Position numbers and translations under genes: made by a program. From positions 1 to 64,000 of the IMG/VR virus record IMGVR_UViG_3300008451_000399: a stretch of 64,000 nucleotides of DNA; one strand, 5' to 3'. Positions 1 to 64,000 of this stretch are shown here, piece after piece. Every line of letters begins with the position of its first letter. The stretch's first letter is position 1. The stretch comes from a virus. Below the pieces are notes generated by a model, which saw only the letters and a list, made by a program, of their open reading frames with translations, had not been told where the DNA came from and did no database searches.

Positions 1-114
1 TAGAATAGCTGCTAATAAGGGTGTTGTAATAACTAATACAATGAGAATGACAACCAACACCAATCCCCAATTAAGAAGCCCTAGACATAATAAACCTAAT
101 AATAACCAAAACAT
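1..114 (-). CDS. Small membrane protein, C-terminus outside window
   Basis: The first 38 codons run off the left edge. They are almost entirely hydrophobic (Leu, Val, Ile, Trp, Gly), which fits one long or two short membrane segments. The ATG at 114 follows a strong GGAGGG Shine-Dalgarno sequence and starts 1 nt after the stop of the next gene upstream, so it belongs to the same leftward operon. Function unknown. Confidence 0.55.
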   Translation of the reverse strand, partial: MFWLLLGLLCLGLLNWGLVLVVILIVLVITTPLLAAIL

Positions 115-115
115 G

Positions 116-370
116 TTATCCCTCCATCTTCTCAAGAATACTTCTGAATTTAACTTGTTCATCATTATACAAACAGTACACCGCACATCTGTATTTTGAA
201 AGCTCATTATTCAATTCACTGTTCTCAGTGATAAGGGTTGTGTTACTAACACAAAGTTGTATAACATTCCTACTTAGTTGTGAGTTTTCAGCCATTGTAG
301 TGTATGTAAAAACACCCATTGATAGAACAAACAATATAAGTACAGATATAATTATAATTTCAAGTGTCAT
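116..370 (-). CDS. Small single-pass membrane protein
   Basis: 84 residues. Residues 4-26 form one strongly hydrophobic helix, followed by a polar, Asn/Ser/Glu-rich part that could be a short coiled coil. The start has a GGAGAG Shine-Dalgarno sequence and overlaps the end of the upstream gene by 11 nt, showing translational coupling. It resembles the next protein in layout (membrane helix, then polar tail), so the pair may form a complex. No family recognised. Confidence 0.6.
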   Translation of the reverse strand: MTLEIIIISVLILFVLSMGVFTYTTMAENSQLSRNVIQLCVSNTTLITENSELNNELSKYRCAVYCLYNDEQVKFRSILEKMEG

Positions 371-623
371 GTTTCTCTCCTTTTAGTAAGTCAGCAATAC
401 AAACATTAACACAGCTCAATTGTTCTTCAAGCTCTGTAATGTATTGTGCCACAGCTTGATTCACTTCATTCTGATTTTCTATAATTGATAGGACATTCTC
501 AGATGTCTTACAATCAACATCCACCATCTTGACAAGCATTTCTCGATGTTCTTTTACTAGGCTGTATAGATGAATAACAAGACCTAGTAGTGTCACAATA
601 CAAATTAACATTAGGGTTTCCAT
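360..623 (-). CDS. Small single-pass membrane protein
   Basis: 87 residues with an N-terminal hydrophobic helix (about 3-23) and a long polar C-terminal part rich in Glu, Asn and Gln, likely helical. The start overlaps the previous stop as TAATG and has an AAGGAG Shine-Dalgarno sequence. With its neighbour at 116-370 it makes a pair of small membrane proteins at the end of the leftward operon. Role unknown; a lysis or host-envelope role is possible but unsupported. Confidence 0.6.
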   Translation of the reverse strand: METLMLICIVTLLGLVIHLYSLVKEHREMLVKMVDVDCKTSENVLSIIENQNEVNQAVAQYITELEEQLSCVNVCIADLLKGEKHDT

Positions 624-1441
624 TATTTATCTCCTTTGAAATTACTAAGTTCTAGAACTTTATCTTCTAAGTCTTTCTGCATTTTATCAATTTGAGACTG
701 AATGCTATCAGCCTGTCTTTTATAACAATCTTGAATAATGCTATCATCCACAGTAGCTCCCCATTGTAGAGCTGTTTCAATATGATAGTGGTGTAAGTAT
801 AAAGGATTATTTGCATAGATACGCTTCACTTTCTCTGTGTAGTAATTAGCAAGTTCTTCCTTTGTTTTAATAAACTCTACATTCTCCTTACTTCCAGAAC
901 CATCATAATACTGATGCATCTTATATGTCAGACTACCATCACTTCTACCAAACAGAGAAATAAGTTTAATATCCATATCGTAATACCCCTCTGGACATTT
1001 TATTTGCTCCATAAATAACTTAGGAGGATAAATACCGTAATCTCCTTGACTTACGATATACTTAATATTACCTGCCATAACATCACATAACAAGTCAAAA
1101 GCACCCTCATCTAGTTGTTTGGACAATGTATCATGAAGACGTTTTGTAGAATTGAAAGCTTTAGTGTAAGCTTTACGTTCCTTATCTAGTCTACTAATAT
1201 CATCTGATATTTGCTTTTCTTTGTTCTTCAATGCTGTAATAGAAGCTTCAAGTTTCTTCTCTTCCTTATTCTTCCAAGTTTCTACAGGATTGTCGTGTAA
1301 GCTCTTTGTGACAAATCGTTCACCACTAGGAATCTCATCTCCTGCTTTGCTGACAAACACTTCTTGCACAATCCACTCTGTATTATTGAGTTGTCCTACA
1401 ACAACTACTTTACGTCCATCTGATAAATATTTTTGTTCCAT
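623..1441 (-). CDS. Hypothetical coiled-coil protein
   Basis: 272 residues. Residues about 60-105 and 240-270 are charged heptad-like helices, probably coiled coils, around a mixed alpha/beta middle part. There is no catalytic motif or membrane segment. GGAGG lies just upstream of the ATG. It is the largest gene of the first leftward cluster. The two neighbours downstream are membrane proteins and those upstream are small soluble proteins. No family recognised. Confidence 0.6.
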   Translation of the reverse strand: MEQKYLSDGRKVVVVGQLNNTEWIVQEVFVSKAGDEIPSGERFVTKSLHDNPVETWKNKEEKKLEASITALKNKEKQISDDISRLDKERKAYTKAFNSTKRLHDTLSKQLDEGAFDLLCDVMAGNIKYIVSQGDYGIYPPKLFMEQIKCPEGYYDMDIKLISLFGRSDGSLTYKMHQYYDGSGSKENVEFIKTKEELANYYTEKVKRIYANNPLYLHHYHIETALQWGATVDDSIIQDCYKRQADSIQSQIDKMQKDLEDKVLELSNFKGDK

Positions 1442-1442
1442 A

Positions 1443-1730
1443 TTATCCTCCTTTAAATTTCTTAATAATCTTCTTGAGTTTATACATCAGTGTCTCCTTA
1501 TTACGCTCTGGAGTTATTGTTTCATATTGCCACTTTCCATCAACCTTCTTTGTAGCTACTTGTAAAATCATATTATCCGTCTTAGATGTATAGACAGCTT
1601 TGCGAGCCTTTGTATGTAGCATAAAGAGTCCACCATCTTTCTTGATATTAGTCATGAAGTTAGGTGCTGATGATATCTCATCTCCTGTGTCCTTGTCAAT
1701 GAAACGATAACGAATGTTGTAATTTGCCAT
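1443..1730 (-). CDS. Hypothetical basic protein
   Basis: 95 residues from the ATG at 1730, chosen because GAGGAGG lies 5 nt upstream and the start overlaps the upstream stop (TAATG); a longer frame upstream lacks a ribosome site. The protein is Lys/Arg-rich, especially at its C-terminus (KKIIKKFKGG), suggesting nucleic acid or membrane contact. No family recognised. Confidence 0.55.
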   Translation of the reverse strand: MANYNIRYRFIDKDTGDEISSAPNFMTNIKKDGGLFMLHTKARKAVYTSKTDNMILQVATKKVDGKWQYETITPERNKETLMYKLKKIIKKFKGG

Positions 1731-1912
1731 TATTCCTCCTCTTTCCACACAACATCATAATTCCCAATACTATCACTAAGCTTACGAACAGACTGGTAAT
1801 ATGTCTCTGTGCAAACTAGGAAGAATATTCCCTCACTATTCATAACAACCATATTGTTCGTAGAAGGATTGTATTTAACTCCATTCTGGTGTATTTCAAA
1901 TTTCTTTTTCAT
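1730..1912 (-). CDS. Hypothetical protein
   Basis: 60 residues with an AAAGGAG Shine-Dalgarno sequence; it overlaps the next gene by the TAATG junction. A basic N-terminus is followed by a short beta-rich stretch. No recognisable motif. The tight coupling with its neighbours supports it as a real gene of the operon driven from about 2200. Confidence 0.5.
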   Translation of the reverse strand: MKKKFEIHQNGVKYNPSTNNMVVMNSEGIFFLVCTETYYQSVRKLSDSIGNYDVVWKEEE

Positions 1913-1924
1913 GTTAGTTCTCCT

Positions 1925-2149
1925 TTAAATTTTATTCCAATATTTATTACCGCGTTTGTAAGCTTCCCATTTACGTTTATTCTTACCACATTTTATAGTG
2001 AAACTAAGTTTTACATAGAACTCATTTGAGCACAACACTTGTATTGATTTTACAGTATGATCTGCAGCTGCTTTAACTTCTAATAGAGATTGTATAACCT
2101 CTTCTATCTTACCTTGTACACCAATGTTTTCGTTAGCAAAATTAAACAT
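1925..2149 (-). CDS. Hypothetical protein, first gene of its operon
   Basis: 74 residues with an AAAGGAG Shine-Dalgarno sequence. It is the first gene after the promoter at 2200-2228. An acidic/hydrophobic N-terminal half is followed by a basic C-terminus (KCGKNKRKWEAYKRGNKYW). A small nucleic acid-binding role is conceivable, but no family is recognised. Confidence 0.55.
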   Translation of the reverse strand: MFNFANENIGVQGKIEEVIQSLLEVKAAADHTVKSIQVLCSNEFYVKLSFTIKCGKNKRKWEAYKRGNKYWNKI

Positions 2150-2199
2150 TATTTCTCCTTTAAATTAATAAGAAAGCTCAATATGAGCAGACAAAACAG

Positions 2200-2228
2200 A
2201 TAGTATATGAAGTTTTATTGTGTGTCAA
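2200..2228 (-). promoter_or_regulatory. Sigma70-type promoter for the 2149-1 operon
   Basis: Reading leftward, TTGACA (2228-2223) is followed after 17 nt by TACTAT (2205-2200); TATACT at a 15-nt spacing is an overlapping alternative. It lies between the end of the GIY-YIG endonuclease gene and the small-gene operon, so the operon keeps its own transcription start despite the endonuclease insertion. Confidence 0.6.
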
Positions 2229-2254
2229 GCGTCATCATTTACTTTGTAAACAAT

Positions 2255-3394
2255 TTACTTCAATCCTGCACATAACAAAAGCACTTCCTCTTTCCTGTCA
2301 ATGCTAATACTCTCTCGTCTGAAGCCTTCGCAGTCTATTAAGCCTGTTTTGTGTAGGGCTTTGATAGCGCTCTCCACTGATAACACCTTAGTGCCAGAGC
2401 CTTCAAAGATTCTTGTTGAGAGGATTTTGTAGCCTAGCTCTTTTAAGTTCTTACGGTGGGTTGTAAGACGGTTGTTGAGCTTGTTTGTGATGCCATATCC
2501 TAGGATTGTACCAGAGTCTGTTTGGATTTCTAAGAGGTATAAAGAGCCTTGTTTGGTTTTGTCATAGCCTGTTAGTGGTGGGTTGCATTTTAGGCAGTGA
2601 CAGCCTGTCTTATTTAAGTCACTGGAGTTTCGAGAGTACACCCCGTGAGTATTACACAAGAAAACAGAATACCATGCCTCCTTCTTCCTATAAGCTCCAA
2701 TTACTTCAACCCCACTCAGTTTCTGTATGTTCAATTTAGTTTTGGTTATTTCAACAATATGATCTCCTGTAATACGTTTACTTACCGATGAGCAGTAACA
2801 AGGTATTTGCCCACTAAAAAGAGAAGCAGAGTTAATTTCAAACAAACTTTCAAAACCTCTGTTTTCGCATATCTTACAGTAAAAACCACACACCACGTTA
2901 AAACCTGTCTTCTTGCCACTATCCCAAACGATGTAATTAGAATTATCTTTATTATACATGGCAATTCTTTCTTCTGCTGAAAATGTTTTACCTCGATTAC
3001 CTTTACCACTAAAGAAGTCGTATATAGAATATACTTCATACTCAGTAAGTGACTTGTTACAAAACAGTTTTACTGGTGTACTGTTAAGTGACGACACCCT
3101 ATTACCAAACCCAACAAATTCAATGTCAAGATTCTCATCTATAATTTTACGTTTAATTCTAATCTCGTATTGCGGTAAAGTCCAATAGAACTTTTTAGCA
3201 CAACCACAAGGAAGACTCCCTTTTTCACAACTCCCATATGCAGTTTCAAAAACACCATCTCCAAATAATTCAGGGTCTTTTGCGCAAACACTACACTTAA
3301 CCTTAACATAACCATACTTATCACCGCCATCCACCACAACAAGCTTAGCGTCATTGAACGTCTTCCCAATATGTGACCTACAGTATTTCCCCAT
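2255..3394 (-). CDS. Putative GIY-YIG homing endonuclease with zinc-binding repeats
   Basis: 379 residues. The C-terminal 90 or so residues carry a GIY-YIG-like core: an LYLLEI strand, then GYGIT, then an Arg on the following helix (NRLTTHR). The N-terminal two thirds contain several Cys pairs (CSVC, PCGC, CKIC, PCYC, CLKC) that look like zinc-binding DNA-recognition repeats. A related layout occurs in the plus-strand gene at 18720-19673. Phage GIY-YIG proteins of this type are mobile endonucleases that cut intron- or insert-free alleles. The gene stands alone between two operons and has its own GGAGAA ribosome site. The exact catalytic residues are inferred, not tested. Confidence 0.7.
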   Translation of the reverse strand: MGKYCRSHIGKTFNDAKLVVVDGGDKYGYVKVKCSVCAKDPELFGDGVFETAYGSCEKGSLPCGCAKKFYWTLPQYEIRIKRKIIDENLDIEFVGFGNRVSSLNSTPVKLFCNKSLTEYEVYSIYDFFSGKGNRGKTFSAEERIAMYNKDNSNYIVWDSGKKTGFNVVCGFYCKICENRGFESLFEINSASLFSGQIPCYCSSVSKRITGDHIVEITKTKLNIQKLSGVEVIGAYRKKEAWYSVFLCNTHGVYSRNSSDLNKTGCHCLKCNPPLTGYDKTKQGSLYLLEIQTDSGTILGYGITNKLNNRLTTHRKNLKELGYKILSTRIFEGSGTKVLSVESAIKALHKTGLIDCEGFRRESISIDRKEEVLLLCAGLK

Positions 3395-3411
3395 TCTTTT
3401 GTTCTCCTAAC

Positions 3412-4110
3412 TCAGTCTAATAAATTCTTTAAAGAAACATTCTTAGCCCTCGGACGTTGTTGATTAACTTTATCCAGTACAACACGATATGTTGCAACTT
3501 CTTTATGGTAACGTCTGAAAGCATCTGCCATTTCTTCGTCAACAAGTTCTTCAATGAGAGTGTTATCACCATCATCTTTTAACTCAATATCTTTCAGTGA
3601 AAGTCTGTTTATTATAAACCAATCATAAACAATTTCATCAAACTGTACAGGGTAATGATCTACGTTTGAACTTTTCTTGTCTATTTTCAATCCTGTTTCT
3701 GCACATTTTACCTTACCGAGTCTGTCAGCATTCTGCCTGAAGTAGTTTATCTTATACCACATAGTGTCTTCTCTAACAATATGTCGTAAAGCTTCTTTAA
3801 CTCTTGATTCCTTACCAACTGGACTTATTGCCTTGTAATAACTAAAATCAGTTGTAGTACCATCTTCACGTTTTATGTAGAAATGTAGATTCCTAGGATT
3901 TATCTCACATTGCTGCACACCAATCTTGTATTTACCGCAACCAACTTTCTGTTCGTAGTTATCGTGATTCTTCAGTATTGCATCAACTACATCTAATTTC
4001 TTACCTGTTAAATATTTATCAAGAGGTTGTGAGTGTAATATCTTTCGTACATAACTGATTATCTCAGCTTTTGTTTTAAACTTAACACCACCATATTCAT
4101 ATTTACTCAT
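3412..4110 (-). CDS. DUF3223 (DCL-like) protein with HNH-like C-terminus
   Basis: 232 residues from the ATG at 4110, preferred over the upstream codon at 4128 because GGAGGCG lies 5 nt before it and it overlaps the preceding stop as TAATG. The N-terminal 100 residues match the DUF3223/DCL family (YGGVKFKTKAE..SYVRKIL, a FSYYKAI-type motif, then VKEALRHIVREDT). Residues about 140-170 hold CAETG and a VDHYPVQFDEIV motif resembling a degenerate HNH nuclease or RNA-binding fold. DCL-domain proteins in plants act in rRNA processing; the phage role is unknown. Coupled to the HTH gene upstream. Confidence 0.65.
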   Translation of the reverse strand: MSKYEYGGVKFKTKAEIISYVRKILHSQPLDKYLTGKKLDVVDAILKNHDNYEQKVGCGKYKIGVQQCEINPRNLHFYIKREDGTTTDFSYYKAISPVGKESRVKEALRHIVREDTMWYKINYFRQNADRLGKVKCAETGLKIDKKSSNVDHYPVQFDEIVYDWFIINRLSLKDIELKDDGDNTLIEELVDEEMADAFRRYHKEVATYRVVLDKVNQQRPRAKNVSLKNLLD

Positions 4111-4853
4111 TATTCGCCTCCATCCCATTTGTTATCACGTTCACAATCCAAGTAATAACTTGCTTCATCAAAATAATTTAACACGTCAAAATCACCCAAT
4201 ACACTTTCTGAGCCTATTACATCATTTGGTGCGCACGAACTCACGGAAGTATTTATATAGTGCATTGTGGTGTGGTTCCTATTTTGAAGCTCGTGAACTA
4301 GACGTTCAAAGTTGTCAATTGTGGATTGAGCATCTGTACCAGAACCAAACTTACTGCCTGCATATGTCAATGAAACAATAGCCCACCGTACACTGTTGGC
4401 ATAAGAATTATCTAAACCAAATAAATCAAGAAAATAAACAACCTCTTCCTCTATCCTATCACTAACCAATTTCGTTGCTTGCATTAGTGCAATAAATGAT
4501 TCATTTGCTTTCTGTGGTTGCATCCAGTATGGACGAACAACACAGTTGTCCTCTTTCCTTAGTTGTGTCTTAATCTTGTTGAACATCTTGTCCTCAAGTA
4601 GTCTGTCTTCTTTGCTAAATGTTGTTGGGTAAAAAGTTCTAATAACATTACGGATTTGTTTGTTTGTTACTCCGTCATTACTTTGCGCAAGCTTGATTGT
4701 TTGTGCAAGAATTTCTTTTTCCTTTGTGTTCTTCACTACTTTGGATAAATTACGTTTACACCAATCTTCACTACAACCAATTGTTTGTGCAATATGTTTG
4801 TATGTGTGTCCTGCTTCTCTCATTTGTTGGGCTAGTTGTTTATCAACGACCAT
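4110..4853 (-). CDS. Helix-turn-helix protein, possible regulator
   Basis: 247 residues from the ATG at 4853. An AGGAG 8 nt upstream decides this start; it lies inside the coding part of the longer reading from 4871. Residues about 3-40 form a Sigma70-region-4/Trp-repressor-like HTH (AQQMREAGHTYKHIAQTIG, then CSEDWCKRNLSKV). The rest is helical without a recognised domain. The gene has its own extended -10 promoter and a perfect TACACT-A-AGTGTA palindrome between promoter and start, which suggests autoregulation. Function beyond DNA binding unknown. Confidence 0.6.
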   Translation of the reverse strand: MVVDKQLAQQMREAGHTYKHIAQTIGCSEDWCKRNLSKVVKNTKEKEILAQTIKLAQSNDGVTNKQIRNVIRTFYPTTFSKEDRLLEDKMFNKIKTQLRKEDNCVVRPYWMQPQKANESFIALMQATKLVSDRIEEEVVYFLDLFGLDNSYANSVRWAIVSLTYAGSKFGSGTDAQSTIDNFERLVHELQNRNHTTMHYINTSVSSCAPNDVIGSESVLGDFDVLNYFDEASYYLDCERDNKWDGGE

Positions 4854-4870
4854 ATACACTACTCCTTTCA

Positions 4871-4883
4871 TACACTAAGTGTA
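4871..4883. promoter_or_regulatory. Palindromic operator candidate
   Basis: TACACT-A-AGTGTA is a perfect 13-nt palindrome in the leader of the HTH gene, between its -10 box and its start codon. A further AGTGTA half-site lies at 4893-4898, overlapping the -10 element. This is a typical place for a repressor site. Confidence 0.45.
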
Positions 4884-4897
4884 ATTTGTAAAAGTGT

Positions 4898-4926
4898 ATT
4901 GTAGCATCCACTTTGCTTGAAGTCAA
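4898..4926 (-). promoter_or_regulatory. Extended -10 sigma70 promoter for the HTH gene
   Basis: Leftward TTGACT (4926-4921), 17-nt spacer ending in TGC, then TACAAT (4903-4898). The TGn directly before the -10 box makes it an extended -10 promoter. It lies just downstream of the terminator at 4950-4979, so it starts a new transcription unit. Confidence 0.75.
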
Positions 4927-4949
4927 CAATTATTTGTGTACATAGAATA

Positions 4950-4979
4950 AAACCCCATACCAATTAAGGTACAGGGTTT
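4950..4979 (-). terminator. Rho-independent terminator
   Basis: In the leftward direction a 12-bp hairpin (AAACCC..., loop TTAATT, ...GGGTTT, with two G-U pairs) is followed by a T-rich run (TTTTATTC). It lies directly after the stop of the 4984-5199 gene and ends the operon that starts at about 6599. Confidence 0.65.
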
Positions 4980-4983
4980 GTTA

Positions 4984-5199
4984 TTAATCAAAATTCCACT
5001 CAAGCCTCAACAAAAAATTATTATTACTAGCCTTCTTGTAGGATACCCATATCCCCTTATCTGTAAGCATACTAATAACATCATCCAACGTATACGGAAA
5101 ATTACATTGAATAACTTTAATAACTGTATTGTGCAGAAGGTTGTTAGCTTCCTCTTTAGCTTGTAATAGCTCTTTTACAATTGTTTGTGATTCGCTCAT
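4984..5199 (-). CDS. Hypothetical protein
   Basis: 71 residues, mostly helical, without a recognised motif. It overlaps the upstream gene by 4 nt (ATGA) and is the last gene before a terminator, so it is part of the 6445-4984 operon. Confidence 0.55.
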   Translation of the reverse strand: MSESQTIVKELLQAKEEANNLLHNTVIKVIQCNFPYTLDDVISMLTDKGIWVSYKKASNNNFLLRLEWNFD

Positions 5200-5480
5200 A
5201 AATTCTCCTCGTAATCTTTCATCTCCTTTGCAGTTACATACACAACTCGCTTAGAAAATGGAGTCATCTTAGTCAACTTTCCTTTATTAATACCTCGATT
5301 CGGTCTTTCAAACTCAGCACCAAACAGTCGCATACACCCATGTTGTCCTGTGTTATCATCCAACCATTCTGCCATATAAATACGAAAGTCGCTTGATATT
5401 GTGAATTGTGCCTTAATCTTCTCTAGTGCGATCTTACCATATGTTGTATCAGCAAATAAATCAGTTTCCATATCGCTCAT
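5196..5480 (-). CDS. Hypothetical protein
   Basis: 94 residues starting at an ATG with an AGGAG site; a second ATG three codons on is possible. Mixed alpha/beta with a basic middle part (RPNRGINKGKLTKMTPFSKR). No family recognised. It is coupled by ATGA overlap to the gene below. Confidence 0.55.
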   Translation of the reverse strand: MSDMETDLFADTTYGKIALEKIKAQFTISSDFRIYMAEWLDDNTGQHGCMRLFGAEFERPNRGINKGKLTKMTPFSKRVVYVTAKEMKDYEENL

Positions 5481-5489
5481 AATTTCTCC

Positions 5490-5675
5490 TCAACCTAATA
5501 TATCAATATAAGTGAACCCTTGCTTGCCATGATAAATATCGTATTCAATCCTACCATCTTCACCTAAGTAGAATTGATACTCATCATTAAATCCAATTAA
5601 AGCCTTCCCGTAGCCCTCTTGAACAAGTTTATCAACTAAAATCTTCAAGTCATTAAGGGTTGCTCCTTCACTCAT
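5490..5675 (-). CDS. Hypothetical protein
   Basis: 61 residues, acidic, with a Gly/Tyr-rich C-terminus. It overlaps the end of the upstream gene by 8 nt. No motif recognised; retained because of tight packing in the operon. Confidence 0.5.
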   Translation of the reverse strand: MSEGATLNDLKILVDKLVQEGYGKALIGFNDEYQFYLGEDGRIEYDIYHGKQGFTYIDILG

Positions 5676-5859
5676 CTTTACCTCCTTGTAATAACTCTAT
5701 ACCTGATAATGTTGTATGCTCAAACCCCACCTCACCACTGCCACCTGACTTCAACAAACTTTCCAGTTCTGGCAAATCTATGTCTAGTGTAATGAATGAC
5801 TTTGAATTGACACCTTCATTATAATTGACGTAGTGTTTTTCTAGTATGAATCTAATCAT
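5668..5859 (-). CDS. Hypothetical protein
   Basis: 63 residues with an AGGAGG ribosome site. It starts inside the stop of the 53-residue gene upstream (ATGA). Acidic, no recognised motif. Confidence 0.5.
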   Translation of the reverse strand: MIRFILEKHYVNYNEGVNSKSFITLDIDLPELESLLKSGGSGEVGFEHTTLSGIELLQGGKDE

Positions 5860-6017
5860 TCTTTACCTCCTTGTAAAACAGCCAACACACGTTCTGTATT
5901 GTAATTAGCTTTAATAAGCTCAATATTCTCAGCAATGCTGCTAACAGCTCCCTCAGAATCATCTAACAATTGTCCCAATGTTCCATCAGGTTTCTTGTAC
6001 ATGTAATTTACGTTCAT
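5856..6017 (-). CDS. Small hypothetical protein (53 aa)
   Basis: A short frame that fills the gap between the NADAR gene and the 63-aa gene exactly, with ATGA overlaps at both ends. It encodes an acidic, probably helical protein (start MNVNYMYKKPDGTLGQLL). The double overlap is strong evidence that it is translated. Confidence 0.6.
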   Translation of the reverse strand: MNVNYMYKKPDGTLGQLLDDSEGAVSSIAENIELIKANYNTERVLAVLQGGKE

Positions 6018-6445
6018 AATTTCTTTCCTTTCAAAGAGTTTCGTTTATCCATAATAAGCTTACCCAGAATGTTCTTACCTTTGCCAGTTTTTAAACACAC
6101 TCCCCAAAACTTGTCATTCCACATATTGCCTTCTTGTATTAAACTATCTTCAGTTGCTAGTAGTTTGTCTTTGAAGAAAGGGTGGTTAAACTTTTGATCT
6201 ATGCATTCTCGCATAACACCAACTTTAATATCATCCCAATTATCTACTAATGTGATGTTTCTACTAGCCTTCTTCACCTGTCCTGCAGAGAATGTGTTTT
6301 CACAATAGTCTTTCCATTTCTCATCATCACTTTTAGCTGACATGTATGCATGTTCTACAGAATAGAACATTCTACCATCTAATTCAATAGCAACTTGTGT
6401 GAAGTTACTAAGCCAACGAAACTCTCCTTGGAACTCTTTAATCAT
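6014..6445 (-). CDS. NADAR family N-glycosidase (YbiA/RibX-like)
   Basis: 143 residues, the usual size of a single NADAR domain. Family motifs are all present: FRWLSNF (about 9-15), YSVEHAYMSAK (28-38), W-D-IKVGVMRE (68-78), and EGNMWNDKFWGVC plus GKNILGKLIM near the end. Family members cleave glycosidic bonds in ADP-ribosyl compounds or riboflavin intermediates, and some act as antitoxins that remove ADP-ribose from guanine in DNA (DarT-type modification). In a phage a counter-defence or NAD-related role is therefore reasonable, but is inference. First gene of the leftward operon from the promoter at 6599-6627, after a leader of about 150 nt. Confidence 0.85.
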   Translation of the reverse strand: MIKEFQGEFRWLSNFTQVAIELDGRMFYSVEHAYMSAKSDDEKWKDYCENTFSAGQVKKASRNITLVDNWDDIKVGVMRECIDQKFNHPFFKDKLLATEDSLIQEGNMWNDKFWGVCLKTGKGKNILGKLIMDKRNSLKGKKL

Positions 6446-6598
6446 AAAATACCTCCTTTATCCTTGATTTAAACCACCTAGAATCGTTTTAAACTCGTAG
6501 GTAGTATGTTTGTATGTCCTAGCTTAGTTAAACGCCTTTTAGGGCTTTAAAATACACTAAACTAGTTTCCCTTGTTGTTTGTCACATCGACAGAACGA

Positions 6599-6627
6599 AT
6601 ATTAAAGGAATCGAAGATAAATGTCAA
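6599..6627 (-). promoter_or_regulatory. Sigma70-type promoter for the 6445-4984 operon
   Basis: Leftward TTGACA (6627-6622), 17-nt spacer, TAATAT (6604-6599). It lies back-to-back with the rightward promoter at 6656-6684; the two -35 boxes are only about 30 bp apart. The transcript would have an untranslated leader of about 150 nt (6446-6590) in which I see only a weak GCC/GGC hairpin. Confidence 0.6.
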
Positions 6628-6655
6628 CACAACCCTCTAAGATATTTGAAATCTA

Positions 6656-6684
6656 TTGACAAAACCTCAATAATATGTTATAAT
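6656..6684 (+). promoter_or_regulatory. Consensus extended -10 promoter for the 6711 gene
   Basis: TTGACA (6656-6661), exactly 17 nt, then TATAAT (6679-6684), preceded by TGT, i.e. an extended -10. Both hexamers are perfect consensus. It drives a single gene closed by the terminator at 7381-7415. Confidence 0.85.
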
Positions 6685-6710
6685 AGACATCTTTAAAAAG
6701 GAAAAATAAA

Positions 6711-7376
6711 ATGGACTTGCAGACACAATCAGTTTGGGGCTTAAACAACCAAGAAGAAATTGTAGTAAAGTTGGGCACTGGTGGAGACTCTGTTGTTGGA
6801 GTCCTTCCTACTAATCAGATACCTGTTGATGCAGATGGTAAACTCGTGCTAAGAATACCAGAACTGGACTCAATAGGTTCTAGCCCTCTCAGTACAGGGT
6901 TCTTCGACTATAACGACAGTGCTACAGCCATAACACCTATTAGTGTGTTGGCGAATACATGGACTAAACTAACTAACAATGGTTTGGGAGCATTTACTAA
7001 CAAGACGTATAAACCCGCTGGTGTGGCTGAAGTATGGAATACTACAACGAATAGGTTCGAGTGGGGAGACTTGGTACTTGGTGACACGTTAGATATTAGG
7101 GCTGATATTGATATAATTACATCTGTTCCAAACCAAATAGTTAATTTGGCGGTATTCAATGCAGTGGGAACTGCAGGAGAGTATGAAATTGACCTAATGC
7201 CTGAGACAACCTATAAAACTGTGGGTATTAAGAAGATCATTACATATATTGGTATCTATATGGGTGATACCAATACGTTGAACAACCCTTCAGAGATACG
7301 GATTAGGAGTGACGCAGCTTGCTCAGTTAAAGTCAATGGGTGGTATGTGAGGTTGTTATTAGTGGGACAGCACTAA
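6711..7376 (+). CDS. Putative virion structural protein
   Basis: 221 residues, beta-rich with little charge. It begins with a receptor/tail-spike-like linker (LGTGGDSVVGVLPTNQIPV..) and continues into a segment rich in Asn, Thr and Gly (TWTKLTNNGLGAF, EVWNTTTNRFEWGDL), which suggests a jelly-roll type surface protein. I do not recognise the exact family; a head decoration, fibre or tail-associated protein fits best. It is alone on the plus strand between two leftward operons, with a perfect promoter and its own terminator, so it is probably made in large amounts. Confidence 0.5.
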   Translation: MDLQTQSVWGLNNQEEIVVKLGTGGDSVVGVLPTNQIPVDADGKLVLRIPELDSIGSSPLSTGFFDYNDSATAITPISVLANTWTKLTNNGLGAFTNKTYKPAGVAEVWNTTTNRFEWGDLVLGDTLDIRADIDIITSVPNQIVNLAVFNAVGTAGEYEIDLMPETTYKTVGIKKIITYIGIYMGDTNTLNNPSEIRIRSDAACSVKVNGWYVRLLLVGQH

Positions 7377-7380
7377 AAGA

Positions 7381-7415
7381 AAAGCCCCTTCCTTGCGGTT
7401 GGGGCTTTGTTGTTT
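7381..7415. terminator. Bidirectional Rho-independent terminator
   Basis: AAAGCCCC (7381-7388) and GGGGCTTT (7401-7408) make an 8-bp stem. T-rich runs follow in both directions (TTGTTT rightward; TTTTCTTTT leftward). It separates the rightward 6711 gene from the leftward ClpP/PhoH operon. Confidence 0.85.
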
Positions 7416-7438
7416 ACACTTCAGGTGGTGATAAGTAA

Positions 7439-8182
7439 TCAATCATAAGCTGTTTCTAAGTCTTTAAAAGCCCTAGTAGCAGGGTCGTACTGCGGTGTAA
7501 GTACTTCCCCATCAACTTTCTTCTTACGTGGCTTAGATGGCTTTTTAAGCGCCTTCTGAGCGGCTTTCTCGAGCTTTTCTACTTGCTCCTTATACCAAGC
7601 ATTGCGTTGCTCAGAACGTTCCATCCAGCCTTGAGCATCCAACCAGATATTCTTTCCTAGCATCATTTCATCAAACTCTTGATCTGACAAGAATCCTGAA
7701 TAGATTTCCTTGTAATATTCGTACAAGAACTTCTTGTCAAAATCACTCTTAGCATGGTACTCATTTAAGTTACCAAAACTACCACTAGAACCGTTATGGA
7801 TCAAGCTGTTAAAGTTACGAGACAGTTCAAAACTATCTGCTTGTAATAATATGTGTGTTCCTGCTGAATGCACTCCTCCAGAGGCTACGATGTGTATTGG
7901 ACAAGCACATTTCTCCATAGCGTGAATGAATCCACCTGATACATCAACTGAACCTCCACAACTTTGCAAGCTAATAACTACTTGGTCGCCCTCTTCAGCA
8001 GCTTCAAGGGCTTCAATACCCATCGTCACTTGTTCCATACTAATCACAGGAGCATGGAAGTTAATCTTGAACACTCCGTTTTTATTAGGTGTGTACGAAA
8101 CCGTAACCCTATTGGTATCTTGATAACCGTAGTAGTCGCCATCATTGTTCTGTGGCTTACTTTTATTGAATCGCTCTTTCAT
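7439..8182 (-). CDS. ClpP-like serine protease
   Basis: 247 residues. The ClpP fold is visible from about 40 to 180: a GDQVVISLQSCGGSV strand-loop, an HIVASGGVHSAGTH segment carrying the likely nucleophile Ser, and SLIHNGSSG with the likely catalytic His; an acidic residue near GKNIWLDAQGW may complete the triad. The nucleophile context differs from bacterial ClpP (ASMG). A Lys/Pro-rich C-terminal tail (KKPSKPRKKK) is extra. The start overlaps the PhoH gene (ATGA). Phage ClpP-like proteins act as prohead or regulatory proteases; since an S49 prohead protease is present at 15386, this one may have another target. Confidence 0.8.
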   Translation of the reverse strand: MKERFNKSKPQNNDGDYYGYQDTNRVTVSYTPNKNGVFKINFHAPVISMEQVTMGIEALEAAEEGDQVVISLQSCGGSVDVSGGFIHAMEKCACPIHIVASGGVHSAGTHILLQADSFELSRNFNSLIHNGSSGSFGNLNEYHAKSDFDKKFLYEYYKEIYSGFLSDQEFDEMMLGKNIWLDAQGWMERSEQRNAWYKEQVEKLEKAAQKALKKPSKPRKKKVDGEVLTPQYDPATRAFKDLETAYD

Positions 8183-8973
8183 GTGTTCTCCTCTGAGTAG
8201 TAGTACATTTTAACAAGGGCTTTATTAAGTCCTCCGCGCATATCGTCATTGGGCATAAAAGTTACTACACCAATGTCGTCCTCCAAAGCCTCTAAATCTG
8301 AATCATCCATGTATGTAGGAGCATCTTCTAACACTTTAGTAATACGATTGAGGGTCAATGTCATGCCACTCTTACCACGAAGGTCATGCTGTCGTTCGTC
8401 CCCTGTCATAATGTAAGTTGTGCCTTTACCGATACGAGTAAGTAGGAGTTCCATGTCAGACTCGGTAAGGTTTTGAGACTCTTCGATAATTACTACACTA
8501 TTCTCGATAGAAAACCCTCGTAAGTATTCAAAGGCTTGCATTTCTACAACTTTCTTTTCGATACAATAGCTTAAAAATCCTGCACCCATGAAAGTTTCAA
8601 GATGTTTAATTGTCTGTACAAAATAAGGAGCTAACTTTTCCTCTAAACTACCCTTCAGTAATCCCACAGTGTTACCAGCAGCAACAGCAGGTCGTAACAA
8701 CCAAATTTTATCAACTTCCTTAGATTTGATAAGGTTAGCAGCCCACCAAGCAGCGATCATACTCTTACCAGAGCCACTACTACCACGAAGCACTACCACT
8801 TTCCTACCCTCCTTAAGAAGTCTTACCGCGATGTGTTGATTCTCAGTAGCAGGGTGAAATTTAGGAACTACTTGTTGTTGACAGGTTTCTACATCTACCT
8901 TGAACTTGTCTTTTGTTTGTGGTTTTGAGTCCTGATTATTTTTACGATTACCAAAATTTAATCTTTTAGCCAT
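8179..8973 (-). CDS. phoH: PhoH-like ATPase
   Basis: 264 residues. Walker A GSSGSGKS at about 64-71, the PhoH signature PAVAAGNTVGLLKGSLEEK at 95-113, Walker B VVIIEESQN at about 160-168 and TGDERQ as sensor motif. PhoH proteins are P-loop ATPases related to superfamily 1 helicase cores and are common in phages; their exact role there is unsettled. The N-terminal 40 residues are polar and non-conserved. It is translationally coupled to the ClpP-like gene downstream. Confidence 0.9.
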   Translation of the reverse strand: MAKRLNFGNRKNNQDSKPQTKDKFKVDVETCQQQVVPKFHPATENQHIAVRLLKEGRKVVVLRGSSGSGKSMIAAWWAANLIKSKEVDKIWLLRPAVAAGNTVGLLKGSLEEKLAPYFVQTIKHLETFMGAGFLSYCIEKKVVEMQAFEYLRGFSIENSVVIIEESQNLTESDMELLLTRIGKGTTYIMTGDERQHDLRGKSGMTLTLNRITKVLEDAPTYMDDSDLEALEDDIGVVTFMPNDDMRGGLNKALVKMYYYSEENT

Positions 8974-9002
8974 GAAGGATTCTCCTACATTAATATAATC
9001 TT

Positions 9003-9027
9003 CCTACCCACTTGCTGCATGGGTAGG
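9003..9027. repeat. Inverted repeat between the RHH and PhoH genes
   Basis: CCTACCCA (9003-9010) and TGGGTAGG (9020-9027) form an 8-bp stem with a 9-nt loop. The flanking T-run is poor in both directions (TTTGTT rightward, no run leftward), so it may be an attenuator or mRNA processing/stability element rather than a full terminator. Confidence 0.5.
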
Positions 9028-9037
9028 TTTGTTACGT

Positions 9038-9304
9038 TTATTTATTAAAGCTATGTAATACTTGTACTTCAATTAACTCTTCAAGAGTTGTATCTAATGT
9101 TGCTGCAACTCGTTCAATCTCTTTAAAAACTTCTTTTGGGAGCCGTATTGTAACAGGAAAAAGAGTTTCAGGTTGTTTCACACGAACTCCGCTATCAATT
9201 AAATCATAGTTTTCTGCAAACACTGTGTAGTTGTCTGCTTTTGTACGGATTGTATCTCCTGTATGTGGATTGAAATCTGTCCTGCTTTTACCGAAATTTC
9301 CCAT
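9038..9304 (-). CDS. Ribbon-helix-helix DNA-binding protein
   Basis: 88 residues. The C-terminal half has the RHH pattern: a short strand FPVTIRLPKEV (about 49-59), then two helices EIERVAATLDTT and LEELIEVQVLHSF. The N-terminal half is polar. RHH proteins bind DNA as dimers and are often repressors. It shares a 1-nt overlap with the endonuclease gene upstream; the hairpin at 9003-9027 separates it from phoH. Its operator is not identified. Confidence 0.7.
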   Translation of the reverse strand: MGNFGKSRTDFNPHTGDTIRTKADNYTVFAENYDLIDSGVRVKQPETLFPVTIRLPKEVFKEIERVAATLDTTLEELIEVQVLHSFNK

Positions 9305-9930
9305 TATTCACCTTTCGCTTTTATTAAATAGTTTTTTGATAAATTAGATAACGCAAGTAATACTCTTTCATCTATCGCAGAATTCTTTAGTGATTCTAAC
9401 ATTTCTAAGCATATCTCAGATTTTCTTTCGAGGTACTTAATGTGCGCTTCCTCTTGAGTCTTGAAACACCCTAAATACTCTAAATTCCCATTATTCTGTA
9501 TGCAAGCTTTTATTAATTTAGACTCAGCTATTGGGAACGTACCAAGAAGAAACTTACTACCCTTACTCCTCGGTTTAACTAAAAGGGAATTCAAATACTG
9601 AGGGACAAAGACACAATTATCCTCAGAGTAAAATCTATTACCCTCGAATAAGATGTCTTTATCTAACTCCCACCCCTCTTCAAAGTACCCTTTCTGATGC
9701 TGACACCATTCTGCAAAATACTGGAAATCTTCAAAATTCTCAGAACACCAAACATCCCTATACGCTGGATTTTTAACAGAACCAAAGTTATTACACCTCT
9801 TCCTTAAATTGTACCAAATACTTGAAGACTTTGTAAAAATTGATCTTTTATCTATTGTAAAGTTCTTTACCCACTTTCCGTCAATTTTAAAGTATGGCTT
9901 GACTTTGGAATTTCCATTACTCGTTGTCAC
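9304..9930 (-). CDS. Putative HNH-type homing endonuclease
   Basis: 208 residues from the GTG at 9930, chosen because AAGGAGG lies 7 nt upstream; a longer frame from 9969 would overlap the previous gene by 53 nt. The core has the phage HNH/AP2-like pattern: IWYNLRKRCNN, then YRDVWCSENFEDFQYFAEWC, then ELDKDILFEGNRFYSEDNCVFVP. The C-terminal 80 residues are helical and may bind DNA. Such genes are usually mobile; the frame interrupts an otherwise tight row of small genes. The metal-binding residues are inferred from family resemblance. Confidence 0.7.
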   Translation of the reverse strand: MTTSNGNSKVKPYFKIDGKWVKNFTIDKRSIFTKSSSIWYNLRKRCNNFGSVKNPAYRDVWCSENFEDFQYFAEWCQHQKGYFEEGWELDKDILFEGNRFYSEDNCVFVPQYLNSLLVKPRSKGSKFLLGTFPIAESKLIKACIQNNGNLEYLGCFKTQEEAHIKYLERKSEICLEMLESLKNSAIDERVLLALSNLSKNYLIKAKGE

Positions 9931-10090
9931 TCCAAGTACCTCCTTCTGAATTAATCTTACTATTTTCAATCTTCAAGACAAGATTGCCATACTCATCTGT
10001 CCATTCTACTAATACTCCACCTTCTTTACATGACTCTAACACATCATATAAATCAGACTCAAGTAGTTGCTGCTTATTTTTCTTGCCCAT
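9917..10090 (-). CDS. Hypothetical protein
   Basis: 57 residues from the ATG at 10090 (a GTG at 10105 would add five residues). Acidic with a basic N-terminus. It overlaps both neighbours. No family recognised. Confidence 0.45.
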   Translation of the reverse strand: MGKKNKQQLLESDLYDVLESCKEGGVLVEWTDEYGNLVLKIENSKINSEGGTWSDNE

Positions 10091-10313
10091 TTGTCTTACG
10101 TCCACGTTTTATTGTTGGAGCTTCTAGCTCTTCTTGTTGTTCTTGTGCAGCTCCACGAATTAATACAGCGTTGTATTGCTGATCAATCCAAGGATACTCT
10201 GAAGCTTCCTCTGAGATGATAAAGCCCTCTTTAAACTTAGCTTGTAGTTCTAATGCAAATCCACCAACTGAGCTTTCACGGATTGTAATTTTTTCCAAGT
10301 TATTTCCTTTCAT
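10074..10313 (-). CDS. Hypothetical protein
   Basis: 79 residues with an AAGGAAAT ribosome site. It ends in a basic stretch (IKRGRKTNG). No family recognised. Second gene after the promoter at 10447-10475. Confidence 0.5.
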   Translation of the reverse strand: MKGNNLEKITIRESSVGGFALELQAKFKEGFIISEEASEYPWIDQQYNAVLIRGAAQEQQEELEAPTIKRGRKTNGQEK

Positions 10314-10316
10314 TAA

Positions 10317-10397
10317 TTATTCAAAATCTTCTTCAAGCATTAAATGCTCTACAAAGTCGTTCACATCAAGATATTCTAGTTCTGTGTATTCGTCCAT
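10317..10397 (-). CDS. Very short acidic peptide (26 aa)
   Basis: The first frame downstream of the leftward promoter, with a perfect AGGAG ribosome site 6 nt before the ATG. It encodes a strongly acidic 26-residue peptide (MDEYTELEYLDVNDF, then VEHLMLEEDFE). The size, charge and position suggest a small early regulator or protein-binding peptide, but no homologue is known to me. Confidence 0.5.
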   Translation of the reverse strand: MDEYTELEYLDVNDFVEHLMLEEDFE

Positions 10398-10446
10398 TGT
10401 GTTCTCCTGTGTTGTTCAGAAATTAAAACATTTCTTTAGAAATTAA

Positions 10447-10475
10447 ACTATATCACCTAAACTGAAGAATTGCAA
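10447..10475 (-). promoter_or_regulatory. Sigma70-type promoter for the PhoH/ClpP operon
   Basis: Leftward TTGCAA (10475-10470), 17-nt spacer, TATAGT (10452-10447). It lies back-to-back with the rightward late promoter at 10535-10563. Confidence 0.65.
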
Positions 10476-10534
10476 GTATTTATTTTACAGACTTTAGATA
10501 TTATTGTGATAACATATTTATTTTCACAAGGGGC

Positions 10535-10563
10535 TTGACAACAGTGAAGATATGGTTTATACT
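10535..10563 (+). promoter_or_regulatory. Sigma70-type promoter for the packaging genes
   Basis: TTGACA (10535-10540), 17-nt spacer, TATACT (10558-10563). It is 30 bp upstream of the first rightward morphogenesis gene and also transcribes the structured region before the large terminase gene. Confidence 0.8.
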
Positions 10564-10593
10564 TCATATTATAAGTAAATAAGCAGGAGATGT

Positions 10594-10974
10594 ATGAGTG
10601 CAGACGTAGATAATTCAGTAGGAGAGATAGTAAGGACAGGTGTTCAGAGTAAGAAGAACTCTATCACTATTCAGAAGAGGTTACTAAACAAAGAAAACAA
10701 ACCATCTATGGCTTACTTGGTATCTGTGAGAGATGACCCCACAGCAAGTAGGAAAGATAGGATGGAAGCAGCGAAGTTTCTCATGACTATGCACATGGAA
10801 TCTATCAAAGTCGAGTCTGCGGAGAAGGCTAGGAATAAAGAGTTTGCTGCGAAGCATCATGAATTACTTTTAAGTATTCAACGTAATGGTGGTATTATTG
10901 TGGATGATAGTGATGACGATGATGAGTCAAGTCCTCTACTTATGTTCGATCAAATCATGGATGTGGATGAATAA
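10594..10974 (+). CDS. Putative small terminase subunit
   Basis: 126 residues, called from position (first gene of the packaging/head block, upstream of the large terminase) and from a helical, highly charged make-up. A basic first half (SKKNSITIQKRLLNKENK; DPTASRKDRMEAAKF) could bind DNA. The C-terminus is very acidic (DDSDDDDE), as in some packaging proteins that contact the large subunit. No clear HTH. Small terminases recognise the packaging site. The call stays moderate because the sequence itself shows no family signature. Confidence 0.45.
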   Translation: MSADVDNSVGEIVRTGVQSKKNSITIQKRLLNKENKPSMAYLVSVRDDPTASRKDRMEAAKFLMTMHMESIKVESAEKARNKEFAAKHHELLLSIQRNGGIIVDDSDDDDESSPLLMFDQIMDVDE

Positions 10975-11122
10975 AATCTTATCAACCATGTGTTGATGTA
11001 GTCTCTCGCAAATATTAACTTGATACTGTCACTCGACACTTCAAGGTTTGTGAGGGAAGCTAGGCTCTGAGATATGTTGGCTTGCCTCCCCTCAGAGGGT
11101 TCCTTCTTAGCAAGGACAAGAA

Positions 11123-11134
11123 TGCGTGGTTGCA
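11123..11134 (+). repeat. 12-bp direct repeat, copy 1
   Basis: TGCGTGGTTGCA occurs here and again at 11464-11475, one copy before and one after the central hairpins of the region upstream of the large terminase gene. Such flanking repeats may be protein-binding sites or footprints of an insertion. Confidence 0.6.
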
Positions 11135-11135
11135 G

Positions 11136-11420
11136 TCACCGTGTAGGATTGAGGAGTTCCTTATAAACCTCGTTACGTACCTTTAGTTTAATGTTAGAAC
11201 ATACGCCTGCAGCGTAAAGTGAGAGGTCAAAACTCTCAGGGTACTCCATAGATTGCAAATACAACGGCTCTCCGTCATTCTCCTGCCATGCCCTCCTCAT
11301 GGTTCTCCTGTGACGTTGTAGAGCCGTTCTGTTTGCAATTTTTCGCAACAGTGTTTCGTCCCATATCTGGTAATTAGCGCCGTAAGTATCGTGGAACACT
11401 GTTGCATTCGGTATTTGCAA
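11136..11420 (-). CDS. Doubtful ORF inside the structured region
   Basis: 94 codons on the strand opposite to the packaging genes. The translation looks protein-like (balanced charges; ALQRHRRTMRRAW, NEVYKELLNPTR). However, the only start is a TTG without a Shine-Dalgarno sequence, there is no promoter, and the frame covers the 20-bp and 11-bp hairpins. It could be a decayed gene or chance. Confidence 0.2.
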   Translation of the reverse strand: MQIPNATVFHDTYGANYQIWDETLLRKIANRTALQRHRRTMRRAWQENDGEPLYLQSMEYPESFDLSLYAAGVCSNIKLKVRNEVYKELLNPTR

Positions 11421-11463
11421 ATAAAGAATATCAAGTATTTATAAGTACGAAAGTTAATGCAGG

Positions 11464-11475
11464 TGCGTGGTTGCA
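11464..11475 (+). repeat. 12-bp direct repeat, copy 2
   Basis: Second copy of TGCGTGGTTGCA. In this copy GTGGTTGC also pairs with GTAACCAC at 11481-11488 to form an 8-bp hairpin just upstream of the large terminase ribosome site. Confidence 0.6.
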
Positions 11476-11526
11476 AGTTAGTAACCACTTATTCTGTATT
11501 GGCGAATGTGAATTTAAAGGAGTAAA

Positions 11527-12966
11527 ATGAGTAAAAAAGAACGTAAAGTTCTTGCTCCAGCGTCAGAAGCACATAGGAAGTTTCTTAATTGTAAATCTAA
11601 TTTTGTTATTTTCGGAGGCGGGGCAGGTTCGGGCAAATCGCACCAAGCGTTAATGTTAATTTTAAAATACATTCACGACCCATACTTCAGAGGTGTATTT
11701 ATCCGCGAAACATCCACACAGCTTTCTCAGGCTGGTGGTTTGTTCATGGAAGCACAAGATATGTGGAAAGATTACGGAGCAAAGTTTAAGACACATCCTC
11801 AGATGACTGCCACATTTCCAAGTGGAGCACAAGTACAGTTCAAAGTGTGCCAAGCAGATAGAGATATCAACAACTTCGACGGTGGGCAGTTTTCACTGGT
11901 GTGCTTCGATGAGGCGCAATGGCACAGTGAAACTCAAATCAAGTATCTAGAGTCTCGTATTCGTTCTAAAGCACAAGCACCTCACCAACTTATCTGTACA
12001 GCCAACCCTTCAAGAGCTTCTTACCTCTACCAATTCGTGCAACCATATCTTGATATGGAAACAGGTATTCCTATTCCTGAATTGTCTGGTAAAGAGAGAT
12101 ACTACGCTACTTATGGTGGTGTTACGGTAACAGCAGATACAAAAGAAGAGTTACTTGAGAAGTACGGAGATAAAGTACAAGCTCAAACATACACTTATAT
12201 CTCTGCTACGGTTAAAGATAACCCGATCATGAAAATCCTGAATCCAAACTATGTAGCGCGTTTGGAGAACTTGAAGCGTACAGAACGTGAACGCCTCTAC
12301 TTGGGGTCATGGCACGCCAAAGAAGAGTCACGAGGATTTTTTAAGAGAGATTGGTGTGAAGTAATTACACAACTTCCAGACGATATTGTATCTACTGTGC
12401 GTGGTATGGATATTGCTGGTAGCTTACCTTCTGAAGCCTACCCCGACCCTGATTGGACTGCATCTGTAATGATGTCTAAGACAAAATCAGGACATTACAT
12501 TATACACCACGGAGAGAGATATAGGTCTTTAATCAATGGGGTAATGGAACACATTGCAGAGACAGACAGAAGAGATAAAGCAATAGGACATTTTCCTGCT
12601 GTGTATTTACCTGAAGACGTTGGGGTAGCAGCAAAGGCAGCAACGATGTTTTTTGTTAAAACACTAATTGAGTCTGGTGTAGATGCAAGGATTGATAAGT
12701 CTGGTGGCACGAAGAGCAAATTGCACAGGATGCAACCCTTTCTTACATTGGCAGAAGCAGGCTTTGTTAAAATTTTAGACGATGGTAGTTGGGACACAGA
12801 GCCTTTGTTGTCAGAATTGGAAGATTTTGTAGATGGGAAGCGCCAGCAAAAAGATGATTACTGGGATGCAACTGGTACAGCATGTAAGGCATTGATGAGA
12901 ACACAGACACTGCCCACATTCAGCCTACCCTCCCTAACAAAGCCATCCCCAGTTCCAAGAATATAA
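11527..12966 (+). CDS. terL: Terminase large subunit
   Basis: 479 residues, normal length. N-terminal ATPase: Walker A GGGAGSGKS (30-38), Walker B LVCFDE (124-129), coupling motif TANPSR (158-163). C-terminal RNase H-like nuclease: RGMDIAG with first Asp, VYLPEDVG with a second acidic site, and DDYWDATGTACKAL near the end. It powers DNA translocation into the prohead and cuts the concatemer. AAAGGAG lies 5 nt upstream of the ATG. It is separated from the presumed small subunit gene by the structured region, which is unusual, since the two normally touch. Confidence 0.95.
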   Translation: MSKKERKVLAPASEAHRKFLNCKSNFVIFGGGAGSGKSHQALMLILKYIHDPYFRGVFIRETSTQLSQAGGLFMEAQDMWKDYGAKFKTHPQMTATFPSGAQVQFKVCQADRDINNFDGGQFSLVCFDEAQWHSETQIKYLESRIRSKAQAPHQLICTANPSRASYLYQFVQPYLDMETGIPIPELSGKERYYATYGGVTVTADTKEELLEKYGDKVQAQTYTYISATVKDNPIMKILNPNYVARLENLKRTERERLYLGSWHAKEESRGFFKRDWCEVITQLPDDIVSTVRGMDIAGSLPSEAYPDPDWTASVMMSKTKSGHYIIHHGERYRSLINGVMEHIAETDRRDKAIGHFPAVYLPEDVGVAAKAATMFFVKTLIESGVDARIDKSGGTKSKLHRMQPFLTLAEAGFVKILDDGSWDTEPLLSELEDFVDGKRQQKDDYWDATGTACKALMRTQTLPTFSLPSLTKPSPVPRI

Positions 12967-13008
12967 CCCGTAATTATACCATAACTAAAGTATCTTGCAA
13001 GAAATTAC

Positions 13009-13037
13009 TTGACATTTTTAACAGTAAGTGGTATAAT
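13009..13037 (+). promoter_or_regulatory. Consensus extended -10 promoter for the head genes
   Basis: TTGACA (13009-13014), 17-nt spacer ending in TGG, TATAAT (13032-13037). Both boxes are perfect. It lies between terL and the portal gene and can boost expression of the head genes independently of terL. Confidence 0.85.
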
Positions 13038-13078
13038 TACACCAAATTAAATAATAAGCATTACAAGGAGCAATAAAT

Positions 13079-14593
13079 ATGCCAGAAGCGAACGCGCCTG
13101 ATGGCGTTGCAACAGCTCTACAGCCAGATACAGGAGCAGTCGTTCCTCGCCTCAAATTAGGAGCTACTGGCTTCAATGTATTAAAAACCTCGAACGGTAG
13201 AATATACGAAGAAGCTAATGCTGCATTTAGAATGCCAGCAAGAATTAAAGTAGTAGATGAAATGAGGTTATCACCTCCTATCAGCATCGCAATGAATGCG
13301 CTTAAAATGCTCATGAATCGTGCAGAAATGTATGTAGAGCCTTTTGATGACACTCCTAAGCACAGAGAACGTGCAAAATTCTTACACTCCTGCTTACATG
13401 ACATGGAAGAAACATTCCAGCAAACAATGCAGAATACTTTTCCTGTTCTTGAATACGGCTTTCACATTTCTGAAAAAGTCTATCGTAGACGCTTAAAATC
13501 CAACGGTAGTAAATATAATGATGGACTCGTAGGACTTAAATGCCTTGCAACTCGCCCCCAATCTTCCATTGAAAAGTGGAACTTTTCAGAAGATGGTAGA
13601 GAGCTTGTCAGTGTATCACAGTCTATTGCAAATTTGGAGAATAGTTACAGATTCTCTAATCTCAAAAACCAAGATGGCTTGATTGACATTCCTCGTGAGA
13701 AGTTTGTACTCTTTAATGTTGACCCTACTAATGGTAATCCAGAAGGTAACTCAGTTCTCAAAGCTGCGTATTTAGCTTACAAGCAATTGACATTGCTTAC
13801 AGATAATATGATGTTAGGTGTTGCTAAAGATACACAAGGTCTCCCTGTTATCGGTATCCCACCACAGTATATGTCTGCTGATGCAAGTGACGATCAAAAA
13901 GCTGTCTACCAGTCTTTCATGCAAATGGCTGATGGTTTGTCTAATGGAACACAGAAGACGATTGTGATACCAAAGTCTTATGATATGGACTCTAAGGGTG
14001 AGATGTTCACAGTGGAGTTGCTAGAGTCTAAAGGTGGTAAGGCTTACAACGTGTTAGAGATTATCAAGACATTACAAGCTAACATTCTTTCAGTGCTTTC
14101 GTGTGATGCTGTCAAGATGGGTAGTGATACTGCAGGTTCGTTGAGTTTAGAGGACGGGGACACAAATTTATTGGCGATGGCTGTTAGTTATCGTTTAATG
14201 GAGATTGCTAACGCTTTAAACAAGGATTTAGTGCAGCAGCTATGGTCACTCAACGGATGGGACTTGTCAGAAATGCCTCAGATTAAATTTAAGGATGTTT
14301 CTAATGTATCTCAGGAAACTTTCAGTAAGTTTATACAACGTGTGGCTTCAACAGGTTTGTTAGAACTTGATCGTGGTGTCATGAACCGTGTACGAGAAGT
14401 TGGTGGATTTGATTTACTTCCATATGATCTTCCAATTCAAGAAGATATGTTATCGACAACTATGGCTGGAAAAGCCTCTAGCGCATCAGAGGGTATGGAA
14501 GTCGGGGTTGGTAATACTGTTGAGGGTGGAACGTCTAAAGGTGGTGGGAAGAAAACTGACAATTCTGCGAAAAATAACGATAACAAGGGGTGA
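13079..14593 (+). CDS. Portal protein (Mu gp29/DUF935-like)
   Basis: 504 residues. Position after terL and the pattern of the DUF935/Mu gp29 portal group support the call: RIKVVDEMRLSPPISIAMNALK, FPVLEYGFHISEKVYRRR (about 120-137), KFVLFNVDPTNGNPEGNSVLKAAY in the clip/stem part, and a disordered Gly/Ser/Lys-rich C-terminus. The dodecameric portal forms the DNA channel and docks the terminase. AAGGAG precedes the ATG and the gene follows its own strong promoter. It ends directly at a homing endonuclease gene. Confidence 0.85.
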   Translation: MPEANAPDGVATALQPDTGAVVPRLKLGATGFNVLKTSNGRIYEEANAAFRMPARIKVVDEMRLSPPISIAMNALKMLMNRAEMYVEPFDDTPKHRERAKFLHSCLHDMEETFQQTMQNTFPVLEYGFHISEKVYRRRLKSNGSKYNDGLVGLKCLATRPQSSIEKWNFSEDGRELVSVSQSIANLENSYRFSNLKNQDGLIDIPREKFVLFNVDPTNGNPEGNSVLKAAYLAYKQLTLLTDNMMLGVAKDTQGLPVIGIPPQYMSADASDDQKAVYQSFMQMADGLSNGTQKTIVIPKSYDMDSKGEMFTVELLESKGGKAYNVLEIIKTLQANILSVLSCDAVKMGSDTAGSLSLEDGDTNLLAMAVSYRLMEIANALNKDLVQQLWSLNGWDLSEMPQIKFKDVSNVSQETFSKFIQRVASTGLLELDRGVMNRVREVGGFDLLPYDLPIQEDMLSTTMAGKASSASEGMEVGVGNTVEGGTSKGGGKKTDNSAKNNDNKG

Positions 14594-14598
14594 TAATA

Positions 14599-15396
14599 TT
14601 GGCAATTTTATATTGGGTACATTTACCAGAGCACACTGACATTACTTCAAGTGGGTATGTGGGTATAACAATTAGAACACTCTCTCAACGTTGGGCTAGT
14701 CATAAGACTGCTGCTAAAACAGAGTCTAAACAACATTTACCTATTGTACGTGCAATAAACAAGTATGGACATGAAAATTTAGTTTTCGAAACTCTTCTAG
14801 AAGGTTCTGAAGAATATGTAGCTTTGATAGAGAATAAACTTCGCCCTGCTTGCGGTATTGGCTGGAATTGTGCGGTGGGTGGTCAAGCCACAGGAGTAGG
14901 TAGAAAACACTCCCCTGAAAGTATCGCCAAACGAATTGCCAAAGTTAAGGGTACAAAACGCTCTGCAGAGACTAAATTGAAACAATCCCTCGCTTCCAAA
15001 GGTAAGCCTAAATCCCCTGAACACAGACAAAAATGCGCGATTGCTAATCTGGGTAAGACTAGATCACAAGAAGCTAAAGACGCTCAAAGAGATAAGATGT
15101 TAGGCAGGAAGAAGATAACTGAGGAAGGCAGACTAAAGTTATCAGAGTACCATAAAAATCTGAAACCTTGGAAAAGATCAAGGGCTAAATTCTCTTTGTG
15201 GTCTGGCGCAACTACTCTATTTGATTTGTTCTGTAAAGGGAATACACTAACAAATGGATTTGTGCGAACAGTCTTAAATGATAAGAACATATCCTCTACC
15301 ACAATTAGGAATATGATTGAATCAGGTTGGAACCCAAACGAAGATCAAGAATACCTTTCTTGGTTAGAAGAAAGAAAGGATAACAATGTCACATGA
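14599..15396 (+). CDS. GIY-YIG homing endonuclease with NUMOD3-type repeats
   Basis: 265 residues if started at the TTG at 14599, which has AAGGGG 8 nt upstream; a GTG at 14590 overlapping the portal stop is the alternative. GIY-YIG core: LYWVHL strand, GYVGIT, Arg helix (LSQRWASHK), Glu helix (YVALIENKL). From about 95 to 190 come short repeats of the NUMOD3 type (GRKHSPES, KGTKRSAET, SKGKPKSPEH, LGKTRSQEA, LGRKKITEE), which are DNA-binding modules of phage mobile endonucleases. The C-terminus is an unclassified DNA-binding part. The gene splits the portal-protease pair and overlaps the protease start, a typical free-standing homing insertion. Confidence 0.85.
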   Translation: MAILYWVHLPEHTDITSSGYVGITIRTLSQRWASHKTAAKTESKQHLPIVRAINKYGHENLVFETLLEGSEEYVALIENKLRPACGIGWNCAVGGQATGVGRKHSPESIAKRIAKVKGTKRSAETKLKQSLASKGKPKSPEHRQKCAIANLGKTRSQEAKDAQRDKMLGRKKITEEGRLKLSEYHKNLKPWKRSRAKFSLWSGATTLFDLFCKGNTLTNGFVRTVLNDKNISSTTIRNMIESGWNPNEDQEYLSWLEERKDNNVT

Positions 15397-16222
15397 ATTA
15401 ATTCGACTTATGGGGAGTGTAGTTAATACTCCTCACTTAATAACACAAGATAGTTTTGCACCAATCCTCGATTACTTAACCTTACGCAATACAGGTTTGA
15501 TTGAGATGAAAGACACATCTAAAGAAGCTCCTAAGAAGCCAGAGTATGTTAAAGCAAATTCTGGTAAATCTATTGGTGAGATTCAAGTATCTGGTGCTCT
15601 GACTTATAAGCCTGTTCAAATGATGTGTGCTCCTGATGGAACAAGTTATCAACAACTTATCACAGATACAGAGCAGTTAATCTCGCAAGGTGTTAAAACT
15701 ATCTTGTACACACATTCAAGTGGAGGTGGGGAAGCTGCACATTGTTTTACTACAGCTAACCGACTACGTGAATTGGCAGATGAGAATGGTGTAACTCTTG
15801 TTACATATATTGATGAAATGTCAGCTTCAGCAGCTCTTGCATTAGGTATCGTATCTGACCACGTAGTTATTCATCCGAGTGCAAAAACAGGAAGTATTGG
15901 TTGCGTCTGCGCAGTCGTAGATCGTAGCAAGGCTTTAGCAGACGCTGGATTGAAACCAATCTATATCAGTTCAACGGCAGGAAAAACGCCATTTCAATCT
16001 GACGGTTCATTCAGTCAAAGCTTCTTGGACAATCTTCAAGCAGAAGTAACAGAACTTGGTAATCAGTTTGCACAGCATGTAGAGAAATATACAAGTATTC
16101 CAGTTGATGAGATTCTTGCACTAGACGCCCAAGTATTTAATGCTAAACGTGCCAAAGAGATTGGACTTGTTACAGCCGTGATGAACCATCAAGAATTCGC
16201 AGAGTTTCTTGCAAACCTATAA
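15386..16222 (+). CDS. S49 family prohead protease (SppA-like)
   Basis: 278 residues. Ser-Lys dyad of the S49 family: SASAAL around 146-151 (likely nucleophile Ser148) and Lys200 in STAGKTPF. Other family features are THSSGGGEA (110-117) and KTGSIGCV (167-174). These enzymes cleave the scaffold and capsid during head maturation, like lambda gpC. The start lies inside the end of the endonuclease gene. A scaffold-like gene follows 9 nt after the stop, the classical order. Confidence 0.9.
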   Translation: MSHELIRLMGSVVNTPHLITQDSFAPILDYLTLRNTGLIEMKDTSKEAPKKPEYVKANSGKSIGEIQVSGALTYKPVQMMCAPDGTSYQQLITDTEQLISQGVKTILYTHSSGGGEAAHCFTTANRLRELADENGVTLVTYIDEMSASAALALGIVSDHVVIHPSAKTGSIGCVCAVVDRSKALADAGLKPIYISSTAGKTPFQSDGSFSQSFLDNLQAEVTELGNQFAQHVEKYTSIPVDEILALDAQVFNAKRAKEIGLVTAVMNHQEFAEFLANL

Positions 16223-16230
16223 GGACAAAT

Positions 16231-16758
16231 ATGTTAGACCATCTTAAAAAGTATTTTTCTACGCAAGTAGATACAACCACTGCGCAAGCAGACATTGAAA
16301 AGGAAGTCGTTAATATGACTACAGCAACAGAGCAGCCAATGGCGGCTGAAAACAACTCCGCAGACTTGGCAGCACAACTTGCTTCCTCTACCTCTGCTTT
16401 AAACGAATTGCAAGCTTCTTTTGCAGAACTCTCCAGCAAGTTTGAAGCGGCTCAAGCAGCTTTGACAGTTGTAGAAAATGAAAAGAAAGAGATGGTTACT
16501 AAAGCTGCAGAAGCACGTTTAGTAGCTCGTAAAGAATCCTTGGAAGCAACAGTAGGTACTATTAAAGCTGCTGAACTGTTGACTACATTGGAAGTGTTGG
16601 ATGACACAGCGTTTGCTGCTGTTGTATCAACTATGAAGGTCAATCTCGATGCAGAAGCAAAGAGTGGAGCTTTCACTGAAGCAGGTGTAGCAGCAGAGGC
16701 AAATACAGATGTGCAAGTAGCACACTTCAAAGATTATATTAATAAAGGAAACAAATAA
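16231..16758 (+). CDS. Scaffold-like protein
   Basis: 175 residues, very rich in Ala, Glu, Lys and Thr, almost wholly helical with a heptad pattern (about 45-100). It sits between the S49 protease and the decoration/capsid genes, where lambda-type phages encode the scaffold. It would assemble inside the prohead and be degraded by the protease. An internal in-frame ATG (MTTATEQ, about residue 29) could give a shorter form. The stop shares one base with the next start (TAATG). Confidence 0.75.
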   Translation: MLDHLKKYFSTQVDTTTAQADIEKEVVNMTTATEQPMAAENNSADLAAQLASSTSALNELQASFAELSSKFEAAQAALTVVENEKKEMVTKAAEARLVARKESLEATVGTIKAAELLTTLEVLDDTAFAAVVSTMKVNLDAEAKSGAFTEAGVAAEANTDVQVAHFKDYINKGNK

Positions 16759-17147
16759 TGACTAAATTAGCGACTATGGGTAAAAAACTTTCTGGTGTAT
16801 TGGCATTTGAAGAGATGCCAGAGCACGGTTTTTGCCGTAAGACAGTTACTGTAACTGTTCAAGCAAACATGGATATTGGTGCAGTATTGCATTTGTCTGG
16901 TGGTAAGTATGTATGGATGCAACAATCCACTCACGCTGCGGCTACTGATGTTTGTGTACTGATTGACCACATGAAAGATGTTCCAAACTTGGCAGCAGGC
17001 GATCACCAACTAGCAGTATTGTACCGCGGTAGTGCTGGTGTCGTAGATACTGGCTTGTTGTATAAAGATGCTTTGTCTGGTGCTGAAAAATTAGTAGTAC
17101 AAGGCAAGTTGGAAACAAAAGGCATTGTAACACGCACTGCTGTTTAA
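16758..17147 (+). CDS. Head decoration protein (lambda gpD-like)
   Basis: 129 residues, beta-rich, with the pattern of the lambda gpD/HDPD family: a flexible N-terminus, MDIGAVLHLSGGKYVWM, then VCVLID and LAVLYRGSAGVV, then a GLLYKDALSG helix. Trimers of this protein stabilise the expanded capsid. It directly precedes the capsid gene, as in lambda. Confidence 0.8.
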   Translation: MTKLATMGKKLSGVLAFEEMPEHGFCRKTVTVTVQANMDIGAVLHLSGGKYVWMQQSTHAAATDVCVLIDHMKDVPNLAAGDHQLAVLYRGSAGVVDTGLLYKDALSGAEKLVVQGKLETKGIVTRTAV

Positions 17148-17173
17148 TAAATAAAAGAATAAGGAATAAATAA

Positions 17174-18214
17174 ATGAACATTCGTGATTACTACAATAAC
17201 TTTAAAAATGCCGACTTCGTAGACGGTATCACTAACACACCTTTGCAATACGGTTATATCAATAGCCAAAATATGTTCAATGTTAAAGGTACTAACCAAA
17301 CAGCGATCATCTTTGATAAAGATTCTACTACTACAACTTTGTTACCACAAGTAAATCGTGGTGATAAGTCTGCGACTCAGAACAAAGAACGCTCTGCTGA
17401 AACATTCGCATTGAAGTTAGCATACTTCAAACATGCTGATCGTTTGACAGGTGAAGATATCCAATCTTGGCGTAAAGTTGGCTCTACAGATAGCCAAACA
17501 TTAGCTGCTGCTACTGCTGACAAGTTGACAGATATGCGTCGCACTTGGGATCAAACTAGTGAATACTTGAAATTGCAAGCAATCAAAGGTATTGCTAAAA
17601 CTCCAGACGGTGCTGTACTGGCAAACATGTTCACAGAGTTTGGTATCACTCAAACTTCTGTAGATTTCTTGTTAGGTACTTCTACTACTAACGTAGACCA
17701 AAAGATTCGTCAATTGAAGACAGCAATCTCCAAAAACTTACAAAACGGTGGTGCTATCTCTGGTATCGACGTATTAGTTGACCCATTGTTCTTCGACAAA
17801 TTGATCTCTCATGCAAACATGAAGACAGCATATCAATCTTATGTAAACTCTGGTAAACAGTTGTTGCGTGATGATTTGTCCAGCTACATGAAGTGGGGCA
17901 TTATGGATAGCTTCAACTTCCGTGGCGTGAACTTCATCTCTTATGATGCAACATTCAACTTGCCAAACGGCTCTACAGAAGACGCTTTCGCAGCCTCCTC
18001 TGGTACAGCATACGCAACAGGTTCAAAAGATTTGTTCCGTGGCTACAATGGTCCGAGTAACAAGCTTTCTGGTGCTAACGAAGTTGGTCAAGAAGTTTAT
18101 ATGAATACGTATGTTGACCCTCGTGACGAGTTCGTAGAATTTGAAATGGAAGCAGCTCCGTTGTACTTCTGTACACGTCCTGCAAGCTTGATTGCTGTTA
18201 CTTCAAGTAACTAA
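17174..18214 (+). CDS. Major capsid protein (lambda gpE family)
   Basis: 346 residues, close to the lambda gpE length. Family features: N-terminal MNIRDYYNNFKNADFVDGI, the conserved HADRLTGEDIQSWRK stretch (about 92-106), MRRTWDQTSEY (about 124-134), and a C-terminus ending with DEFVEFEMEAAPLYFCTRP. The codon use is noticeably more regular than in the accessory genes, as expected for the most abundant protein. A hairpin downstream (18233-18260) probably limits read-through. Confidence 0.9.
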   Translation: MNIRDYYNNFKNADFVDGITNTPLQYGYINSQNMFNVKGTNQTAIIFDKDSTTTTLLPQVNRGDKSATQNKERSAETFALKLAYFKHADRLTGEDIQSWRKVGSTDSQTLAAATADKLTDMRRTWDQTSEYLKLQAIKGIAKTPDGAVLANMFTEFGITQTSVDFLLGTSTTNVDQKIRQLKTAISKNLQNGGAISGIDVLVDPLFFDKLISHANMKTAYQSYVNSGKQLLRDDLSSYMKWGIMDSFNFRGVNFISYDATFNLPNGSTEDAFAASSGTAYATGSKDLFRGYNGPSNKLSGANEVGQEVYMNTYVDPRDEFVEFEMEAAPLYFCTRPASLIAVTSSN

Positions 18215-18232
18215 TCTGTAGTTTGTTAATAG

Positions 18233-18260
18233 AATACCTTCTCAGAAATGGGAAGGTATT
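18233..18260 (+). terminator. Hairpin after the capsid gene, weak terminator
   Basis: AATACCTTC (18233-18241) and GAAGGTATT (18252-18260) form a perfect 9-bp stem with a 10-nt loop. The T-run after it is short (TTTCAGTT), so termination would be partial, lowering expression of the downstream connector and tail genes relative to capsid. Confidence 0.6.
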
Positions 18261-18297
18261 TCAGTTAGTAAATTATACAACTAAATAAAGGAATAAC

Positions 18298-18723
18298 ATG
18301 GCAGTAATTGACCCAACAACTCCTACTGGAAAACTTAGATTGCGTTGCGGTGATACCTCAGACCTGCCTATCCTTTCTGACGCAGTATATGAACAAACAT
18401 ATGTTGATAGTGGTAATAGTTTGAGTAGAGCTGCTGTGACATGCGCTCAGTACATACTAGCTTTACTTTCTCAGAACACCCATAGCAAGCTCGTACAAAT
18501 TGAGGTGTGGGGAGCTGAAGCTTTTAACAACTACTTAACATATTTAACGAAAGTAGTTCTTAACCCCAACCTTTCACAAACTTGCCCTATTCCGTATTCT
18601 GCAAGTAACGATAAAGTTCATCCTTTAATTGAGTTTACAGGTGATTGGTATGGCAATTTCCATTCTGGTACACAAAGCGAACAGCTTGCTCAGGACAGTG
18701 TTAACGGTGGATACAAAGTATGA
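18298..18723 (+). CDS. Putative head-tail connector / head completion protein
   Basis: 141 residues. It begins with a KLRLRCGDTSDLPILSD stretch typical of gp6/gp15-like adaptor proteins and continues as helices (SRAAVTCAQYILALLSQ). It follows the capsid gene, where the adaptor that binds the portal is expected. Its end overlaps the endonuclease gene (ATGA). Family assignment is by position and pattern. Confidence 0.6.
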   Translation: MAVIDPTTPTGKLRLRCGDTSDLPILSDAVYEQTYVDSGNSLSRAAVTCAQYILALLSQNTHSKLVQIEVWGAEAFNNYLTYLTKVVLNPNLSQTCPIPYSASNDKVHPLIEFTGDWYGNFHSGTQSEQLAQDSVNGGYKV

Positions 18724-19673
18724 GAATAAAGGATTTGGCAGGTTTCTTGGATAAAGCTAAAACTATCCACGGAGACAAGTACAATTACTCCAATTCAATA
18801 TACTTAGGCGCAACTACGAAGTTAGAAATCATTTGTAGTAAGCATGGTAGTTTTTGGCAAATACCTGCAGGGCATTTAGACGGTAAAGGTTGTCAGAAAT
18901 GCGCAAGAGAGTTAGTTGGAAGTAAGACGAAATATACAACTGAAGAGTTCATAGCTCTGGCTAAAAGCAAGCATGGTGATAAATATGATTATTCAGAAAC
19001 ACTCTACGGTAAATCAAACACAGACCCATTAAAAATAATCTGTAAGCAACATGGGGCATTTCAGCAGAAACCAATGGGACATTTAGCTGGTCAAGGATGT
19101 TTCCATTGTGGTGTAGAAGTATCTAGAAAAACTCATTTATTGAATACTGAAATATTTATCAAAAATGCTGAATCCAAGCATGGTAAAACATATTGTTACT
19201 CTAAATCTATTTACACAAGTTCTGCAAATAAACTAATAATTACTTGCACGACACACGGAGATTTTTCGGCATCCCCTAACTCTCATTTGATGGGTACAGG
19301 TTGTCCTAGTTGCAGTAAAACGGGGTTTAAAGTCAGTAGTTCAGCAATTTTTTATGTGTTTGTCTGTGATGGAATGGTTAAGATAGGTATAACAAATAAA
19401 AGCCTTAGACAGAGGCTTAATAGCCTGAAAAACTCTAGCAAACGAGAGTTCAATACATTTTTGACATTTCACAGTACAGGGCAAGTTGTTCTTGACTTGG
19501 AGACAAAACTGCTCAGAAAATTAAGTATTAAGTTCAGTAGACCAGATTATTTATTCAATGGTTGTACTGAGACTTTTGTTTGTGAGGATACTACTAAAAT
19601 ACTGAAAGAGATACTATATGAGTTACAGAATATTACAGGAGAGTTAAATGTTCAACATGCAACTATTTCATAG
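18720..19673 (+). CDS. Putative homing endonuclease: zinc repeats plus GIY-YIG
   Basis: 317 residues. Three repeats of about 65 residues share the pattern KxxHGDKYxYS..Y....KL.I.C..HG.F...P..HL.G.GC..C (about 12-65, 78-135, 143-200). These are CapR/DUF723-like zinc modules that probably bind DNA. The C-terminal 110 residues look like a GIY-YIG nuclease: IFYVFVCDGMVKIGITNK followed by RQRLNSLK and an acidic ETKLLRKL helix. It separates the connector gene from the head-closure gene and overlaps both, so it is a mobile insertion. The module order matches the endonuclease at 2255-3394. Confidence 0.75.
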   Translation: MRIKDLAGFLDKAKTIHGDKYNYSNSIYLGATTKLEIICSKHGSFWQIPAGHLDGKGCQKCARELVGSKTKYTTEEFIALAKSKHGDKYDYSETLYGKSNTDPLKIICKQHGAFQQKPMGHLAGQGCFHCGVEVSRKTHLLNTEIFIKNAESKHGKTYCYSKSIYTSSANKLIITCTTHGDFSASPNSHLMGTGCPSCSKTGFKVSSSAIFYVFVCDGMVKIGITNKSLRQRLNSLKNSSKREFNTFLTFHSTGQVVLDLETKLLRKLSIKFSRPDYLFNGCTETFVCEDTTKILKEILYELQNITGELNVQHATIS

Positions 19674-20046
19674 AACTGTAGCTAACATGATTACCCCTTT
19701 CGGTGGTGTTGGTACTTTAAGAGTATTTGGAGAGTCTGTCTACGATGATGGTGAGGCTGTCTCTACATCGACTGATTATCAAGTGGAGTTAGCTTTACTC
19801 GAATTTAGTCAGGCGAATGCGGGCGATAAGTCAAAATTTGGTACTCTTATACTATCTGGTGACAAATATTGCCTCATGCGACCTGTCAACCAGACGAACA
19901 CTGCAATTCCAGCTCCTGTCATTAAAGCTAACAGAGACACAATAACAATAGACAATGTAGAGTGGAAAATCTTTGCATTAAAAACAGTTAATCCAAGTGG
20001 AGTAAACGGGAATGATTTTTTATTTGAATTTCACTTAAGAAAATAA
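19648..20046 (+). CDS. Putative head-closure / stopper protein
   Basis: 132 residues, beta-rich. GGAGAG lies before the ATG, inside the end of the endonuclease gene. A VGTLRVFGESVYDDGEAV strand region and a C-terminal NDFLFEFHLRK strand fit the small beta-barrel head-closure proteins (SPP1 gp16/HK97 neck type), as does the position between the connector and the gp10-like gene. No decisive motif. Confidence 0.5.
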   Translation: MFNMQLFHRTVANMITPFGGVGTLRVFGESVYDDGEAVSTSTDYQVELALLEFSQANAGDKSKFGTLILSGDKYCLMRPVNQTNTAIPAPVIKANRDTITIDNVEWKIFALKTVNPSGVNGNDFLFEFHLRK

Positions 20047-20075
20047 TTGACTTTTAGCCACTATCGTAGTATAAT
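20047..20075 (+). promoter_or_regulatory. Sigma70-type promoter before the tail genes
   Basis: TTGACT (20047-20052), 17-nt spacer, TATAAT (20070-20075). It lies in the 43-nt gap between the closure gene and the gp10-like gene and would drive the tail module. Confidence 0.75.
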
Positions 20076-20089
20076 TATAGGACAAACAA

Positions 20090-20503
20090 ATGGGTAGCTT
20101 TGCAGACAGTATAAAAGCAAACATCAAAGAGCTTCAACGAGAAGTGAATGATATAATAACTAACGAAGCGATTAAAACATTTCGTGATGTTGTTCGTTAC
20201 TCTCCCTCTAAGGATTTCAATGGCTCTGAGTGGGCTACTGGTTGGGTTATAAATCAGTGGTATCCTAGTGTTGGAAGTCCTTCTTCAGAGCTTAATGAAA
20301 GCAGAGATCAAGCTGGTATGAACAGTGGTGATCGAATTGCTCAGTTAATCGGCAGTAGACATTTCACTAATAAAGATAATTCAGTCTATCTGACAAACAA
20401 TGTTCCTTATGTATATCAAGTGGAAGCACTCGGTTGGGTTGGAACAAAAGCTTATGCAATGGTTGATCTAGCCTTAACAGATGCTAAAACAAGATTAGGC
20501 TAA
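20090..20503 (+). CDS. HK97 gp10-like neck/tail completion protein
   Basis: 137 residues. N-terminal helix with the pattern of the HK97 gp10 family (IKANIKELQREVNDIITNEAIKTFRDVV..SP), then a Trp-rich segment (GSEWATGWVINQWYP), and a C-terminal NNVPYVYQVEALGW motif common in this family. These proteins join head and tail. Transcribed directly from the promoter at 20047. Confidence 0.7.
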   Translation: MGSFADSIKANIKELQREVNDIITNEAIKTFRDVVRYSPSKDFNGSEWATGWVINQWYPSVGSPSSELNESRDQAGMNSGDRIAQLIGSRHFTNKDNSVYLTNNVPYVYQVEALGWVGTKAYAMVDLALTDAKTRLG

Positions 20504-20505
20504 AC

Positions 20506-20907
20506 ATGACACAAAGAACAATACGCTTAGAAGTAGAAGCTAGAGTGAAAGCTTGGGCAGCAGCTCAATCTCCATCAATACCAATTGCTTACGAGAATGT
20601 AGCTTTCACAAAGCCTGATAATACATTCATAGAATTATATATCATACCAGCAACCACTGTCAACCAAACAGTGAGTGCAGCAAGAAAGACATTAACAGGA
20701 CTGATTCAATTCAATATCTACACAAAAGAAGGCTCTGGTACAAAGAAGTCAGAAGAACTTGCTCAAGCAATTATAGATTTATTTCCTGTTGTTCCAAAAA
20801 CAGGAACAGTATCTATCGAACAGACAGGCAGCATTATGAATACCTTGTACGATGCTCAATGGCTCGTAACACCTGTGCGTTTCAGATACAGACAAGAAAA
20901 TTATTAG
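20506..20907 (+). CDS. Tail terminator (lambda gpU-like, DUF4128)
   Basis: 133 residues. DUF4128-type pattern: N-terminal RLEVEARVKAWAA, VAFTKPDNTFIELYIIPA, then GLIQFNIYTKEGSGTKKSEELA and a C-terminal WLVTPVRFRYRQE strand. Tail terminators form a hexameric ring that stops tail tube growth. It starts 2 nt after the preceding stop. Confidence 0.75.
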   Translation: MTQRTIRLEVEARVKAWAAAQSPSIPIAYENVAFTKPDNTFIELYIIPATTVNQTVSAARKTLTGLIQFNIYTKEGSGTKKSEELAQAIIDLFPVVPKTGTVSIEQTGSIMNTLYDAQWLVTPVRFRYRQENY

Positions 20908-20912
20908 CAGCA

Positions 20913-20955
20913 AAATTTGCCCCTAAAGGGCTTTATCTAGCCGTAAGGCAAATTT
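20913..20955 (+). repeat. Nested inverted repeat before the tail structural genes
   Basis: AAATTTGCC (20913-20921) pairs perfectly with GGCAAATTT (20947-20955); inside it GCCC/GGGC (20919-20922/20928-20931) gives an alternative smaller hairpin. It ends about 6 nt before the AAAGGAAAC ribosome site of the next gene. It could be a processing or translational control element, or act as an attenuator. Confidence 0.5.
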
Positions 20956-20970
20956 AATAAAGGAAACAAA

Positions 20971-21327
20971 ATGGCAGCATTATTAAGCACTTCATTACAA
21001 AGTGCAGCAGGTGTGGCAACAGCCACTGTCAATACAGCATCTGCTTCTGACACTTTAACATATGTAGCAGGTAGTGGTCAATTAGTAGAGATGGATAATA
21101 CAACTGGTGGCAGTTTGACTTTAAATATTAAAGGCACTGCACCATCAGCAGCATACCCTGTAAGTGGTACTTCTACTACAATCGACTTGTCTGCAGGTTT
21201 TAATGTGACTATTGCAGCAGGTGTAAAGAAAATCATTAACTTAGATAAGATTAAAGCATACCTTACAGGCACAGGCGTTGTTACCCTTTCAGGCGCAGCA
21301 ACATTAAAAATCACAGTATACGCTTAA
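20971..21327 (+). CDS. Putative tail structural protein
   Basis: 118 residues, extremely rich in Ala, Thr, Ser and Gly, and almost wholly beta. It looks like a small Ig-like or jelly-roll surface domain (LVEMDNTTGGSLTLNIKG, VVTLSGAATLKITVYA). It lies directly before the tail tube gene; a decoration of tail or head is possible. No family recognised. Confidence 0.5.
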   Translation: MAALLSTSLQSAAGVATATVNTASASDTLTYVAGSGQLVEMDNTTGGSLTLNIKGTAPSAAYPVSGTSTTIDLSAGFNVTIAAGVKKIINLDKIKAYLTGTGVVTLSGAATLKITVYA

Positions 21328-21347
21328 TATAATTAAAAGGAAACAAC

Positions 21348-21800
21348 ATGTCTGAAATTCACAGCGCAGCAGGAACCAAACTTTCTATCGCTACAGTAGC
21401 AGGTAAGCCAGCAACAATTGACCAAGCAGGTTTTGAGTCTAAAACATATGTCGAAGTTGGTGAAATTACAAACATTGGTGATTTTGGTGCAACAGTTAAT
21501 GTTATTAACCACAGCCCATTATCTAACCGAGTAATTCAAAAGTTCAAAGGTAGTATCAATAACGGCAGTGGCTCTTATGAGTTTGCATCTAAATCTTCTG
21601 ACGCAGGTCAAATCTTAGTTAAAGCAGCTTCTGTTTCTGATTCTCCATATGCAGTTAAGGTGGAAGAACAAGACGGTGCTATCACTTACTTTATGTGTTT
21701 GTTCACATCTTTCGTCAAGAAAATTGGTACTATTGATAACGTAGTAGCAGGTTCTGCAAACTATGAAATCACATCTTCTATCGTTGAAGTTGGTGTTTAA
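21348..21800 (+). CDS. Major tail tube protein
   Basis: 150 residues. The pattern of lambda gpV-type tube proteins is visible: SAAGTKLSI at the N-terminus, YVEVGEITNIGDFG, a long middle loop, and a C-terminal strand VAGSANYEITSSIVEVG. It lies between the tail terminator and the chaperone genes, the classical order. Regular codon use fits high expression. Confidence 0.8.
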   Translation: MSEIHSAAGTKLSIATVAGKPATIDQAGFESKTYVEVGEITNIGDFGATVNVINHSPLSNRVIQKFKGSINNGSGSYEFASKSSDAGQILVKAASVSDSPYAVKVEEQDGAITYFMCLFTSFVKKIGTIDNVVAGSANYEITSSIVEVGV

Positions 21801-21823
21801 TACTGAAGTAAATTAGTAGGAAA

Positions 21824-21843
21824 AGGGGAACAAAGATTCCCCT
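21824..21843 (+). repeat. Short hairpin after the tube gene
   Basis: AGGGGAA (21824-21830) pairs with TTCCCCT (21837-21843), loop of 6 nt. The following sequence (CTTACAAC) is not a real T-run, so this is likely a stability or partial-termination hairpin after an abundant transcript. Confidence 0.45.
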
Positions 21844-21887
21844 CTTACAACACAATAAATCTCTCTCAAACTATAAGGAATATATTA

Positions 21888-22292
21888 ATGTCATTAAAAT
21901 TATCAAGCTTAAAAGCAAAAACTTCTGCAGTTCCTGTTGTCGTACTTCATCCAGTAGTAGGTGAATTAGAAGATGATAAAGGTAATAAAGTTACTTTACA
22001 TATCTTCGGTAAAGCATCTAAACGCTATCGTGATTACACAGAGGCACAAACAGACAGTTTTATTGCTAAACAACAAGCTAAAGTAAAATCGAAAACAACT
22101 GGTAAGCAATTGCTTACAGATCGCATCAAATTTATCGCAGCGATGACAGATAAGATTGAACATCTTGAATCAGATGATGGTTCTAAATATGACAACACAT
22201 CAGCATTGGAAGAATTGTACGCCAATCCAGAATATTTTTGGTTGTTAGAATTTGCAGAAGCAGCTTTGGAAGATAACGCAAATTTCTTCTAA
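21888..22292 (+). CDS. Tail assembly chaperone (gpG-like)
   Basis: 134 residues. Its place between the tube and tape measure genes and the frameshift signal at its very end identify it as the lambda gpG equivalent. It binds the tape measure during tail assembly. It ends NANFF; the codons for Asn-Phe form the slippery site. Most ribosomes stop at the TAA at 22290-22292 and a minority should enter the -1 frame. Confidence 0.85.
   Translation: MSLKLSSLKAKTSAVPVVVLHPVVGELEDDKGNKVTLHIFGKASKRYRDYTEAQTDSFIAKQQAKVKSKTTGKQLLTDRIKFIAAMTDKIEHLESDDGSKYDNTSALEELYANPEYFWLLEFAEAALEDNANFF
22280..22286 (+). promoter_or_regulatory. Programmed -1 frameshift site A AAT TTC
   Basis: The heptamer AAATTTC is in the correct X-XXY-YYZ register: last A of a GCA codon, then AAT, TTC. 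It lies 3 nt before the stop codon of the chaperone gene. The -1 frame is open from here to 22729 and is the frame of the next ORF, whose own apparent start (GTG at 22346) lacks a ribosome site. Confidence 0.9.
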
Positions 22293-22729
22293 CCCTGTCA
22301 GAAGAGCTTTTACTTTTTGCTCGACAACTTGGATGGTATCACAGTGTGCCAGAGAAGGAAACAAAAAGTAGAGCGTCTAAAATGTTAGAACAAGATGAAG
22401 GACTAGAACTCTCTTTGCCCAAATGCACAGCCGAGTTTCTAGTCCTTTTGTTTTATGAGCTTGGTCTTTCTGGACAGGGTGCGAATGGGGCTACTCCTAT
22501 TACGTGGCAAGAAATTGAAGCTTTTAACAGAATTGCAGATAAAAGACTTACCCCTTGGGAAGCAGAAATGTTGCACAAGATGAGTGAAGCTTATGTACAT
22601 GAAGTACATGCAGGAACAGATAAAGGTCGTACAGCTCCATATTCTGATACAGATATGACAGTGGTTAAACGACAAAGCGTAGCAAGTAAATTTAGGGCTT
22701 CTATGGAAGCTGCAAAACAAAATAGATAG
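22286..22729 (+). CDS. Tail chaperone extension (gpT part of gpGT fusion)
   Basis: 147 residues in the -1 frame after the slippery site, giving a fusion of about 280 residues with the gpG-like part. The first 20 residues (LLTLSEELLLFARQLGWYHS) lie upstream of the only possible independent start (GTG 22346), are helical and continue smoothly, which supports translation by frameshift. The T part is acidic and helical. In lambda the GT fusion recruits tube subunits to the gpG-coated tape measure. Confidence 0.85.
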   Translation, partial: LLTLSEELLLFARQLGWYHSVPEKETKSRASKMLEQDEGLELSLPKCTAEFLVLLFYELGLSGQGANGATPITWQEIEAFNRIADKRLTPWEAEMLHKMSEAYVHEVHAGTDKGRTAPYSDTDMTVVKRQSVASKFRASMEAAKQNR

Positions 22730-22737
22730 GGTTTAAT

Positions 22738-25700
22738 ATGGGAATGACAACGAGCGAACTGTCAATGAAAGTTAAGTCAGAGGGTATTGCACAAGCTGCC
22801 ATTGACTTAGGTAATCTCGCTAAAGCAGCGTCTTCTGTTGACGCAGAAACTCGCTCGTTTATTGTTTCACAACAGAAGATGAACTCTTCGAGTGATAAAT
22901 CTGCTAAAGCTTCTGAATTATTAGATTTAAAAATAACTAAACAAAAACTCTCTATTCAAGCTCTAATTGAGAGAACAGAGCGTCTAGCAGCAGCGAACAC
23001 TTCTTTGCAAGCAAAGCAAGAACAAATTGCTAATAGCAAGCTTGCTGCTGAATTGGAGAGACAAGCTTCTGCAGCGCAAAAAGCAGCTCAATCTGCTGAG
23101 GCTCATGAACGTGCAATGACCAAGCAACACATTCAAGCTTTGAAAATGAATGAAGCTTTTGACAAGCAAGCAAAAGGGTTGGATGAAGTCAATCGTAGAG
23201 GTAATGTTTATGTCAACACATTACGTTCTATGGCTACAGCAGCTTTAGCTTATGTTGGTGTGAATTTCTTCACTGATGTTGTGAAACAAGCTGACGCTTG
23301 GAGTTTAGCGCAATCTAAATTAAAACTCGCTGTCGGAAGTATGGAAGGTGCTATTGTAGCACAAAAAGACTTGTATGAGATTTCTCAAAAACTTCGTGTG
23401 CCATTAGAAGATACGACAAAGTTATTCACTCGTATGATGGTTCCATTACAGAAGATGGGGAAAACCAGCTCAGATGCTAAAGAAATGGTTTCTGCATTTT
23501 CCACAGCCCTAAAGCTGTCTGGTGCTACAGGGCAAGAAGCAGCTTCAGCTATGCTACAGTTCTCTCAGTCCTTAAACGCTGGACGTTTAAATGGTGGTGA
23601 GTTTAATTCCATTGCAGAAGCTTCTCCTAATATTCTACGTGCAGTAGAAGCTGAATTCAAACGTCTTGGAGTCAGTGTAGAAGGTACTTCTGGTGGCTTG
23701 AAGAAATTAGCTGCAGACGGCAAAATCACCACAGAGATTCTTTACAATGCAATTAAGAACGCTTCCCCAAAATGGGCTAAAGAGTTTGAAACACTTCCAT
23801 TGACAGTAGATGGTGCATTAACACGTATTAAGAATGCTTGGGGCAAAGCGATTGGTGAACTTGGGCAGGACACAAAGTTCAATGAGAAAATGGCAGCTTC
23901 TCTTAAGAAGCTTGAAGAAATGTTGCCGAGTATTGCTAAAGCCATTGTAGGTGTATTTTCATTTATAGTAGATAATGGGGATGTAATTCTCAAAGTGTTT
24001 GCTGGTATTGCATCAGCTACAGTGTTGTTTAATATTGGTAGTTTAGCTACAAAGATGTGGTTAGCTTATCAAAGTGTTGTTGCTGTCACAGGCGCAGTTG
24101 GTGGCTTGACTAAAGCTTTTGCGTTGATTGGTATTACTCCTGTTGGCGCAGCTTTGGTTGTGCTAGGTACGATTATAGCAGGTGGTATTGCACTTTGGAA
24201 CAATTGGAACAAGGAAGTATCTGACTCTGAAAAAGCTCGTAAGAAAATAATAGAGGATTCTGATAGTATTGTTTCAAAAATCAATGCTGAGAACAATGAG
24301 ATTAAAAAACAAATTGACTTATTACTATTAGCAACAGGACAGCAAGCTAGATATAACATTGAGAAGAATGGTGGTTCCGCAAGTAAGACAGACGTAGATA
24401 CACAATTTGTTACTGCAACTGAAGCTTATAAGAACTATGCTAAAGCAGAAAAAGACTTAAGTGACGCGATAAAAGCAAAAGGAAGGGTTCCATTTCAACT
24501 TTACGAAGATGTTAGGAAAAACAGAGATATTGCTTATGCTGCTAATATAAAGTATGAGAATGCATTGGCAGGTTTCAGAGAACAGCAAGCTTTGAAAGTT
24601 GAACAACAAGATCGTCTTGCTATAAAAAATAGACAAGAAATTCAAGAAACTCAATTAAAAGCTCTAATGAGCGAAGCGGAACTTGCAAAAAAAGTTAGGC
24701 AAGACAGTTTAAAGCAACTAGAGGATGATGCTAAAAAAGAAGCTTGGCTTCCTAGCATGGTGGCTAATCAGAAGTTGATTATCGAGAAAAAATATCGGGA
24801 AGACCTTGAAAAAATAAAAACTCCAAAATCAGAGAAAGAAGCTGACAAAAACTTAAAAGCGCATCTTGACAGAATGACAGAGATGGCAGATAAGCTTCGT
24901 AACATGCGTACAGAACTTGAGGGTATGCAAAAGTTTGGTGTTGATTGGGATAAGATGCTTCCAGAGGAAAAAGCTTTTGCTGATATTTCTAACAATATGA
25001 GTTCTTTAATATCTAAAATTGGTGCTAAGAGAGCTGAGGAAGAGAAAGCTAGAGCTGGCGAAATAGAAGCTGCTGCTAAAGAGAAAAGAAGCTTAGAAGA
25101 GAAAGTAGCTAATCAATTGAAAGGTATTGAACTAGCTAAGTCTGGTATGCAATCAGCCCAAGATGAATTAACCAGAAATGAAGCTTTATTAGAGTCTGAA
25201 GAAAAACGTGCAGAAGTTTTGGCTAAGATTGCTGCAGTCAAGGCTTACGATGAGTATCAAACAAAACAACTTGACCCAACTGTTCATGAAAAAGAGTTGG
25301 CATTTCTTTATGAGAGATACCTTCTGCTTCAGAAGAATGCAGAAGTAGTGAATAAAAAAGTTGAGAAGGACGAAACTAATAAAGCAGATGAAGAAGCTAA
25401 AAAACTCTTAGATGCTATGTTTGACACAACCAAAATAGATAAGTGGGAAACTGCTTCGTCTAAAGCTATGAAGGGAATGTTGAAAGGTGTTGTTGACTTA
25501 ACCAAAGCATTTGATAAATTGAATGCCAAGAAAGAGACTTTAGCAGAGGCTGAAAAAGCTAACGAGAAGAGATTTAAGACAAATAAAATCTCCGAGATTG
25601 AGTATGAACAAAACAAAGCTAAGTTACAAGAAAAATCTACAGAGTATTACTTATCTTCCCTTGCTGAAATGACTGATGCTTCTAAGAACTTTTTTGACGA

Positions 25701-28263
25701 GGGTTCTAAGGGTTATAAAACGCTTGATGGTATTTCTAAAATTGTACACACTGCACAAATGGCTCGTAATCTAGTTGAAATGGGTCAGATGGCTATTAAA
25801 GCTGTGATGAATCAAGCTAGTGGCGATCCATACTCTGCATGGGTTAGAATGGGTGCAATGGCGGCAGCAATGGCAGCGTTAGGTTTTGCTGTTGGTGGAG
25901 GTTTTAGTAGTTCTGGTAGTGGTGGCATGAAAGCTGCTGACGTACAGAAAGCACAAGGTTCTGGTAGTGTGTTTGGAGACTCTGAAGCTAAGTCTGATAG
26001 TGTTAGGAAATCATTAGAACTTCTTAAATCAAGTTTTGACAAGCTTTATCCTGTCAATCAAGGTATGTTGAAAGCTTTACAATCTATTGAGAATAGTATG
26101 ACAGGTTTGACTAATCTTGTTGTACGCTCAGGAGGTGTTGCTGAAGGCACAAACATGGGGATTAAAGAAGGTGTTACATCTAAGAGTAGTATTGGCTGGA
26201 TTCCTTCTATAATATTAGGTGGTGTGACAGCTCCTGTAATTAAATTCTTAGGAAACTTATGGGGCAAAACTACACAAAACATTGTTGACTCTGGTATTCA
26301 GTTTGGTGGTAGTTTAGCTGGAATGAAACAAGGTCAAGGCTTTAATCAGTATGCCTCTGTTGATACAACTAAATCATCTTGGTTTGGTTTGAAAAAAGAC
26401 ACAACAAATACTGTGCAAACTCAAGGTTTGAATGAAGAAATCTCTAAACAATTAGGTATGGTGTTTGGCAATATGCAGACAGCATTAGAAGAAGCTGGTA
26501 AAGCATTGTTTGGTTCCTCAGACGGAATTACAAAAGCTCTTGATGCCTTAGTGTTGACTACAAATAAAATCTCTTTGAAAGGATTGACAGGTCAAGCTTT
26601 AACAGACGCTATCAACGCTGTAGTTTCTAAGGGCTTAGATGAAATGGCTTCTGCTGCTTTTAAAGGTTTTGAAGAGTTTCAAAAAGTTGGTGAAGGTATG
26701 GCACAAACAGTGCTTCGTGTTGCAAATAACTTTGCCACAATGAATGCTACTTTAGCTAAACTCAATTTGACAACATTTGAAACATCTATGGCTGGTGTAA
26801 AGGCTTCAGATTCATTCTTGAAGTTGTTTGACAGTTTAGAAGATTTCCAATCAGCATCATCAGCTTACTACGACAAGTTCTTCACAGAAGCAGAGAAGAA
26901 TGAAAAAGTTATGAATGCTTTGAAGATTCAATTCCAAGGGATGAATTTAGAGCTTCCTAATTCTATCAAAGCGTATCGACAGCTTGTAGAAACTACTACA
27001 GACCCTGTTAAATTAGCAGCATTATTAAAACTATCTGGTGCTTTTGCAGAATTGTTTGGAACTGCTTCAGCAGGTACAGAGAAGATGAGGGAAGCTATTG
27101 ACGAGACAGCTAAATCAGCAGAGCGTTGGCTGAGTATTCGTAATCAAGCAGCATCTTTACAAGACTCTATTAACTCTGCAATGGGTAATCCTGAGCGTGA
27201 CCCTGCTGTACGAATGAAGAAGTTGTGGGACGATATGGCTGCTGACATTACTCCTGAACAAAAACTTGCATTAGCTGGTGAATTGAAAGATTTAATATTA
27301 GCTAAGTATCAAGTTGAAAAAGAAGCAATGACAAAGCTAATTGAGTTTGGTAAGCAACTAAGAAGTTATGTAGAAAGCTTGAAAGTTGGTAGCTTGTCTC
27401 CACTAACATTGCAAGAGAAATTGTTAGAAGCTAAGAAACAATATGAGGCAACTTTAGCTAAAGCCCAAGGCGGAGATGTTACAGCACAAGGAGCTTTACA
27501 AGGTAAATCTGACACGTATTTGCAATTAGCTCAAACAGCTTTGGCATCAAGTGGACAATACCAAGAAGTATTTAACTCTGTGACAAACAGCTTAGATGCA
27601 TTAGGTGTTGAAAGCATGTCTGCTGCTGAACGTGCAACACAGATTGCTAACAGTCAACTTGAGCAATTGCAAAAGTTAAAAGATTACGCTAACTCAATTG
27701 AAATTACTTCTGATAGGTATTACAATGAAAGCATTGTCAAACTTTCTTCTCAAGTGATGTTGCTAGACTCTATGAACAAGAAAATGGGTGTGTTCGACAC
27801 GATTGCTGTTACATTGGCTGGCATGTCTGCTCAGATAGCTGCTGCTGTAGCTGGTAAAACAGGTAGTGGTGTTACAACAGGTATTACAGGAACAACTCAA
27901 GACTTTATCACATCATTGTACCAACAATACGCTGGTAAGTCTGCTTCTCAAATTGATGTTGGTGGTATGGAGTATTGGAAACAAGAGTTGTTACAATACG
28001 GAAAAGACTATGTAACTAAGGCTTTTGCTGAATCTGTTAAAGCTCCTGCTCCAACACAAAGTAATGCTGCACTTATTGATGAAATAAAAGCACTCCGAGA
28101 AGAAGTAGTTGGATTACGTGCGGATAGTGGAGTCAATACAACTAACACAATTCAAGCCGTTATTATGTCTAACAACGACAATGCTAAACAAGTTGTTGAT
28201 GGTACAAATCAAAATAGACAAACACAATCGTGGGTAGAATCTAATTCTCCTGCTTTAGTTTAA
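22738..28263 (+). CDS. Tape measure protein
   Basis: 1841 residues, the largest gene. Residues 1-150 are coiled coil. The tape-measure N-terminal domain is clear at about 165-385 (FFTDVVKQADAW, KLFTRMMVPLQKMG, SAMLQFSQSLNAGRLNGGEFNS, GALTRIKNAWGKAIGEL). Hydrophobic segments lie at about 400-480 (PVGAALVVLGTIIAGGIALW) and 1030-1060. Long helical, Lys/Glu-rich parts fill the middle. Near the C-terminus a DUF4214-like motif occurs (FITSLYQQYAGKSASQID, MEYWKQELL). It sets tail length and probably reaches the host membrane at DNA entry. Confidence 0.95.
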   Translation: MGMTTSELSMKVKSEGIAQAAIDLGNLAKAASSVDAETRSFIVSQQKMNSSSDKSAKASELLDLKITKQKLSIQALIERTERLAAANTSLQAKQEQIANSKLAAELERQASAAQKAAQSAEAHERAMTKQHIQALKMNEAFDKQAKGLDEVNRRGNVYVNTLRSMATAALAYVGVNFFTDVVKQADAWSLAQSKLKLAVGSMEGAIVAQKDLYEISQKLRVPLEDTTKLFTRMMVPLQKMGKTSSDAKEMVSAFSTALKLSGATGQEAASAMLQFSQSLNAGRLNGGEFNSIAEASPNILRAVEAEFKRLGVSVEGTSGGLKKLAADGKITTEILYNAIKNASPKWAKEFETLPLTVDGALTRIKNAWGKAIGELGQDTKFNEKMAASLKKLEEMLPSIAKAIVGVFSFIVDNGDVILKVFAGIASATVLFNIGSLATKMWLAYQSVVAVTGAVGGLTKAFALIGITPVGAALVVLGTIIAGGIALWNNWNKEVSDSEKARKKIIEDSDSIVSKINAENNEIKKQIDLLLLATGQQARYNIEKNGGSASKTDVDTQFVTATEAYKNYAKAEKDLSDAIKAKGRVPFQLYEDVRKNRDIAYAANIKYENALAGFREQQALKVEQQDRLAIKNRQEIQETQLKALMSEAELAKKVRQDSLKQLEDDAKKEAWLPSMVANQKLIIEKKYREDLEKIKTPKSEKEADKNLKAHLDRMTEMADKLRNMRTELEGMQKFGVDWDKMLPEEKAFADISNNMSSLISKIGAKRAEEEKARAGEIEAAAKEKRSLEEKVANQLKGIELAKSGMQSAQDELTRNEALLESEEKRAEVLAKIAAVKAYDEYQTKQLDPTVHEKELAFLYERYLLLQKNAEVVNKKVEKDETNKADEEAKKLLDAMFDTTKIDKWETASSKAMKGMLKGVVDLTKAFDKLNAKKETLAEAEKANEKRFKTNKISEIEYEQNKAKLQEKSTEYYLSSLAEMTDASKNFFDEGSKGYKTLDGISKIVHTAQMARNLVEMGQMAIKAVMNQASGDPYSAWVRMGAMAAAMAALGFAVGGGFSSSGSGGMKAADVQKAQGSGSVFGDSEAKSDSVRKSLELLKSSFDKLYPVNQGMLKALQSIENSMTGLTNLVVRSGGVAEGTNMGIKEGVTSKSSIGWIPSIILGGVTAPVIKFLGNLWGKTTQNIVDSGIQFGGSLAGMKQGQGFNQYASVDTTKSSWFGLKKDTTNTVQTQGLNEEISKQLGMVFGNMQTALEEAGKALFGSSDGITKALDALVLTTNKISLKGLTGQALTDAINAVVSKGLDEMASAAFKGFEEFQKVGEGMAQTVLRVANNFATMNATLAKLNLTTFETSMAGVKASDSFLKLFDSLEDFQSASSAYYDKFFTEAEKNEKVMNALKIQFQGMNLELPNSIKAYRQLVETTTDPVKLAALLKLSGAFAELFGTASAGTEKMREAIDETAKSAERWLSIRNQAASLQDSINSAMGNPERDPAVRMKKLWDDMAADITPEQKLALAGELKDLILAKYQVEKEAMTKLIEFGKQLRSYVESLKVGSLSPLTLQEKLLEAKKQYEATLAKAQGGDVTAQGALQGKSDTYLQLAQTALASSGQYQEVFNSVTNSLDALGVESMSAAERATQIANSQLEQLQKLKDYANSIEITSDRYYNESIVKLSSQVMLLDSMNKKMGVFDTIAVTLAGMSAQIAAAVAGKTGSGVTTGITGTTQDFITSLYQQYAGKSASQIDVGGMEYWKQELLQYGKDYVTKAFAESVKAPAPTQSNAALIDEIKALREEVVGLRADSGVNTTNTIQAVIMSNNDNAKQVVDGTNQNRQTQSWVESNSPALV

Positions 28264-28278
28264 TTAAAGGAAATAAAT

Positions 28279-29754
28279 ATGGCAATTTCAGACAGTGAAT
28301 ACATCTCTTGGCTTTCTTCTCCATCTGCTATCAGATGTATTCTTGTCGAAGCCAAATGTAATTCTGGCGGTACAGAGGTAACTCGTTATTTATCTAATCG
28401 AGGTTATGTAACAAGTCCATCTTCAACTCCAGCTAACACTGAATACAAAGGTGTTATCAAAGCTGGAGTTAAGCTGACAGAAACCCTTTCTCTGGAATCT
28501 AACGCAACCCTTTCTTACGGGGATATTGAGCTAGATAATACATCAGGAGAATTAGATTCTTGGCTTGACGATGTGTGGGACAATAGAGATGTAGCTGTAT
28601 TTTATGGAGATGTGAAATGGGAACGAGCTGACTTCAGACTTGTATTTGACGGAGTGTTGTCAGGTGTTGGTAGCTCTTCACGTACATCCCTTAATCTAAT
28701 GTTAAGAGACAATTTACAGAAACTCAACACCCCTATTTCGGATGTAAAGCTTGGTGGAAGCTCTACTAACAAGGATAGACTTATTCCTATTACTATCGGG
28801 GAATGTCACAATGTAAGTCCTTTGTTGACAGACGCTGTAAATCATGAGTATCAAGTACACACTGGAGCTATTGAGTCTATTATTGAAGTGAGGGATAACG
28901 GTGCTCCTATCACAGTGACACCCCTCTTGTCAACAGGGAAATTTAGATTAACATCTTCCCCCGTTGGAACAATTACTTGCTCAATCCAAGGTGCAAAATC
29001 ATCCACATACAGTAATCAAATTGTGGATGCTATTAAATTGTTAGTCAAGTCTTTTGGCACACCGGCAAACAGGTTGACAGATTCAGATTTAGATGGTACA
29101 AATCTTTCAAGCTTTGCTTCTTCAAATACAGCTCCAATAGGGTTTTATCAATCTGACAGGATTAACTTATTAGAAGCTATTCAACAATTAGCTGGAAGTG
29201 TTGGGGGACAGATAACTACATCTAGGGCTGGATTATTGAAAATACTTCGTATTGATTTTCCTCCTTCTGGAACTCCTGTGCTTATTAATACGGATCACAT
29301 TGTAGAGAAATCATTCGGGGTAGACAGCAGACTCCCTATTCAATCTTCTGTTAAGATTGGTTATTGTAAAAACTATACAGTAGAAAACAATCTTCAAACC
29401 GTTATTCCAGAAGAGCATAAGAGTTTATATGAACAGGAATGGCTTACTATAACACAATCTGACAGTACAGTGGCTACTAAGTATAAACAAATAGCAGAGC
29501 CTGTGCAGAAAGACACTTTGTTATTAACTACAGCTACAGCAACAACAGAAGCAACAAGACGTTTGAATATTGTCAAGCAACAACGTACTGTATACAAGAT
29601 GACTTGTTTTGCAAGTATGTTTAATTTAGAACTTGGTCAGGCTGTTACTTTGAAACACCCTCGTTTTGGACTCAGTTCTGGAGTATTAGGGGTTGTTGTA
29701 GGGCTAGAACCAGATTGGATAAATGCAAGAATAACAGTGAAAGTAATGGTGTAA
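28279..29754 (+). CDS. Tail tip / baseplate hub protein
   Basis: 491 residues. N-terminal DUF2163/gp27-like beta part (AGVKLTETLSLESNATLSYGDIELDN; VFDGVLSGVGSS) and a C-terminal part with HPRFGLSSGVLGVVVG, found in hub proteins that close the tail tube. It follows the tape measure gene, where distal tail and hub proteins are encoded, and likely anchors the fibre proteins that follow. Confidence 0.7.
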   Translation: MAISDSEYISWLSSPSAIRCILVEAKCNSGGTEVTRYLSNRGYVTSPSSTPANTEYKGVIKAGVKLTETLSLESNATLSYGDIELDNTSGELDSWLDDVWDNRDVAVFYGDVKWERADFRLVFDGVLSGVGSSSRTSLNLMLRDNLQKLNTPISDVKLGGSSTNKDRLIPITIGECHNVSPLLTDAVNHEYQVHTGAIESIIEVRDNGAPITVTPLLSTGKFRLTSSPVGTITCSIQGAKSSTYSNQIVDAIKLLVKSFGTPANRLTDSDLDGTNLSSFASSNTAPIGFYQSDRINLLEAIQQLAGSVGGQITTSRAGLLKILRIDFPPSGTPVLINTDHIVEKSFGVDSRLPIQSSVKIGYCKNYTVENNLQTVIPEEHKSLYEQEWLTITQSDSTVATKYKQIAEPVQKDTLLLTTATATTEATRRLNIVKQQRTVYKMTCFASMFNLELGQAVTLKHPRFGLSSGVLGVVVGLEPDWINARITVKVMV

Positions 29755-29755
29755 T

Positions 29756-31408
29756 ATGGCAACAGTTGTAAATACAAGAGATGTATTGTTATTAGCAGCT
29801 TCTCCGCGTTTGTTGTGGACTGGTGTTCGTGGAGTAAAGATAACAGCAGATTCTACTACATTTAAAGTGACAGCCGCTGGTTCACCTACGCCTTCTACAA
29901 TTAACCTAACAAGTGCATTGAATGGTGTTTCAGGAACAGTGAATTGGACTGTCACATTTGGCACTGCAACATTGTCAAGTTCTACAGGAGCTACAACATC
30001 TCTTGTATATAGCAACATGACCACAAGTGTTGTTACTATCAAAGCAACTGTAACGGATGGTGGAGTTGCATACACAGACACTATTACTTTATCTAAAGTT
30101 GTTGATGGCGCAACAGGGGCTACAGGAGCCACAGGTTCAGCAGGTGCTGCAGGAGATCAAGGAGCAAGTTCTCGTATTGCTTACACTTTAATAGATGGAA
30201 ATAGCTTAAACTCGACACCGACAAGTGTTACAGTTTCTGGTGATTCTAAACCCTCTTCTGGAACTTGGGGAGAAACTAGATCATGGACTAATTCACCAAG
30301 TAGTCCCTCTGCAGGTCAAGCTGTTTTCCAATCTACAGGAACTTATAATCCTACTACGAATCAGACAGTTTGGGTGGTTCCTTACTTGAGCAATTTAAAA
30401 GTTGGGCAACTATCAGCTATTACAGCAGACATTGGTACAATAACAGCAGGGAGTTTAACAGCTAATGTGACTATTGTTTCCAATGGGAATATTAAAGCAA
30501 GTGGACAGAACTCTAACTTATCAAGTGTATGGGGAGATAACCCGAATACGAATAGTTATGGCGTAGCTGGAACTTGCAATACAACAGGAGGTACTGGAGT
30601 ATTTGGTGTTGGGACAGCTCAAGGTGTCTATGGTTCTAGCCCATCAGGAAAGGCTATTTATGGGAATACCGACACAGGGTATGCTGTATATGGTATTTCA
30701 AGTAGTTCGTCTGGTGTAGGTGGATACTTCACCGCAGTAACAGGCTACGCTTTGCAAACAAGTGGTAAAAGCTTATTCCAAGAGTTTGATGCTATTACAC
30801 TGACTTCAGAATGCAGCTCATCTAGCTATTCATCAGGTGTATTTAGAAATACAAGTAGTGGTAAAGTTATTTCATTAGGTGGCGGTAGTTATGCTGCTTA
30901 CAGTGGAAGTGGTGATGGCAAGATTTATGCTGTAGATGGTTTTACTCCTTTTACTGGAAGCCACAATGGGCTAATACTGAAACGACAGTTTCCAGAAGTA
31001 GGTGATATTGTATGTGATGTTGCTACAATATTCAAGCATGATGTAAGCAATACATTAAGTGAAATTGCTTGTAGTTCTGTTGCTAATGATAAAAGAGTTA
31101 TTGGAGTATTTGTATCAGAAGAACATGATAATCCTCTTGACATTCCTGATGAAGAATGGTATAATTACAAGGAAAAATATTCTTTAATTTCTTTCAATGC
31201 AGTTGGTGAAGGATGTATCAATGTATGTGGAGAGAATGGCAATATTGAAATAGGTGATTTAATTGTAACATCCTCTCAATCTGGAAAAGGTATGAAACAA
31301 TCAGATGATATTGTACGAAACATAACTGTAGCAAAATCCAGAGAAGATGTCAAGTTCGATTCACCTACGCAAATTAAACAAATAGCATGTATTTATATGT
31401 GCGGATAA
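29756..31408 (+). CDS. Tail fibre / tip protein with collagen-like segment
   Basis: 550 residues. Residues about 40-120 form an Ig-like beta domain. Then a short collagen-like run (GATGATGATGSAGAAGDQG, about 119-137), a YLSNLKVGQLSAITADIGTITAGSL motif (about 222-246) typical of the C-terminal part of lambda J-like tip proteins, Gly/Ser-rich repeats (GVFGVGTAQGVYG, KAIYGNTDTGYAVYG), and a C-terminal domain with GDIVCDVA and KRVIGVFVSEE. Likely a trimer at the tail tip; the C-terminal part may bind the host or be an autoprocessing chaperone. Confidence 0.7.
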   Translation: MATVVNTRDVLLLAASPRLLWTGVRGVKITADSTTFKVTAAGSPTPSTINLTSALNGVSGTVNWTVTFGTATLSSSTGATTSLVYSNMTTSVVTIKATVTDGGVAYTDTITLSKVVDGATGATGATGSAGAAGDQGASSRIAYTLIDGNSLNSTPTSVTVSGDSKPSSGTWGETRSWTNSPSSPSAGQAVFQSTGTYNPTTNQTVWVVPYLSNLKVGQLSAITADIGTITAGSLTANVTIVSNGNIKASGQNSNLSSVWGDNPNTNSYGVAGTCNTTGGTGVFGVGTAQGVYGSSPSGKAIYGNTDTGYAVYGISSSSSGVGGYFTAVTGYALQTSGKSLFQEFDAITLTSECSSSSYSSGVFRNTSSGKVISLGGGSYAAYSGSGDGKIYAVDGFTPFTGSHNGLILKRQFPEVGDIVCDVATIFKHDVSNTLSEIACSSVANDKRVIGVFVSEEHDNPLDIPDEEWYNYKEKYSLISFNAVGEGCINVCGENGNIEIGDLIVTSSQSGKGMKQSDDIVRNITVAKSREDVKFDSPTQIKQIACIYMCG

Positions 31409-31420
31409 TAAGAGGTTTTA

Positions 31421-32251
31421 GTGAGTAATATTAGAATTGTTTACAACAATGCAGCAGACAGAGCTACTATTACAGCTTCTTCAACAGCAGGTAGTTTAGC
31501 AGCTTCTAATTTAAAGACAGATTTTAAGTCTGCTATCTACCGTAGCACAGGAACAACTACAACAATTACACTAACTTGGACAACTGCTGAATTTGTTGGT
31601 ATGGTGGCATTACCTTTTAGTAATCTTACAAGTCCTGCAACACTTCAAGTAAAGTGCTACACAGAGTCTACAGATGTTTCTCCTGTGTTAGATACAGGTG
31701 TTGTTAGTGCTTGTGCAGCAGCTCCGCTAGGAGCTTGGGATTGGGGTAATGTTCCATTAGGTGTTAATGCATATTCGTATGTAGGTAGTGCTTATGGTAG
31801 AGCTTGGTTCGAAACAAATGCTATTAAGAAAATGGAAGTGATTATCTCAGATACAACAAATCCTTCAGGATACATTGAAGCATCTCGTATTGTGTGTGGA
31901 GCCTATTTTGAGCCAATTAACAATGCAGAGTTAAATGCTCAATGGGCTGTCAATGAGACTAGCACAAATACACGTAATGATAGCTCAGATTTGATTACAG
32001 ATTTAGGTAGTAAGAGTAAGAAGATTTCTTTCAGTTTGGAACATATGACTCCTTCAGATAGAGCTTCTGTGACCAATATCCTGAGAGGTAATGGTATTGC
32101 GCGTCCTGTATTCTTAAGTTTGTTTCCTGAAGACAGTGATGCTAGTCAAGAACAACTATATCAAGTGTATGGTAAATTAAGTCAACAATCTGCTGTGAGT
32201 ATTGCCTATTGGAATGCATATAGTAGTACATTAGAAGTGGAGGAAAGTTAA
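31421..32251 (+). CDS. Tail protein
   Basis: 276 residues from a GTG with GAGG upstream. Beta-rich with many Thr/Ser/Ala. It resembles tail proteins that bridge tip and fibre: an N-terminal discoidin-like part (TTTITLTWTTAEFVGMVALPFSNL) and a C-terminal RPVFLSLFPEDSDASQEQLYQVYG stretch. It overlaps the large fibre gene (TAATG). Exact role unknown. Confidence 0.6.
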   Translation: MSNIRIVYNNAADRATITASSTAGSLAASNLKTDFKSAIYRSTGTTTTITLTWTTAEFVGMVALPFSNLTSPATLQVKCYTESTDVSPVLDTGVVSACAAAPLGAWDWGNVPLGVNAYSYVGSAYGRAWFETNAIKKMEVIISDTTNPSGYIEASRIVCGAYFEPINNAELNAQWAVNETSTNTRNDSSDLITDLGSKSKKISFSLEHMTPSDRASVTNILRGNGIARPVFLSLFPEDSDASQEQLYQVYGKLSQQSAVSIAYWNAYSSTLEVEES

Positions 32252-35088
32252 TGCCTACATCAGTTTTTTATGCAGGTCAAGCAGATTATATCCCTAAGTT
32301 GAACGCTTTGTGGGACAGAGGAACAGCCTCATTGTACGGCACAAGTACAGATAGCGAAACACTTTCATTAGGTGCTAAAACCTTGACAACACAGACAGGG
32401 TTGCAGTTCTATACGGGCAGTCAGATTACAATTACTTATGCTAGTGATTTGACGAAATATATGTCAGGAGTTGTGTCTGATTATGACTCAGAAACAGGGG
32501 TTTTAGATATAAACATCACCTCAGTAAGTGGTAGTGGTACATTTGCAAACTGGACTCTCACTCTGTCTGGTGCAGCAGGAGCTGCTGGTATTGCTGATAA
32601 TATCAGTATCGGTACAGTTGCACAAGGGGTAACAGCTTCGGCAAATATTACAGGCACAAGTCCTGATAAGTATTTAAACTTAGTGTTACAAAAAGGTGAC
32701 AAAGGAGATAAAGGGGACACTGGTAACGTAGGTGCTCCTAACGTATTAACTATTGGTACAGTTGCTCAAGGTACTGCTGCAGCTTCTATCACAGGAACAA
32801 GTCCATCTCAAGTGCTGAACTTAACTCTCCCAAAAGGGGATAAAGGAGATACGGGTGACACAGGGGCAGCAGGTCTTGTTGCTAAAGGCGCTTGGAATAG
32901 CGCAACAAATTATGCACAGAATGATTGGGTTACTTATTCAGGCTCATCTTACTATCGCAAAGTAGCAGGTACAACTGGTACAGACCCTGCAACGGACACA
33001 ACCAATTGGGGTATACTAGCACAAAAAGGAGCTGATGGTACAGGAGCTGTTTCTAGTGTTACAGCTAGTGCTCCTTTGTCTAGTTCTGGTGGCGCAACTC
33101 CTAACATTACTATTGCAACAGCAGATACATCTACTACAGGTGTATTGACAAGTGCAGATTGGAATACATTCAACAGTAAACTTGGAAGTATCCCTAATAC
33201 AACAGTTTCAGTGGGTTCTTATGGTAGTGCTACACAATCTCCTACATTCACAGTTGGTGCAGATGGTAGGCTAACTGTAGCGAGTAACGTTACAGTTACA
33301 CCTGCATGGACTTCTGTGACAGGTAAGCCAACGTTTGCAACTGTTGCAACAACGGGGGCTTATAGTGACTTAACAGGCACACCTGCTGCATACAGCTTAC
33401 CGACAGCCTCCACAACTATATTAGGTGGTGTTAAGGTTGATGGCACAAGTATTACAATTAGTAGTGGTGTGATTAGTGCGTCAGGTGGTGGTATAGTTGT
33501 AACAGATGTCTCTACTACCGAGTATGGGCAACTTACAACACTTCCTGATGCTACAACACTATCTGTAGGTCAAACTTATACTTACATGAACAATGGAGAG
33601 TTTCCTAGAAGGGTGAATGACTTTAGCGGTAAATTGTTAGGGTTCATTCCTTCCAAAGATGCTTCTATAATCACACTGCAAGATAATTCTACAACAACAG
33701 GTGTTTGGTCTTGTAATAACATAGATGTGTTTGCTGTATCTGCACAGTTTAGCAGTCAAGTGGCTCTAGGAGGAGGTACATCTATTAGTGTAAACTTTAT
33801 TGTAGACATTGACTCTGATAGACAATTATTTATATTCTCTGGTGGTATAACAACTTGTTACGGTATTGTGTACGATAGGTCTAGTAACACGTGGGGAACA
33901 CCCACCCTCATTAGAAATGCTAATTGTTCTGTGTCTGCAATTTTGTATGACACAAATAAAGTAGTAGTTATTACAAATGCAGCTTCAACTGCAATGGAAG
34001 CAGTAATGTTATCTATTTCAGGAGTTAGCATCACTGTAGGAACTGCTGCAACTCAGACAGCGACAGTCTCGCCAACTTTCTTCGGTATTGTTGTTTGTAG
34101 CGGAAAAGTAGTCTTAAGCACACAAGAAACTGCTGGTACTCTCAGAGTTATCGATGTTAGTGGTACAACTTTGAGTTGGGCTTCCTCGACTACTTCTGGC
34201 ACTGGCGCTCAGAAAAGATTATTTAAAGTTTCTGAAACGCAAATACTCACGATTGCATGGAATACTAATATTTATGCAACTCCATTCTCTTTGTCAGGAA
34301 CTACGTTAACATTAGGTACAGAGGTTAATACAACTACTACAACTAACCCGTTTAGAGCTGTTCAGATGTCTGATGGCACAGTTTTGGTGGTTGCTACTAA
34401 CACTAATACAATGGCATGTTTAGCTTCAGTGACTTCAAATGTAGCAAATTTGTCGGTGGTTCAAGACGTTATCGCAAATGCCCTATCAAGCAATGTGACA
34501 ACATTTTTGGATTGGTCAATAATATCTGCTGATAAAATACTAGTAGTTGGTCAAACTACTACAACAGGTTATCGTGCTAATATCATCAGTAAATCAGGAA
34601 ATTCCATAACAAAAGGCACTGAGCTAACTGTTTCGGGAGCGACTGTTTCAGGAAGTGCTAATTGGGGTATCGCTCATACAACCTCTTCAATTGCTTATCT
34701 GCAAGCATCTTGGGCTGGTTCATCCAGTAGAATATCTCTGAATATATCAGGAACATCTCCTACTCTAGCTAAGATTGACAGAGCTTTTGAAGGGACTACC
34801 TATAAACCTTTGACAGTAAGTAATTCTTTTTACCAAGGGAATAGTGGGAATATGGGTATTTTTCCAGCAGAAGGTATTCTAAAAACTTCACAAGGGTCTT
34901 TAGCTTATTCGCAAACTACATCTGCGCCAGAAGCAACTTTAGTCACATCCAGTGGAATAACCTCTATACCAGCTAAATTTTATAGGGCTTCATTCAACAG
35001 AGCAAGAGGAAACAGGTTAAATGAGGAGTGGATTATTTCTGGCTACGGGGATGGATTTACATTGCAGAAAGTTGAGACAAGTTTATGA
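32251..35088 (+). CDS. Large tail fibre with collagen-like and carbohydrate-binding parts
   Basis: 945 residues. N-terminal attachment part, then two imperfect repeats of about 45 residues (IGTVAQG..ASITGTSP..LNL.L.KGDKGD, about 115-205), each ending in Gly-X-Y collagen-like sequence. A CBM5/12-like segment follows (GAWNSATNYAQNDWVTYSGSSYY, about 213-235). The last 450 residues are Thr/Ser-rich beta strands with periodic repeats, perhaps a beta-propeller or helix, and are the best candidate for receptor binding. No peptidase S74 chaperone is visible. The next gene overlaps by 4 nt and is a likely fibre assembly protein. Confidence 0.8.
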   Translation: MPTSVFYAGQADYIPKLNALWDRGTASLYGTSTDSETLSLGAKTLTTQTGLQFYTGSQITITYASDLTKYMSGVVSDYDSETGVLDINITSVSGSGTFANWTLTLSGAAGAAGIADNISIGTVAQGVTASANITGTSPDKYLNLVLQKGDKGDKGDTGNVGAPNVLTIGTVAQGTAAASITGTSPSQVLNLTLPKGDKGDTGDTGAAGLVAKGAWNSATNYAQNDWVTYSGSSYYRKVAGTTGTDPATDTTNWGILAQKGADGTGAVSSVTASAPLSSSGGATPNITIATADTSTTGVLTSADWNTFNSKLGSIPNTTVSVGSYGSATQSPTFTVGADGRLTVASNVTVTPAWTSVTGKPTFATVATTGAYSDLTGTPAAYSLPTASTTILGGVKVDGTSITISSGVISASGGGIVVTDVSTTEYGQLTTLPDATTLSVGQTYTYMNNGEFPRRVNDFSGKLLGFIPSKDASIITLQDNSTTTGVWSCNNIDVFAVSAQFSSQVALGGGTSISVNFIVDIDSDRQLFIFSGGITTCYGIVYDRSSNTWGTPTLIRNANCSVSAILYDTNKVVVITNAASTAMEAVMLSISGVSITVGTAATQTATVSPTFFGIVVCSGKVVLSTQETAGTLRVIDVSGTTLSWASSTTSGTGAQKRLFKVSETQILTIAWNTNIYATPFSLSGTTLTLGTEVNTTTTTNPFRAVQMSDGTVLVVATNTNTMACLASVTSNVANLSVVQDVIANALSSNVTTFLDWSIISADKILVVGQTTTTGYRANIISKSGNSITKGTELTVSGATVSGSANWGIAHTTSSIAYLQASWAGSSSRISLNISGTSPTLAKIDRAFEGTTYKPLTVSNSFYQGNSGNMGIFPAEGILKTSQGSLAYSQTTSAPEATLVTSSGITSIPAKFYRASFNRARGNRLNEEWIISGYGDGFTLQKVETSL

Positions 35089-35657
35089 TGTTATTTATCA
35101 GTAATAAGTTTTTTGGCAATTTCAGAGAAATTAATGTTGAATCAGAAGGATTGTCCTGTGATAACAGTTTTCTGCCATTCAGCGTTATTGGAACTAACTA
35201 TGCAATTGAAGATGGCTGGTTTGATAATACAATTGTAAAAACAACAGAAGAAATTAACAAAGAAAAACTTTCTATATGGGAAGATATTAAACTCCACAGA
35301 ACTAAAATCTTGGATGGTAATTTCTTTCATAATGGACATTGGTTCCATTGTACAGATAAAGATAAGATTGTATTTAGTAATCTGAAATCAACTGTACTGG
35401 AGCGTAGACTGGATAGCTTACCACTTAATGAAACTGCTACGCATGACGGTACTCCAGTGTATCTCAAGACAGTCGATAATGGGGCGATTACAATCACCTA
35501 CGAACAGGTTGGTGGTATTGTAAATGCTTGCACATCTCATGTCAAGAAAACTTACGAGTGTGCAGCATATCATCAGGTTATGTTGAACGCTTCTAACAGT
35601 CCCTCCTCTTACAATTGGAAAACAGGTTGGCAAATTCAATATGAGGATGAAACATGA
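35085..35657 (+). CDS. Putative tail fibre assembly protein (DUF4376-like)
   Basis: 190 residues. The central WEDIKLHRTKILDGNFFHNG segment with the following DKDKI and TWHD-like positions matches the DUF4376 pattern found in fibre-associated and fibre assembly proteins. It is coupled to the fibre gene by an ATGA overlap, as fibre chaperones usually are. It could also be a small fibre subunit. Confidence 0.6.
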   Translation: MMLFISNKFFGNFREINVESEGLSCDNSFLPFSVIGTNYAIEDGWFDNTIVKTTEEINKEKLSIWEDIKLHRTKILDGNFFHNGHWFHCTDKDKIVFSNLKSTVLERRLDSLPLNETATHDGTPVYLKTVDNGAITITYEQVGGIVNACTSHVKKTYECAAYHQVMLNASNSPSSYNWKTGWQIQYEDET

Positions 35658-36205
35658 AGATAGCTTTTTATAAAGGTACTAGGAAAGGACTTGCTGGTAT
35701 TTACAGTAGAGGTGTTCGACTTGTCACAAAAGGCAGGTATTCTCATTGTGAAGTTGTATTTAATAATGGTATGAGTGCATCAGCTAGTTTTATTGATAAA
35801 GGTGTACGCTTTAAACGTATTGAGTACGACCCTGCTAATTGGGACTTCTTAGAAATTGATGATAAGTATGAGTTGAACGCTTGGAAGTGGTTTAAAGAAC
35901 ACGAAGGGGAAAGTTATGACCTTCTAGGGAATATCCACTTCCTTTTACCATTTGTAGGGGATGATAGACACAAATGGAGTTGTGCAGAGAGTGTAGCAGA
36001 AGCATTACAAATTAGAGACAGTTGGAGAATCCATCCAAATAGTTTGTATGCATTAATTAGTAGTTTTATTGTTGTTAACCCAAAGAAAGAAGATATGAAT
36101 AAATTTTATATGAGTGCTGATACAGAAACACCAACAGACCCTGATGAGCCAGTAAAAGACGCTGGAGATGGTTTGCCACCACGTAAACCGCCAACGAATC
36201 CATAA
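35654..36205 (+). CDS. Permuted NlpC/P60 (YiiX-like) cysteine hydrolase
   Basis: 183 residues. Permuted papain-like order: His31 in GRYSHCEVVF comes first, and the likely catalytic Cys110 in HKWSCAESVAEAL second, as in the YiiX/YebB group. The C-terminus is an acidic, Pro-rich tail (TETPTDPDEPVKDAGDG) of unknown use. It lies between fibre assembly and lysis genes; it may act on peptidoglycan peptides or, like other permuted members, on lipids or amide bonds. Coupled by ATGA overlap. Confidence 0.65.
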   Translation: MKIAFYKGTRKGLAGIYSRGVRLVTKGRYSHCEVVFNNGMSASASFIDKGVRFKRIEYDPANWDFLEIDDKYELNAWKWFKEHEGESYDLLGNIHFLLPFVGDDRHKWSCAESVAEALQIRDSWRIHPNSLYALISSFIVVNPKKEDMNKFYMSADTETPTDPDEPVKDAGDGLPPRKPPTNP

Positions 36206-36207
36206 TC

Positions 36208-36609
36208 ATGATTGCAGCTATTCTTATAGTAGCTGCTTTCCTTTTAAATATTAGAGACTTAAAATCTTTATTGTTATTAGGAGTCATCACAAGTATTGTA
36301 TACGCACCTTTCAGCTATATCGAGGATTACCGTATTTGGTATTTGTCTTGCATAGCAGCGGATTGTTTTATAGCAGTTTTAAGTTATTATTTGAAGTCAC
36401 AATCTTCTATCATACTCATTCCAGCTTGTGTAGTGTTGGTATGTTCACACATCGCTTCGTGGTTATCTACAAGCATGTTTAATTACCACACAGTAGCTGT
36501 CACGTTGGAGTTACTACAAATAATCTCTTTAATCATAACTTCTCCAATCGTCTTATCTTTCTTGACGAATGCCATAATTAAACTAATAAAAATAAGGGGA
36601 TTTAAGTGA
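36208..36609 (+). CDS. Four-helix membrane protein, holin candidate
   Basis: 133 residues with four hydrophobic segments (about 1-20, 25-45, 62-88, 97-122) joined by short loops and ending in a basic tail (KLIKIRGFK). It starts the lysis block. A holin or antiholin role fits the place, but four segments are more than typical class I-III holins. Confidence 0.6.
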   Translation: MIAAILIVAAFLLNIRDLKSLLLLGVITSIVYAPFSYIEDYRIWYLSCIAADCFIAVLSYYLKSQSSIILIPACVVLVCSHIASWLSTSMFNYHTVAVTLELLQIISLIITSPIVLSFLTNAIIKLIKIRGFK

Positions 36610-36977
36610 GTGACACTAATATCTGGTTAGCATTGCTGTCTGGAGCAGTTGCTTTTGTAATAGGCTTAGTAAAAATAATATACAATCGAGTTCAACAAGA
36701 GCTTGACGTTCAACGAGAAGATATTAAGAAAAAAGCTGATAAAGAAAAACTTCAAGAGTGTGATGACAGATTTATCAGAGAGATAAAACGTATTGAGGAT
36801 AGACATGATAGAGATATTGAAATTCTTGTAAGTCGTCAAGAAAGAGAAGTGGATAACTTAAAAAAGGATTTAACAGATCAAATGTCTGCTGTCAGAGATC
36901 AAATGAGTTCAATGCGAGATGATTTAATGGCTCAAATGAAGCTCATGATGGAAATGATGAAAGGAACTAATAGATGA
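36606..36977 (+). CDS. Membrane-anchored coiled-coil lysis protein
   Basis: 123 residues from a GTG. One N-terminal membrane helix (about 6-26), then a long charged coiled coil (30-110) ending in a Met-rich tail. It could be the inner-membrane spanin partner of the lipoprotein at 37604, but the positive charges follow the helix rather than precede it, which would favour a cytoplasmic C-terminus, as in XhlA-like lysis helpers. It overlaps both neighbours by 4 nt. Confidence 0.6.
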   Translation: MSDTNIWLALLSGAVAFVIGLVKIIYNRVQQELDVQREDIKKKADKEKLQECDDRFIREIKRIEDRHDRDIEILVSRQEREVDNLKKDLTDQMSAVRDQMSSMRDDLMAQMKLMMEMMKGTNR

Positions 36978-37441
36978 GTGATATGTTATCTGAACATTTC
37001 TCATTAAAAGAACTTACACATTCTGATAAAGCTATTAAGCTTAAGATTGACAACACCCCAACACCTAATGCTTTAGCTTCGTTATACATCTTAGCAAGCA
37101 CTCTAGAACTTATTAGAAAGGCTGTTGGCAAGCCTATGAAGATTTCTAGTGGGTATAGATGTCCTGAACTTAACGCTGCTATTGGAGGCTCTAAAACGTC
37201 AGCGCATTGTCTAGGATTAGCTGCGGATTTTACTGTAGCAGGTATGACTCCAAGACAAGTTGCTGAGAAGATTGTTGCATCTGATATTATTTTCGATCAG
37301 TGCATTTTGGAAAATATTTCAGCAACAAATCCTGACGGTGTGTGGGTTCATGTAGGACTCTCTACAACAAAGAACAGACAAGAAGTATTAACAAAGAAAG
37401 TTGGAGATAAGAAGTATTACTCTGGACTTATCCACTATTAA
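36974..37441 (+). CDS. Endolysin, M15 family peptidase
   Basis: 155 residues. Zinc peptidase M15 core: SSGYRCPELNAAIGG (58-72), His78 and Asp85 in SAHCLGLAADF, and His126 in VWVHVGLS. Such enzymes are D-Ala-D-Ala carboxypeptidases or L-alanoyl-D-glutamate endopeptidases that cut peptidoglycan. No signal peptide, so it needs a holin. It lies among membrane protein genes of the lysis cassette. Confidence 0.85.
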   Translation: MSDMLSEHFSLKELTHSDKAIKLKIDNTPTPNALASLYILASTLELIRKAVGKPMKISSGYRCPELNAAIGGSKTSAHCLGLAADFTVAGMTPRQVAEKIVASDIIFDQCILENISATNPDGVWVHVGLSTTKNRQEVLTKKVGDKKYYSGLIHY

Positions 37442-37455
37442 ATAAAGGAACCATT

Positions 37456-37761
37456 ATGTTTGAAAAATTAAAATCATTCTTTGACTTATTCCGTAAAGGT
37501 CAGGAAATCAGTAACGCAGAAGCATGGAAGAAAGGTACTATTTCTGTATCAGCTCTTTCTGCATTCTTATATGCTATTGTAAAATTAACTAAAGGGACAC
37601 AATATGAAGTTCCTCTCGATGAAGCATCTGTTGAAGCTTTCTCTGGTGCTGTGCTTACTCTTGCAGCTACAGTCATGCACATTATCACCTCAAAGAAAGC
37701 TGGTGTATTACCAGCCAAAGCTCCAATCGAGGAACATAGTTATCCCTCCCTCGACAAATAA
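37456..37761 (+). CDS. Putative holin
   Basis: 101 residues with two hydrophobic segments (about 28-46 and 62-83) separated by a charged loop, a basic N-terminus and an acidic/Pro tail. The position right after the endolysin gene and the pattern fit a class II-type holin. The second half of the gene overlaps in another frame with a lipoprotein gene. Confidence 0.65.
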   Translation: MFEKLKSFFDLFRKGQEISNAEAWKKGTISVSALSAFLYAIVKLTKGTQYEVPLDEASVEAFSGAVLTLAATVMHIITSKKAGVLPAKAPIEEHSYPSLDK

Positions 37762-37900
37762 GTGTAACATAAAAATAAAGCCTTCTATCACTCTTTCACC
37801 TTTGCTAGAGGTAATTGAGCAAGAGAAGGCTTTGAATAATACAGAAATTGTAAAAGACTCTTTCAAGGGAATTGATTTTACAATTGTATGTAGAATATAA
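37604..37900 (+). CDS. Putative outer-membrane spanin lipoprotein (Rz1-like), overlapping frame
   Basis: 98 residues. A basic N-terminus (MKFLSMKHLLK), a hydrophobic stretch and Cys25 in LQLQSC form a lipoprotein signal peptide; Gln at -2 is unusual for a lipobox. AAGGGA lies 6 nt upstream of the ATG. The first 158 nt overlap the holin gene in another frame, which resembles the nested Rz/Rz1 arrangement. The mature part is Pro/Ser-rich and ends with a helix. It would fuse inner and outer membranes at lysis. This gene is the main sign of a Gram-negative host. Confidence 0.6.
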   Translation: MKFLSMKHLLKLSLVLCLLLQLQSCTLSPQRKLVYYQPKLQSRNIVIPPSTNKCNIKIKPSITLSPLLEVIEQEKALNNTEIVKDSFKGIDFTIVCRI

Positions 37901-37926
37901 ATAGAGTTTTAGTCTGAGAGGACTTT

Positions 37927-37960
37927 AGAGAGCTATCCTGAAAAGGACGCTCTCTTTTTT
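37927..37960 (+). terminator. Rho-independent terminator of the late operon
   Basis: AGAGAGC (37927-37933) and GCTCTCT (37949-37955) form a 7-bp stem, and a T6 run follows. It ends the rightward transcript directly before the convergent minus-strand gene at 37970. Confidence 0.85.
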
Positions 37961-37969
37961 ATTGTCTAG

Positions 37970-38224
37970 TTATTTGCCACTAAAGAAGCCAGTAGCTTTC
38001 ATAATAGATGTAGCTACAGCAATAGCTTTGTTGAAAGCTGTAGCATAGTTCTCTTGACTCACATCTGTAGCCACAGAAGATACATCTGACAACATCTCTT
38101 GCAATAATTTCATCTTAGTAGCACCTTGTCCTTGAGCTGGAATTTGTGTTTCCAATACCTTCATAGCTTCAATTACAATTGGAATGAGTTGTAATACTAA
38201 CTTAATAATCTGTAAAAAATTCAT
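37970..38224 (-). CDS. Hypothetical small helical protein
   Basis: 84 residues. The N-terminal hydrophobic helix (MNFLQIIKLVLQLIPIVIEAM) could be membrane-bound or amphipathic; the rest is Ala/Ser/Thr-rich helix. It is the last gene of the leftward operon. No family recognised. Confidence 0.55.
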   Translation of the reverse strand: MNFLQIIKLVLQLIPIVIEAMKVLETQIPAQGQGATKMKLLQEMLSDVSSVATDVSQENYATAFNKAIAVATSIMKATGFFSGK

Positions 38225-38236
38225 TTTGATTCTCCT

Positions 38237-38599
38237 TTAATTAAATTTACTCTCAAGGAAAGCAAAAGCATTCCCCTTCTCTTTTACCACTGCGACTGCC
38301 TCATCACTTTTGATAGCTGCTTTAACATACTGTTTAGTGACAGCAGGTTTAAAACTGAAGTCCTTAGACACAATCTTAGCAGCCTTACCAAACTCTTTGG
38401 ACAACTCTTTAATCTCATTTGTCAGAGCAAAGATTTCTGTATCAGCAGCAATAGCAGCTTTGCGCTTATCTTGCAATTCTTTAATCTCTGCGTCAATTGT
38501 TTGCACAGCTTCTAATTGTGCAATGTAGTCCTTCAACAATTCTTGTTTCTTGTTGAGTTCTACTGCACGTTGTTTCAAATCATCAAATACGTTTGTCAT
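38237..38599 (-). CDS. Hypothetical coiled-coil protein
   Basis: 120 residues, with a coiled coil over about 5-75 (Glu/Lys/Leu heptads) and then a conserved-looking C-terminal helix pair (SKDFSFKPAVTKQYVKAA). No catalytic motif. It lies directly downstream of the Acb2-like gene with a 12-nt gap. A DNA- or protein-binding role is possible. Confidence 0.55.
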   Translation of the reverse strand: MTNVFDDLKQRAVELNKKQELLKDYIAQLEAVQTIDAEIKELQDKRKAAIAADTEIFALTNEIKELSKEFGKAAKIVSKDFSFKPAVTKQYVKAAIKSDEAVAVVKEKGNAFAFLESKFN

Positions 38600-38611
38600 T
38601 GTTATTTCTCC

Positions 38612-38908
38612 TTAAAATGTTGTTGGTTTAGCTACAGCACGAGTGAGCTGCATAAAGCCTAATTTCAAATCTTTCTTACCTGCCAAAACCCACCCGTATG
38701 CATCTTCACAGGACTCATAATAGTCTTCTGTATCTGGATTGTAATCAAAAACATCAGAAGCTTTGGTAAATTCATCAGCAGCTTTATCTTCTAATTCCTT
38801 AACAAGCTCACCCACTTGCTCTGCTAAAGCTTTAATCTTATTCATCAAGTCGATTTCCTCTTGTGATAAGTCTCGATAGCCCTTAATTTGTTTGTGTTGA
38901 TCTTTCAC
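38612..38908 (-). CDS. Acb2/Tad1-family cyclic-nucleotide sponge, variant
   Basis: 98 residues from a GTG. The N-terminal helix DQHKQIKGYRDLSQEEIDL and the C-terminal helix LKLGFMQLTRAVAKPTTF match the two conserved ends of the Acb2 hairpin domain. Acb2 proteins form compact oligomers that bind cyclic di- and trinucleotides (and in some cases the Thoeris signal) and so block CBASS-type defence. Between the helices this copy has an acidic linker of about 30 residues (FTKASDVFDYNPDTEDYYES) longer than I remember for the family. A 7-codon mini-ORF with its own GGAG overlaps the start (GTGA), suggesting coupling. Family call by recall of motifs. Confidence 0.75.
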   Translation of the reverse strand: MKDQHKQIKGYRDLSQEEIDLMNKIKALAEQVGELVKELEDKAADEFTKASDVFDYNPDTEDYYESCEDAYGWVLAGKKDLKLGFMQLTRAVAKPTTF

Positions 38909-38938
38909 TTACGTTCACCTTTGTCCATTCAATTCTCC

Positions 38939-39253
38939 TTATAAATCCTCTGTCATTAACAAGCCATAATTGGCTCCACGTTTTACTACAATAAACTCTG
39001 AACACACAACACCTTGAGTAGTTTGTTTCATAAAACTATCAAAGCTATTTCGCATCAGAGAGTATGTTACACCAGTTTTGATGTCTTGTACAATAAATCG
39101 TACACTGCTACGTCCTTGCTGAAATCCTTTATACTCTAACGTAGCAAAGAAAGGTTTCATGTCGAGCCAAGTTACTGAGCCATTCTGATACCCTAGATAA
39201 TCAATCATATCTCCAGACGCATCTACAGGGTATTTACCTTTTGTGTCAGACAT
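38939..39253 (-). CDS. Hypothetical protein
   Basis: 104 residues from the ATG at 39253 with AAGGAG upstream; it overlaps the previous stop (TGATG). Beta-rich with a basic, aromatic middle part. No family recognised. Confidence 0.55.
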   Translation of the reverse strand: MSDTKGKYPVDASGDMIDYLGYQNGSVTWLDMKPFFATLEYKGFQQGRSSVRFIVQDIKTGVTYSLMRNSFDSFMKQTTQGVVCSEFIVVKRGANYGLLMTEDL

Positions 39254-39432
39254 CAATTCTCCTTAAAAGTTTCAGCTTCTTTGCGTTCAACAGCTTCATT
39301 AACTAACACTAATGTTTCCATAAGCTGTTTGATTCCCCATTTCCATAAAACAATCACAGACCAACCCACTGTAGCTACTACAAATAATCCTCCGATTGCG
39401 ATAGCAGCAACTAACGTCATAAAATCATACAT
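39253..39432 (-). CDS. Small membrane protein
   Basis: 59 residues from the ATG at 39432 (AAGGAG 7 nt upstream). One membrane helix at about 6-30 followed by a charged helix (EAVERKEAETFKEN). Overlaps its neighbours at both ends. Role unknown. Confidence 0.55.
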   Translation of the reverse strand: MYDFMTLVAAIAIGGLFVVATVGWSVIVLWKWGIKQLMETLVLVNEAVERKEAETFKEN

Positions 39433-39842
39433 CACTCATCTCCTTTCTTGTACTTTCTGTACTTATTAGGCTTAAACACTTCTAACCGCTTCTCCCACTC
39501 CAGTCGTTGCAAATCACCCATCTTCACTACAATCTTAGCTGTATCAGATGACTCTGTAGACACAAAGAAGTATTCTCCACAATGACTGACCTCTGCTACA
39601 TATTTAGTAAAGCTAACCCCACTCCCTTGGTCTGGATTACCATTCCTATCTTCATTCAACAGCTTAAATCGAAACTTCTGTGGAAAGTGTGGATTGTTCT
39701 TCATAGATAATATCTGATACTCTAAAGCATTGCATTGTTCTATGAACATATTAGCAATACGCTCTTTAGCAATCCTATGCGACTCTTTAAATTGCTCAAC
39801 GTTTTCAGGATTGCTAAACCACTCCGTTGCTCTCTTGTTCAT
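39432..39842 (-). CDS. Hypothetical protein
   Basis: 136 residues. A helical N-terminal half is followed by a beta-rich part and a very basic C-terminus (FKPNKYRKYKKGDE). GAGGAA lies before the ATG inside the end of the upstream gene. No family recognised. Confidence 0.55.
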   Translation of the reverse strand: MNKRATEWFSNPENVEQFKESHRIAKERIANMFIEQCNALEYQILSMKNNPHFPQKFRFKLLNEDRNGNPDQGSGVSFTKYVAEVSHCGEYFFVSTESSDTAKIVVKMGDLQRLEWEKRLEVFKPNKYRKYKKGDE

Positions 39843-40029
39843 CTTCAGATTCCTCTATTAAATCAAACAAACCTTTACTAAGTCCAATATCAATTACATC
39901 TGGTGCATAATAACGTGCAAACACTTCAGGAGTTCCTCTATGTCTTATTACCAATACAGCAGGAACTCCTTCTACTAATACATGTTCGTAATCAACAATT
40001 TCCCCTGTCTCATTAAATATAAATTTCAT
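39814..40029 (-). CDS. Hypothetical protein
   Basis: 71 residues from the ATG at 40029, which overlaps the preceding stop (ATGA). It has beta strands with an acidic C-terminus (EESEDEQESNG). No family recognised. Confidence 0.5.
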   Translation of the reverse strand: MKFIFNETGEIVDYEHVLVEGVPAVLVIRHRGTPEVFARYYAPDVIDIGLSKGLFDLIEESEDEQESNGVV

Positions 40030-40211
40030 GATAGACGTTTCCAAAGACCGCGATTGATAAGAGCACACACTTCGTTATATTCAAATAGTGAGAAGTAAAT
40101 GTCTTCTATAAAGCTAATACGAAATGTATCTGAGTAAGCATCGTATTCTGCTTTACAGAGTTTATCATCTTCATTTGTAAACTTAAATGGTTCAATGTCG
40201 AATATATCCAT
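40026..40211 (-). CDS. Hypothetical protein
   Basis: 61 residues from the ATG at 40211, decided by AAGGAG 6 nt upstream. Acidic, rich in Phe and Tyr, ends with a basic helix. No family recognised. Confidence 0.5.
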   Translation of the reverse strand: MDIFDIEPFKFTNEDDKLCKAEYDAYSDTFRISFIEDIYFSLFEYNEVCALINRGLWKRLS

Positions 40212-40212
40212 A

Positions 40213-40395
40213 TTACTCTCCTTTGACACACATATTCAAATGTACAGTGTATCCTTTACTTTCAGCTTGACGAATGAGTGCTCTCTGAGCAATCATACAA
40301 GCTTCAACTGTTTTGAATGATGGAACTACAGTTGTGGATAGATTTACAGCACTGGCATGTGTGTATAACGAAAATACAAATACTAATGTCCACAT
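40213..40395 (-). CDS. Small exported protein
   Basis: 60 residues. The N-terminus (MWTLVFVFSLYTHASA) looks like a signal peptide with an Ala-X-Ala cleavage site at about 14-16. The mature part of about 44 residues holds two Cys (CMIAQ, NMCVK) that could form a disulphide. AAAGGAG precedes the start. First gene after the promoter at 40427-40455, so probably made early. A periplasmic role such as blocking superinfection is possible but unproven. Confidence 0.55.
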   Translation of the reverse strand: MWTLVFVFSLYTHASAVNLSTTVVPSFKTVEACMIAQRALIRQAESKGYTVHLNMCVKGE

Positions 40396-40426
40396 ACTTT
40401 TCTCCTTTAGTGATGTAGAAGCCTAC

Positions 40427-40455
40427 ATTGTAGACCTCTACGGTTTGATTGTCAA
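40427..40455 (-). promoter_or_regulatory. Sigma70-type promoter with palindrome, Acb2 operon
   Basis: Leftward TTGACA (40455-40450), 17-nt spacer, TACAAT (40432-40427). The palindrome CTACATTGTAG (40423-40433) overlaps the -10 box and TGTAG/CTACA repeats lie beside it, an operator-like layout. It drives 40395-37970. Confidence 0.75.
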
Positions 40456-40458
40456 CAA

Positions 40459-40683
40459 TTATTTCAACATTTCTTGAAGTCCTTTAAATCCATTCTGCAC
40501 ATATAAATTACCTTGGCTATCAAAGATTTGAGGAAAGCTGCGAAGACCTTGCGACACAATGAAATCAAAAGAATCCCAATCTTCATCACAATTTTTTACC
40601 ACAAATTCAATACCACGACTTGATAATAAAGCTTTAGCACTTTCACATGATTGGCAATTATTTTTACTATAGACTGTCAGCAT
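40459..40683 (-). CDS. Glutaredoxin
   Basis: 74 residues, the size of small phage glutaredoxins. Active site C10-Q-S-C13 at the start of the first helix, cis-Pro51 in SFPQIF, and a Gly-rich end (NGFKGLQEML). It reduces disulphides and is the likely electron donor to the ribonucleotide reductase encoded just upstream in the same direction. The CQSC motif replaces the classical CPYC. Confidence 0.85.
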   Translation of the reverse strand: MLTVYSKNNCQSCESAKALLSSRGIEFVVKNCDEDWDSFDFIVSQGLRSFPQIFDSQGNLYVQNGFKGLQEMLK

Positions 40684-41041
40684 AATATTTCATCTCCTTG
40701 TAACGTAACTCTTGACTATGGAAGGAATTTCTCAAAGCCATTGATAAAACAAATAATCTATGTTGATTGTGTCTATCACCCTCATACAGTATCTGCATCT
40801 CATCTAGTAGCAGTTCTAGATTTAGTTCTTCTTTGCCGAATTCCTCATCATCTTTTACAATATCTTCATCATCAAGTGCCAATAAGAACACAATGTCTAA
40901 TGCTAAGTTACTTACAAACGTAATATCACACAAAGTACTATTCTCATAGTTTTGACTCAAATAATTTCCTAGTTCCTTAATACAATGTTCTAACGTGTTA
41001 TGTGCTTCTTGTGCATCTTTTATCGCGAACAAATCTCCCAT
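40667..41041 (-). CDS. Hypothetical acidic protein
   Basis: 124 residues, helical and strongly acidic (DDEDIVKDDEEFGKEELN at about 77-94). It lies between nrdB and the glutaredoxin gene, overlapping the latter by 17 nt. No family recognised; its place suggests a link with deoxynucleotide metabolism. Confidence 0.5.
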   Translation of the reverse strand: MGDLFAIKDAQEAHNTLEHCIKELGNYLSQNYENSTLCDITFVSNLALDIVFLLALDDEDIVKDDEEFGKEELNLELLLDEMQILYEGDRHNQHRLFVLSMALRNSFHSQELRYKEMKYYADSL

Positions 41042-41042
41042 A

Positions 41043-41999
41043 TTAATACTCCCATTCTCCAGTTAATGATTGTTTACTATAAGCTGTGATTGTACTTTCA
41101 AAGAAGTTACCAAACACGCCATCCCCTGTAATTTCTTCAATGAAAGGTAAAGGATTTTTCTCTACGTTAAATTGAGGTTTAAATCCCATCTGTTGCATCC
41201 GAATGTCACAAACAAATCGAATGTAGTCTTTCAAATCTTTCTTTAACAACTTCTCATTATCCTCGATGTTGTAGCACAAGTCAATGAAATCATCTTCAAG
41301 TTTTACAACTGTTCGAGCTGTCTCGTAGATTGTTTTCTTGAATTCCTCATTTACAACAGAAGGGTTCTCAGCAACAAATATCTTGAACAACTCAGACAAC
41401 CCTTGTACGTGAAGCTGCTCGTCAATAATCGACCATTGGTTAATACTTACAAGTCCTGACAACTGTCCTTGACGAGAGAAGTTTAAAAGCATTGCAAAGG
41501 ACGCGAATAACGAAACTCCTTCTAACAGAATCTGTTTAGCTAAATATTCAGCAATGCCTTTATTAGACCTCATGTTTGATTGCTCAATAAAGAATGTGTG
41601 CTTATCCGCCATCTCTTTATATTGCAAGAACTCAGACATAAAAGCTTCTGTGTCATACCCAAGTGTGTCATTTAATCGTTTATACGCTTTAATGTGTGTC
41701 ACTTCACGACTAGCAAATGACAACAACATCATACGAGCGTCTGCTTGCTTAAATACTGGTAACAGCTTCTCAACATAACCTGAGCATACATCCGTATCTG
41801 CTTGAGTGAACAAACGTAGAATCATCTTAACAAACTCTTTACGTTGTGGGGCAATGCTTCCATCTTTCCACTGTGTAACATCTTGAGCCATGTCAGCTTC
41901 ATCTTCAATCCAATGACTTCGCTCGTGCTTTCCTAACAGCTCTTGCAGTACGTGGTACTTTGGTACAAAAATCTCTGTGGCTTCTGTAATCTTACTCAT
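41043..41999 (-). CDS. nrdB: Ribonucleotide reductase small (beta) subunit
   Basis: 318 residues from the ATG at 41999, preferred over the GTG at 42011 because of the AAGGA site. Di-iron ligands are visible: SREVTH with the E-X-X-H-X3-Y spacing that places the radical Tyr at EVTHIKAY, and later LEGVSLF plus IIDEQLHVQG. A C-terminal tail (SLTGEWEY) is the expected peptide that docks on the large subunit. It makes the tyrosyl radical used for dNTP synthesis. It partners with the upstream nrdA gene (1-nt gap). Confidence 0.93.
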   Translation of the reverse strand: MSKITEATEIFVPKYHVLQELLGKHERSHWIEDEADMAQDVTQWKDGSIAPQRKEFVKMILRLFTQADTDVCSGYVEKLLPVFKQADARMMLLSFASREVTHIKAYKRLNDTLGYDTEAFMSEFLQYKEMADKHTFFIEQSNMRSNKGIAEYLAKQILLEGVSLFASFAMLLNFSRQGQLSGLVSINQWSIIDEQLHVQGLSELFKIFVAENPSVVNEEFKKTIYETARTVVKLEDDFIDLCYNIEDNEKLLKKDLKDYIRFVCDIRMQQMGFKPQFNVEKNPLPFIEEITGDGVFGNFFESTITAYSKQSLTGEWEY

Positions 42000-42000
42000 A

Positions 42001-43833
42001 TTATCCTTCACAACTTAAACATGTTGACTTTGTAGGGTCTTGCCAATCGACAAGAGCTTTACGTTCAATTTTCTGTGCAATGTCGATATTACCCTCTCGT
42101 TCTGTTCGGAAGTAGTACAGGGTGAGCACATTAGGACTATGCAAGAACTTACGATGCACAGAATTAACATACTTACGACTACTACCAAATGGGAAGAACA
42201 AGTTCAAGCTACTTGCTTGACATACACTCTTACCTCGTGCTTCCGCAATTTCAATCAACCAATGTTGGTCAATCTCCATAGCCGTAGCATACACTTTCTT
42301 CTCGTGATCTGTCAAGAACTCTAAGTGACTTACCCGACCTTCATTATCTTGAATACTCTTCCACACTTCATCTGTATCCATATCATGTTTCTTCAACACA
42401 TTTACAAGATTGCCATTCTTCACTGTAAATGTACCAGCACGAGAGCTTTGTAAGAATACATTACGGAAGTATGGTTCAATACTCGGACTTGTATTTAAGA
42501 TAGAAGCACTGTTAGAGTTTGGTGCAACTGCCATTAATCGACTGTTACGCAATCCAGTTCCAACCATATCATCAGGTTCACCTCGCTCTTTAGCAAGACG
42601 TTTACTTTCTTCCACAGCACGTTTCTTAATCAATCCAAACAATCGTTCTGTCATTGTTACAGCATTGTTTAAGCTGTCAGCTCCCTCTAAAGGAATTCCT
42701 TTGTTTTGCAAATAACTATGAAACCCCAAAGTACCTAACCCTAAACCACGTTCAGATTTAGCAGAGAATCGGGCTTTAGACAATGTAGCAGGAGCGTTAT
42801 CAATAAAACTCTGCAATACATTGTCTAAGAATCGAATCAAATCTTCTACAATCTTTGTATCTTTCCATTCATCAAACTTCTCCAAATTCAAGCTAGATAG
42901 ACAGCAAACAAATGTGCGATTCTCGTCTGTTGGCATGAGGATTTCTGAACATAAGTTGCTACCGCGAATCTTCAACCCTTTTGCTTTCTGTGTCTCTGGA
43001 AGCTTACGATTAGCTTCATCAATCTTCAATAAATATGGCTCACCTGTCAATGCACGATTCTCTAAGATTGTTTCCCACACTTCACGAGCACGTAGTTCTT
43101 CATATACACGACCACTGTGAGGGCATACTAACGGGTATGTGCTGTCAGATTCTACTGCTGCAATAAACTCATCTGTAAGATTCACAGCAGAATGGTATTG
43201 TTGTCGGTTATCACTACGTCTTTTTGCGTCTCCTCCAGCTTTACGGAAGTTGATGTGTTCTATAATGTCAGGATGATCTACATTGCAATAAGCTGCAATT
43301 GCACCACGTCTATTTTGTTGTCGGAAATAACCAATTGCAGAATCCATTACTTTCTGGTAAGGAATATTGCCAACAGCCTTACCGCCTACTCCACGAATAC
43401 TCAAATGAGCACCTGTACCCCCACCACTCATAGACAACGTTGCAAGCTCTTGAATTGCCTCAACTTGACCTTGTGCTGTATCAGGTACATCAAATGCAAA
43501 ACAACTAATAGGTAGTCCACGGGCTTTTTCTTCTGCAATAAATGTGCTTGTGTACCAATAATGTTTACCTTGTTTCTCAGGGTCTTCTACCCACTTACCT
43601 TTTGCTGCATTACTCAATACAGGACTTGCATACATAAACCAACCATTGTACACATATTCATAAATTCTTTGTGCCAATTCATAATCACCATAACAATACG
43701 CTGCTGCAGGTCTTGCTAAAGCCATTGGGATAGTTTCATCATCTCGTTTATAAAAACCATCTAATAATGTTTTTGAGAACTCTGTAATGTATGAAGGGTC
43801 TTTCTCGTGAATCTTAATTCCCAAATATTCCAT
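42001..43833 (-). CDS. nrdA: Ribonucleotide reductase large (alpha) subunit
   Basis: 610 residues from the ATG at 43833. A longer frame to 43887 would start inside the promoter -10 region, and AAGGAAG lies before 43833. Active site: PISCFAF (redox Cys), NLCSEI (Asn, radical Cys, Glu), TFVCCLSSLNL (second redox Cys) and C-terminal CLSCEG, the CXXC tail that takes electrons from glutaredoxin. The protein lacks the N-terminal ATP-cone of E. coli NrdA, so dATP feedback inhibition is probably lost, as in several phage enzymes. Followed by nrdB and glutaredoxin genes. Confidence 0.93.
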   Translation of the reverse strand: MEYLGIKIHEKDPSYITEFSKTLLDGFYKRDDETIPMALARPAAAYCYGDYELAQRIYEYVYNGWFMYASPVLSNAAKGKWVEDPEKQGKHYWYTSTFIAEEKARGLPISCFAFDVPDTAQGQVEAIQELATLSMSGGGTGAHLSIRGVGGKAVGNIPYQKVMDSAIGYFRQQNRRGAIAAYCNVDHPDIIEHINFRKAGGDAKRRSDNRQQYHSAVNLTDEFIAAVESDSTYPLVCPHSGRVYEELRAREVWETILENRALTGEPYLLKIDEANRKLPETQKAKGLKIRGSNLCSEILMPTDENRTFVCCLSSLNLEKFDEWKDTKIVEDLIRFLDNVLQSFIDNAPATLSKARFSAKSERGLGLGTLGFHSYLQNKGIPLEGADSLNNAVTMTERLFGLIKKRAVEESKRLAKERGEPDDMVGTGLRNSRLMAVAPNSNSASILNTSPSIEPYFRNVFLQSSRAGTFTVKNGNLVNVLKKHDMDTDEVWKSIQDNEGRVSHLEFLTDHEKKVYATAMEIDQHWLIEIAEARGKSVCQASSLNLFFPFGSSRKYVNSVHRKFLHSPNVLTLYYFRTEREGNIDIAQKIERKALVDWQDPTKSTCLSCEG

Positions 43834-43873
43834 AACTTCCTTTCTATTTATATATTCTGAAGAACGAAACAAT

Positions 43874-43902
43874 AGTATATCATCCATCCTTCAGAATTGC
43901 AA
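43874..43902 (-). promoter_or_regulatory. Extended -10 promoter for nrdA-nrdB
   Basis: Leftward TTGCAA (43902-43897), 17-nt spacer ending in TGA, TATACT (43879-43874). Its place shows that the nrdA start is at 43833. Confidence 0.75.
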
Positions 43903-43907
43903 CAATC

Positions 43908-44441
43908 TTACACTGCAGGCTTTAAACTTTCTTGCCACTCTTGATAAACCTTCAATCCACCATTCTCCCCAATACTACAGCCCCGAATATGTGTAGCTAA
44001 ATCATTGAGCATATCAATTTGCTTCTCAACAGCTTTATAACCATCTTCAAAGCTATCTTGATAATCTCGATCATTTTCTACATCTTCATCAGCGTCTTTG
44101 CCATAGCTGAAATTACCTCCTTGCAGCTTCTGTAGTTCTTGTACAAGTGTAACGTCCTGTCGCAAATTCGACAGAGTGCGTAATTCTGCTGTACATAAAC
44201 TGCTATTACGAAACTCCTTGTCATTACGAATCTCGCCAATCAGACGATAGCCAATGACAGGTTGATTCTTGATATTGAGGTGTTGAGATGCTTCATACTT
44301 GAACCCCTGAGTAATGTCCATCCCGACTGTGAAAGCTTCTTGTAGCACATCGTAGTCGTTCTTAGGGTGAATTAACTCAGCTTCATTCATGTGTTTGAAC
44401 TTATCTACTTTAAGAATATCTGATACTGATATTGACATCAT
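43908..44441 (-). CDS. Hypothetical protein
   Basis: 177 residues from the ATG pair at 44441, after the TAA of the MazG-like gene (TAATATG). The longer reading to 44495 would overlap that gene by more than 50 nt. Mixed alpha/beta with an acidic stretch (DADEDVENDRDYQD). It lies between the MazG-like gene and the nrd promoter. No family recognised. Confidence 0.55.
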   Translation of the reverse strand: MMSISVSDILKVDKFKHMNEAELIHPKNDYDVLQEAFTVGMDITQGFKYEASQHLNIKNQPVIGYRLIGEIRNDKEFRNSSLCTAELRTLSNLRQDVTLVQELQKLQGGNFSYGKDADEDVENDRDYQDSFEDGYKAVEKQIDMLNDLATHIRGCSIGENGGLKVYQEWQESLKPAV

Positions 44442-44442
44442 A

Positions 44443-44811
44443 TTAATAAGCCTTTCCACCGACAGCTTCTCGGTTTTCTTTTTTGTGGTCTGCACGATTA
44501 GCGTTATACTTTAATTTTTCTACAATAGCCCCACCTAAGTCCATGTTATAAGCTCCAGCTAAATCAAAGATACGGATAACAGCATCTGCCAACTCTACTT
44601 CTCGCATATCTCGGTGCGGTAGTTTATCATCCATGCTGTCTTTACGATCACCTTCCATTGCCTCAGCAATCTCTGACACAATCAGCATAAGTTTCTGACT
44701 AAAACACATAGGATTTGTTCGTGTATCATATCCTTCTTTATCAACCCACCAACCTGCATCATAAGAAGCTTTGTGACAAATATCTACTACATCATTAATT
44801 TTATATTTCAA
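44443..44811 (-). CDS. MazG-like NTP pyrophosphohydrolase
   Basis: 122 residues from a TTG with AAGGAG 7 nt upstream. The MazG all-helical core is present: LMLIVSEIAEAMEGDRK (E-X-X-E metal site, about 42-58), ELADAVIRIFDLAGAY (second acidic site, about 73-88), and a final KLKYNANRADHKKE helix. Such enzymes cleave NTPs or dNTPs to monophosphates and can lower ppGpp or remove abnormal nucleotides. Its position before the nrd genes suggests control of nucleotide pools. Confidence 0.85.
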   Translation of the reverse strand: MKYKINDVVDICHKASYDAGWWVDKEGYDTRTNPMCFSQKLMLIVSEIAEAMEGDRKDSMDDKLPHRDMREVELADAVIRIFDLAGAYNMDLGGAIVEKLKYNANRADHKKENREAVGGKAY

Positions 44812-44812
44812 T

Positions 44813-44980
44813 TTAAATCTCCTTGTCCGTTAATTCTTCTACATTTAACACTTGTAAATTGTGTGGCTCCCACTCACTGCCATCGTAAGGTAGGTATTGA
44901 ATAAGTGTATTTACTGCATCCTCTGGTATATCATTATACCCTACATCTATTGTGCAGAGTACCCTGAATGTTTTATTCAC
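44813..44980 (-). CDS. Small acidic hypothetical protein (55 aa)
   Basis: A short frame from a GTG at 44980 with AAGGAG 5-6 nt upstream, ending just before the MazG-like gene. Acidic (begins MNKTFRVLCTIDVGY; DIPEDAVNTLIQYLP). It has the look of a small beta-alpha domain. No family recognised. Confidence 0.55.
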   Translation of the reverse strand: MNKTFRVLCTIDVGYNDIPEDAVNTLIQYLPYDGSEWEPHNLQVLNVEELTDKEI

Positions 44981-44981
44981 A

Positions 44982-45182
44982 CTATTTCTCCTTAAACATA
45001 TAACTAAAAGCAGCTTTAGTTTTTATTTCATTAATCTTGCGTTTATCTTCATCTTCCATTGAGTTCCAGACATCAGGTGAGATGTAGGCTTCTTGGATAG
45101 AAACTTTCAATCCTTTTCGTTTCATCTCACAAGGACAATAAGTGTCTGTACCAGATGCTCCCATACATGCACATAAGTTCAT
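44982..45182 (-). CDS. Small Cys-rich protein
   Basis: 66 residues from the ATG at 45182. The N-terminus holds four Cys (CACMGASG, TYCPCEMKRKG) that could bind zinc, followed by a helical basic part. It overlaps the upstream gene. A small nucleic acid-binding protein is possible. Confidence 0.5.
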   Translation of the reverse strand: MNLCACMGASGTDTYCPCEMKRKGLKVSIQEAYISPDVWNSMEDEDKRKINEIKTKAAFSYMFKEK

Positions 45183-45361
45183 CACACTTCATCCTCACAA
45201 ATCACTCTACCCTCTGGGTACATTTTAGCATTGATTGCTTCCCAAGCATCTAATTCTGTTTTAAAACGTCTACGGTCTTGATACCAAATATCTTCCCATA
45301 CCAGCAAAGCTTTGTATTGAGCTTTGAACATTCCATAGTTTGCAATAATTCTTACTTTCAT
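45182..45361 (-). CDS. Hypothetical protein (59 aa)
   Basis: Starts at an ATG with GGAGGTGTT upstream and overlaps the Cys-rich gene. It has beta strands at the N-terminus (MKVRIIANYG), then a basic aromatic helix. The excellent ribosome site supports translation. No family recognised. Confidence 0.55.
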   Translation of the reverse strand: MKVRIIANYGMFKAQYKALLVWEDIWYQDRRRFKTELDAWEAINAKMYPEGRVICEDEV

Positions 45362-45369
45362 AACACCTC

Positions 45370-45678
45370 CTAAAAATTAAAATGAAACCCTTTCATTTGC
45401 TCCCTCATTTGTTTCTCTACAGCAAACTGATTATGAATTACACTGATGTCCAAGTCAAGTGATTTCAAGTAACTTAATAAATCTGGTTCTTGCTTATAGT
45501 CAATCATTATACCATAGAAGTATTGCTTCACACCTACTGAGAAACCTTTGTCATCATACATTGCAATACCGTCTACAAGAGTTCCAAAGTTTCCTTGTGG
45601 TGATAGTGCAATCATACCATTCTCAAGGAATGTAATGTTAAGCGGTAGTGTTCCTAAGGGAGTTGTTATTTGTTGCAT
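45370..45678 (-). CDS. Hypothetical protein
   Basis: 102 residues, beta-rich N-terminal half with many Gly, helical C-terminus. Overlaps the upstream gene by 13 nt. No family recognised. Confidence 0.5.
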   Translation of the reverse strand: MQQITTPLGTLPLNITFLENGMIALSPQGNFGTLVDGIAMYDDKGFSVGVKQYFYGIMIDYKQEPDLLSYLKSLDLDISVIHNQFAVEKQMREQMKGFHFNF

Positions 45679-45881
45679 ATAACCTCATCGAATAAAACTG
45701 TATTAAACCCTTTAGAATAACCTACTAAATACACTTCTGAATGCCAACTCCATACGTCAATGAAATTTACTTCGTATGTTTCTCCTACAGTTAAATACTC
45801 GTTAGCTCTGTCTTTGCAAGCTTGTAAGCCTTCTTTTGCAGTGTACACTACTTTAGTTCCTTTGGGTGAGTAGATGTTCAT
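45666..45881 (-). CDS. Hypothetical protein
   Basis: 71 residues, probably a small beta-barrel (VVYTAKEGLQACKDRANEYLTVGETYEV). It overlaps the HNH gene upstream by 4 nt. No family recognised. Confidence 0.5.
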   Translation of the reverse strand: MNIYSPKGTKVVYTAKEGLQACKDRANEYLTVGETYEVNFIDVWSWHSEVYLVGYSKGFNTVLFDEVICNK

Positions 45882-46453
45882 TTATTTTCCTTCCCATGAC
45901 GGTCTGTGTATCCTGCACCCTGAGAGTTTAATTCTTCAATCATCTTCTGACGATGGATTACTGCATCTCTGAATGCAACCATGATTCCTAGTTTCTTTAC
46001 TGAAAATGATTTTGTCACTTTAGCTCCGTTTGTGAGATTACACCAAGAGGCTCTGACATATAACTCTTTTATCCAATTTTCTTGAAAAGTTACTCCAGTA
46101 ACACCAGAACTGTTTCTACTATTCATCTTACAGTTTCTAGCATTCTTAATTAACTCTATCACCCTCAAATTGGTTATAAAATTATTCAGAGAATTTCCGT
46201 CTCTATGATCTACGAGAAAACCCTCTGGAACTTTTCCTTTGAACATTTCCCAAACAATAATGTGAGCAGGACGTTTAATTCTTTTAACACAATTATACCA
46301 ATACCCATCTGTACCGATACTACCAGCAGCATCTCCAGATATAGCTATAAAGTTATTGTGATGTTTTGTATTAGTCCTACTGACTTTCCATCTTAAACAA
46401 CTAGGAGAAGTCTCATCATAATAGAACCAATCATTCCAATTAATCTTTTCCAT
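45878..46453 (-). CDS. HNH homing endonuclease with AP2-like DNA-binding end
   Basis: 191 residues. An HNH core is clear: RPAHIIVWEMFKG, then FLVDHRDGNSLNNFITNLRV, where the DH pair and the later Asn are the expected metal and catalytic positions. A C-terminal AP2-like part follows (NSSGVTGVTFQENWIKELYVRASW). Typical of mobile free-standing endonucleases. It overlaps the end of the phosphoesterase gene by 14 nt and the next gene by 4 nt. Confidence 0.85.
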   Translation of the reverse strand: MEKINWNDWFYYDETSPSCLRWKVSRTNTKHHNNFIAISGDAAGSIGTDGYWYNCVKRIKRPAHIIVWEMFKGKVPEGFLVDHRDGNSLNNFITNLRVIELIKNARNCKMNSRNSSGVTGVTFQENWIKELYVRASWCNLTNGAKVTKSFSVKKLGIMVAFRDAVIHRQKMIEELNSQGAGYTDRHGKENK

Positions 46454-47486
46454 ACTGTTCTTTCAGCCAATCAATAGAGACAAACACAGGGTTATAGCTT
46501 CCGTTTTTGACACCATGCTTTAATACCACTCCACGCCAATGCTTGTTGCCCTGTACACCCTTGTAATCTTCCTCATGCTCGTAGTAAGAACCACACTGTA
46601 AACCCCACTGTTGCGTACCATCTACTTGTAAGAATCGTGTAGCAACATCTAGCGTCTGTTTGTGCCCAACACTGAACGATTTTCCGATTGTCTTCAGCAT
46701 TGTGGCTGCATTTCCACCAAGCGGTTTGCCATTCATTACATTCTGTAGATAATGAACGTAGTGTACACCACCAACATTAATTGGGGTTAGAAATGGAATC
46801 ACCTCCCACCCAAACTCTTCATACTTTAAGTCTGAGATACTTAAAAAGCCATGTAAAGCTGGTGTGGCATCTACATACCGATTAATCCTGTTCTCATGAT
46901 TTCCCAAAGTCAGAATAAGTCGTGGTTTGTATTTAATCACTCCAAACTCTTCTAACTCTGCTTGTTGTAAGTTGTATAAAGGTTCTAATAAAGCTTCCAT
47001 TCCTTCGATAGCTGAGTTAATATCTTCTTGCACTCGCTTACCTTCAGCAGACTTCTTACCTTTATCGTACTCGGATAAAGACTCCATGTCAGCATGATCG
47101 CCAGCATGAATAATTACATCTGGTTTCTTGCGCACAATATACTGTCCAAGCCATTTCAGGTAGTCTAAAGAGATATTAGGCTTACATTGTGTGTCTGGAA
47201 TGAATAAATGAGTACCTTCTTGTTTTGTCGAGTCTGTGTCAATTTTGAATACCGATTCATAACTAACTGACTCCTTATCAGCAACAACACTAGCTTGTTC
47301 ATACATCTCATCAACCCGCTTAACAGCATCAGTGTCATCATCCACTTTATCACGCATCTTATAATACTCTCGCAAGAAATCTGAACACGTGCTTTTTGGC
47401 ACATCCAATTCTCGTGCAATACCACGCCAAGATAATGCGCCAGTTTCCGCTAACTTGATTGCATCTAATTGCCATTCTTTATTCAT
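46440..47486 (-). CDS. HTH-metallophosphoesterase fusion
   Basis: 348 residues. Residues about 1-45 form a Hin/resolvase-like HTH (AIKLAETGALSWRGIARELDVPKSTCSDFL). From about 90 the calcineurin-like phosphoesterase motifs appear: LFIPDTQ (first metal Asp), VIHAGDHADME (GDH), LTLGNHENR (GNHE), and VHYVHYLQN plus GHKQ for the metal-binding His residues. Possible activities include 3'-5' DNA exonuclease or phosphatase; the HTH points to DNA. It sits with the exonuclease and HNH genes of the replication region. Confidence 0.8.
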   Translation of the reverse strand: MNKEWQLDAIKLAETGALSWRGIARELDVPKSTCSDFLREYYKMRDKVDDDTDAVKRVDEMYEQASVVADKESVSYESVFKIDTDSTKQEGTHLFIPDTQCKPNISLDYLKWLGQYIVRKKPDVIIHAGDHADMESLSEYDKGKKSAEGKRVQEDINSAIEGMEALLEPLYNLQQAELEEFGVIKYKPRLILTLGNHENRINRYVDATPALHGFLSISDLKYEEFGWEVIPFLTPINVGGVHYVHYLQNVMNGKPLGGNAATMLKTIGKSFSVGHKQTLDVATRFLQVDGTQQWGLQCGSYYEHEEDYKGVQGNKHWRGVVLKHGVKNGSYNPVFVSIDWLKEQYGKD

Positions 47487-47674
47487 ACATTCTCCTCATC
47501 AATAATACAACCTAATTCAAACTCATAACTATCTAATGCAGTTAACATAACATCATAAACACTGGCTACAACATATGGGTCACATAAATCAATAGGGTGT
47601 TGTAATTCTATACTGGAAGTAACTTCCCCAACAGTCCACGTCTTCTTTACCTTGAAGTATTGCTTATCACTCAT
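47483..47674 (-). CDS. Hypothetical protein
   Basis: 63 residues with AAAGGAG upstream, ATGA overlaps on both sides. Beta strands followed by an acidic helical end. No family recognised. Confidence 0.5.
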   Translation of the reverse strand: MSDKQYFKVKKTWTVGEVTSSIELQHPIDLCDPYVVASVYDVMLTALDSYEFELGCIIDEENV

Positions 47675-48246
47675 ACACTTACTCCTTTCAAAATAGCCCT
47701 AACAGCTTCCTTGCGATTTGGGGCATTGTTTGTATTGTACTCGTTATGCCAATTATAGTCAAGTATGAACTGAACAATATCTTCTTTCTTTTCGTTCTTA
47801 AAAATAGCTATTAGCTCTTTCTCCAGTCTAGCATCTTCAAAAGTAATTCCATGACCTTGCGCATAAGTTATAATCCCGTGGCACTCTTTACAGGCAATAC
47901 GTAACCAAGAGTCATCTACATAGTACAAGTGCTTGGCATAAGCTTCAATGTCCTCTATAGACCGTAGAGAACCTTCATCTCCAATATGATCTACTTCAAC
48001 AGACTTATCAAATGGAAACTGCTTCCCACAAATCTCACAGTCGATCTTGTTAATCTCTGGGAACCTTTTCATTGATTTAGGGTTAGTGTTCTTAACTTTA
48101 TACTTCTTAGAGTTCTTGTAATTGGTCTTAATAGCATAGTTACTCCAACCTTTTCTCAAAACTCCACGAAGCCAGTTAAGCCACTTACCTTCAGTCTTCC
48201 AAGGATTACCTTCTACTTCCCAAGGGAGGATTTCAGGACGCTTCAT
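47671..48246 (-). CDS. HNH-type nuclease, probably endonuclease VII-like or homing
   Basis: 191 residues from the ATG at 48246 with AAGGTGG upstream. A zinc-bound HNH is visible: CEICGKQFPFDKSVEVDHIG (about 74-93) with Cys pair and DH, then CKECHGIITYA (about 125-135) giving the second Cys pair and the catalytic His. The N-terminal basic part could bind DNA. It lies in the replication block beside the 5'-3' exonuclease; a junction- or recombination-related role is as likely as mobility. Confidence 0.7.
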   Translation of the reverse strand: MKRPEILPWEVEGNPWKTEGKWLNWLRGVLRKGWSNYAIKTNYKNSKKYKVKNTNPKSMKRFPEINKIDCEICGKQFPFDKSVEVDHIGDEGSLRSIEDIEAYAKHLYYVDDSWLRIACKECHGIITYAQGHGITFEDARLEKELIAIFKNEKKEDIVQFILDYNWHNEYNTNNAPNRKEAVRAILKGVSV

Positions 48247-48427
48247 AGTTCCAACCACCTTTCTCGTAGCTACTCATACAAGCCTTGTCAATTTCCCACA
48301 AATGCTCAGACACTTCTAAAGATATTCCAGCGTTCCATTCTTCAGGCATTGCACATAAGCTCATAGCTTCTCGTTTAGCCATATCTTCAAATAGCATCCA
48401 TGCAGGTATTACGTTGTTCCAGCTCAT
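48233..48427 (-). CDS. Hypothetical protein
   Basis: 64 residues, helical, rich in Trp, Met and Glu. AAAGGAC precedes the start, which overlaps the exonuclease stop (ATGA). No family recognised. Confidence 0.5.
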   Translation of the reverse strand: MSWNNVIPAWMLFEDMAKREAMSLCAMPEEWNAGISLEVSEHLWEIDKACMSSYEKGGWNYEAS

Positions 48428-49419
48428 TGTTGTCCTTTTAGTTTCTTCAACACATCCGAAGCCACAACAACATCACCATCATAACGTAACATTCGACACA
48501 TGTCAAAACATTCGTTCATAACATATTCCCAATCAATAAGAATGTCGTCACCTCTCCAGCCTATTACATTCTTAGGTTCAGGATAAAGCTTCTTAAACAC
48601 TTTCTCAATATTCAGCCAAACTTCTTTATCATTCTTTGATTCATGTAACGCATTGAAAGCAGATACATCAGCCCACTTTAAATCTGAGAAACAGTTAGCA
48701 GCATAGTTATCTGAAGTGTCGTTCGAGCATAGTTGGAAGTAGTTGAACATCCTACCATAACCACGTACATCACCTTTCTCGTTACGCCAAAGTTTGCCAA
48801 AACAATCTCCGTTAATAATACCTTCGTCTACGCGATTAACATTGAAGAATCTGACAGGGCATCCGTAGAAATCTTTATCAACCCCTGTGACAATATTGTT
48901 GGGTTGTTTGTAGGCTTCTTGTACCACTCTATCATCATTCTCAATGTTTGTCACAATCTCTGCATCATATTTCTTTGCGAGGTACTCTGACACATCGTTC
49001 AAGAATAGTGCCTTTAAGGAGTCTGTTCTGTTCCCCTTATACTTCATCAGAGTAGATCGTTGCACACGAAAGCTCTCACCTTTACCTACGAATGCTTTAT
49101 ATTGTGTTGTACCTAGATTGTACAGCGCAGCTTCTACCATTGATTTTGCTGTGTGTAGTACATTCTCAATAGGCTCTGGAGTTTGAATATCTGTGATTGT
49201 AAAGTCTGTATAGAGCCAATCTTTACCTTGAGCCTTGTTGAATTCCCCAAGCCACCCTTCATCTTTAGACTTCTTACGCCCATACATCTCTGTACGTGTT
49301 GCAAATTCAAACTCATCCCCTGTTGTGTTATGCACAGCTTTAATGCTGCGCTTTTCTCCTACAGAAGCGGCTGTATACTTGCACCAATCTAAGTCCAGAA
49401 TCGCTGTTAGTTTAGTCAT
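48424..49419 (-). CDS. 5'-3' exonuclease (T7 gp6/FEN-like)
   Basis: 331 residues from the third of three tandem ATG codons (49419), with GGAG 6 nt upstream. Motifs of the FEN/T7 exonuclease group: N-terminal metal site ILDLDWCKY, YKGNR in the helical arch, NIENDDRVVQEA, VTGVDKDFYG, then QLCSNDTSDNYAA for the H3TH-like metal/DNA part. It degrades 5' ends, providing nucleotides and removing RNA primers. It lies beside the SSB and polymerase genes. Confidence 0.8.
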   Translation of the reverse strand: MTKLTAILDLDWCKYTAASVGEKRSIKAVHNTTGDEFEFATRTEMYGRKKSKDEGWLGEFNKAQGKDWLYTDFTITDIQTPEPIENVLHTAKSMVEAALYNLGTTQYKAFVGKGESFRVQRSTLMKYKGNRTDSLKALFLNDVSEYLAKKYDAEIVTNIENDDRVVQEAYKQPNNIVTGVDKDFYGCPVRFFNVNRVDEGIINGDCFGKLWRNEKGDVRGYGRMFNYFQLCSNDTSDNYAANCFSDLKWADVSAFNALHESKNDKEVWLNIEKVFKKLYPEPKNVIGWRGDDILIDWEYVMNECFDMCRMLRYDGDVVVASDVLKKLKGQQ

Positions 49420-49630
49420 CATCATCTCCAAACAATTCTTCCTGAGTAAAACTCTCCTTGATAAACCACTTCAACGCTTCGCTTCCAACCAACTCTCGCA
49501 CAGCATCGAACATATCTGAGCCTAAACTTCTAGCTTCATCATTGTTCAATAAACCTGATTCAATTGTTGCACGAAACTCTGAAACCTTAAGCTCTAAATA
49601 ACCACTACACTGAATAACATCAAATTCCAT
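49412..49630 (-). CDS. Hypothetical protein
   Basis: 72 residues, acidic, ending in GDDDD. AAGGAG precedes the start; overlaps the exonuclease gene by 8 nt. It is first after the terminator at 49652-49683. No family recognised. Confidence 0.5.
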   Translation of the reverse strand: MEFDVIQCSGYLELKVSEFRATIESGLLNNDEARSLGSDMFDAVRELVGSEALKWFIKESFTQEELFGDDDD

Positions 49631-49651
49631 ATTCTTCTCCTTATAAAACTA

Positions 49652-49683
49652 AAAGCCCCCACCCCACGAGGAGCAAGGGCTTT
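49652..49683 (-). terminator. Rho-independent terminator after the SSB gene
   Basis: Leftward AAAGCCC (49683-49677) pairs with GGGCTTT (49658-49652), the loop can fold further (CTCC..GGGG), and TTTTAGTTTTAT follows. It limits read-through from the highly expressed SSB gene into the exonuclease genes. Confidence 0.75.
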
Positions 49684-49713
49684 GTCAAGCTACATCAAAT
49701 AGTTGTTATAATA

Positions 49714-50367
49714 CTAAAACGGTGCTAGTTCATCGTCTGTATCTACAGGAACTTCTTTAGCTTTCTTAGCTGGAGCAGCCTTCTCAGGACGTGCTTCAAG
49801 AACTTCTTTACGAGGAGCTTCTGTCTTCACTGGCTTAGAGCCAAACTCATCACCCGCCTTACCACTACCACCTGAAGATTCATACTCAATGAAATTATCC
49901 TCTTCCATTAAAACATTCTGCAAACGAGCAAATGTACCGAAGTCATTTGTAGAGATGTAATACGACACTTTACCAAATGAGCCATTAGCAATCAAACGAC
50001 TTTGACCAATCTCTGTACGATTGCCTTCTGCGTCATCTACAAACACCTTTGGACGGAACTCTTCATCCACTGGCACACCATCATTTGTAGCTTGACGTTT
50101 GAGTTTAATGCCAAAGACATTCTTCTCATTCTTCAAAGAATCAGGTACAGGAATCTTGTATTTAGCTTCAAATTCAGAAGATTTAATCTTCTTAGCTGGT
50201 TGCTTTTTAAATTGCTCATTCCATTCATCTGCTGTATCTTCATCTACGATAACTTCAATACTCCACTCTTTGTCTGTACTCTGGTATTTTGTATCTGGCT
50301 GTCCCACTTTAGCGTAGACGAAAGTACCTTCGATAGTACCATATTGAGATTTTTGTTTAGTTGCCAT
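49714..50367 (-). CDS. ssb: Single-stranded DNA-binding protein (T7 gp2.5-like)
   Basis: 217 residues. An OB-fold-like beta core (about 8-150: GTFVYAKVGQPDTKYQ, WSIEVIVDED, VFGIKLKRQA, ASGSFGKV-like strand) is followed by a Lys/Pro/Ala-rich linker and an acidic tail with terminal aromatic residue (VDTDDELAPF). That tail is the hallmark of gp2.5-type SSBs, which use it to recruit polymerase and helicase. It lies directly downstream of the tRNA genes and is closed by its own terminator. Confidence 0.85.
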   Translation of the reverse strand: MATKQKSQYGTIEGTFVYAKVGQPDTKYQSTDKEWSIEVIVDEDTADEWNEQFKKQPAKKIKSSEFEAKYKIPVPDSLKNEKNVFGIKLKRQATNDGVPVDEEFRPKVFVDDAEGNRTEIGQSRLIANGSFGKVSYYISTNDFGTFARLQNVLMEEDNFIEYESSGGSGKAGDEFGSKPVKTEAPRKEVLEARPEKAAPAKKAKEVPVDTDDELAPF

Positions 50368-50448
50368 TATTTAGTTTCCTTTATAGAAATTGCTTATTAG
50401 ATTTTCGTAGAGCACTTGCCTAAAGACACTACGCTGCCTTGTTAATTC

Positions 50449-50525
50449 TGGTGTACCGTGTGTGATTTGAACACACGACCTTGGTGTTATGAGCACCCTG
50501 CTACTGACCTCTGAGCTAACGGTAC
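50449..50525 (-). tRNA. tRNA-Met (anticodon CAU)
   Basis: Cloverleaf of 77 nt including an encoded CCA end. Acceptor GTACCGT pairs with ACGGTAC. The anticodon loop is CTCATAA, giving CAT; the T arm is GTGTG-TTCAAAT-CACAC. The D stem is short (GCT/AGC) and the top pair of the anticodon stem is G-A, so it is slightly irregular. CAU could also mark a lysidine-modified Ile tRNA for AUA codons. Confidence 0.88.
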
Positions 50526-50527
50526 AA

Positions 50528-50605
50528 TGGTGACACTGGCAGGAGTCGAACCTGCGACCTATGGAGTAGAAATCCACTGCTCTAAATCCTCTGAGCTACA
50601 GTGCC
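50528..50605 (-). tRNA. tRNA-Arg (anticodon UCU)
   Basis: 78 nt with encoded CCA. Acceptor GGCACTG pairs with CAGTGTC (one G-U). The anticodon stem is GTGGA/TCCAT, loop TTTCTAC, anticodon TCT for AGA. The T arm is GCAGG-TTCGACT-CCTGC. AGA is frequent in this AT-rich phage and rare in many hosts, which explains carrying this tRNA. Confidence 0.93.
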
Positions 50606-50616
50606 ATTGAAACGAT

Positions 50617-50645
50617 ATTATATACCACCTAAAAATTATTTGCAA
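50617..50645 (-). promoter_or_regulatory. Sigma70-type promoter for the tRNA-SSB unit
   Basis: Leftward TTGCAA (50645-50640), 17-nt spacer, TATAAT (50622-50617), 12 nt upstream of the first tRNA. Confidence 0.75.
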
Positions 50646-50658
50646 GCTTTATTTCACT

Positions 50659-50961
50659 TTAATTGCTGTAAGCACCGATGCGTTTCTCAAATTTATTTTT
50701 TAATCGTTCATACTCTTTTCGTTCATTCTCCTGAATACGTACTAGGAGTTCCATCTCCTTACGGGATACCTCTTCAACTTCCTCTTTAGTTTGTTCTCGC
50801 TCTAATTCAATACAAAAAGATGTGTCGTAGTCCCAACGAAAGAGGAAGTCTATTCTGGCATTTTCATCATACCTTTGCAAAACTTCTACAGCTTGCTTAA
50901 TCGTCATTGAGTTAATTGACAAATCTTCTGCTAATACTGACTTAATCATTTCTGGTTTCAT
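50659..50961 (-). CDS. Hypothetical helical protein
   Basis: 100 residues. The N-terminal part (MIKSVLAEDLSINSMTIKQAVEVLQRYDENARIDF) looks like the short region seen in small phage proteins that pair with EF-hand-like or replication proteins; the second half is a long Glu/Arg-rich coiled coil. No family recognised. Last gene of the operon from 53202. Confidence 0.55.
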   Translation of the reverse strand: MKPEMIKSVLAEDLSINSMTIKQAVEVLQRYDENARIDFLFRWDYDTSFCIELEREQTKEEVEEVSRKEMELLVRIQENERKEYERLKNKFEKRIGAYSN

Positions 50962-51149
50962 GCTAGCTCCTTTACTATTTTATTCAAAACATCATCTACA
51001 GATTGTCCTAATACATCACAAGCATTAAATTGGAAGTAAATTGGGTTGAGTGAGATACAGGCATCTTTCTCCCACAGGTCAATGTCAGTTATGGTTAGAC
51101 GTGATAGGAGGTAGTTGTACTTGACTTCTATAGTTGGTTTAGTATTCAT
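50958..51149 (-). CDS. Hypothetical protein
   Basis: 63 residues, beta-rich N-terminus, helical end. Coupled by overlap to both neighbours. No family recognised. Confidence 0.5.
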   Translation of the reverse strand: MNTKPTIEVKYNYLLSRLTITDIDLWEKDACISLNPIYFQFNACDVLGQSVDDVLNKIVKELA

Positions 51150-51387
51150 CAGGTACTTTCATGTCAACAGTGATATCTGTGTCAAACATTTTTAATCGTT
51201 TGTCTCCACGATTTGTAATGTAATCTAATACAATCCCATAAGCTTGAAACACTTTATCCTGATATACTAACTGTTCATTCACTGTCGTATTAGGGATTTT
51301 AACTCTGGAAGCATCTGCAAACAACTTAGCACGGACGATTTCTTCCATTATATCTTCATTTGAATGTTTTGTAAAATCAATTTTCAT
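51139..51387 (-). CDS. Hypothetical protein
   Basis: 82 residues, helical first half, C-terminal strand (DTDITVDMKVPDEY). AAGGAG precedes the ATG. No family recognised. Confidence 0.5.
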   Translation of the reverse strand: MKIDFTKHSNEDIMEEIVRAKLFADASRVKIPNTTVNEQLVYQDKVFQAYGIVLDYITNRGDKRLKMFDTDITVDMKVPDEY

Positions 51388-51408
51388 ACTTTCTCCTTAA
51401 TATGTCTG

Positions 51409-51684
51409 TCATGTAAATATACTGTGAACAATAATAACATTATTGTTAAACTCTAAGTGGAACTTACTTATAGAATTAAACACAGATGTCCAGCTTTTAG
51501 GTATATCCTCTCCATTCTGTAAAGCTATCCTCACAAAAGCACTAGGACGTAGTGCAGGATGTTGAAGTATATCAGTGAATACTTTGTCTGTCACAACATA
51601 CGCACCCTCTGGAAGTTTTTCAAAATAATCTAAAGCATTGAATGTACACTTCTTTAAATTTTCTCCAAGTTCTTCAACATTCAT
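51409..51684 (-). CDS. Hypothetical protein
   Basis: 91 residues. Mixed alpha/beta with a hydrophobic C-terminal strand (NNVIIVHSIFT). It overlaps the upstream membrane protein gene by 4 nt. No family recognised. Confidence 0.5.
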   Translation of the reverse strand: MNVEELGENLKKCTFNALDYFEKLPEGAYVVTDKVFTDILQHPALRPSAFVRIALQNGEDIPKSWTSVFNSISKFHLEFNNNVIIVHSIFT

Positions 51685-51953
51685 GGCTTCTCCTTCGTAA
51701 TAAACCTACTATGAATCCACATACCCAACATTGCCCCAAGCCCACTTCCAGTGCCTATCCAAAACACTAACCAACCCCATCCATGCTTGCTAATTACTGT
51801 AATAGTCCAAACTTCAAGTGCTCCCATCATTAGAGATACTGGAAGGATTAGCATGTAGTGTTTACCAGCGACTGATAATTGTTGAAATGCTTTGAGTGCA
51901 ACGAAGCAGAAGCTTGCAAAGAATGCTAGGAAGTACATTGCAGGTGGATTCAT
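51681..51953 (-). CDS. Membrane protein with three hydrophobic segments
   Basis: 90 residues. Hydrophobic stretches at about 5-22, 31-52 and 60-80 (VFWIGTGSGLGAMLGMWIHS) indicate an inner-membrane protein. It overlaps both neighbours by 4 nt. Function unknown. Confidence 0.55.
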   Translation of the reverse strand: MNPPAMYFLAFFASFCFVALKAFQQLSVAGKHYMLILPVSLMMGALEVWTITVISKHGWGWLVFWIGTGSGLGAMLGMWIHSRFITKEKP

Positions 51954-52651
51954 TTAAAATCCTTAGCATAATAATGTCTAGGGTTCTTCTCCTTGTGCAA
52001 CTCCTTCAACTGCTTCACCATTGGAGTAAGAGCCTTGTAAGCCTCTAATTGCCCTGTACACAGTGGTCGATCATCAATCAATGTACCTGCTGCTTGTGCT
52101 GATAAAATGATGTCACAATTAGCTCCAATCGCGCCAAAGTGATTTACACCATCGACTTCATCCACCACTTCACCCATCTTAATCTTATCAAGGTGACGTT
52201 GAATAGCATCTAAGTAGATTGACATAACAACTTCTGTTCCAATGTAGTTTGCCAAACCGTACTTCTCAGCTCCGTTCAATTTTCCAAGGGCTACATGAGC
52301 TGAAAACAAAGGACTAATCATTCCCATTGGGAGTGCATGTGAGCCTATTTGTGCTTTGGGATTCACTGCGTTAGAGTTTACTTCCACTTGCTCAGGTGTT
52401 CCTGTTCCAAAATTCTTTAATAACACAAATCCTTGACTTTCCAAGTATTTCTCATAAGTAATTACCTTTGAGTCATATTCTCGCACATAGAATCTCTTAG
52501 GTGAATATTCTGGATGATCTCCACCAATAGATATACAACACTCGTCTGTGTAAGGTAGTGATTCAAACTTATTTTTAATACCACATTCAAGAAACCACAC
52601 TTGATTAGCTTCTTCTACTGTATCTACTCGTACTACTGTGTCGTAATTCAT
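51950..52651 (-). CDS. MazG-like dATP/dGTP diphosphohydrolase (DUF5664)
   Basis: 233 residues from the ATG at 52651 with AGGAGG upstream. The C-terminal half matches the DUF5664 group: KLNGAEKYGLANYIGTEV, SIYLDAIQRHLDKIKMGE, then DEVDGVNHFGAIGANCDIIL, which hold the acidic/His metal site. Related enzymes hydrolyse purine deoxynucleotides, in some phages to change the DNA alphabet, but no PurZ is present in this window. The N-terminal 90 residues are a separate, unknown part. A second nucleotide hydrolase besides the MazG-like gene at 44443. Confidence 0.7.
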   Translation of the reverse strand: MNYDTVVRVDTVEEANQVWFLECGIKNKFESLPYTDECCISIGGDHPEYSPKRFYVREYDSKVITYEKYLESQGFVLLKNFGTGTPEQVEVNSNAVNPKAQIGSHALPMGMISPLFSAHVALGKLNGAEKYGLANYIGTEVVMSIYLDAIQRHLDKIKMGEVVDEVDGVNHFGAIGANCDIILSAQAAGTLIDDRPLCTGQLEAYKALTPMVKQLKELHKEKNPRHYYAKDFK

Positions 52652-52662
52652 AATTCCTCCTA

Positions 52663-52971
52663 TTAATTCCAACTACGGTGACGTTCTTTTACAGATTCCA
52701 GACCATCGTAATCGTCAATCTCCCACTCGATACCATCTGGAATTTCTACAACTCTTAACTCAGCATGATCACCACTTGCCTCATTAACACCCAGAGACTC
52801 TACAGCTTCTACTAATAGGGGATCATTTCGTTCTGTCTCGTGGAGATATCCATAGAATTCTTTCTGACTCAACATTTCAATGGCTTCCTTACTACCACGA
52901 TTTGCCATATATTGCACAGCTTCTTTTGATAGTGAGAAGCCTCCAAAACACCGATTGATAACTACTTTCAT
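52663..52971 (-). CDS. Conserved-type phage hypothetical protein
   Basis: 102 residues from the ATG at 52971, decided by TAGGAG upstream. The N-terminus KVVINRCFGGFSLSKEA is a pattern I recognise from many phage hypothetical proteins, often followed by an acidic WEIDDYDG motif, both present here. Function not known. Confidence 0.65.
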   Translation of the reverse strand: MKVVINRCFGGFSLSKEAVQYMANRGSKEAIEMLSQKEFYGYLHETERNDPLLVEAVESLGVNEASGDHAELRVVEIPDGIEWEIDDYDGLESVKERHRSWN

Positions 52972-52984
52972 AATTTCTCCTACT

Positions 52985-53170
52985 TTATTTAAATAAACTT
53001 TTAATGTTCTCACAATCTATCAACTTAGGAGTGCGAATCGGATTGTTAGAGTATAACTCAAAGTACATCCGTTGCTTTGCAAACAGCCTCTGTTCAGGTG
53101 TAACTTCTTCGTAAGGTACATTGAATAATTCTGATGCATGTTGTCGGTGCAAGTCTATATGTTCACTCAT
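52985..53170 (-). CDS. Hypothetical protein
   Basis: 61 residues, first gene after the promoter at 53202, with GGAGG upstream. Helical and basic (PEQRLFAKQRMYFELYS). No family recognised. Confidence 0.55.
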   Translation of the reverse strand: MSEHIDLHRQHASELFNVPYEEVTPEQRLFAKQRMYFELYSNNPIRTPKLIDCENIKSLFK

Positions 53171-53201
53171 AATTCCTCCTTCTGTTTAGTTAATAAATGA
53201 C

Positions 53202-53230
53202 ATTATAGAGCGTTTTCATGGGTGTGTCAA
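53202..53230 (-). promoter_or_regulatory. Consensus sigma70 promoter for the 53170-50659 operon
   Basis: Leftward TTGACA (53230-53225), 17-nt spacer, TATAAT (53207-53202). Both hexamers are perfect. Confidence 0.85.
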
Positions 53231-53236
53231 GCAATA

Positions 53237-53566
53237 TCAATGACATGTAGCCCAATTCGTCCCAATCATGTAACCTGCTGTCAGTTCCACATTCAACTTG
53301 TAATACTCTCCAGCTAGTCTTACAGCTTTAGTTGCAAGCTCCCCTGCACGATTATATGCTACATAGTACATCTTATCTGTGTGCATGACATCACTCCACA
53401 CTCTGTCAGTTTGTGCCTCTTTAAATGCTTTAGCAGCAGCTTCTGCCTTCTTTTCGGCTTGCTTTCTCAACTCTTTATCACTACCTTCATACTCTATTTT
53501 AAACGTCTTAAATTCAACGTCAGAGCGTCTTACCTCGTACTGCGCTTCGTCCTTGTAATTGTACAC
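53237..53566 (-). CDS. DNA polymerase family A, 3' exon (motif C and C-terminus)
   Basis: About 109 codons in the frame that begins YNYKDEAQYEV, the polymerase motif C (T7 gp5 HDEIQV; here KDEAQ), and ends GTNWATCH, closely resembling the T7 gp5 end GPNWAICH. The apparent start (GTG at 53566) has no ribosome site. This is therefore not a separate gene but the last exon of the polymerase at 53770-55939, joined by intron splicing. The exact splice point (exon 2 begins at 53565 or 53567) is inferred. Catalytic Asp-Glu lies in this exon, so the unspliced product would be inactive. Confidence 0.85.
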   Translation of the reverse strand: MYNYKDEAQYEVRRSDVEFKTFKIEYEGSDKELRKQAEKKAEAAAKAFKEAQTDRVWSDVMHTDKMYYVAYNRAGELATKAVRLAGEYYKLNVELTAGYMIGTNWATCH

Positions 53567-53769
53567 TCGTTACGTGTTTCGTTATTTTCATAACTAATTG
53601 GACTATATCACCACCCTGACAGGGTGCTCACCGTTTCGAGTTCACTTGAACCCTACTCCATCTCTGGATAGTCTCTGGGCATTTAGGAAGCAAGCTTCCA
53701 TTTAGCACAGTGGTTAGCGTAGCTCCCGCCTTAGCTTTCCCTGTTTAGATGAGTTATCATTTACAGATT
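53567..53769 (-). other. Group I intron in the DNA polymerase gene (no ORF)
   Basis: About 200 nt between the two polymerase exons. P7 halves GACTAT (53673-53668) and ATAGTC in GATATAGTCC (53606-53601) match the group I R and S elements. P9 is a GTTAT-GAAA-ATAAC hairpin (53594-53581). A CACCCT/AGGGTG hairpin (53626-53612) fits P8 and a GGAAG/CTTCC hairpin (53699-53686) fits P6. A TTTACAGA/TCTGTAAA hairpin spans the 5' exon junction (P1 candidate). Exon 1 in-frame stop at 53768-53770 lies at the intron start. Joining T53770 to 53565 gives a continuous frame (GFTEL-YNYKDE); other nearby junctions also restore it. Confidence 0.85.
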
Positions 53770-55939
53770 ACTCTGTAAAGCCACAACAATGTTTATGGTA
53801 CGCAATAAGCTGTTGACAGAAGTTTTTATTCTTCCAATCGTCCTTAAAGAAATCCACACTAAGCCCTTCATCCTTCAGCATCTTATCGTGGAGCACCATC
53901 GCACGTTTGGCAGCAATAACACCACAACTTTGAAACTGACTATTAACTACATTTCCTTTAGATCGAATAGGTAGCTTACGTCCATCAATACCGAGTAAGA
54001 ATTTCTTCTGCCCAGTAGTCTCCCAATACTTCTGCATGTTCTCTTTCAACTGCTTTAGAGGATATGCTTGAGTCCAGAAAGCATTAAAAATAATATTACC
54101 TGTTTCTAAGTCGCAACCTACTGTCTTCGCTACTCGCTTTGGTTGAGCATTATAACTGCAACCGTACTTTACATTCTTAGCTGTTCCACGAGGAAATGGT
54201 CTTCCTAGTAATTCAGTAATACTTGCAGCAAGCACAGAATGACAGTCATTAGGTTTCTCTGCTGTCAAGCTGTAACCGTACTCCTTGCCTCCTTCATACT
54301 TGTAAACAAAGGAAGCTTCAACTTTAGCCTCAAGGCTGTCGAAATCAAAAGCCATCTGAAGGAACCCGTCTTTAACATCCACTCCGAACAAACTGCGCAT
54401 CTCCTTACCATAAATACTTGTCGTTCTGCTAATATTTGCAACTTTACGGTGCTTGAACCTAGAAGTCCCAGCTCCGCAAGTATCAGCAGGTGTTGGAATC
54501 CTATGATCTAAGTTCAATCGCGGCTCACTTAGAAAACCCTTCTCAGGCTCTTCGTCATCTGCGTCAGGGTCTACACCTCCTCCAAGAATACTGTTACGTC
54601 TGTGAGTGTACGTGAAGTAATCAGACACCAACTTAGCATGAGGAAACTTATCAGCAATCTCTAGCAAGTTAGGGTCAATCTCTTTCTCTTGCCCTACTGT
54701 CAGTGTCGGGTTAGTATAAACCTTCAAAGGACGTGAGATGTCATGCTTCATTAACTTCTCTCGCAGCTTCTTAGGAGTTGTCTCCAACTCATCACAACGG
54801 TCTTTACAGAAAGGACTACTTAAAGTCTGCTCTACGTACTTCTCAACTGCTGCTTCAAATTTCTCTCTACTAATCTTTTTCTTCTTTGAGTCACAAGTAA
54901 GGTCACGCTCCTTGTACTGCGTTGGAACCCATTTAAATTCTTGCACTAGCCACCCTTTAATGTGAGAGCTGTCTGCTGCACTGCTACTCAACTTACCAGC
55001 TTCGGTTGAAATTAAAGGCTCACATGGAATTGGTAATGCCATACTCTTATCAAAGATTGTTGCTACCCACTTTCCATCTACTTCCTCTAGAGTTCCATTG
55101 TGCTTGCTAATAAAGTTTTTAATGTGTGTACTAGGTTGCCCACTTTTCAAGAATTGAGTATTAGGTGGAGTGTACTCTTTCTGCTTCGTCTTCGGTAGAG
55201 ACTTAGGTGGAATAAGAGGTTCAACAATGTCACGTATTGTATCCATCTTTTCGTCTAAATCTCGTACACAGTCTTCGGCTTTATCTTTATCAAACCAGAA
55301 GCCTCTGTGCTGTTGTCGTGTAATGATTTCAGCAACAGCTTGTTCCAACTTAAAAGCATCAGTCCAATTCCAATCACCCCACTCTTTCATCAGAGCTTTA
55401 TAGACTAAGTGATTAACTTCTACGTCTCGAATGTTATACACAAGCATTTCTGGATGGTACTGTTTAAATTCATCTCCGTCAGAAGCATCCTTTCCAATCA
55501 GTCCCATCTCAATAGCCTTGCTTCGCCAGTCAATCTTCTCAAGTCCTAGTGTCTTACCCCAAGCATCAATACTATGACCTCCATAGCGGTCTGGATTAAG
55601 AGCTTTTGACAAAATTAGGGTATCCCATATCTCTACAGGCTTACCATCTATCTTGTCAATGTCTCCTATTTCGTAGTCAATACCTAAGTACAATTTAATA
55701 GCCAACAAGTCAAAGTTGATTTGGTTGTGAGCAATAACCATTGTAGCTTGTTTAAAGAAAGCTGGAAACTTAGTTTTCACTTCGTCTTCTACGAATGTGT
55801 AAATCTTGCCAGTGTCTATGTCTTTAGCAGCTATACAGTGAATCTTAAACGTGTCTAAGAGTTTGTAAGGGCTGCTAGTATAGTCTACACTCGTGTGGTC
55901 GATGAAGCCATTGCTCTCAATATCCCATACAATTCTCAT
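53770..55939 (-). CDS. polA: DNA polymerase family A, 5' exon (exonuclease and most of polymerase)
   Basis: About 723 codons. N-terminal 3'-5' exonuclease: Exo I RIVWDIESNG (2-11), Exo II IAHNQINFDLLA, Exo III LVYNIRDVEVN. Polymerase part: motif A AFDFDSLEAKVEASF, motif B-like RGTAKNVKYGCSYNAQPKRVA, and VNSQFQSCGVIAAKRAMVLH before the break. The exon ends before motif C, which is in the 3' exon. The spliced protein is about 830 residues, similar in domain layout to T7 gp5 with extra insertions. AAAGGAG precedes the ATG. An HNH endonuclease gene lies between its promoter and this start. Confidence 0.93.
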
Positions 55940-55941
55940 AA

Positions 55942-56766
55942 TTACTCCTTTATAAATCCATAGTATTTAAGTTCTGCTTCTTCTCTTGCTTTTACCGCGC
56001 TATCATAACTGTGGAAAGTCCCTAAGTGGATTAACTTGTCCTCTGCACCAATAGCTGCAGTCCATGTGTTAGGTTTTACACAGTATACTCCTGTCCTACC
56101 AGATGTATTATTTATTCTGATATTGGTATTGTAACCCTGCATATTTTTTGAGTCCCAGACACAATTTTCTTTGCAGTAGTTTCCATTGCAATCTTTTCTT
56201 TCTATAGTAAGACCTTCTGGGCAATCACCCATGTCTTTGTAGAACTGTTCAAAATTATTTAACCACTCATCACATACTTTAATACCTCTTGCTCCGTACC
56301 TGTGATAATTATCCTTATTAGGGTCATAACACCTTTGCTTCATTGCAGCCCATATTCCATACTCTTTTGTGCCTGTCTTTCCGTGTGTCTTATTTACTTC
56401 TCTAACAACTTCATCTCTAAAACATCCGCACGAAGTTGTGTGCCCTGAAGTTAATGCTATAGTTGTAGGATAACTGGTGTTACCACAGTCACATATGCAC
56501 TCCCATTTAGTATTAGCAGCTCCTGACTGTGAAACTCTCTTTACCACGGTTAGGCGGTTAAACTTATCCCCTGTAGATATTACTGCTTTCTTCTTAGACT
56601 TTAACGAATTATTACGGATACTCTTGTAGTCCGTTATGCGTGTTACGCCTGAATCAAGAAATTGAATCTTAACACCTCCAGTTTTTACGCTGCAACTAAT
56701 TATCTCTAGTATAACGTAAGATTCGCCTCCGTTTGTTATTCTAATATCGCCTACTTTAAAACCCAC
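55942..56766 (-). CDS. HNH/AP2 homing endonuclease upstream of the polymerase gene
   Basis: 274 residues from a GTG with AAGGAG 6 nt upstream. Three parts: an unclassified N-terminus; Cys-rich zinc part (WECICDCGN, TTSCGCFRDE); HNH-like core GIWAAMKQRCYDPNKDNYHRYGARG, CDEWLNNFEQFYKDMG and LTIERKDCNGNYCKENCVW; then an AP2-type end (SGRTGVYCVKPNTWTAAIG, LGTFHSYDSAVKAREEAELKYYG). This is a very common mobile phage endonuclease type. It is adjacent to the intron-bearing polymerase gene and may mobilise it in trans. Confidence 0.88.
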   Translation of the reverse strand: MGFKVGDIRITNGGESYVILEIISCSVKTGGVKIQFLDSGVTRITDYKSIRNNSLKSKKKAVISTGDKFNRLTVVKRVSQSGAANTKWECICDCGNTSYPTTIALTSGHTTSCGCFRDEVVREVNKTHGKTGTKEYGIWAAMKQRCYDPNKDNYHRYGARGIKVCDEWLNNFEQFYKDMGDCPEGLTIERKDCNGNYCKENCVWDSKNMQGYNTNIRINNTSGRTGVYCVKPNTWTAAIGAEDKLIHLGTFHSYDSAVKAREEAELKYYGFIKE

Positions 56767-56791
56767 TATATACTCCTTGTGTCAAAATATA

Positions 56792-56820
56792 ATTATAGCA
56801 TATTTAGGATGCCAAGTCAA
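56792..56820 (-). promoter_or_regulatory. Extended -10 promoter for the HNH-polymerase unit
   Basis: Leftward TTGACT (56820-56815), 17-nt spacer ending in TGC, TATAAT (56797-56792). Confidence 0.8.
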
Positions 56821-56839
56821 CTGTATTATCGTAACTTAA

Positions 56840-57073
56840 TTATTCATTATCCAAATTCCCAAGCAAAAGCTCTACCAAAGGCTCTAACAACTCCTCAGCA
56901 GCTTCTTCCCAAGCTTCGTCTAAAGAACTTTCATTACCATAAGTGTAGAATACCTTTTGTCGAAATTCAAAAGCATATCTAGCAGAGTGACAACCTAATC
57001 CAAAGTTAGTAGGTGCTTCGCTGATAAACTTAAGTCCAAGTGCTTCTGCAATATCTACTTTAGTTAGTTTCAT
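56840..57073 (-). CDS. Hypothetical protein
   Basis: 77 residues from the ATG at 57073 with GGAGAG upstream. Acidic helical C-terminus (EEAAEELLEPLVELLLGNLDNE). It overlaps the gene upstream. No family recognised. Confidence 0.55.
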   Translation of the reverse strand: MKLTKVDIAEALGLKFISEAPTNFGLGCHSARYAFEFRQKVFYTYGNESSLDEAWEEAAEELLEPLVELLLGNLDNE

Positions 57074-57233
57074 TATCACTCTCCAATAGTTTAAGTAGAA
57101 GCGTAATATTACTCGCTAAATGGTTTCCATCAACAGAATATCTCTGAGAAGGAGGGATGTTGTCATTTTCTTCGTATTTTGAAGTTTCTTGCAAAGAAAG
57201 CTCCAAAAATTGCTTAATTTGTTGTACGTTCAT
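57060..57233 (-). CDS. Small hypothetical protein (57 aa)
   Basis: A short frame with ATGA overlap to the gene upstream and a 14-nt overlap downstream; GAGGAG lies before the ATG. Helical (begins MNVQQIKQFLELSLQ; ends LLKLLESDNETN). Chained overlaps support it. Confidence 0.6.
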   Translation of the reverse strand: MNVQQIKQFLELSLQETSKYEENDNIPPSQRYSVDGNHLASNITLLLKLLESDNETN

Positions 57234-57379
57234 TTCTTCTCCTCAATAGTATAACACATAAATTCCATATAGAAAGCTTCTACAAGAAAATAAGTAGCTT
57301 TGGTATAATTGTCTGTGTATGCGTAATAGGCTCCAGAGAATAAGCAGACAATGTTTAAGATTTTGAATAAGTGGTACAT
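57230..57379 (-). CDS. Small hydrophobic protein (49 aa)
   Basis: A short frame joined to its neighbours by TAATG and ATGA overlaps. Aromatic and hydrophobic (MYHLFKILNIVCLFSGAYYA), one or two possible membrane segments. Function unknown. Confidence 0.5.
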   Translation of the reverse strand: MYHLFKILNIVCLFSGAYYAYTDNYTKATYFLVEAFYMEFMCYTIEEKK

Positions 57380-57672
57380 TATTTGTTGTCCACTAACTCA
57401 AAATCATTAATCCATCTCCCACGCTCTACACCCAAACGCTTCATGACAACAGCCATTACAGCGTCTTCAAATTCTTGTTGTGATGAGAATACAATCATGT
57501 CAGGAATTTCGTAAGACTCTTCAAATCTCGTATGCTCAAACCATCTATTTACACCTTCATCAGATCGTATCATGTAGTTCAATCCATCGTTGTGCAATAC
57601 TTTATAGGAATTATCGCTAGTTAAATCGCCATCCCAACCACTACTATCAATACACTTCACGTATTTAGCCAT
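57379..57672 (-). CDS. Hypothetical protein
   Basis: 97 residues. The N-terminus (KYVKCIDSSGWDGDLTSDNSYKVL) looks like a small SH3-like beta domain of a kind seen in phage proteins, followed by a helical part. Overlaps the upstream gene by 8 nt. Confidence 0.5.
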   Translation of the reverse strand: MAKYVKCIDSSGWDGDLTSDNSYKVLHNDGLNYMIRSDEGVNRWFEHTRFEESYEIPDMIVFSSQQEFEDAVMAVVMKRLGVERGRWINDFELVDNK

Positions 57673-57985
57673 TTTGTTTAGCCTCCTTAATTAACATTTC
57701 CAAGTGAGCTGCCATGTCTTCGTAGGTATAATATTTACCAGCTTTTTCATCATCCGTATAGCTGGTCGGTTCTCCAATATCCCTCATACCCTGATTAGCA
57801 AACTCCAAAGCTTTCTTCAACATTTCCTCTGCTGAGGGTTTTGGAGGCTTACATTTCGGCATAGGAGGGTAGTGCGTAGGTGATGGCACAGAGAATTCCA
57901 ATGTGGCTCTATCATCATGTACACAAAGATCACCTCTGTCAGTATCACCTATACTGTGTAATTTATTTACTTTCATGTAGTCCAT
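57665..57985 (-). CDS. Hypothetical protein
   Basis: 106 residues. A Pro-rich central stretch (PSPTHYPPMPKCKPPKPSAEE) precedes a helical end (DMAAHLEMLIKEAKQNG). No family recognised. Confidence 0.5.
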   Translation of the reverse strand: MDYMKVNKLHSIGDTDRGDLCVHDDRATLEFSVPSPTHYPPMPKCKPPKPSAEEMLKKALEFANQGMRDIGEPTSYTDDEKAGKYYTYEDMAAHLEMLIKEAKQNG

Positions 57986-57998
57986 GTCAGTTAATCTC

Positions 57999-58562
57999 CT
58001 AGTCTAAAATTGTTTTAGCCATTGCATCGAAGCTTCCATAATACGTCATCTCAGGAAACTTAGCAAGAATTTTCTGAATATATTGATGCTCATTGTTGTA
58101 AATGTCATTCGTTTTGTAAATAGCTTTAAACTTCACAGAACGTAAGAAGTCTTTACCGTAATGAGCTTTACCATTCTTCCACCAAGCTTTACAAATACTC
58201 AAAGGAAACTTATCTATGACACTGTTCCACGTTGGCTTACTCATACGCATAAGTTGTACCTTAACACCGTGAATAGAAGTTTCATACACAGCTTTTAGGT
58301 AAGGATTTTTCTTATACCACTCTGGGATATTCCCTCCAAGTTTTGTCTCAGTGATTTCAAAACCAGCTTTCTTTAACATATCTTCCATACGATACATAGT
58401 AGAAACTTGTGGACAATGAAAGAACAAGTCAATATCAGAAGCTTCTTTATCAAAGTACCAATCACGCACAGCTCCTCCAGCTACGATGCTGTAAGGGTCT
58501 ATTAAATACATCATGTCAAGTGCTTTGTTGGCTGCTTCTTTTTGTATATCTATTGTATTCAT
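57999..58562 (-). CDS. Nucleotidyltransferase superfamily protein
   Basis: 187 residues. The pol-beta fold signature is clear: VAGGAVRDW (27-35; Gly-Gly helix start) and SDIDLFF (42-48) with the two metal Asp residues 43 and 45. Further motifs suit the tRNA-nucleotidyltransferase/MNT-like side (GVKVQLMR). It is too short for a CCA-adding enzyme. Such stand-alone domains may transfer NMP to RNA, proteins or small molecules. Coupled to small genes of unknown role. Confidence 0.75.
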   Translation of the reverse strand: MNTIDIQKEAANKALDMMYLIDPYSIVAGGAVRDWYFDKEASDIDLFFHCPQVSTMYRMEDMLKKAGFEITETKLGGNIPEWYKKNPYLKAVYETSIHGVKVQLMRMSKPTWNSVIDKFPLSICKAWWKNGKAHYGKDFLRSVKFKAIYKTNDIYNNEHQYIQKILAKFPEMTYYGSFDAMAKTILD

Positions 58563-58900
58563 AAAATCTCCAAAAGTCTAGTATTATTACGATAGTATTC
58601 TGCTACCCACTCTTTAGGAATCTCTTTACCAGCTTCCAAATAACGTATCACAGCTTCTTGTATTTCTTTCTGACGATGTTCTAAAACAATGAATTCTGGT
58701 CGTAGTCCTAGTGGTGGCTTCTCAACTACGTCATTTGACAAAACTTCCTCAAATCTCTCTTTAAAGAATGTAGACTCTTTGCCCCCATCGTCAACTATCC
58801 AAATACAACCTTGATTTCCTAAGTATGGTTTGCTCTCTTTGTAAATCTTACCTTTTGTGATAAGACCTTCGTGAGTTTCTAGTGCTTTAAATTGTCGCAT
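58559..58900 (-). CDS. Hypothetical protein
   Basis: 113 residues. SH3-like N-terminus (FKALETHEGLITKGKIYKES) and a helical C-terminus (RQKEIQEAVIRYLEAGKEIP). It overlaps the nucleotidyltransferase gene by 4 nt, so the two may work together. No family recognised. Confidence 0.5.
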   Translation of the reverse strand: MRQFKALETHEGLITKGKIYKESKPYLGNQGCIWIVDDGGKESTFFKERFEEVLSNDVVEKPPLGLRPEFIVLEHRQKEIQEAVIRYLEAGKEIPKEWVAEYYRNNTRLLEIL

Positions 58901-58901
58901 A

Positions 58902-59210
58902 TCAATCCTTCTTAACTAACATTAATAAATAACTATCTCTACTATCATTCATCCTAATCTCCTCTTTAATAGCCTTCTGAATTGCTGCTAATTGTTTGAG
59001 GGATTTGGAGTTCTTTTGAACACTCTCTAGTTTCCTAGTTTTGTCTGCGTAGAGAGCTTTAAGATACATAGAGTTATCTCCAAGACATAAATCTGAAATC
59101 TCCATGTTAATCAATCTGAGTTTATCTTTTAATACACCTTGATTATATGTTAACTCGTTAATAAGCTCTTTATTCCTTGCAAGCATTGATTGTAATATGC
59201 TAGTTTTCAT
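58902..59210 (-). CDS. Hypothetical helical protein
   Basis: 102 residues, almost wholly helical with heptads and many Lys/Asn/Leu. No motif. GGAG precedes the start. Confidence 0.5.
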   Translation of the reverse strand: MKTSILQSMLARNKELINELTYNQGVLKDKLRLINMEISDLCLGDNSMYLKALYADKTRKLESVQKNSKSLKQLAAIQKAIKEEIRMNDSRDSYLLMLVKKD

Positions 59211-59219
59211 TTGTTCTCC

Positions 59220-60116
59220 TTATTTATTAAACTCAGGGAATATTGTAGCGAAATATTCTTTGATTGTCAAATTATTTTGTCCATAATAAACAGTATCACC
59301 ACTCCTACTGCTTGGTGCAAAGTATCTCTGAACAGCATTAATATAAAAACTGTATTCATGTTGATATGTGGTATCCCAATCCTTTACGAATCGCTTCACA
59401 TTTAATTGTTCTAGAGCAAGGTTATCGAATGAGACAATATCAAAAATCTTAAACAACTCGTGTATTTGTCTGTACCATTTACGATGCGAAGCAGAAACAA
59501 TTTTGACTTTACCTAAATTGAACCCAAAATCTTTCTCTCCTAATACAAGAATCTTCTTAACTCCATTGTCACGTAATTTCTTAACATCTTCGATGTCATC
59601 AATACCAGCAATTACGTGCACAACCATGTTAGAGTATTGCGTCAAAGCTACTGGAATATCTCTCATACCTTTACGATAACTGATACCTAAGCCTTTTACA
59701 GCTTTACTGAGAATTGCCAAGTGAATGTTGATAATATCTCTGTGTACCAACCCTTGATTAACTGTCAGATTCACAACAAAGCCCTTATCTCGACATTTAT
59801 ACAAAAACTTAAGTAATTCATCTGTAACTTCGTTAGCTCCAATAGCAAGCTCTATGCCAGATGGAAGGTTTTTAAGAACTTCAAACAACTCTGTAAGATT
59901 AGCATCACTACCATCTGTTGTTGCAGATTCATGACAGAATCCACAAATAGCTTTTCCTGTAGATTTGTTCAAACCAAATGCGCATTTCTCTGACACTCGT
60001 ATATCAATGTTTAAAGGATATGTAAGTTTAATATCTCCCTCACACTCAATAACACGAGTACCATCATTGTACAATTTAATATCTGCGTTTCCATTTTGGT
60101 AGTGATGTAACAACAT
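59220..60116 (-). CDS. Radical SAM protein with CX12CX2C motif
   Basis: 298 residues. After an N-terminal beta part comes IDIRVSEKC45, then C58GFC61, giving Cys spacing CX12CX2C instead of the classical CX3CX2C. It is followed by the expected strands of a TIM-barrel: IELAIGANEVTDELLKFL, VVNLTVNQG, LGISYRKG, VVHVIAGIDD, VKKILVLGEKDFG. The Gly-rich GANE segment may be the SAM-contacting loop. Substrate unknown. The gene upstream in the operon encodes a protein with a conserved Ser-rich N-terminus and could be its substrate or partner. Confidence 0.75.
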   Translation of the reverse strand: MLLHHYQNGNADIKLYNDGTRVIECEGDIKLTYPLNIDIRVSEKCAFGLNKSTGKAICGFCHESATTDGSDANLTELFEVLKNLPSGIELAIGANEVTDELLKFLYKCRDKGFVVNLTVNQGLVHRDIINIHLAILSKAVKGLGISYRKGMRDIPVALTQYSNMVVHVIAGIDDIEDVKKLRDNGVKKILVLGEKDFGFNLGKVKIVSASHRKWYRQIHELFKIFDIVSFDNLALEQLNVKRFVKDWDTTYQHEYSFYINAVQRYFAPSSRSGDTVYYGQNNLTIKEYFATIFPEFNK

Positions 60117-60133
60117 TATTTCTCCTCTCTCTA

Positions 60134-60583
60134 TTAATGGTTGTCGTTGTCAGTTTCAATCCAAGAACTACTATCAAAGATAAATGACTTCAATAATGAT
60201 TTATCTTCAAAAATGTAGTGCAAGTCAGCACTTTCTACAGATTGGTGGTCAATATACCCGTAGCCATCGTTCCATTTCTTCCCAAATACTTCATGCGTTA
60301 CAGCACCAGCTCCTGTGTGCTCACATACAACCTCTTGCAAAGTTTTTATAAACTCATCCCTCTTGTCTCCACTCCAATCCATCGCATAAATGTAAGCGTA
60401 TGCTAAACGAGCTTCGGGATATGAATATGTTTCTTGACTCCAACCAAACTCATGAGAATCGTCTACAATAATTAGATTATCCTCATTTGGTGTGATTCCA
60501 TCGTAAGTTCCACTTGCACCAATTGACAGACTGTGGCATGAGCTACTGTTTGTTTCAAATACTCCGTGACGTACTAATTTCAT
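60134..60583 (-). CDS. FETNSSS-motif protein, next to the radical SAM gene
   Basis: 149 residues. The N-terminus MKLVRHGVFETNSSSCHSLSI carries the R-X-G-V-F-E-T-N-S-S-S-X-H-S pattern that I know from many bacterial and phage proteins of unknown function. The rest is acidic and aromatic, ending in SSSWIETDNDNH. The immediate downstream neighbour (18-nt gap) is the radical SAM gene. The conserved Ser/Cys/His motif could be a modification site or metal site; this is inference. Confidence 0.6.
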   Translation of the reverse strand: MKLVRHGVFETNSSSCHSLSIGASGTYDGITPNEDNLIIVDDSHEFGWSQETYSYPEARLAYAYIYAMDWSGDKRDEFIKTLQEVVCEHTGAGAVTHEVFGKKWNDGYGYIDHQSVESADLHYIFEDKSLLKSFIFDSSSWIETDNDNH

Positions 60584-60593
60584 TATTTTCTCC

Positions 60594-60917
60594 TTATTTC
60601 AATTCTTTAGGAATCTTGGGGCAGTTATTATGTTCCCACCATTCACTACCGTCATATTCTCCACGACTACTCCAAGTACCACCTACATACCAGATCGTGC
60701 CATATAACTCTTGTCCACCAAACCCTGAGTCATACACAAAATCTAAAGAGGACAAGAATTTCTCGTAATCTTCGTCTGAGTAACCAACCTTCAATCGACA
60801 TACATCTATGTCTTCATCGTCGTAGATGTAGCCAATCTGTACTTCAGCAGCTTTAACTATCTTCTTGGAATCTTTTATGTGCATTAAAAACTCTTCTTTA
60901 GCATTTTTGTCACTCAT
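60594..60917 (-). CDS. Hypothetical protein
   Basis: 107 residues. C-terminal half with a Gly/Trp-rich run (GTIWYVGGTWSSRGEYDGSE, then WWEHNNCPKIP), a pattern I have seen in other phage hypothetical proteins. An acidic middle part precedes it. It precedes the FETNSSS gene by 10 nt. Confidence 0.55.
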   Translation of the reverse strand: MSDKNAKEEFLMHIKDSKKIVKAAEVQIGYIYDDEDIDVCRLKVGYSDEDYEKFLSSLDFVYDSGFGGQELYGTIWYVGGTWSSRGEYDGSEWWEHNNCPKIPKELK

Positions 60918-60927
60918 TATATTCTCC

Positions 60928-61131
60928 TCAGTCTGTCACAACAATCTTCAAACCATCGAACCCATAAACTGCAGGGAATCTATCCATACAGTCACTAGAA
61001 ACCACTTTTGTAATGTCTGTAATAGTGATGTTCTTTGGAGTATATCCTAAGTCTTGAATAACAAGTTGCTTTAATTGCTCCATGTTTAAAGTGAATGTTT
61101 TAGTTGTTCCTACGCTATTTAAAATTGACAT
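60928..61131 (-). CDS. Hypothetical protein
   Basis: 67 residues, small alpha/beta (TLNMEQLKQLVIQDLGYTPKN). AAAGGAG-like GGAGAAAACAAATG start. No family recognised. Confidence 0.5.
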   Translation of the reverse strand: MSILNSVGTTKTFTLNMEQLKQLVIQDLGYTPKNITITDITKVVSSDCMDRFPAVYGFDGLKIVVTD

Positions 61132-61143
61132 TTGTTTTCTCCT

Positions 61144-61554
61144 TTATTCCGCTAATAAATTCATCTGCTTAGAATACTTCAAAACACGCTTCATGTCAAG
61201 TCGTTTCAAGCTTTCATTTAAATTGCATTGTGTGTCATGCATCTTGACAATCTTGGCAAGAGCATTCCCTTTCACCTTAGCAATGTAGTCTTCGTAGCTT
61301 TCGTCAGCTACTTTTGTAATAGCTCGCACAGCATTAACAACATTATCTTCAAACAATCCGTACAATACATCTAAGCTACAATTCGTATCTTCAAGAATAT
61401 CATGGAGAATAGCAATAATTGGGAGTCTGTCGTCAACGTGACAGCTCACACTATCTGCTACAGCTAGTAGATGCACAGTATAAGGCTCATTGCCATACTT
61501 TTGTCCAGAGTGAAATTTTGTTGCGATTGTTAGGGCTAGTTCGTAGTCTGTCAT
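61144..61554 (-). CDS. Small alarmone hydrolase-like HD protein (MESH1/SpoT-type)
   Basis: 136 residues from the ATG at 61554 (AGGAG 5 nt upstream; a longer frame to 61611 lacks a ribosome site). HD motifs of the (p)ppGpp hydrolase group: His28 in GNEPYTVHLL, H51-D52 and E55-D56 in ILHDILEDT, and H106-D107 in KMHDTQCNL. These match the Mn-binding and catalytic positions of SpoT/MESH1 hydrolases. No synthetase domain. Likely removes (p)ppGpp or related alarmones; phage-borne hydrolases can neutralise toxic small alarmone synthetases. Confidence 0.8.
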   Translation of the reverse strand: MTDYELALTIATKFHSGQKYGNEPYTVHLLAVADSVSCHVDDRLPIIAILHDILEDTNCSLDVLYGLFEDNVVNAVRAITKVADESYEDYIAKVKGNALAKIVKMHDTQCNLNESLKRLDMKRVLKYSKQMNLLAE

Positions 61555-61582
61555 GATGTCTCCTGTAAATTGAACAGACTCT

Positions 61583-61611
61583 ACTTTATAGGAGTTGGTA
61601 GAATCTGTCAA
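61583..61611 (-). promoter_or_regulatory. Possible sigma70 promoter for the HD protein operon
   Basis: Leftward TTGACA (61611-61606) with TAAAGT (61588-61583) at 17 nt, or TATAAA at 15 nt. It lies between the primase-helicase stop and the HD gene. The -10 match is weaker than in the other promoters. Confidence 0.5.
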
Positions 61612-61620
61612 GAGGTTTGT

Positions 61621-63393
61621 TTAGAATGTTGCAGGGTTGGCTTCCAAATAATCATCCAAGTCCCATAACTTATGCTTCTCATTCTCATAGTAATACTTAC
61701 CAACAATTCCAGTATCTCCGACACCACGTGCCTTAGATAACTTCATTAATGTTGTATTCTTATCTAAATCAGAATCTGCTTCTTTATCTCGCATAATAAT
61801 AATGTTGATGCCACCAGATTTGAAAATAGTAGAGCTTCCCATAATATCTTCCTCTGATAAGTCTGCACCTTTAGAATTAGCCTTCTGTCCTTGTCCATTC
61901 TTGCGAACGTGATTTACATTGACAAACATTACTCCTGTCTTCATCCAACCTTTCATCCAACCCATGAACTTCGCTTGTTCATCCTCTCCAAGCATATCAA
62001 ACACATCTTGCAGTGGGTCAATGATAATTATCTTACAACCTAGACTAACAATCAAATACTCGATACGATCTTTCATTGTTTCAGCTTCAGCATCAAGAAT
62101 GTAGAAACGAGGGTTCCCATCACTGTCATAAAACAACTCATCTTGTAATTGAACAATATCTTCTGAGTCAATGAAGTTAAGACGGTCTTCTACTGTCTCA
62201 AATAAATTCATTTTGACTTCGGCGTAGGATGACAGAAGATTTACTCCATACTCACCATCTCCCGTTTCCATTGGGACAATTCCAACCTTACTATTTTCAT
62301 TCATAATCCAATGCAAGATCATTGCATCTACATAAGTCGATTTTCCAGTACCTGAGGCAGAAATTAGGTTTAGGATACAAGATGCTGGAATTCCTCCTCG
62401 TAGCTTCTTCTGTAACTTGTGCATAAAAGGTGGAAGCGTAATACGAGGCATACTCAGAAACTCTCGCATTTTATCTTTGATGTCCGTACTAGCTGTTACA
62501 CCTGAAGGTACATACTTCTTAGCTTTCAAGAAGTCTTGGATAAACTCTTGTTGCTTGCCAGCTTTAACATAATCATCAGCATCCTTGTAACGCATACGCA
62601 TCACCCAAGCCTTACCTTTAGGTAAAACTTTAATGATTTGTTCTGTAGCTTTCTGTCCAGCTTCATCTTCATCCATACACACAATAATCTTCTTGAATTG
62701 ATTAAAGAATTCATACTGAGCTTGCACTTGCTTGTGTGCTCCGCTTTCTCCTAGTGTAGAACATACAACTGCAGTTGTTTCATACTGCAAAGCATTACGT
62801 TGTGTCTGATTGTCCAAAAGCATTTGATATGTGCTCAAAGCCTTCGTTTCACCTCCTGTAATGATACAAGTGTTTGTGTGTGTCTTGAAACGGAATTGAA
62901 ACACCATATCGCATTCCTTCCCAACCTGTCCTACAGGATGTGAGAAATCTTTGGGGAATGTGCGAGTGCGATAACCTGATAATTCCCCGCCAATTGTTGT
63001 TGGAACATATTGCTTAACAGGCTCACCTGTCTCTTCATCATACGAATAACGCACTCCGAAGAAATTGTTTGTGGCTGTCTTAATACCTCTGTACCCTTTA
63101 CCATCTGTGCCAGTGTATCCCTTAATACGTTCATTCTCTTCTGGTGTAATTTTCTCTCTTGTACTCACTTCACTCTCCTCATAATAATCCTCTTCCTCAT
63201 CCCATCCCATAGCGTCACGATGCTCTTGACTAGCAATAGTCCAGCCACAACTCCAACAGTGGGCAGACTCTGTACTGGCATAGACATGTAAATTGTTTCT
63301 GGAATTATCTCTGCCTTCTCGTATACAACGAGGACAACCTGTTTTGTGCTCTCGTGTTAAATCAATTCCATACTTCTCTGCTATTGCTGACAT
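61621..63393 (-). CDS. Primase-helicase (T7 gp4-like)
   Basis: 590 residues, like T7 gp4 (566). N-terminal zinc-binding domain with C20, C23, C46, C49; Toprim primase with E182 in ITGGETKALS and the D-X-D site at 241-243 (CMDEDEAG); linker; then a DnaB-type helicase with Walker A SASGTGKS (345-352), Walker B IIIIDPLQD (about 452-460), the NVNHVRK motif and an Arg-containing NIIIMRDKEAD end. It unwinds DNA and primes the lagging strand, working with the polymerase, SSB and 5' exonuclease encoded nearby. Confidence 0.95.
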   Translation of the reverse strand: MSAIAEKYGIDLTREHKTGCPRCIREGRDNSRNNLHVYASTESAHCWSCGWTIASQEHRDAMGWDEEEDYYEESEVSTREKITPEENERIKGYTGTDGKGYRGIKTATNNFFGVRYSYDEETGEPVKQYVPTTIGGELSGYRTRTFPKDFSHPVGQVGKECDMVFQFRFKTHTNTCIITGGETKALSTYQMLLDNQTQRNALQYETTAVVCSTLGESGAHKQVQAQYEFFNQFKKIIVCMDEDEAGQKATEQIIKVLPKGKAWVMRMRYKDADDYVKAGKQQEFIQDFLKAKKYVPSGVTASTDIKDKMREFLSMPRITLPPFMHKLQKKLRGGIPASCILNLISASGTGKSTYVDAMILHWIMNENSKVGIVPMETGDGEYGVNLLSSYAEVKMNLFETVEDRLNFIDSEDIVQLQDELFYDSDGNPRFYILDAEAETMKDRIEYLIVSLGCKIIIIDPLQDVFDMLGEDEQAKFMGWMKGWMKTGVMFVNVNHVRKNGQGQKANSKGADLSEEDIMGSSTIFKSGGINIIIMRDKEADSDLDKNTTLMKLSKARGVGDTGIVGKYYYENEKHKLWDLDDYLEANPATF

Positions 63394-63402
63394 TATCTCT
63401 CC

Positions 63403-63585
63403 TCAACAAACGTACCAATATCCAATTCCAACATCGTCAAGAACATGTTCATCACTGAATAAGAAATCTTCAGCTTCATCTCCTAGTTCATTTACAGACC
63501 TGACTTCTATGAAGCTACCTCCGTAAGTGTCTCGCACAGATTTTGTTGACAACATTTCATATACGTAATATTTCTTGAAGCCCAT
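63403..63585 (-). CDS. Hypothetical protein
   Basis: 60 residues from the ATG at 63585, just after the upstream stop (TGAATATG), with a G-rich GGGGGGA ribosome site. Acidic, ends with aromatic GIGYWYVC. No family recognised. Confidence 0.5.
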   Translation of the reverse strand: MGFKKYYVYEMLSTKSVRDTYGGSFIEVRSVNELGDEAEDFLFSDEHVLDDVGIGYWYVC

Positions 63586-63587
63586 AT

Positions 63588-63950
63588 TCAATAATCCCCC
63601 CATCGTTCTACATGCCATCGGTGATATACTCCAATAGGTTCCTTCAGTGTTTTAGCAGTCCTTAACTTGCTTCGCAAATATGCATAAACATCGTTATCCA
63701 CAATATCCGCTAAAAATAAGTGTGTAATTTGCATTCCACCCCACTTACCGCAACATTCATGATGATTTATTGGAGTAATTCCAAACACTATTGTACCAAG
63801 ACTTTTATAAATACCTTCACACTTATTAGTCATATTAGATTTTATTTTTACATACGCTTCCACATTATGCACAAGAAATAGTATATAAGCATTCTCATCA
63901 TTGTCTACAATACTCTTCGCGTATTCTAACATCTCTTCAGTTGTTTTCAT
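63588..63950 (-). CDS. Hypothetical protein
   Basis: 120 residues from the ATG at 63950 (GGGAG upstream). Mixed alpha/beta with a His/Cys cluster (NHHECCGKWGG) that could bind metal and a basic aromatic end (YHRWHVERWGDY). No family recognised. The frame is open further to 63980, but that part overlaps the end of another gene. Confidence 0.5.
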   Translation of the reverse strand: MKTTEEMLEYAKSIVDNDENAYILFLVHNVEAYVKIKSNMTNKCEGIYKSLGTIVFGITPINHHECCGKWGGMQITHLFLADIVDNDVYAYLRSKLRTAKTLKEPIGVYHRWHVERWGDY

Positions 63951-63954
63951 AAAC

Positions 63955-63999
63955 TCAATTCTCCCGATCATCATAGACATCTTCCAGATTGCAACCCGA
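63955..63999 (-). CDS. C-terminal end of a gene cut by the window edge
   Basis: Fourteen codons and a TGA stop (..CNLEDVYDDREN). The acidic end, the short gap to the next start and the GGGAG within it are what one expects of a preceding operon gene. Too short for any functional statement. Confidence 0.35.
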   Translation of the reverse strand, partial: SGCNLEDVYDDREN

Positions 64000-64000
64000 C

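What the first reader, a model, noticed from the sequence alone, without database searches (positions are those of the whole stretch)
11003..11508. About 500 nt of dense hairpins between the terminase genes: candidate new structured phage RNA or packaging element
Seen in the sequence: at least nine helices in a row, including a 20-position stem (18 Watson-Crick, one G-U, one mismatch; 11252-11271/11320-11339) with further nested stems, a perfect 11-bp stem (11345-11355/11395-11405), and a 10-bp stem with two G-U pairs (11003-11012/11047-11056). Small and large terminase genes are normally adjacent; here a long stretch without a convincing gene separates them. The G-U pairs work only in the plus transcript, which is made from the promoter at 10535. 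Large ornate non-coding RNAs (GOLLD, ROOL) and a packaging RNA (phi29 pRNA) are known in phages, but I do not recognise this as one of them. It could also be a cos/pac site or a DNA-hairpin mobile element.
Basis: partly seen in the sequence, partly recalled or inferred. Interest (0 to 1): 0.82.

Follow-up and report, generated by a model that had tools for sequence, protein, structure and literature searches.

The report
Structured RNA in phage tRNA island
Between two DNA-packaging genes, this uncultured phage carries a non-coding stretch that folds into a conserved RNA (a pseudoknot, a decayed tRNA-Gly and a long hairpin with CUCCU loops); compensatory mutations in its relatives show it is a real RNA family absent from Rfam, sitting where related phages keep tRNA genes and stable small RNAs of unknown function.

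Summary
The hairpins are real and selected. The plus strand of 10975-11526 folds far better than shuffles (z -6.3; minus strand -2.6). The 20-position stem (11252-11271/11320-11339) occurs in ten related phages with 99.5% of cells paired, compensatory change at 10 of 19 pairs, an invariant C.C mismatch, and 20 G.U against 0 A.C, so it acts as plus-strand RNA, not DNA or a minus-strand gene. An H-type pseudoknot (11145-11171) re-forms in diverged relatives. 11177-11248 is a decayed tRNA-Gly: tRNA-Gly(UCC) genes stand at that place in relatives. Most relatives also carry a downstream two-hairpin domain (19 sequences, 99.5% paired, covariation 1.36 against 0.28 shuffled) that this phage has lost. 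No Rfam family matches. Related phages keep tRNA islands upstream of terL; in PAK_P3 an abundant late sRNA was seen there by RNA-seq, and T4 has two stable RNAs at the end of its tRNA cluster. Best reading: a new family of tRNA-island structured RNA, probably a stable late RNA. It precedes two diverged types of TerL and is sometimes separated from terL by an endonuclease gene, so a terL-specific switch or packaging element is unlikely. Function is inferred only.

The parts
10535..10563 (+). sigma70-like promoter upstream of the terS-like gene; probable start of the transcript that holds the RNA
   Evidence: TTGACA-17-TATACT, 11 of 12; similar boxes at the same place in L012 and L015
10594..10974 (+). 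126-aa protein at the small-terminase position (named by position only)
   Evidence: ORF; conserved in relatives; no family match
11003..11056 (+). 5' hairpin (10-bp outer stem with two G-U, inner CTTGA/TTCAAG stem); not seen in the relatives compared, so support is folding only
11057..11118 (+). second 5' hairpin region, GCTAGGCTCTGAG..CTCAGAGGG; support is folding only
11126..11139 (+). small hairpin GTGGTTGCAGTCAC just 5' of the pseudoknot; similar hairpins at this place in L015, L017, L018, L023
11145..11171 (+). H-type pseudoknot AGGA-TT-GAGG-AGT-TCCT-TATAAA-CCTC (S1 AGGA/TCCT, S2 GAGG/CCTC, A-rich third loop)
   Evidence: both helices re-form in the different sequences of L017, L018, L023 and L005
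11177..11248 (+). decayed tRNA-Gly: 7-bp acceptor stem, U73 and CCA kept; 5-nt anticodon loop, no GG in the D loop, G at T54
   Evidence: RF00005 48.7 bits, not called by ARAGORN, aligned with tRNA-Gly(UCC) of L004, L005, L010, L018, L023 at the same place
11250..11342 (+). main hairpin HP: P1 11252-11271/11320-11339 with invariant C.C mismatch, P2, P3, and CUCC(U)-rich internal and apical loops
   Evidence: covariation, G.U tally and folds, model R1, z -9.3
11345..11405 (+). third hairpin (HP3), 11-bp stem; shared with L002, L012, L015 and, with a weaker stem, L017; absent in other relatives
11457..11488 (+). possible remnant of the D domain (GCAGGTGCGTGGTTGCA) overlapping a hairpin GTGGTTGCAAGTTAGTAACCAC; the intact D domain of relatives is missing here
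   Evidence: searches (loop alignment; hairpin at chance level), no model R2 match in this genome
11527..12966 (+). large terminase gene terL
   Evidence: PF03237 E 5e-23, phrog_979 E 3e-144

Best explanation
The stretch is the phage's RNA island: a non-coding part of the terS-terL transcript at the place where related phages keep tRNA genes. Its core is a selected plus-strand RNA made of a pseudoknot, the slot of a tRNA-Gly (decayed here) and a 93-nt hairpin with CUCC(U) loops; most relatives add a 3' two-hairpin domain. Shown by comparison: structure, strand, conservation, position and tRNA ancestry. Inferred: it is transcribed from the promoter at 10535, cut out of the transcript (tRNA-type processing next to the tRNA, perhaps RNase III in the long stem) and accumulates late as a stable small RNA. 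Inferred and weaker: its CUCC(U) loops, which resemble the anti-Shine-Dalgarno sequence of 16S rRNA, pair with ribosome-binding sites and so tune translation.
For: Fold z -6.3 on the plus strand. P1: 99.5% paired, 10 of 19 pairs with compensatory change, score 0.516 against 0.228, 0/500 shuffles. P2 and P3: 98.4% paired, 7 of 9 pairs with change on both sides. 20 G.U and 0 A.C in P1. D domain in 19 relatives: 99.5% paired, score 1.36 against 0.28, found by model in loci outside the training set (L093, L084, L080). tRNA-Gly at the same slot in five relatives. tRNA islands directly upstream of terL in related cultured phages. RNA-seq precedent at this locus: PAK_P3 sRNA2, abundant late, between two tRNAs (PMC4933390). 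T4 layout: two stable RNAs after the last tRNA.
Against: No expression data for this phage. The 5' hairpins 11003-11118 are not shown to be conserved. The D domain, the best conserved part in relatives, is missing here and in L015, so the window copy may be partly decayed. PAK_P3 sRNA2 and T4 rnaC/rnaD are not matched by our models. No target or partner of the CUCC loops is known; pairing with the D domain was no better than composition predicts.
Confidence: 0.6

Rival explanations
1. Cis-acting control of terL: the structures act within the terS-terL mRNA, for example the CUCCU loops mask the terL Shine-Dalgarno sequence or the hairpins attenuate transcription before terL.
For: The element lies upstream of terL in every locus; CUCCU is complementary to AGGAG of the terL ribosome-binding site.
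Against: An endonuclease gene stands between the element and terL in L003, L005 and L015. The same hairpin precedes two TerL types that share only about 33% identity (L017 and L018 against L001 and the window). No hairpin in the conserved core scores as an intrinsic terminator; the only terminator-like site, 11467-11488, is at chance level.
Confidence: 0.2
2. Remains of a tRNA cluster with processing hairpins: the structures only help to cut or protect neighbouring tRNAs and have no function of their own.
For: Decayed tRNA in the window; HP starts a few bases after the CCA of tRNA-Gly in L005, L018 and L023.
Against: HP and pseudoknot are kept with compensatory changes in L001, L003, L012 and L015, where no tRNA-Gly stands between them; loops keep CUCC motifs beyond what a processing stem needs.
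Confidence: 0.13
3. DNA packaging signal (pac or cos) or an RNA part of the packaging motor like phi29 pRNA.
For: Lies between terminase genes; in PAK_P1-like phages with a deposited start at terL the genome end is near this locus.
Against: Structure is conserved as RNA (20 G.U, 0 A.C); no pRNA match in Rfam; kept when TerL is replaced by a diverged type; no terminal repeat found in this record.
Confidence: 0.05
4. Minus-strand gene: the 94-aa frame 11136-11420 encodes a protein.
For: An open frame exists; weak PHROG 9359 match, E 0.005.
Against: The frame is broken by stops in L003, L012, L018, L002, L023 or L005, and hairpin lengths vary by non-multiples of three.
Confidence: 0.02

Closest known systems
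PAK_P3 sRNA2 (Nankokuvirus; PMC4933390)
   Same: Small RNA inside the tRNA island upstream of terL in a phage with about 40% identical TerL; abundant late in infection by RNA-seq
   Different: No sequence or model match (the near relative L064 also has none); sRNA2 holds a T-arm-like 3' part, the window core does not
T4 species 2 and 1 RNAs (rnaD, rnaC)
   Same: Stable RNAs of unknown function at the 3' end of a phage tRNA cluster that also holds a homing endonuclease gene
   Different: No match of models R1 or R2; locus is not next to terL
GOLLD and ROOL
   Same: Structured phage RNAs near tRNA islands; GOLLD can hold tRNAs in its linker (PMC12286853)
   Different: No Rfam match; the conserved core here is about 100-250 nt, against 800 nt or more for many GOLLD members
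Gram-positive sRNAs with UCCC loops that bind Shine-Dalgarno sequences (for example in S. aureus; own knowledge)
   Same: Several unpaired CUCC(U) loops in one RNA
   Different: No homology; no target tested

Membership tests
GOLLD / ROOL / OLE / phi29 pRNA (Rfam) | Match to the family covariance model | tested here: not met
   cmscan of the window and of 10900-11600 up to E 5: only tRNA and a chance microRNA hit
GOLLD / ROOL | Position near a phage tRNA island | tested here: met
   decayed tRNA-Gly in the element; tRNAs in the gap of many relatives
GOLLD / ROOL | Homo-oligomeric nanocage | not testable with these tools
   needs cryo-EM
tRNA | Cloverleaf with functional anticodon loop, D-loop GG and T54 | tested here: not met
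   Rfam hit 48.7 bits but 5-nt anticodon loop, no GG, G at T54; ARAGORN does not call it
PAK_P3 sRNA2 | Shared sequence or structure | tested here: not met
   R2 gives no match in L070; R1 and R2 give none in the related L064
T4 species 1 and 2 RNAs | Shared sequence or structure | tested here: not met
   R1 and R2 give no match in L103
T4 species 1 and 2 RNAs | Discrete stable RNA in infected cells | not testable with these tools
   needs RNA from infected cells
terL cis-regulatory leader | Always adjacent to one kind of downstream gene | tested here: not met
   endonuclease genes intervene and TerL type changes
DNA-hairpin mobile element | Several copies, and structure not dependent on G.U of one strand | tested here: not met
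   one copy per genome; 20 G.U, 0 A.C

The most novel reading that the evidence does not exclude
A previously undescribed phage RNA family (pseudoknot, tRNA slot, CUCCU hairpin, GUGGnGA two-hairpin domain) that is made in quantity late in infection and acts on the translation machinery by mimicking the anti-Shine-Dalgarno sequence, with functional tRNAs carried inside it in some phages.
Probability: 0.22. Interest if true: 0.8.

Novelty: new variant of a known kind. Interest (0 to 1): 0.6.

Why it matters
Phage tRNA islands have yielded stable RNAs of unknown function since the T4 species 1 and 2 RNAs. Here is a family with strong comparative support, a defined core, visible gain and loss of a tRNA and of one domain, and a spread over many uncultured phages. 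It gives a concrete structure with which to test what the non-tRNA RNAs of phage tRNA islands do, and it explains gaps of several hundred bases between terminase genes that annotation leaves blank.

Tried and rejected
Blastn and tblastn of the element against 50,697 phage records: nothing relevant. Degenerate hairpin pattern in viral contigs: 38 hits, of which only L031 (the contig of L001) and L015 show the hairpin context; the rest look like chance. D-motif pattern scan: nothing. Long-range pairing between the CUCC loops and the GGAG of the D domain: not above composition, dropped. Minus-strand ORF: rejected. Terminator reading of 11467-11488: chance level. Terminal repeats to locate packaging ends: none in the record. 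PDB and NCBIfam search for the terS-like protein: nothing. MAFFT misaligns the hairpin apex and the D stems, so pairs were counted on arms aligned by structure; the arms were picked by eye, which inflates the percentage paired, and the slid and shuffled controls are the guard.

Full report
Observation. The plus strand of 10975-11526 folds at -179.6 kcal/mol against a shuffled mean of -141.0 (z -6.3, 0/100); the minus strand has z -2.6. The main hairpin 11249-11342 alone has z -9.3 and the next one z -4.3.

Relatives. The TerL protein finds ten related loci in viral contigs; an exact 21-base motif from the gap, the terS-like alignment and a diverged TerL find more. The gap between the terS-like gene and terL varies from about 300 to more than 1500 nt and is filled by tRNA genes, endonuclease-like genes and structured RNA. 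Cultured phages with 31-40% identical TerL (Felixounavirus, Otagovirus, Nankokuvirus, Pakpunavirus, Kolesnikvirus, Saclayvirus) have their tRNA island just upstream of terL. The gap is therefore a tRNA-island locus.

Main hairpin (HP, 11250-11342). Ten homologues were compared. In the 20-position stem P1, 99.5% of cells pair, 10 of 19 pairs show changes on both sides, the covariation score is 0.516 against 0.228 for shuffles (0/500), and slid controls reach at most 0.11. The mismatch is C.C in all ten. Inner stems P2 and P3: 98.4% paired, 7 of 9 pairs with changes on both sides. P1 holds 20 G.U and no A.C cells, so the structure is that of the plus-strand RNA. The minus-strand frame is broken in relatives. 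Model R1 finds HP once in the window's genome and once in each related genome that has it, at this locus (weaker minus-strand matches are the same hairpin read backwards). The unpaired parts are rich in CUCC(U).

Pseudoknot (11145-11171). Six phages share the window's sequence; L017, L018, L023 and L005 have different sequences in which both helices of an H-type pseudoknot form again, with an A-rich third loop. With few sequence types this is good but not statistical support.

Decayed tRNA (11177-11248). Rfam calls a tRNA (48.7 bits); ARAGORN does not. In L004, L005 and L010 ARAGORN calls tRNA-Gly(UCC) just upstream of the hairpin, and Rfam finds a tRNA there in L018 and L023. The window copy aligns with these, keeps U73 and CCA, but has a 5-nt anticodon loop and lacks the D-loop GG and T54. 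L001, L003, L012 and L015 have no tRNA between pseudoknot and hairpin. I read this as decay and loss of a tRNA inside a retained RNA frame.

D domain. Most relatives carry, 3' of HP, GUGGnGA followed by two hairpins, the second with a loop near GCARGG..AGYGUGGC. On 19 sequences 99.5% of cells pair, 100 cells change on both sides, score 1.36 against 0.28; 16 G.U against 1 A.C. Model R2 found it in loci outside its training set (L093, L084, L080, and more weakly L006) and, apart from one weak extra match, once per related genome; it is absent from the window's genome and from that of L015. A remnant may lie at 11457-11475. So the window shows a derived form of the RNA.

Mechanism. Shown: structure, strand, conservation, locus, tRNA ancestry. 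Inferred: co-transcription from the promoter at 10535, release by tRNA-type processing, accumulation as a stable RNA. Precedents: PAK_P3 sRNA2, an abundant late RNA between two tRNAs at the same locus (PMC4933390), and T4 rnaD and rnaC after the last tRNA. Neither is matched by our models. A terL-specific cis role is disfavoured because endonuclease genes intervene in some relatives and because the same hairpin precedes two diverged TerL types. Action of the CUCC loops on Shine-Dalgarno sequences is a guess; the one pairing tested, with the D domain, failed.

Status. No Rfam family matches apart from tRNA (the other hits there are below threshold), no phage record in INPHARED shows it by blastn, and limited paper searches found no description. 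It is a new RNA family of a known kind: structured RNA of phage tRNA islands.

Noticed in passing
L001 4074-4275, L002 1304-1521, L003 4094-4358, L006 4440-4659, L015 6218-6446, L018 6568-6810; L009 and L012 by eye: Group I introns interrupt terL of relatives, several of them at the P-loop codons of the ATPase; the window's terL has none.
   Followed up: partly
L003 3066-3184, L015 4518-4632, L018 about 5120-5225, L005 2155-2257, L006 3085-3185: A conserved long hairpin precedes endonuclease-like genes in the gap; its loop (CCTCACAAG, or CCCTACA in L005) is complementary to the Shine-Dalgarno region of the gene (CTTGTGAGG, or TGTAGGG), an SD-masking pseudoknot candidate.
   Followed up: partly
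L010 3205-3488: A further RNA of about 285 nt closed by a stem of about 25 bp in the tRNA island of a relative, without an Rfam hit.
   Followed up: no
L070 2310-2433 (PAK_P3 sRNA2), L065 3090-3212 (PaGz-1), L103 1409-1547 minus strand (T4 rnaC): These tRNA-island RNAs all end in a T-arm-like hairpin and carry CGUAAGCC; they may form one tRNA-like sRNA family.
   Followed up: no
L065 3215-3275: Pakpunavirus PaGz-1 has a hairpin with a CCTCCTCC loop just upstream of terL, conserved in more than 100 Pseudomonas phage records, that resembles HP in its loop but is not matched by R1.
   Followed up: partly
window 53579-53805 (-) and 50449-50605 (-): A group I intron and two intact tRNA genes (Met-CAT, Arg-TCT) elsewhere in the window.
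   Followed up: no
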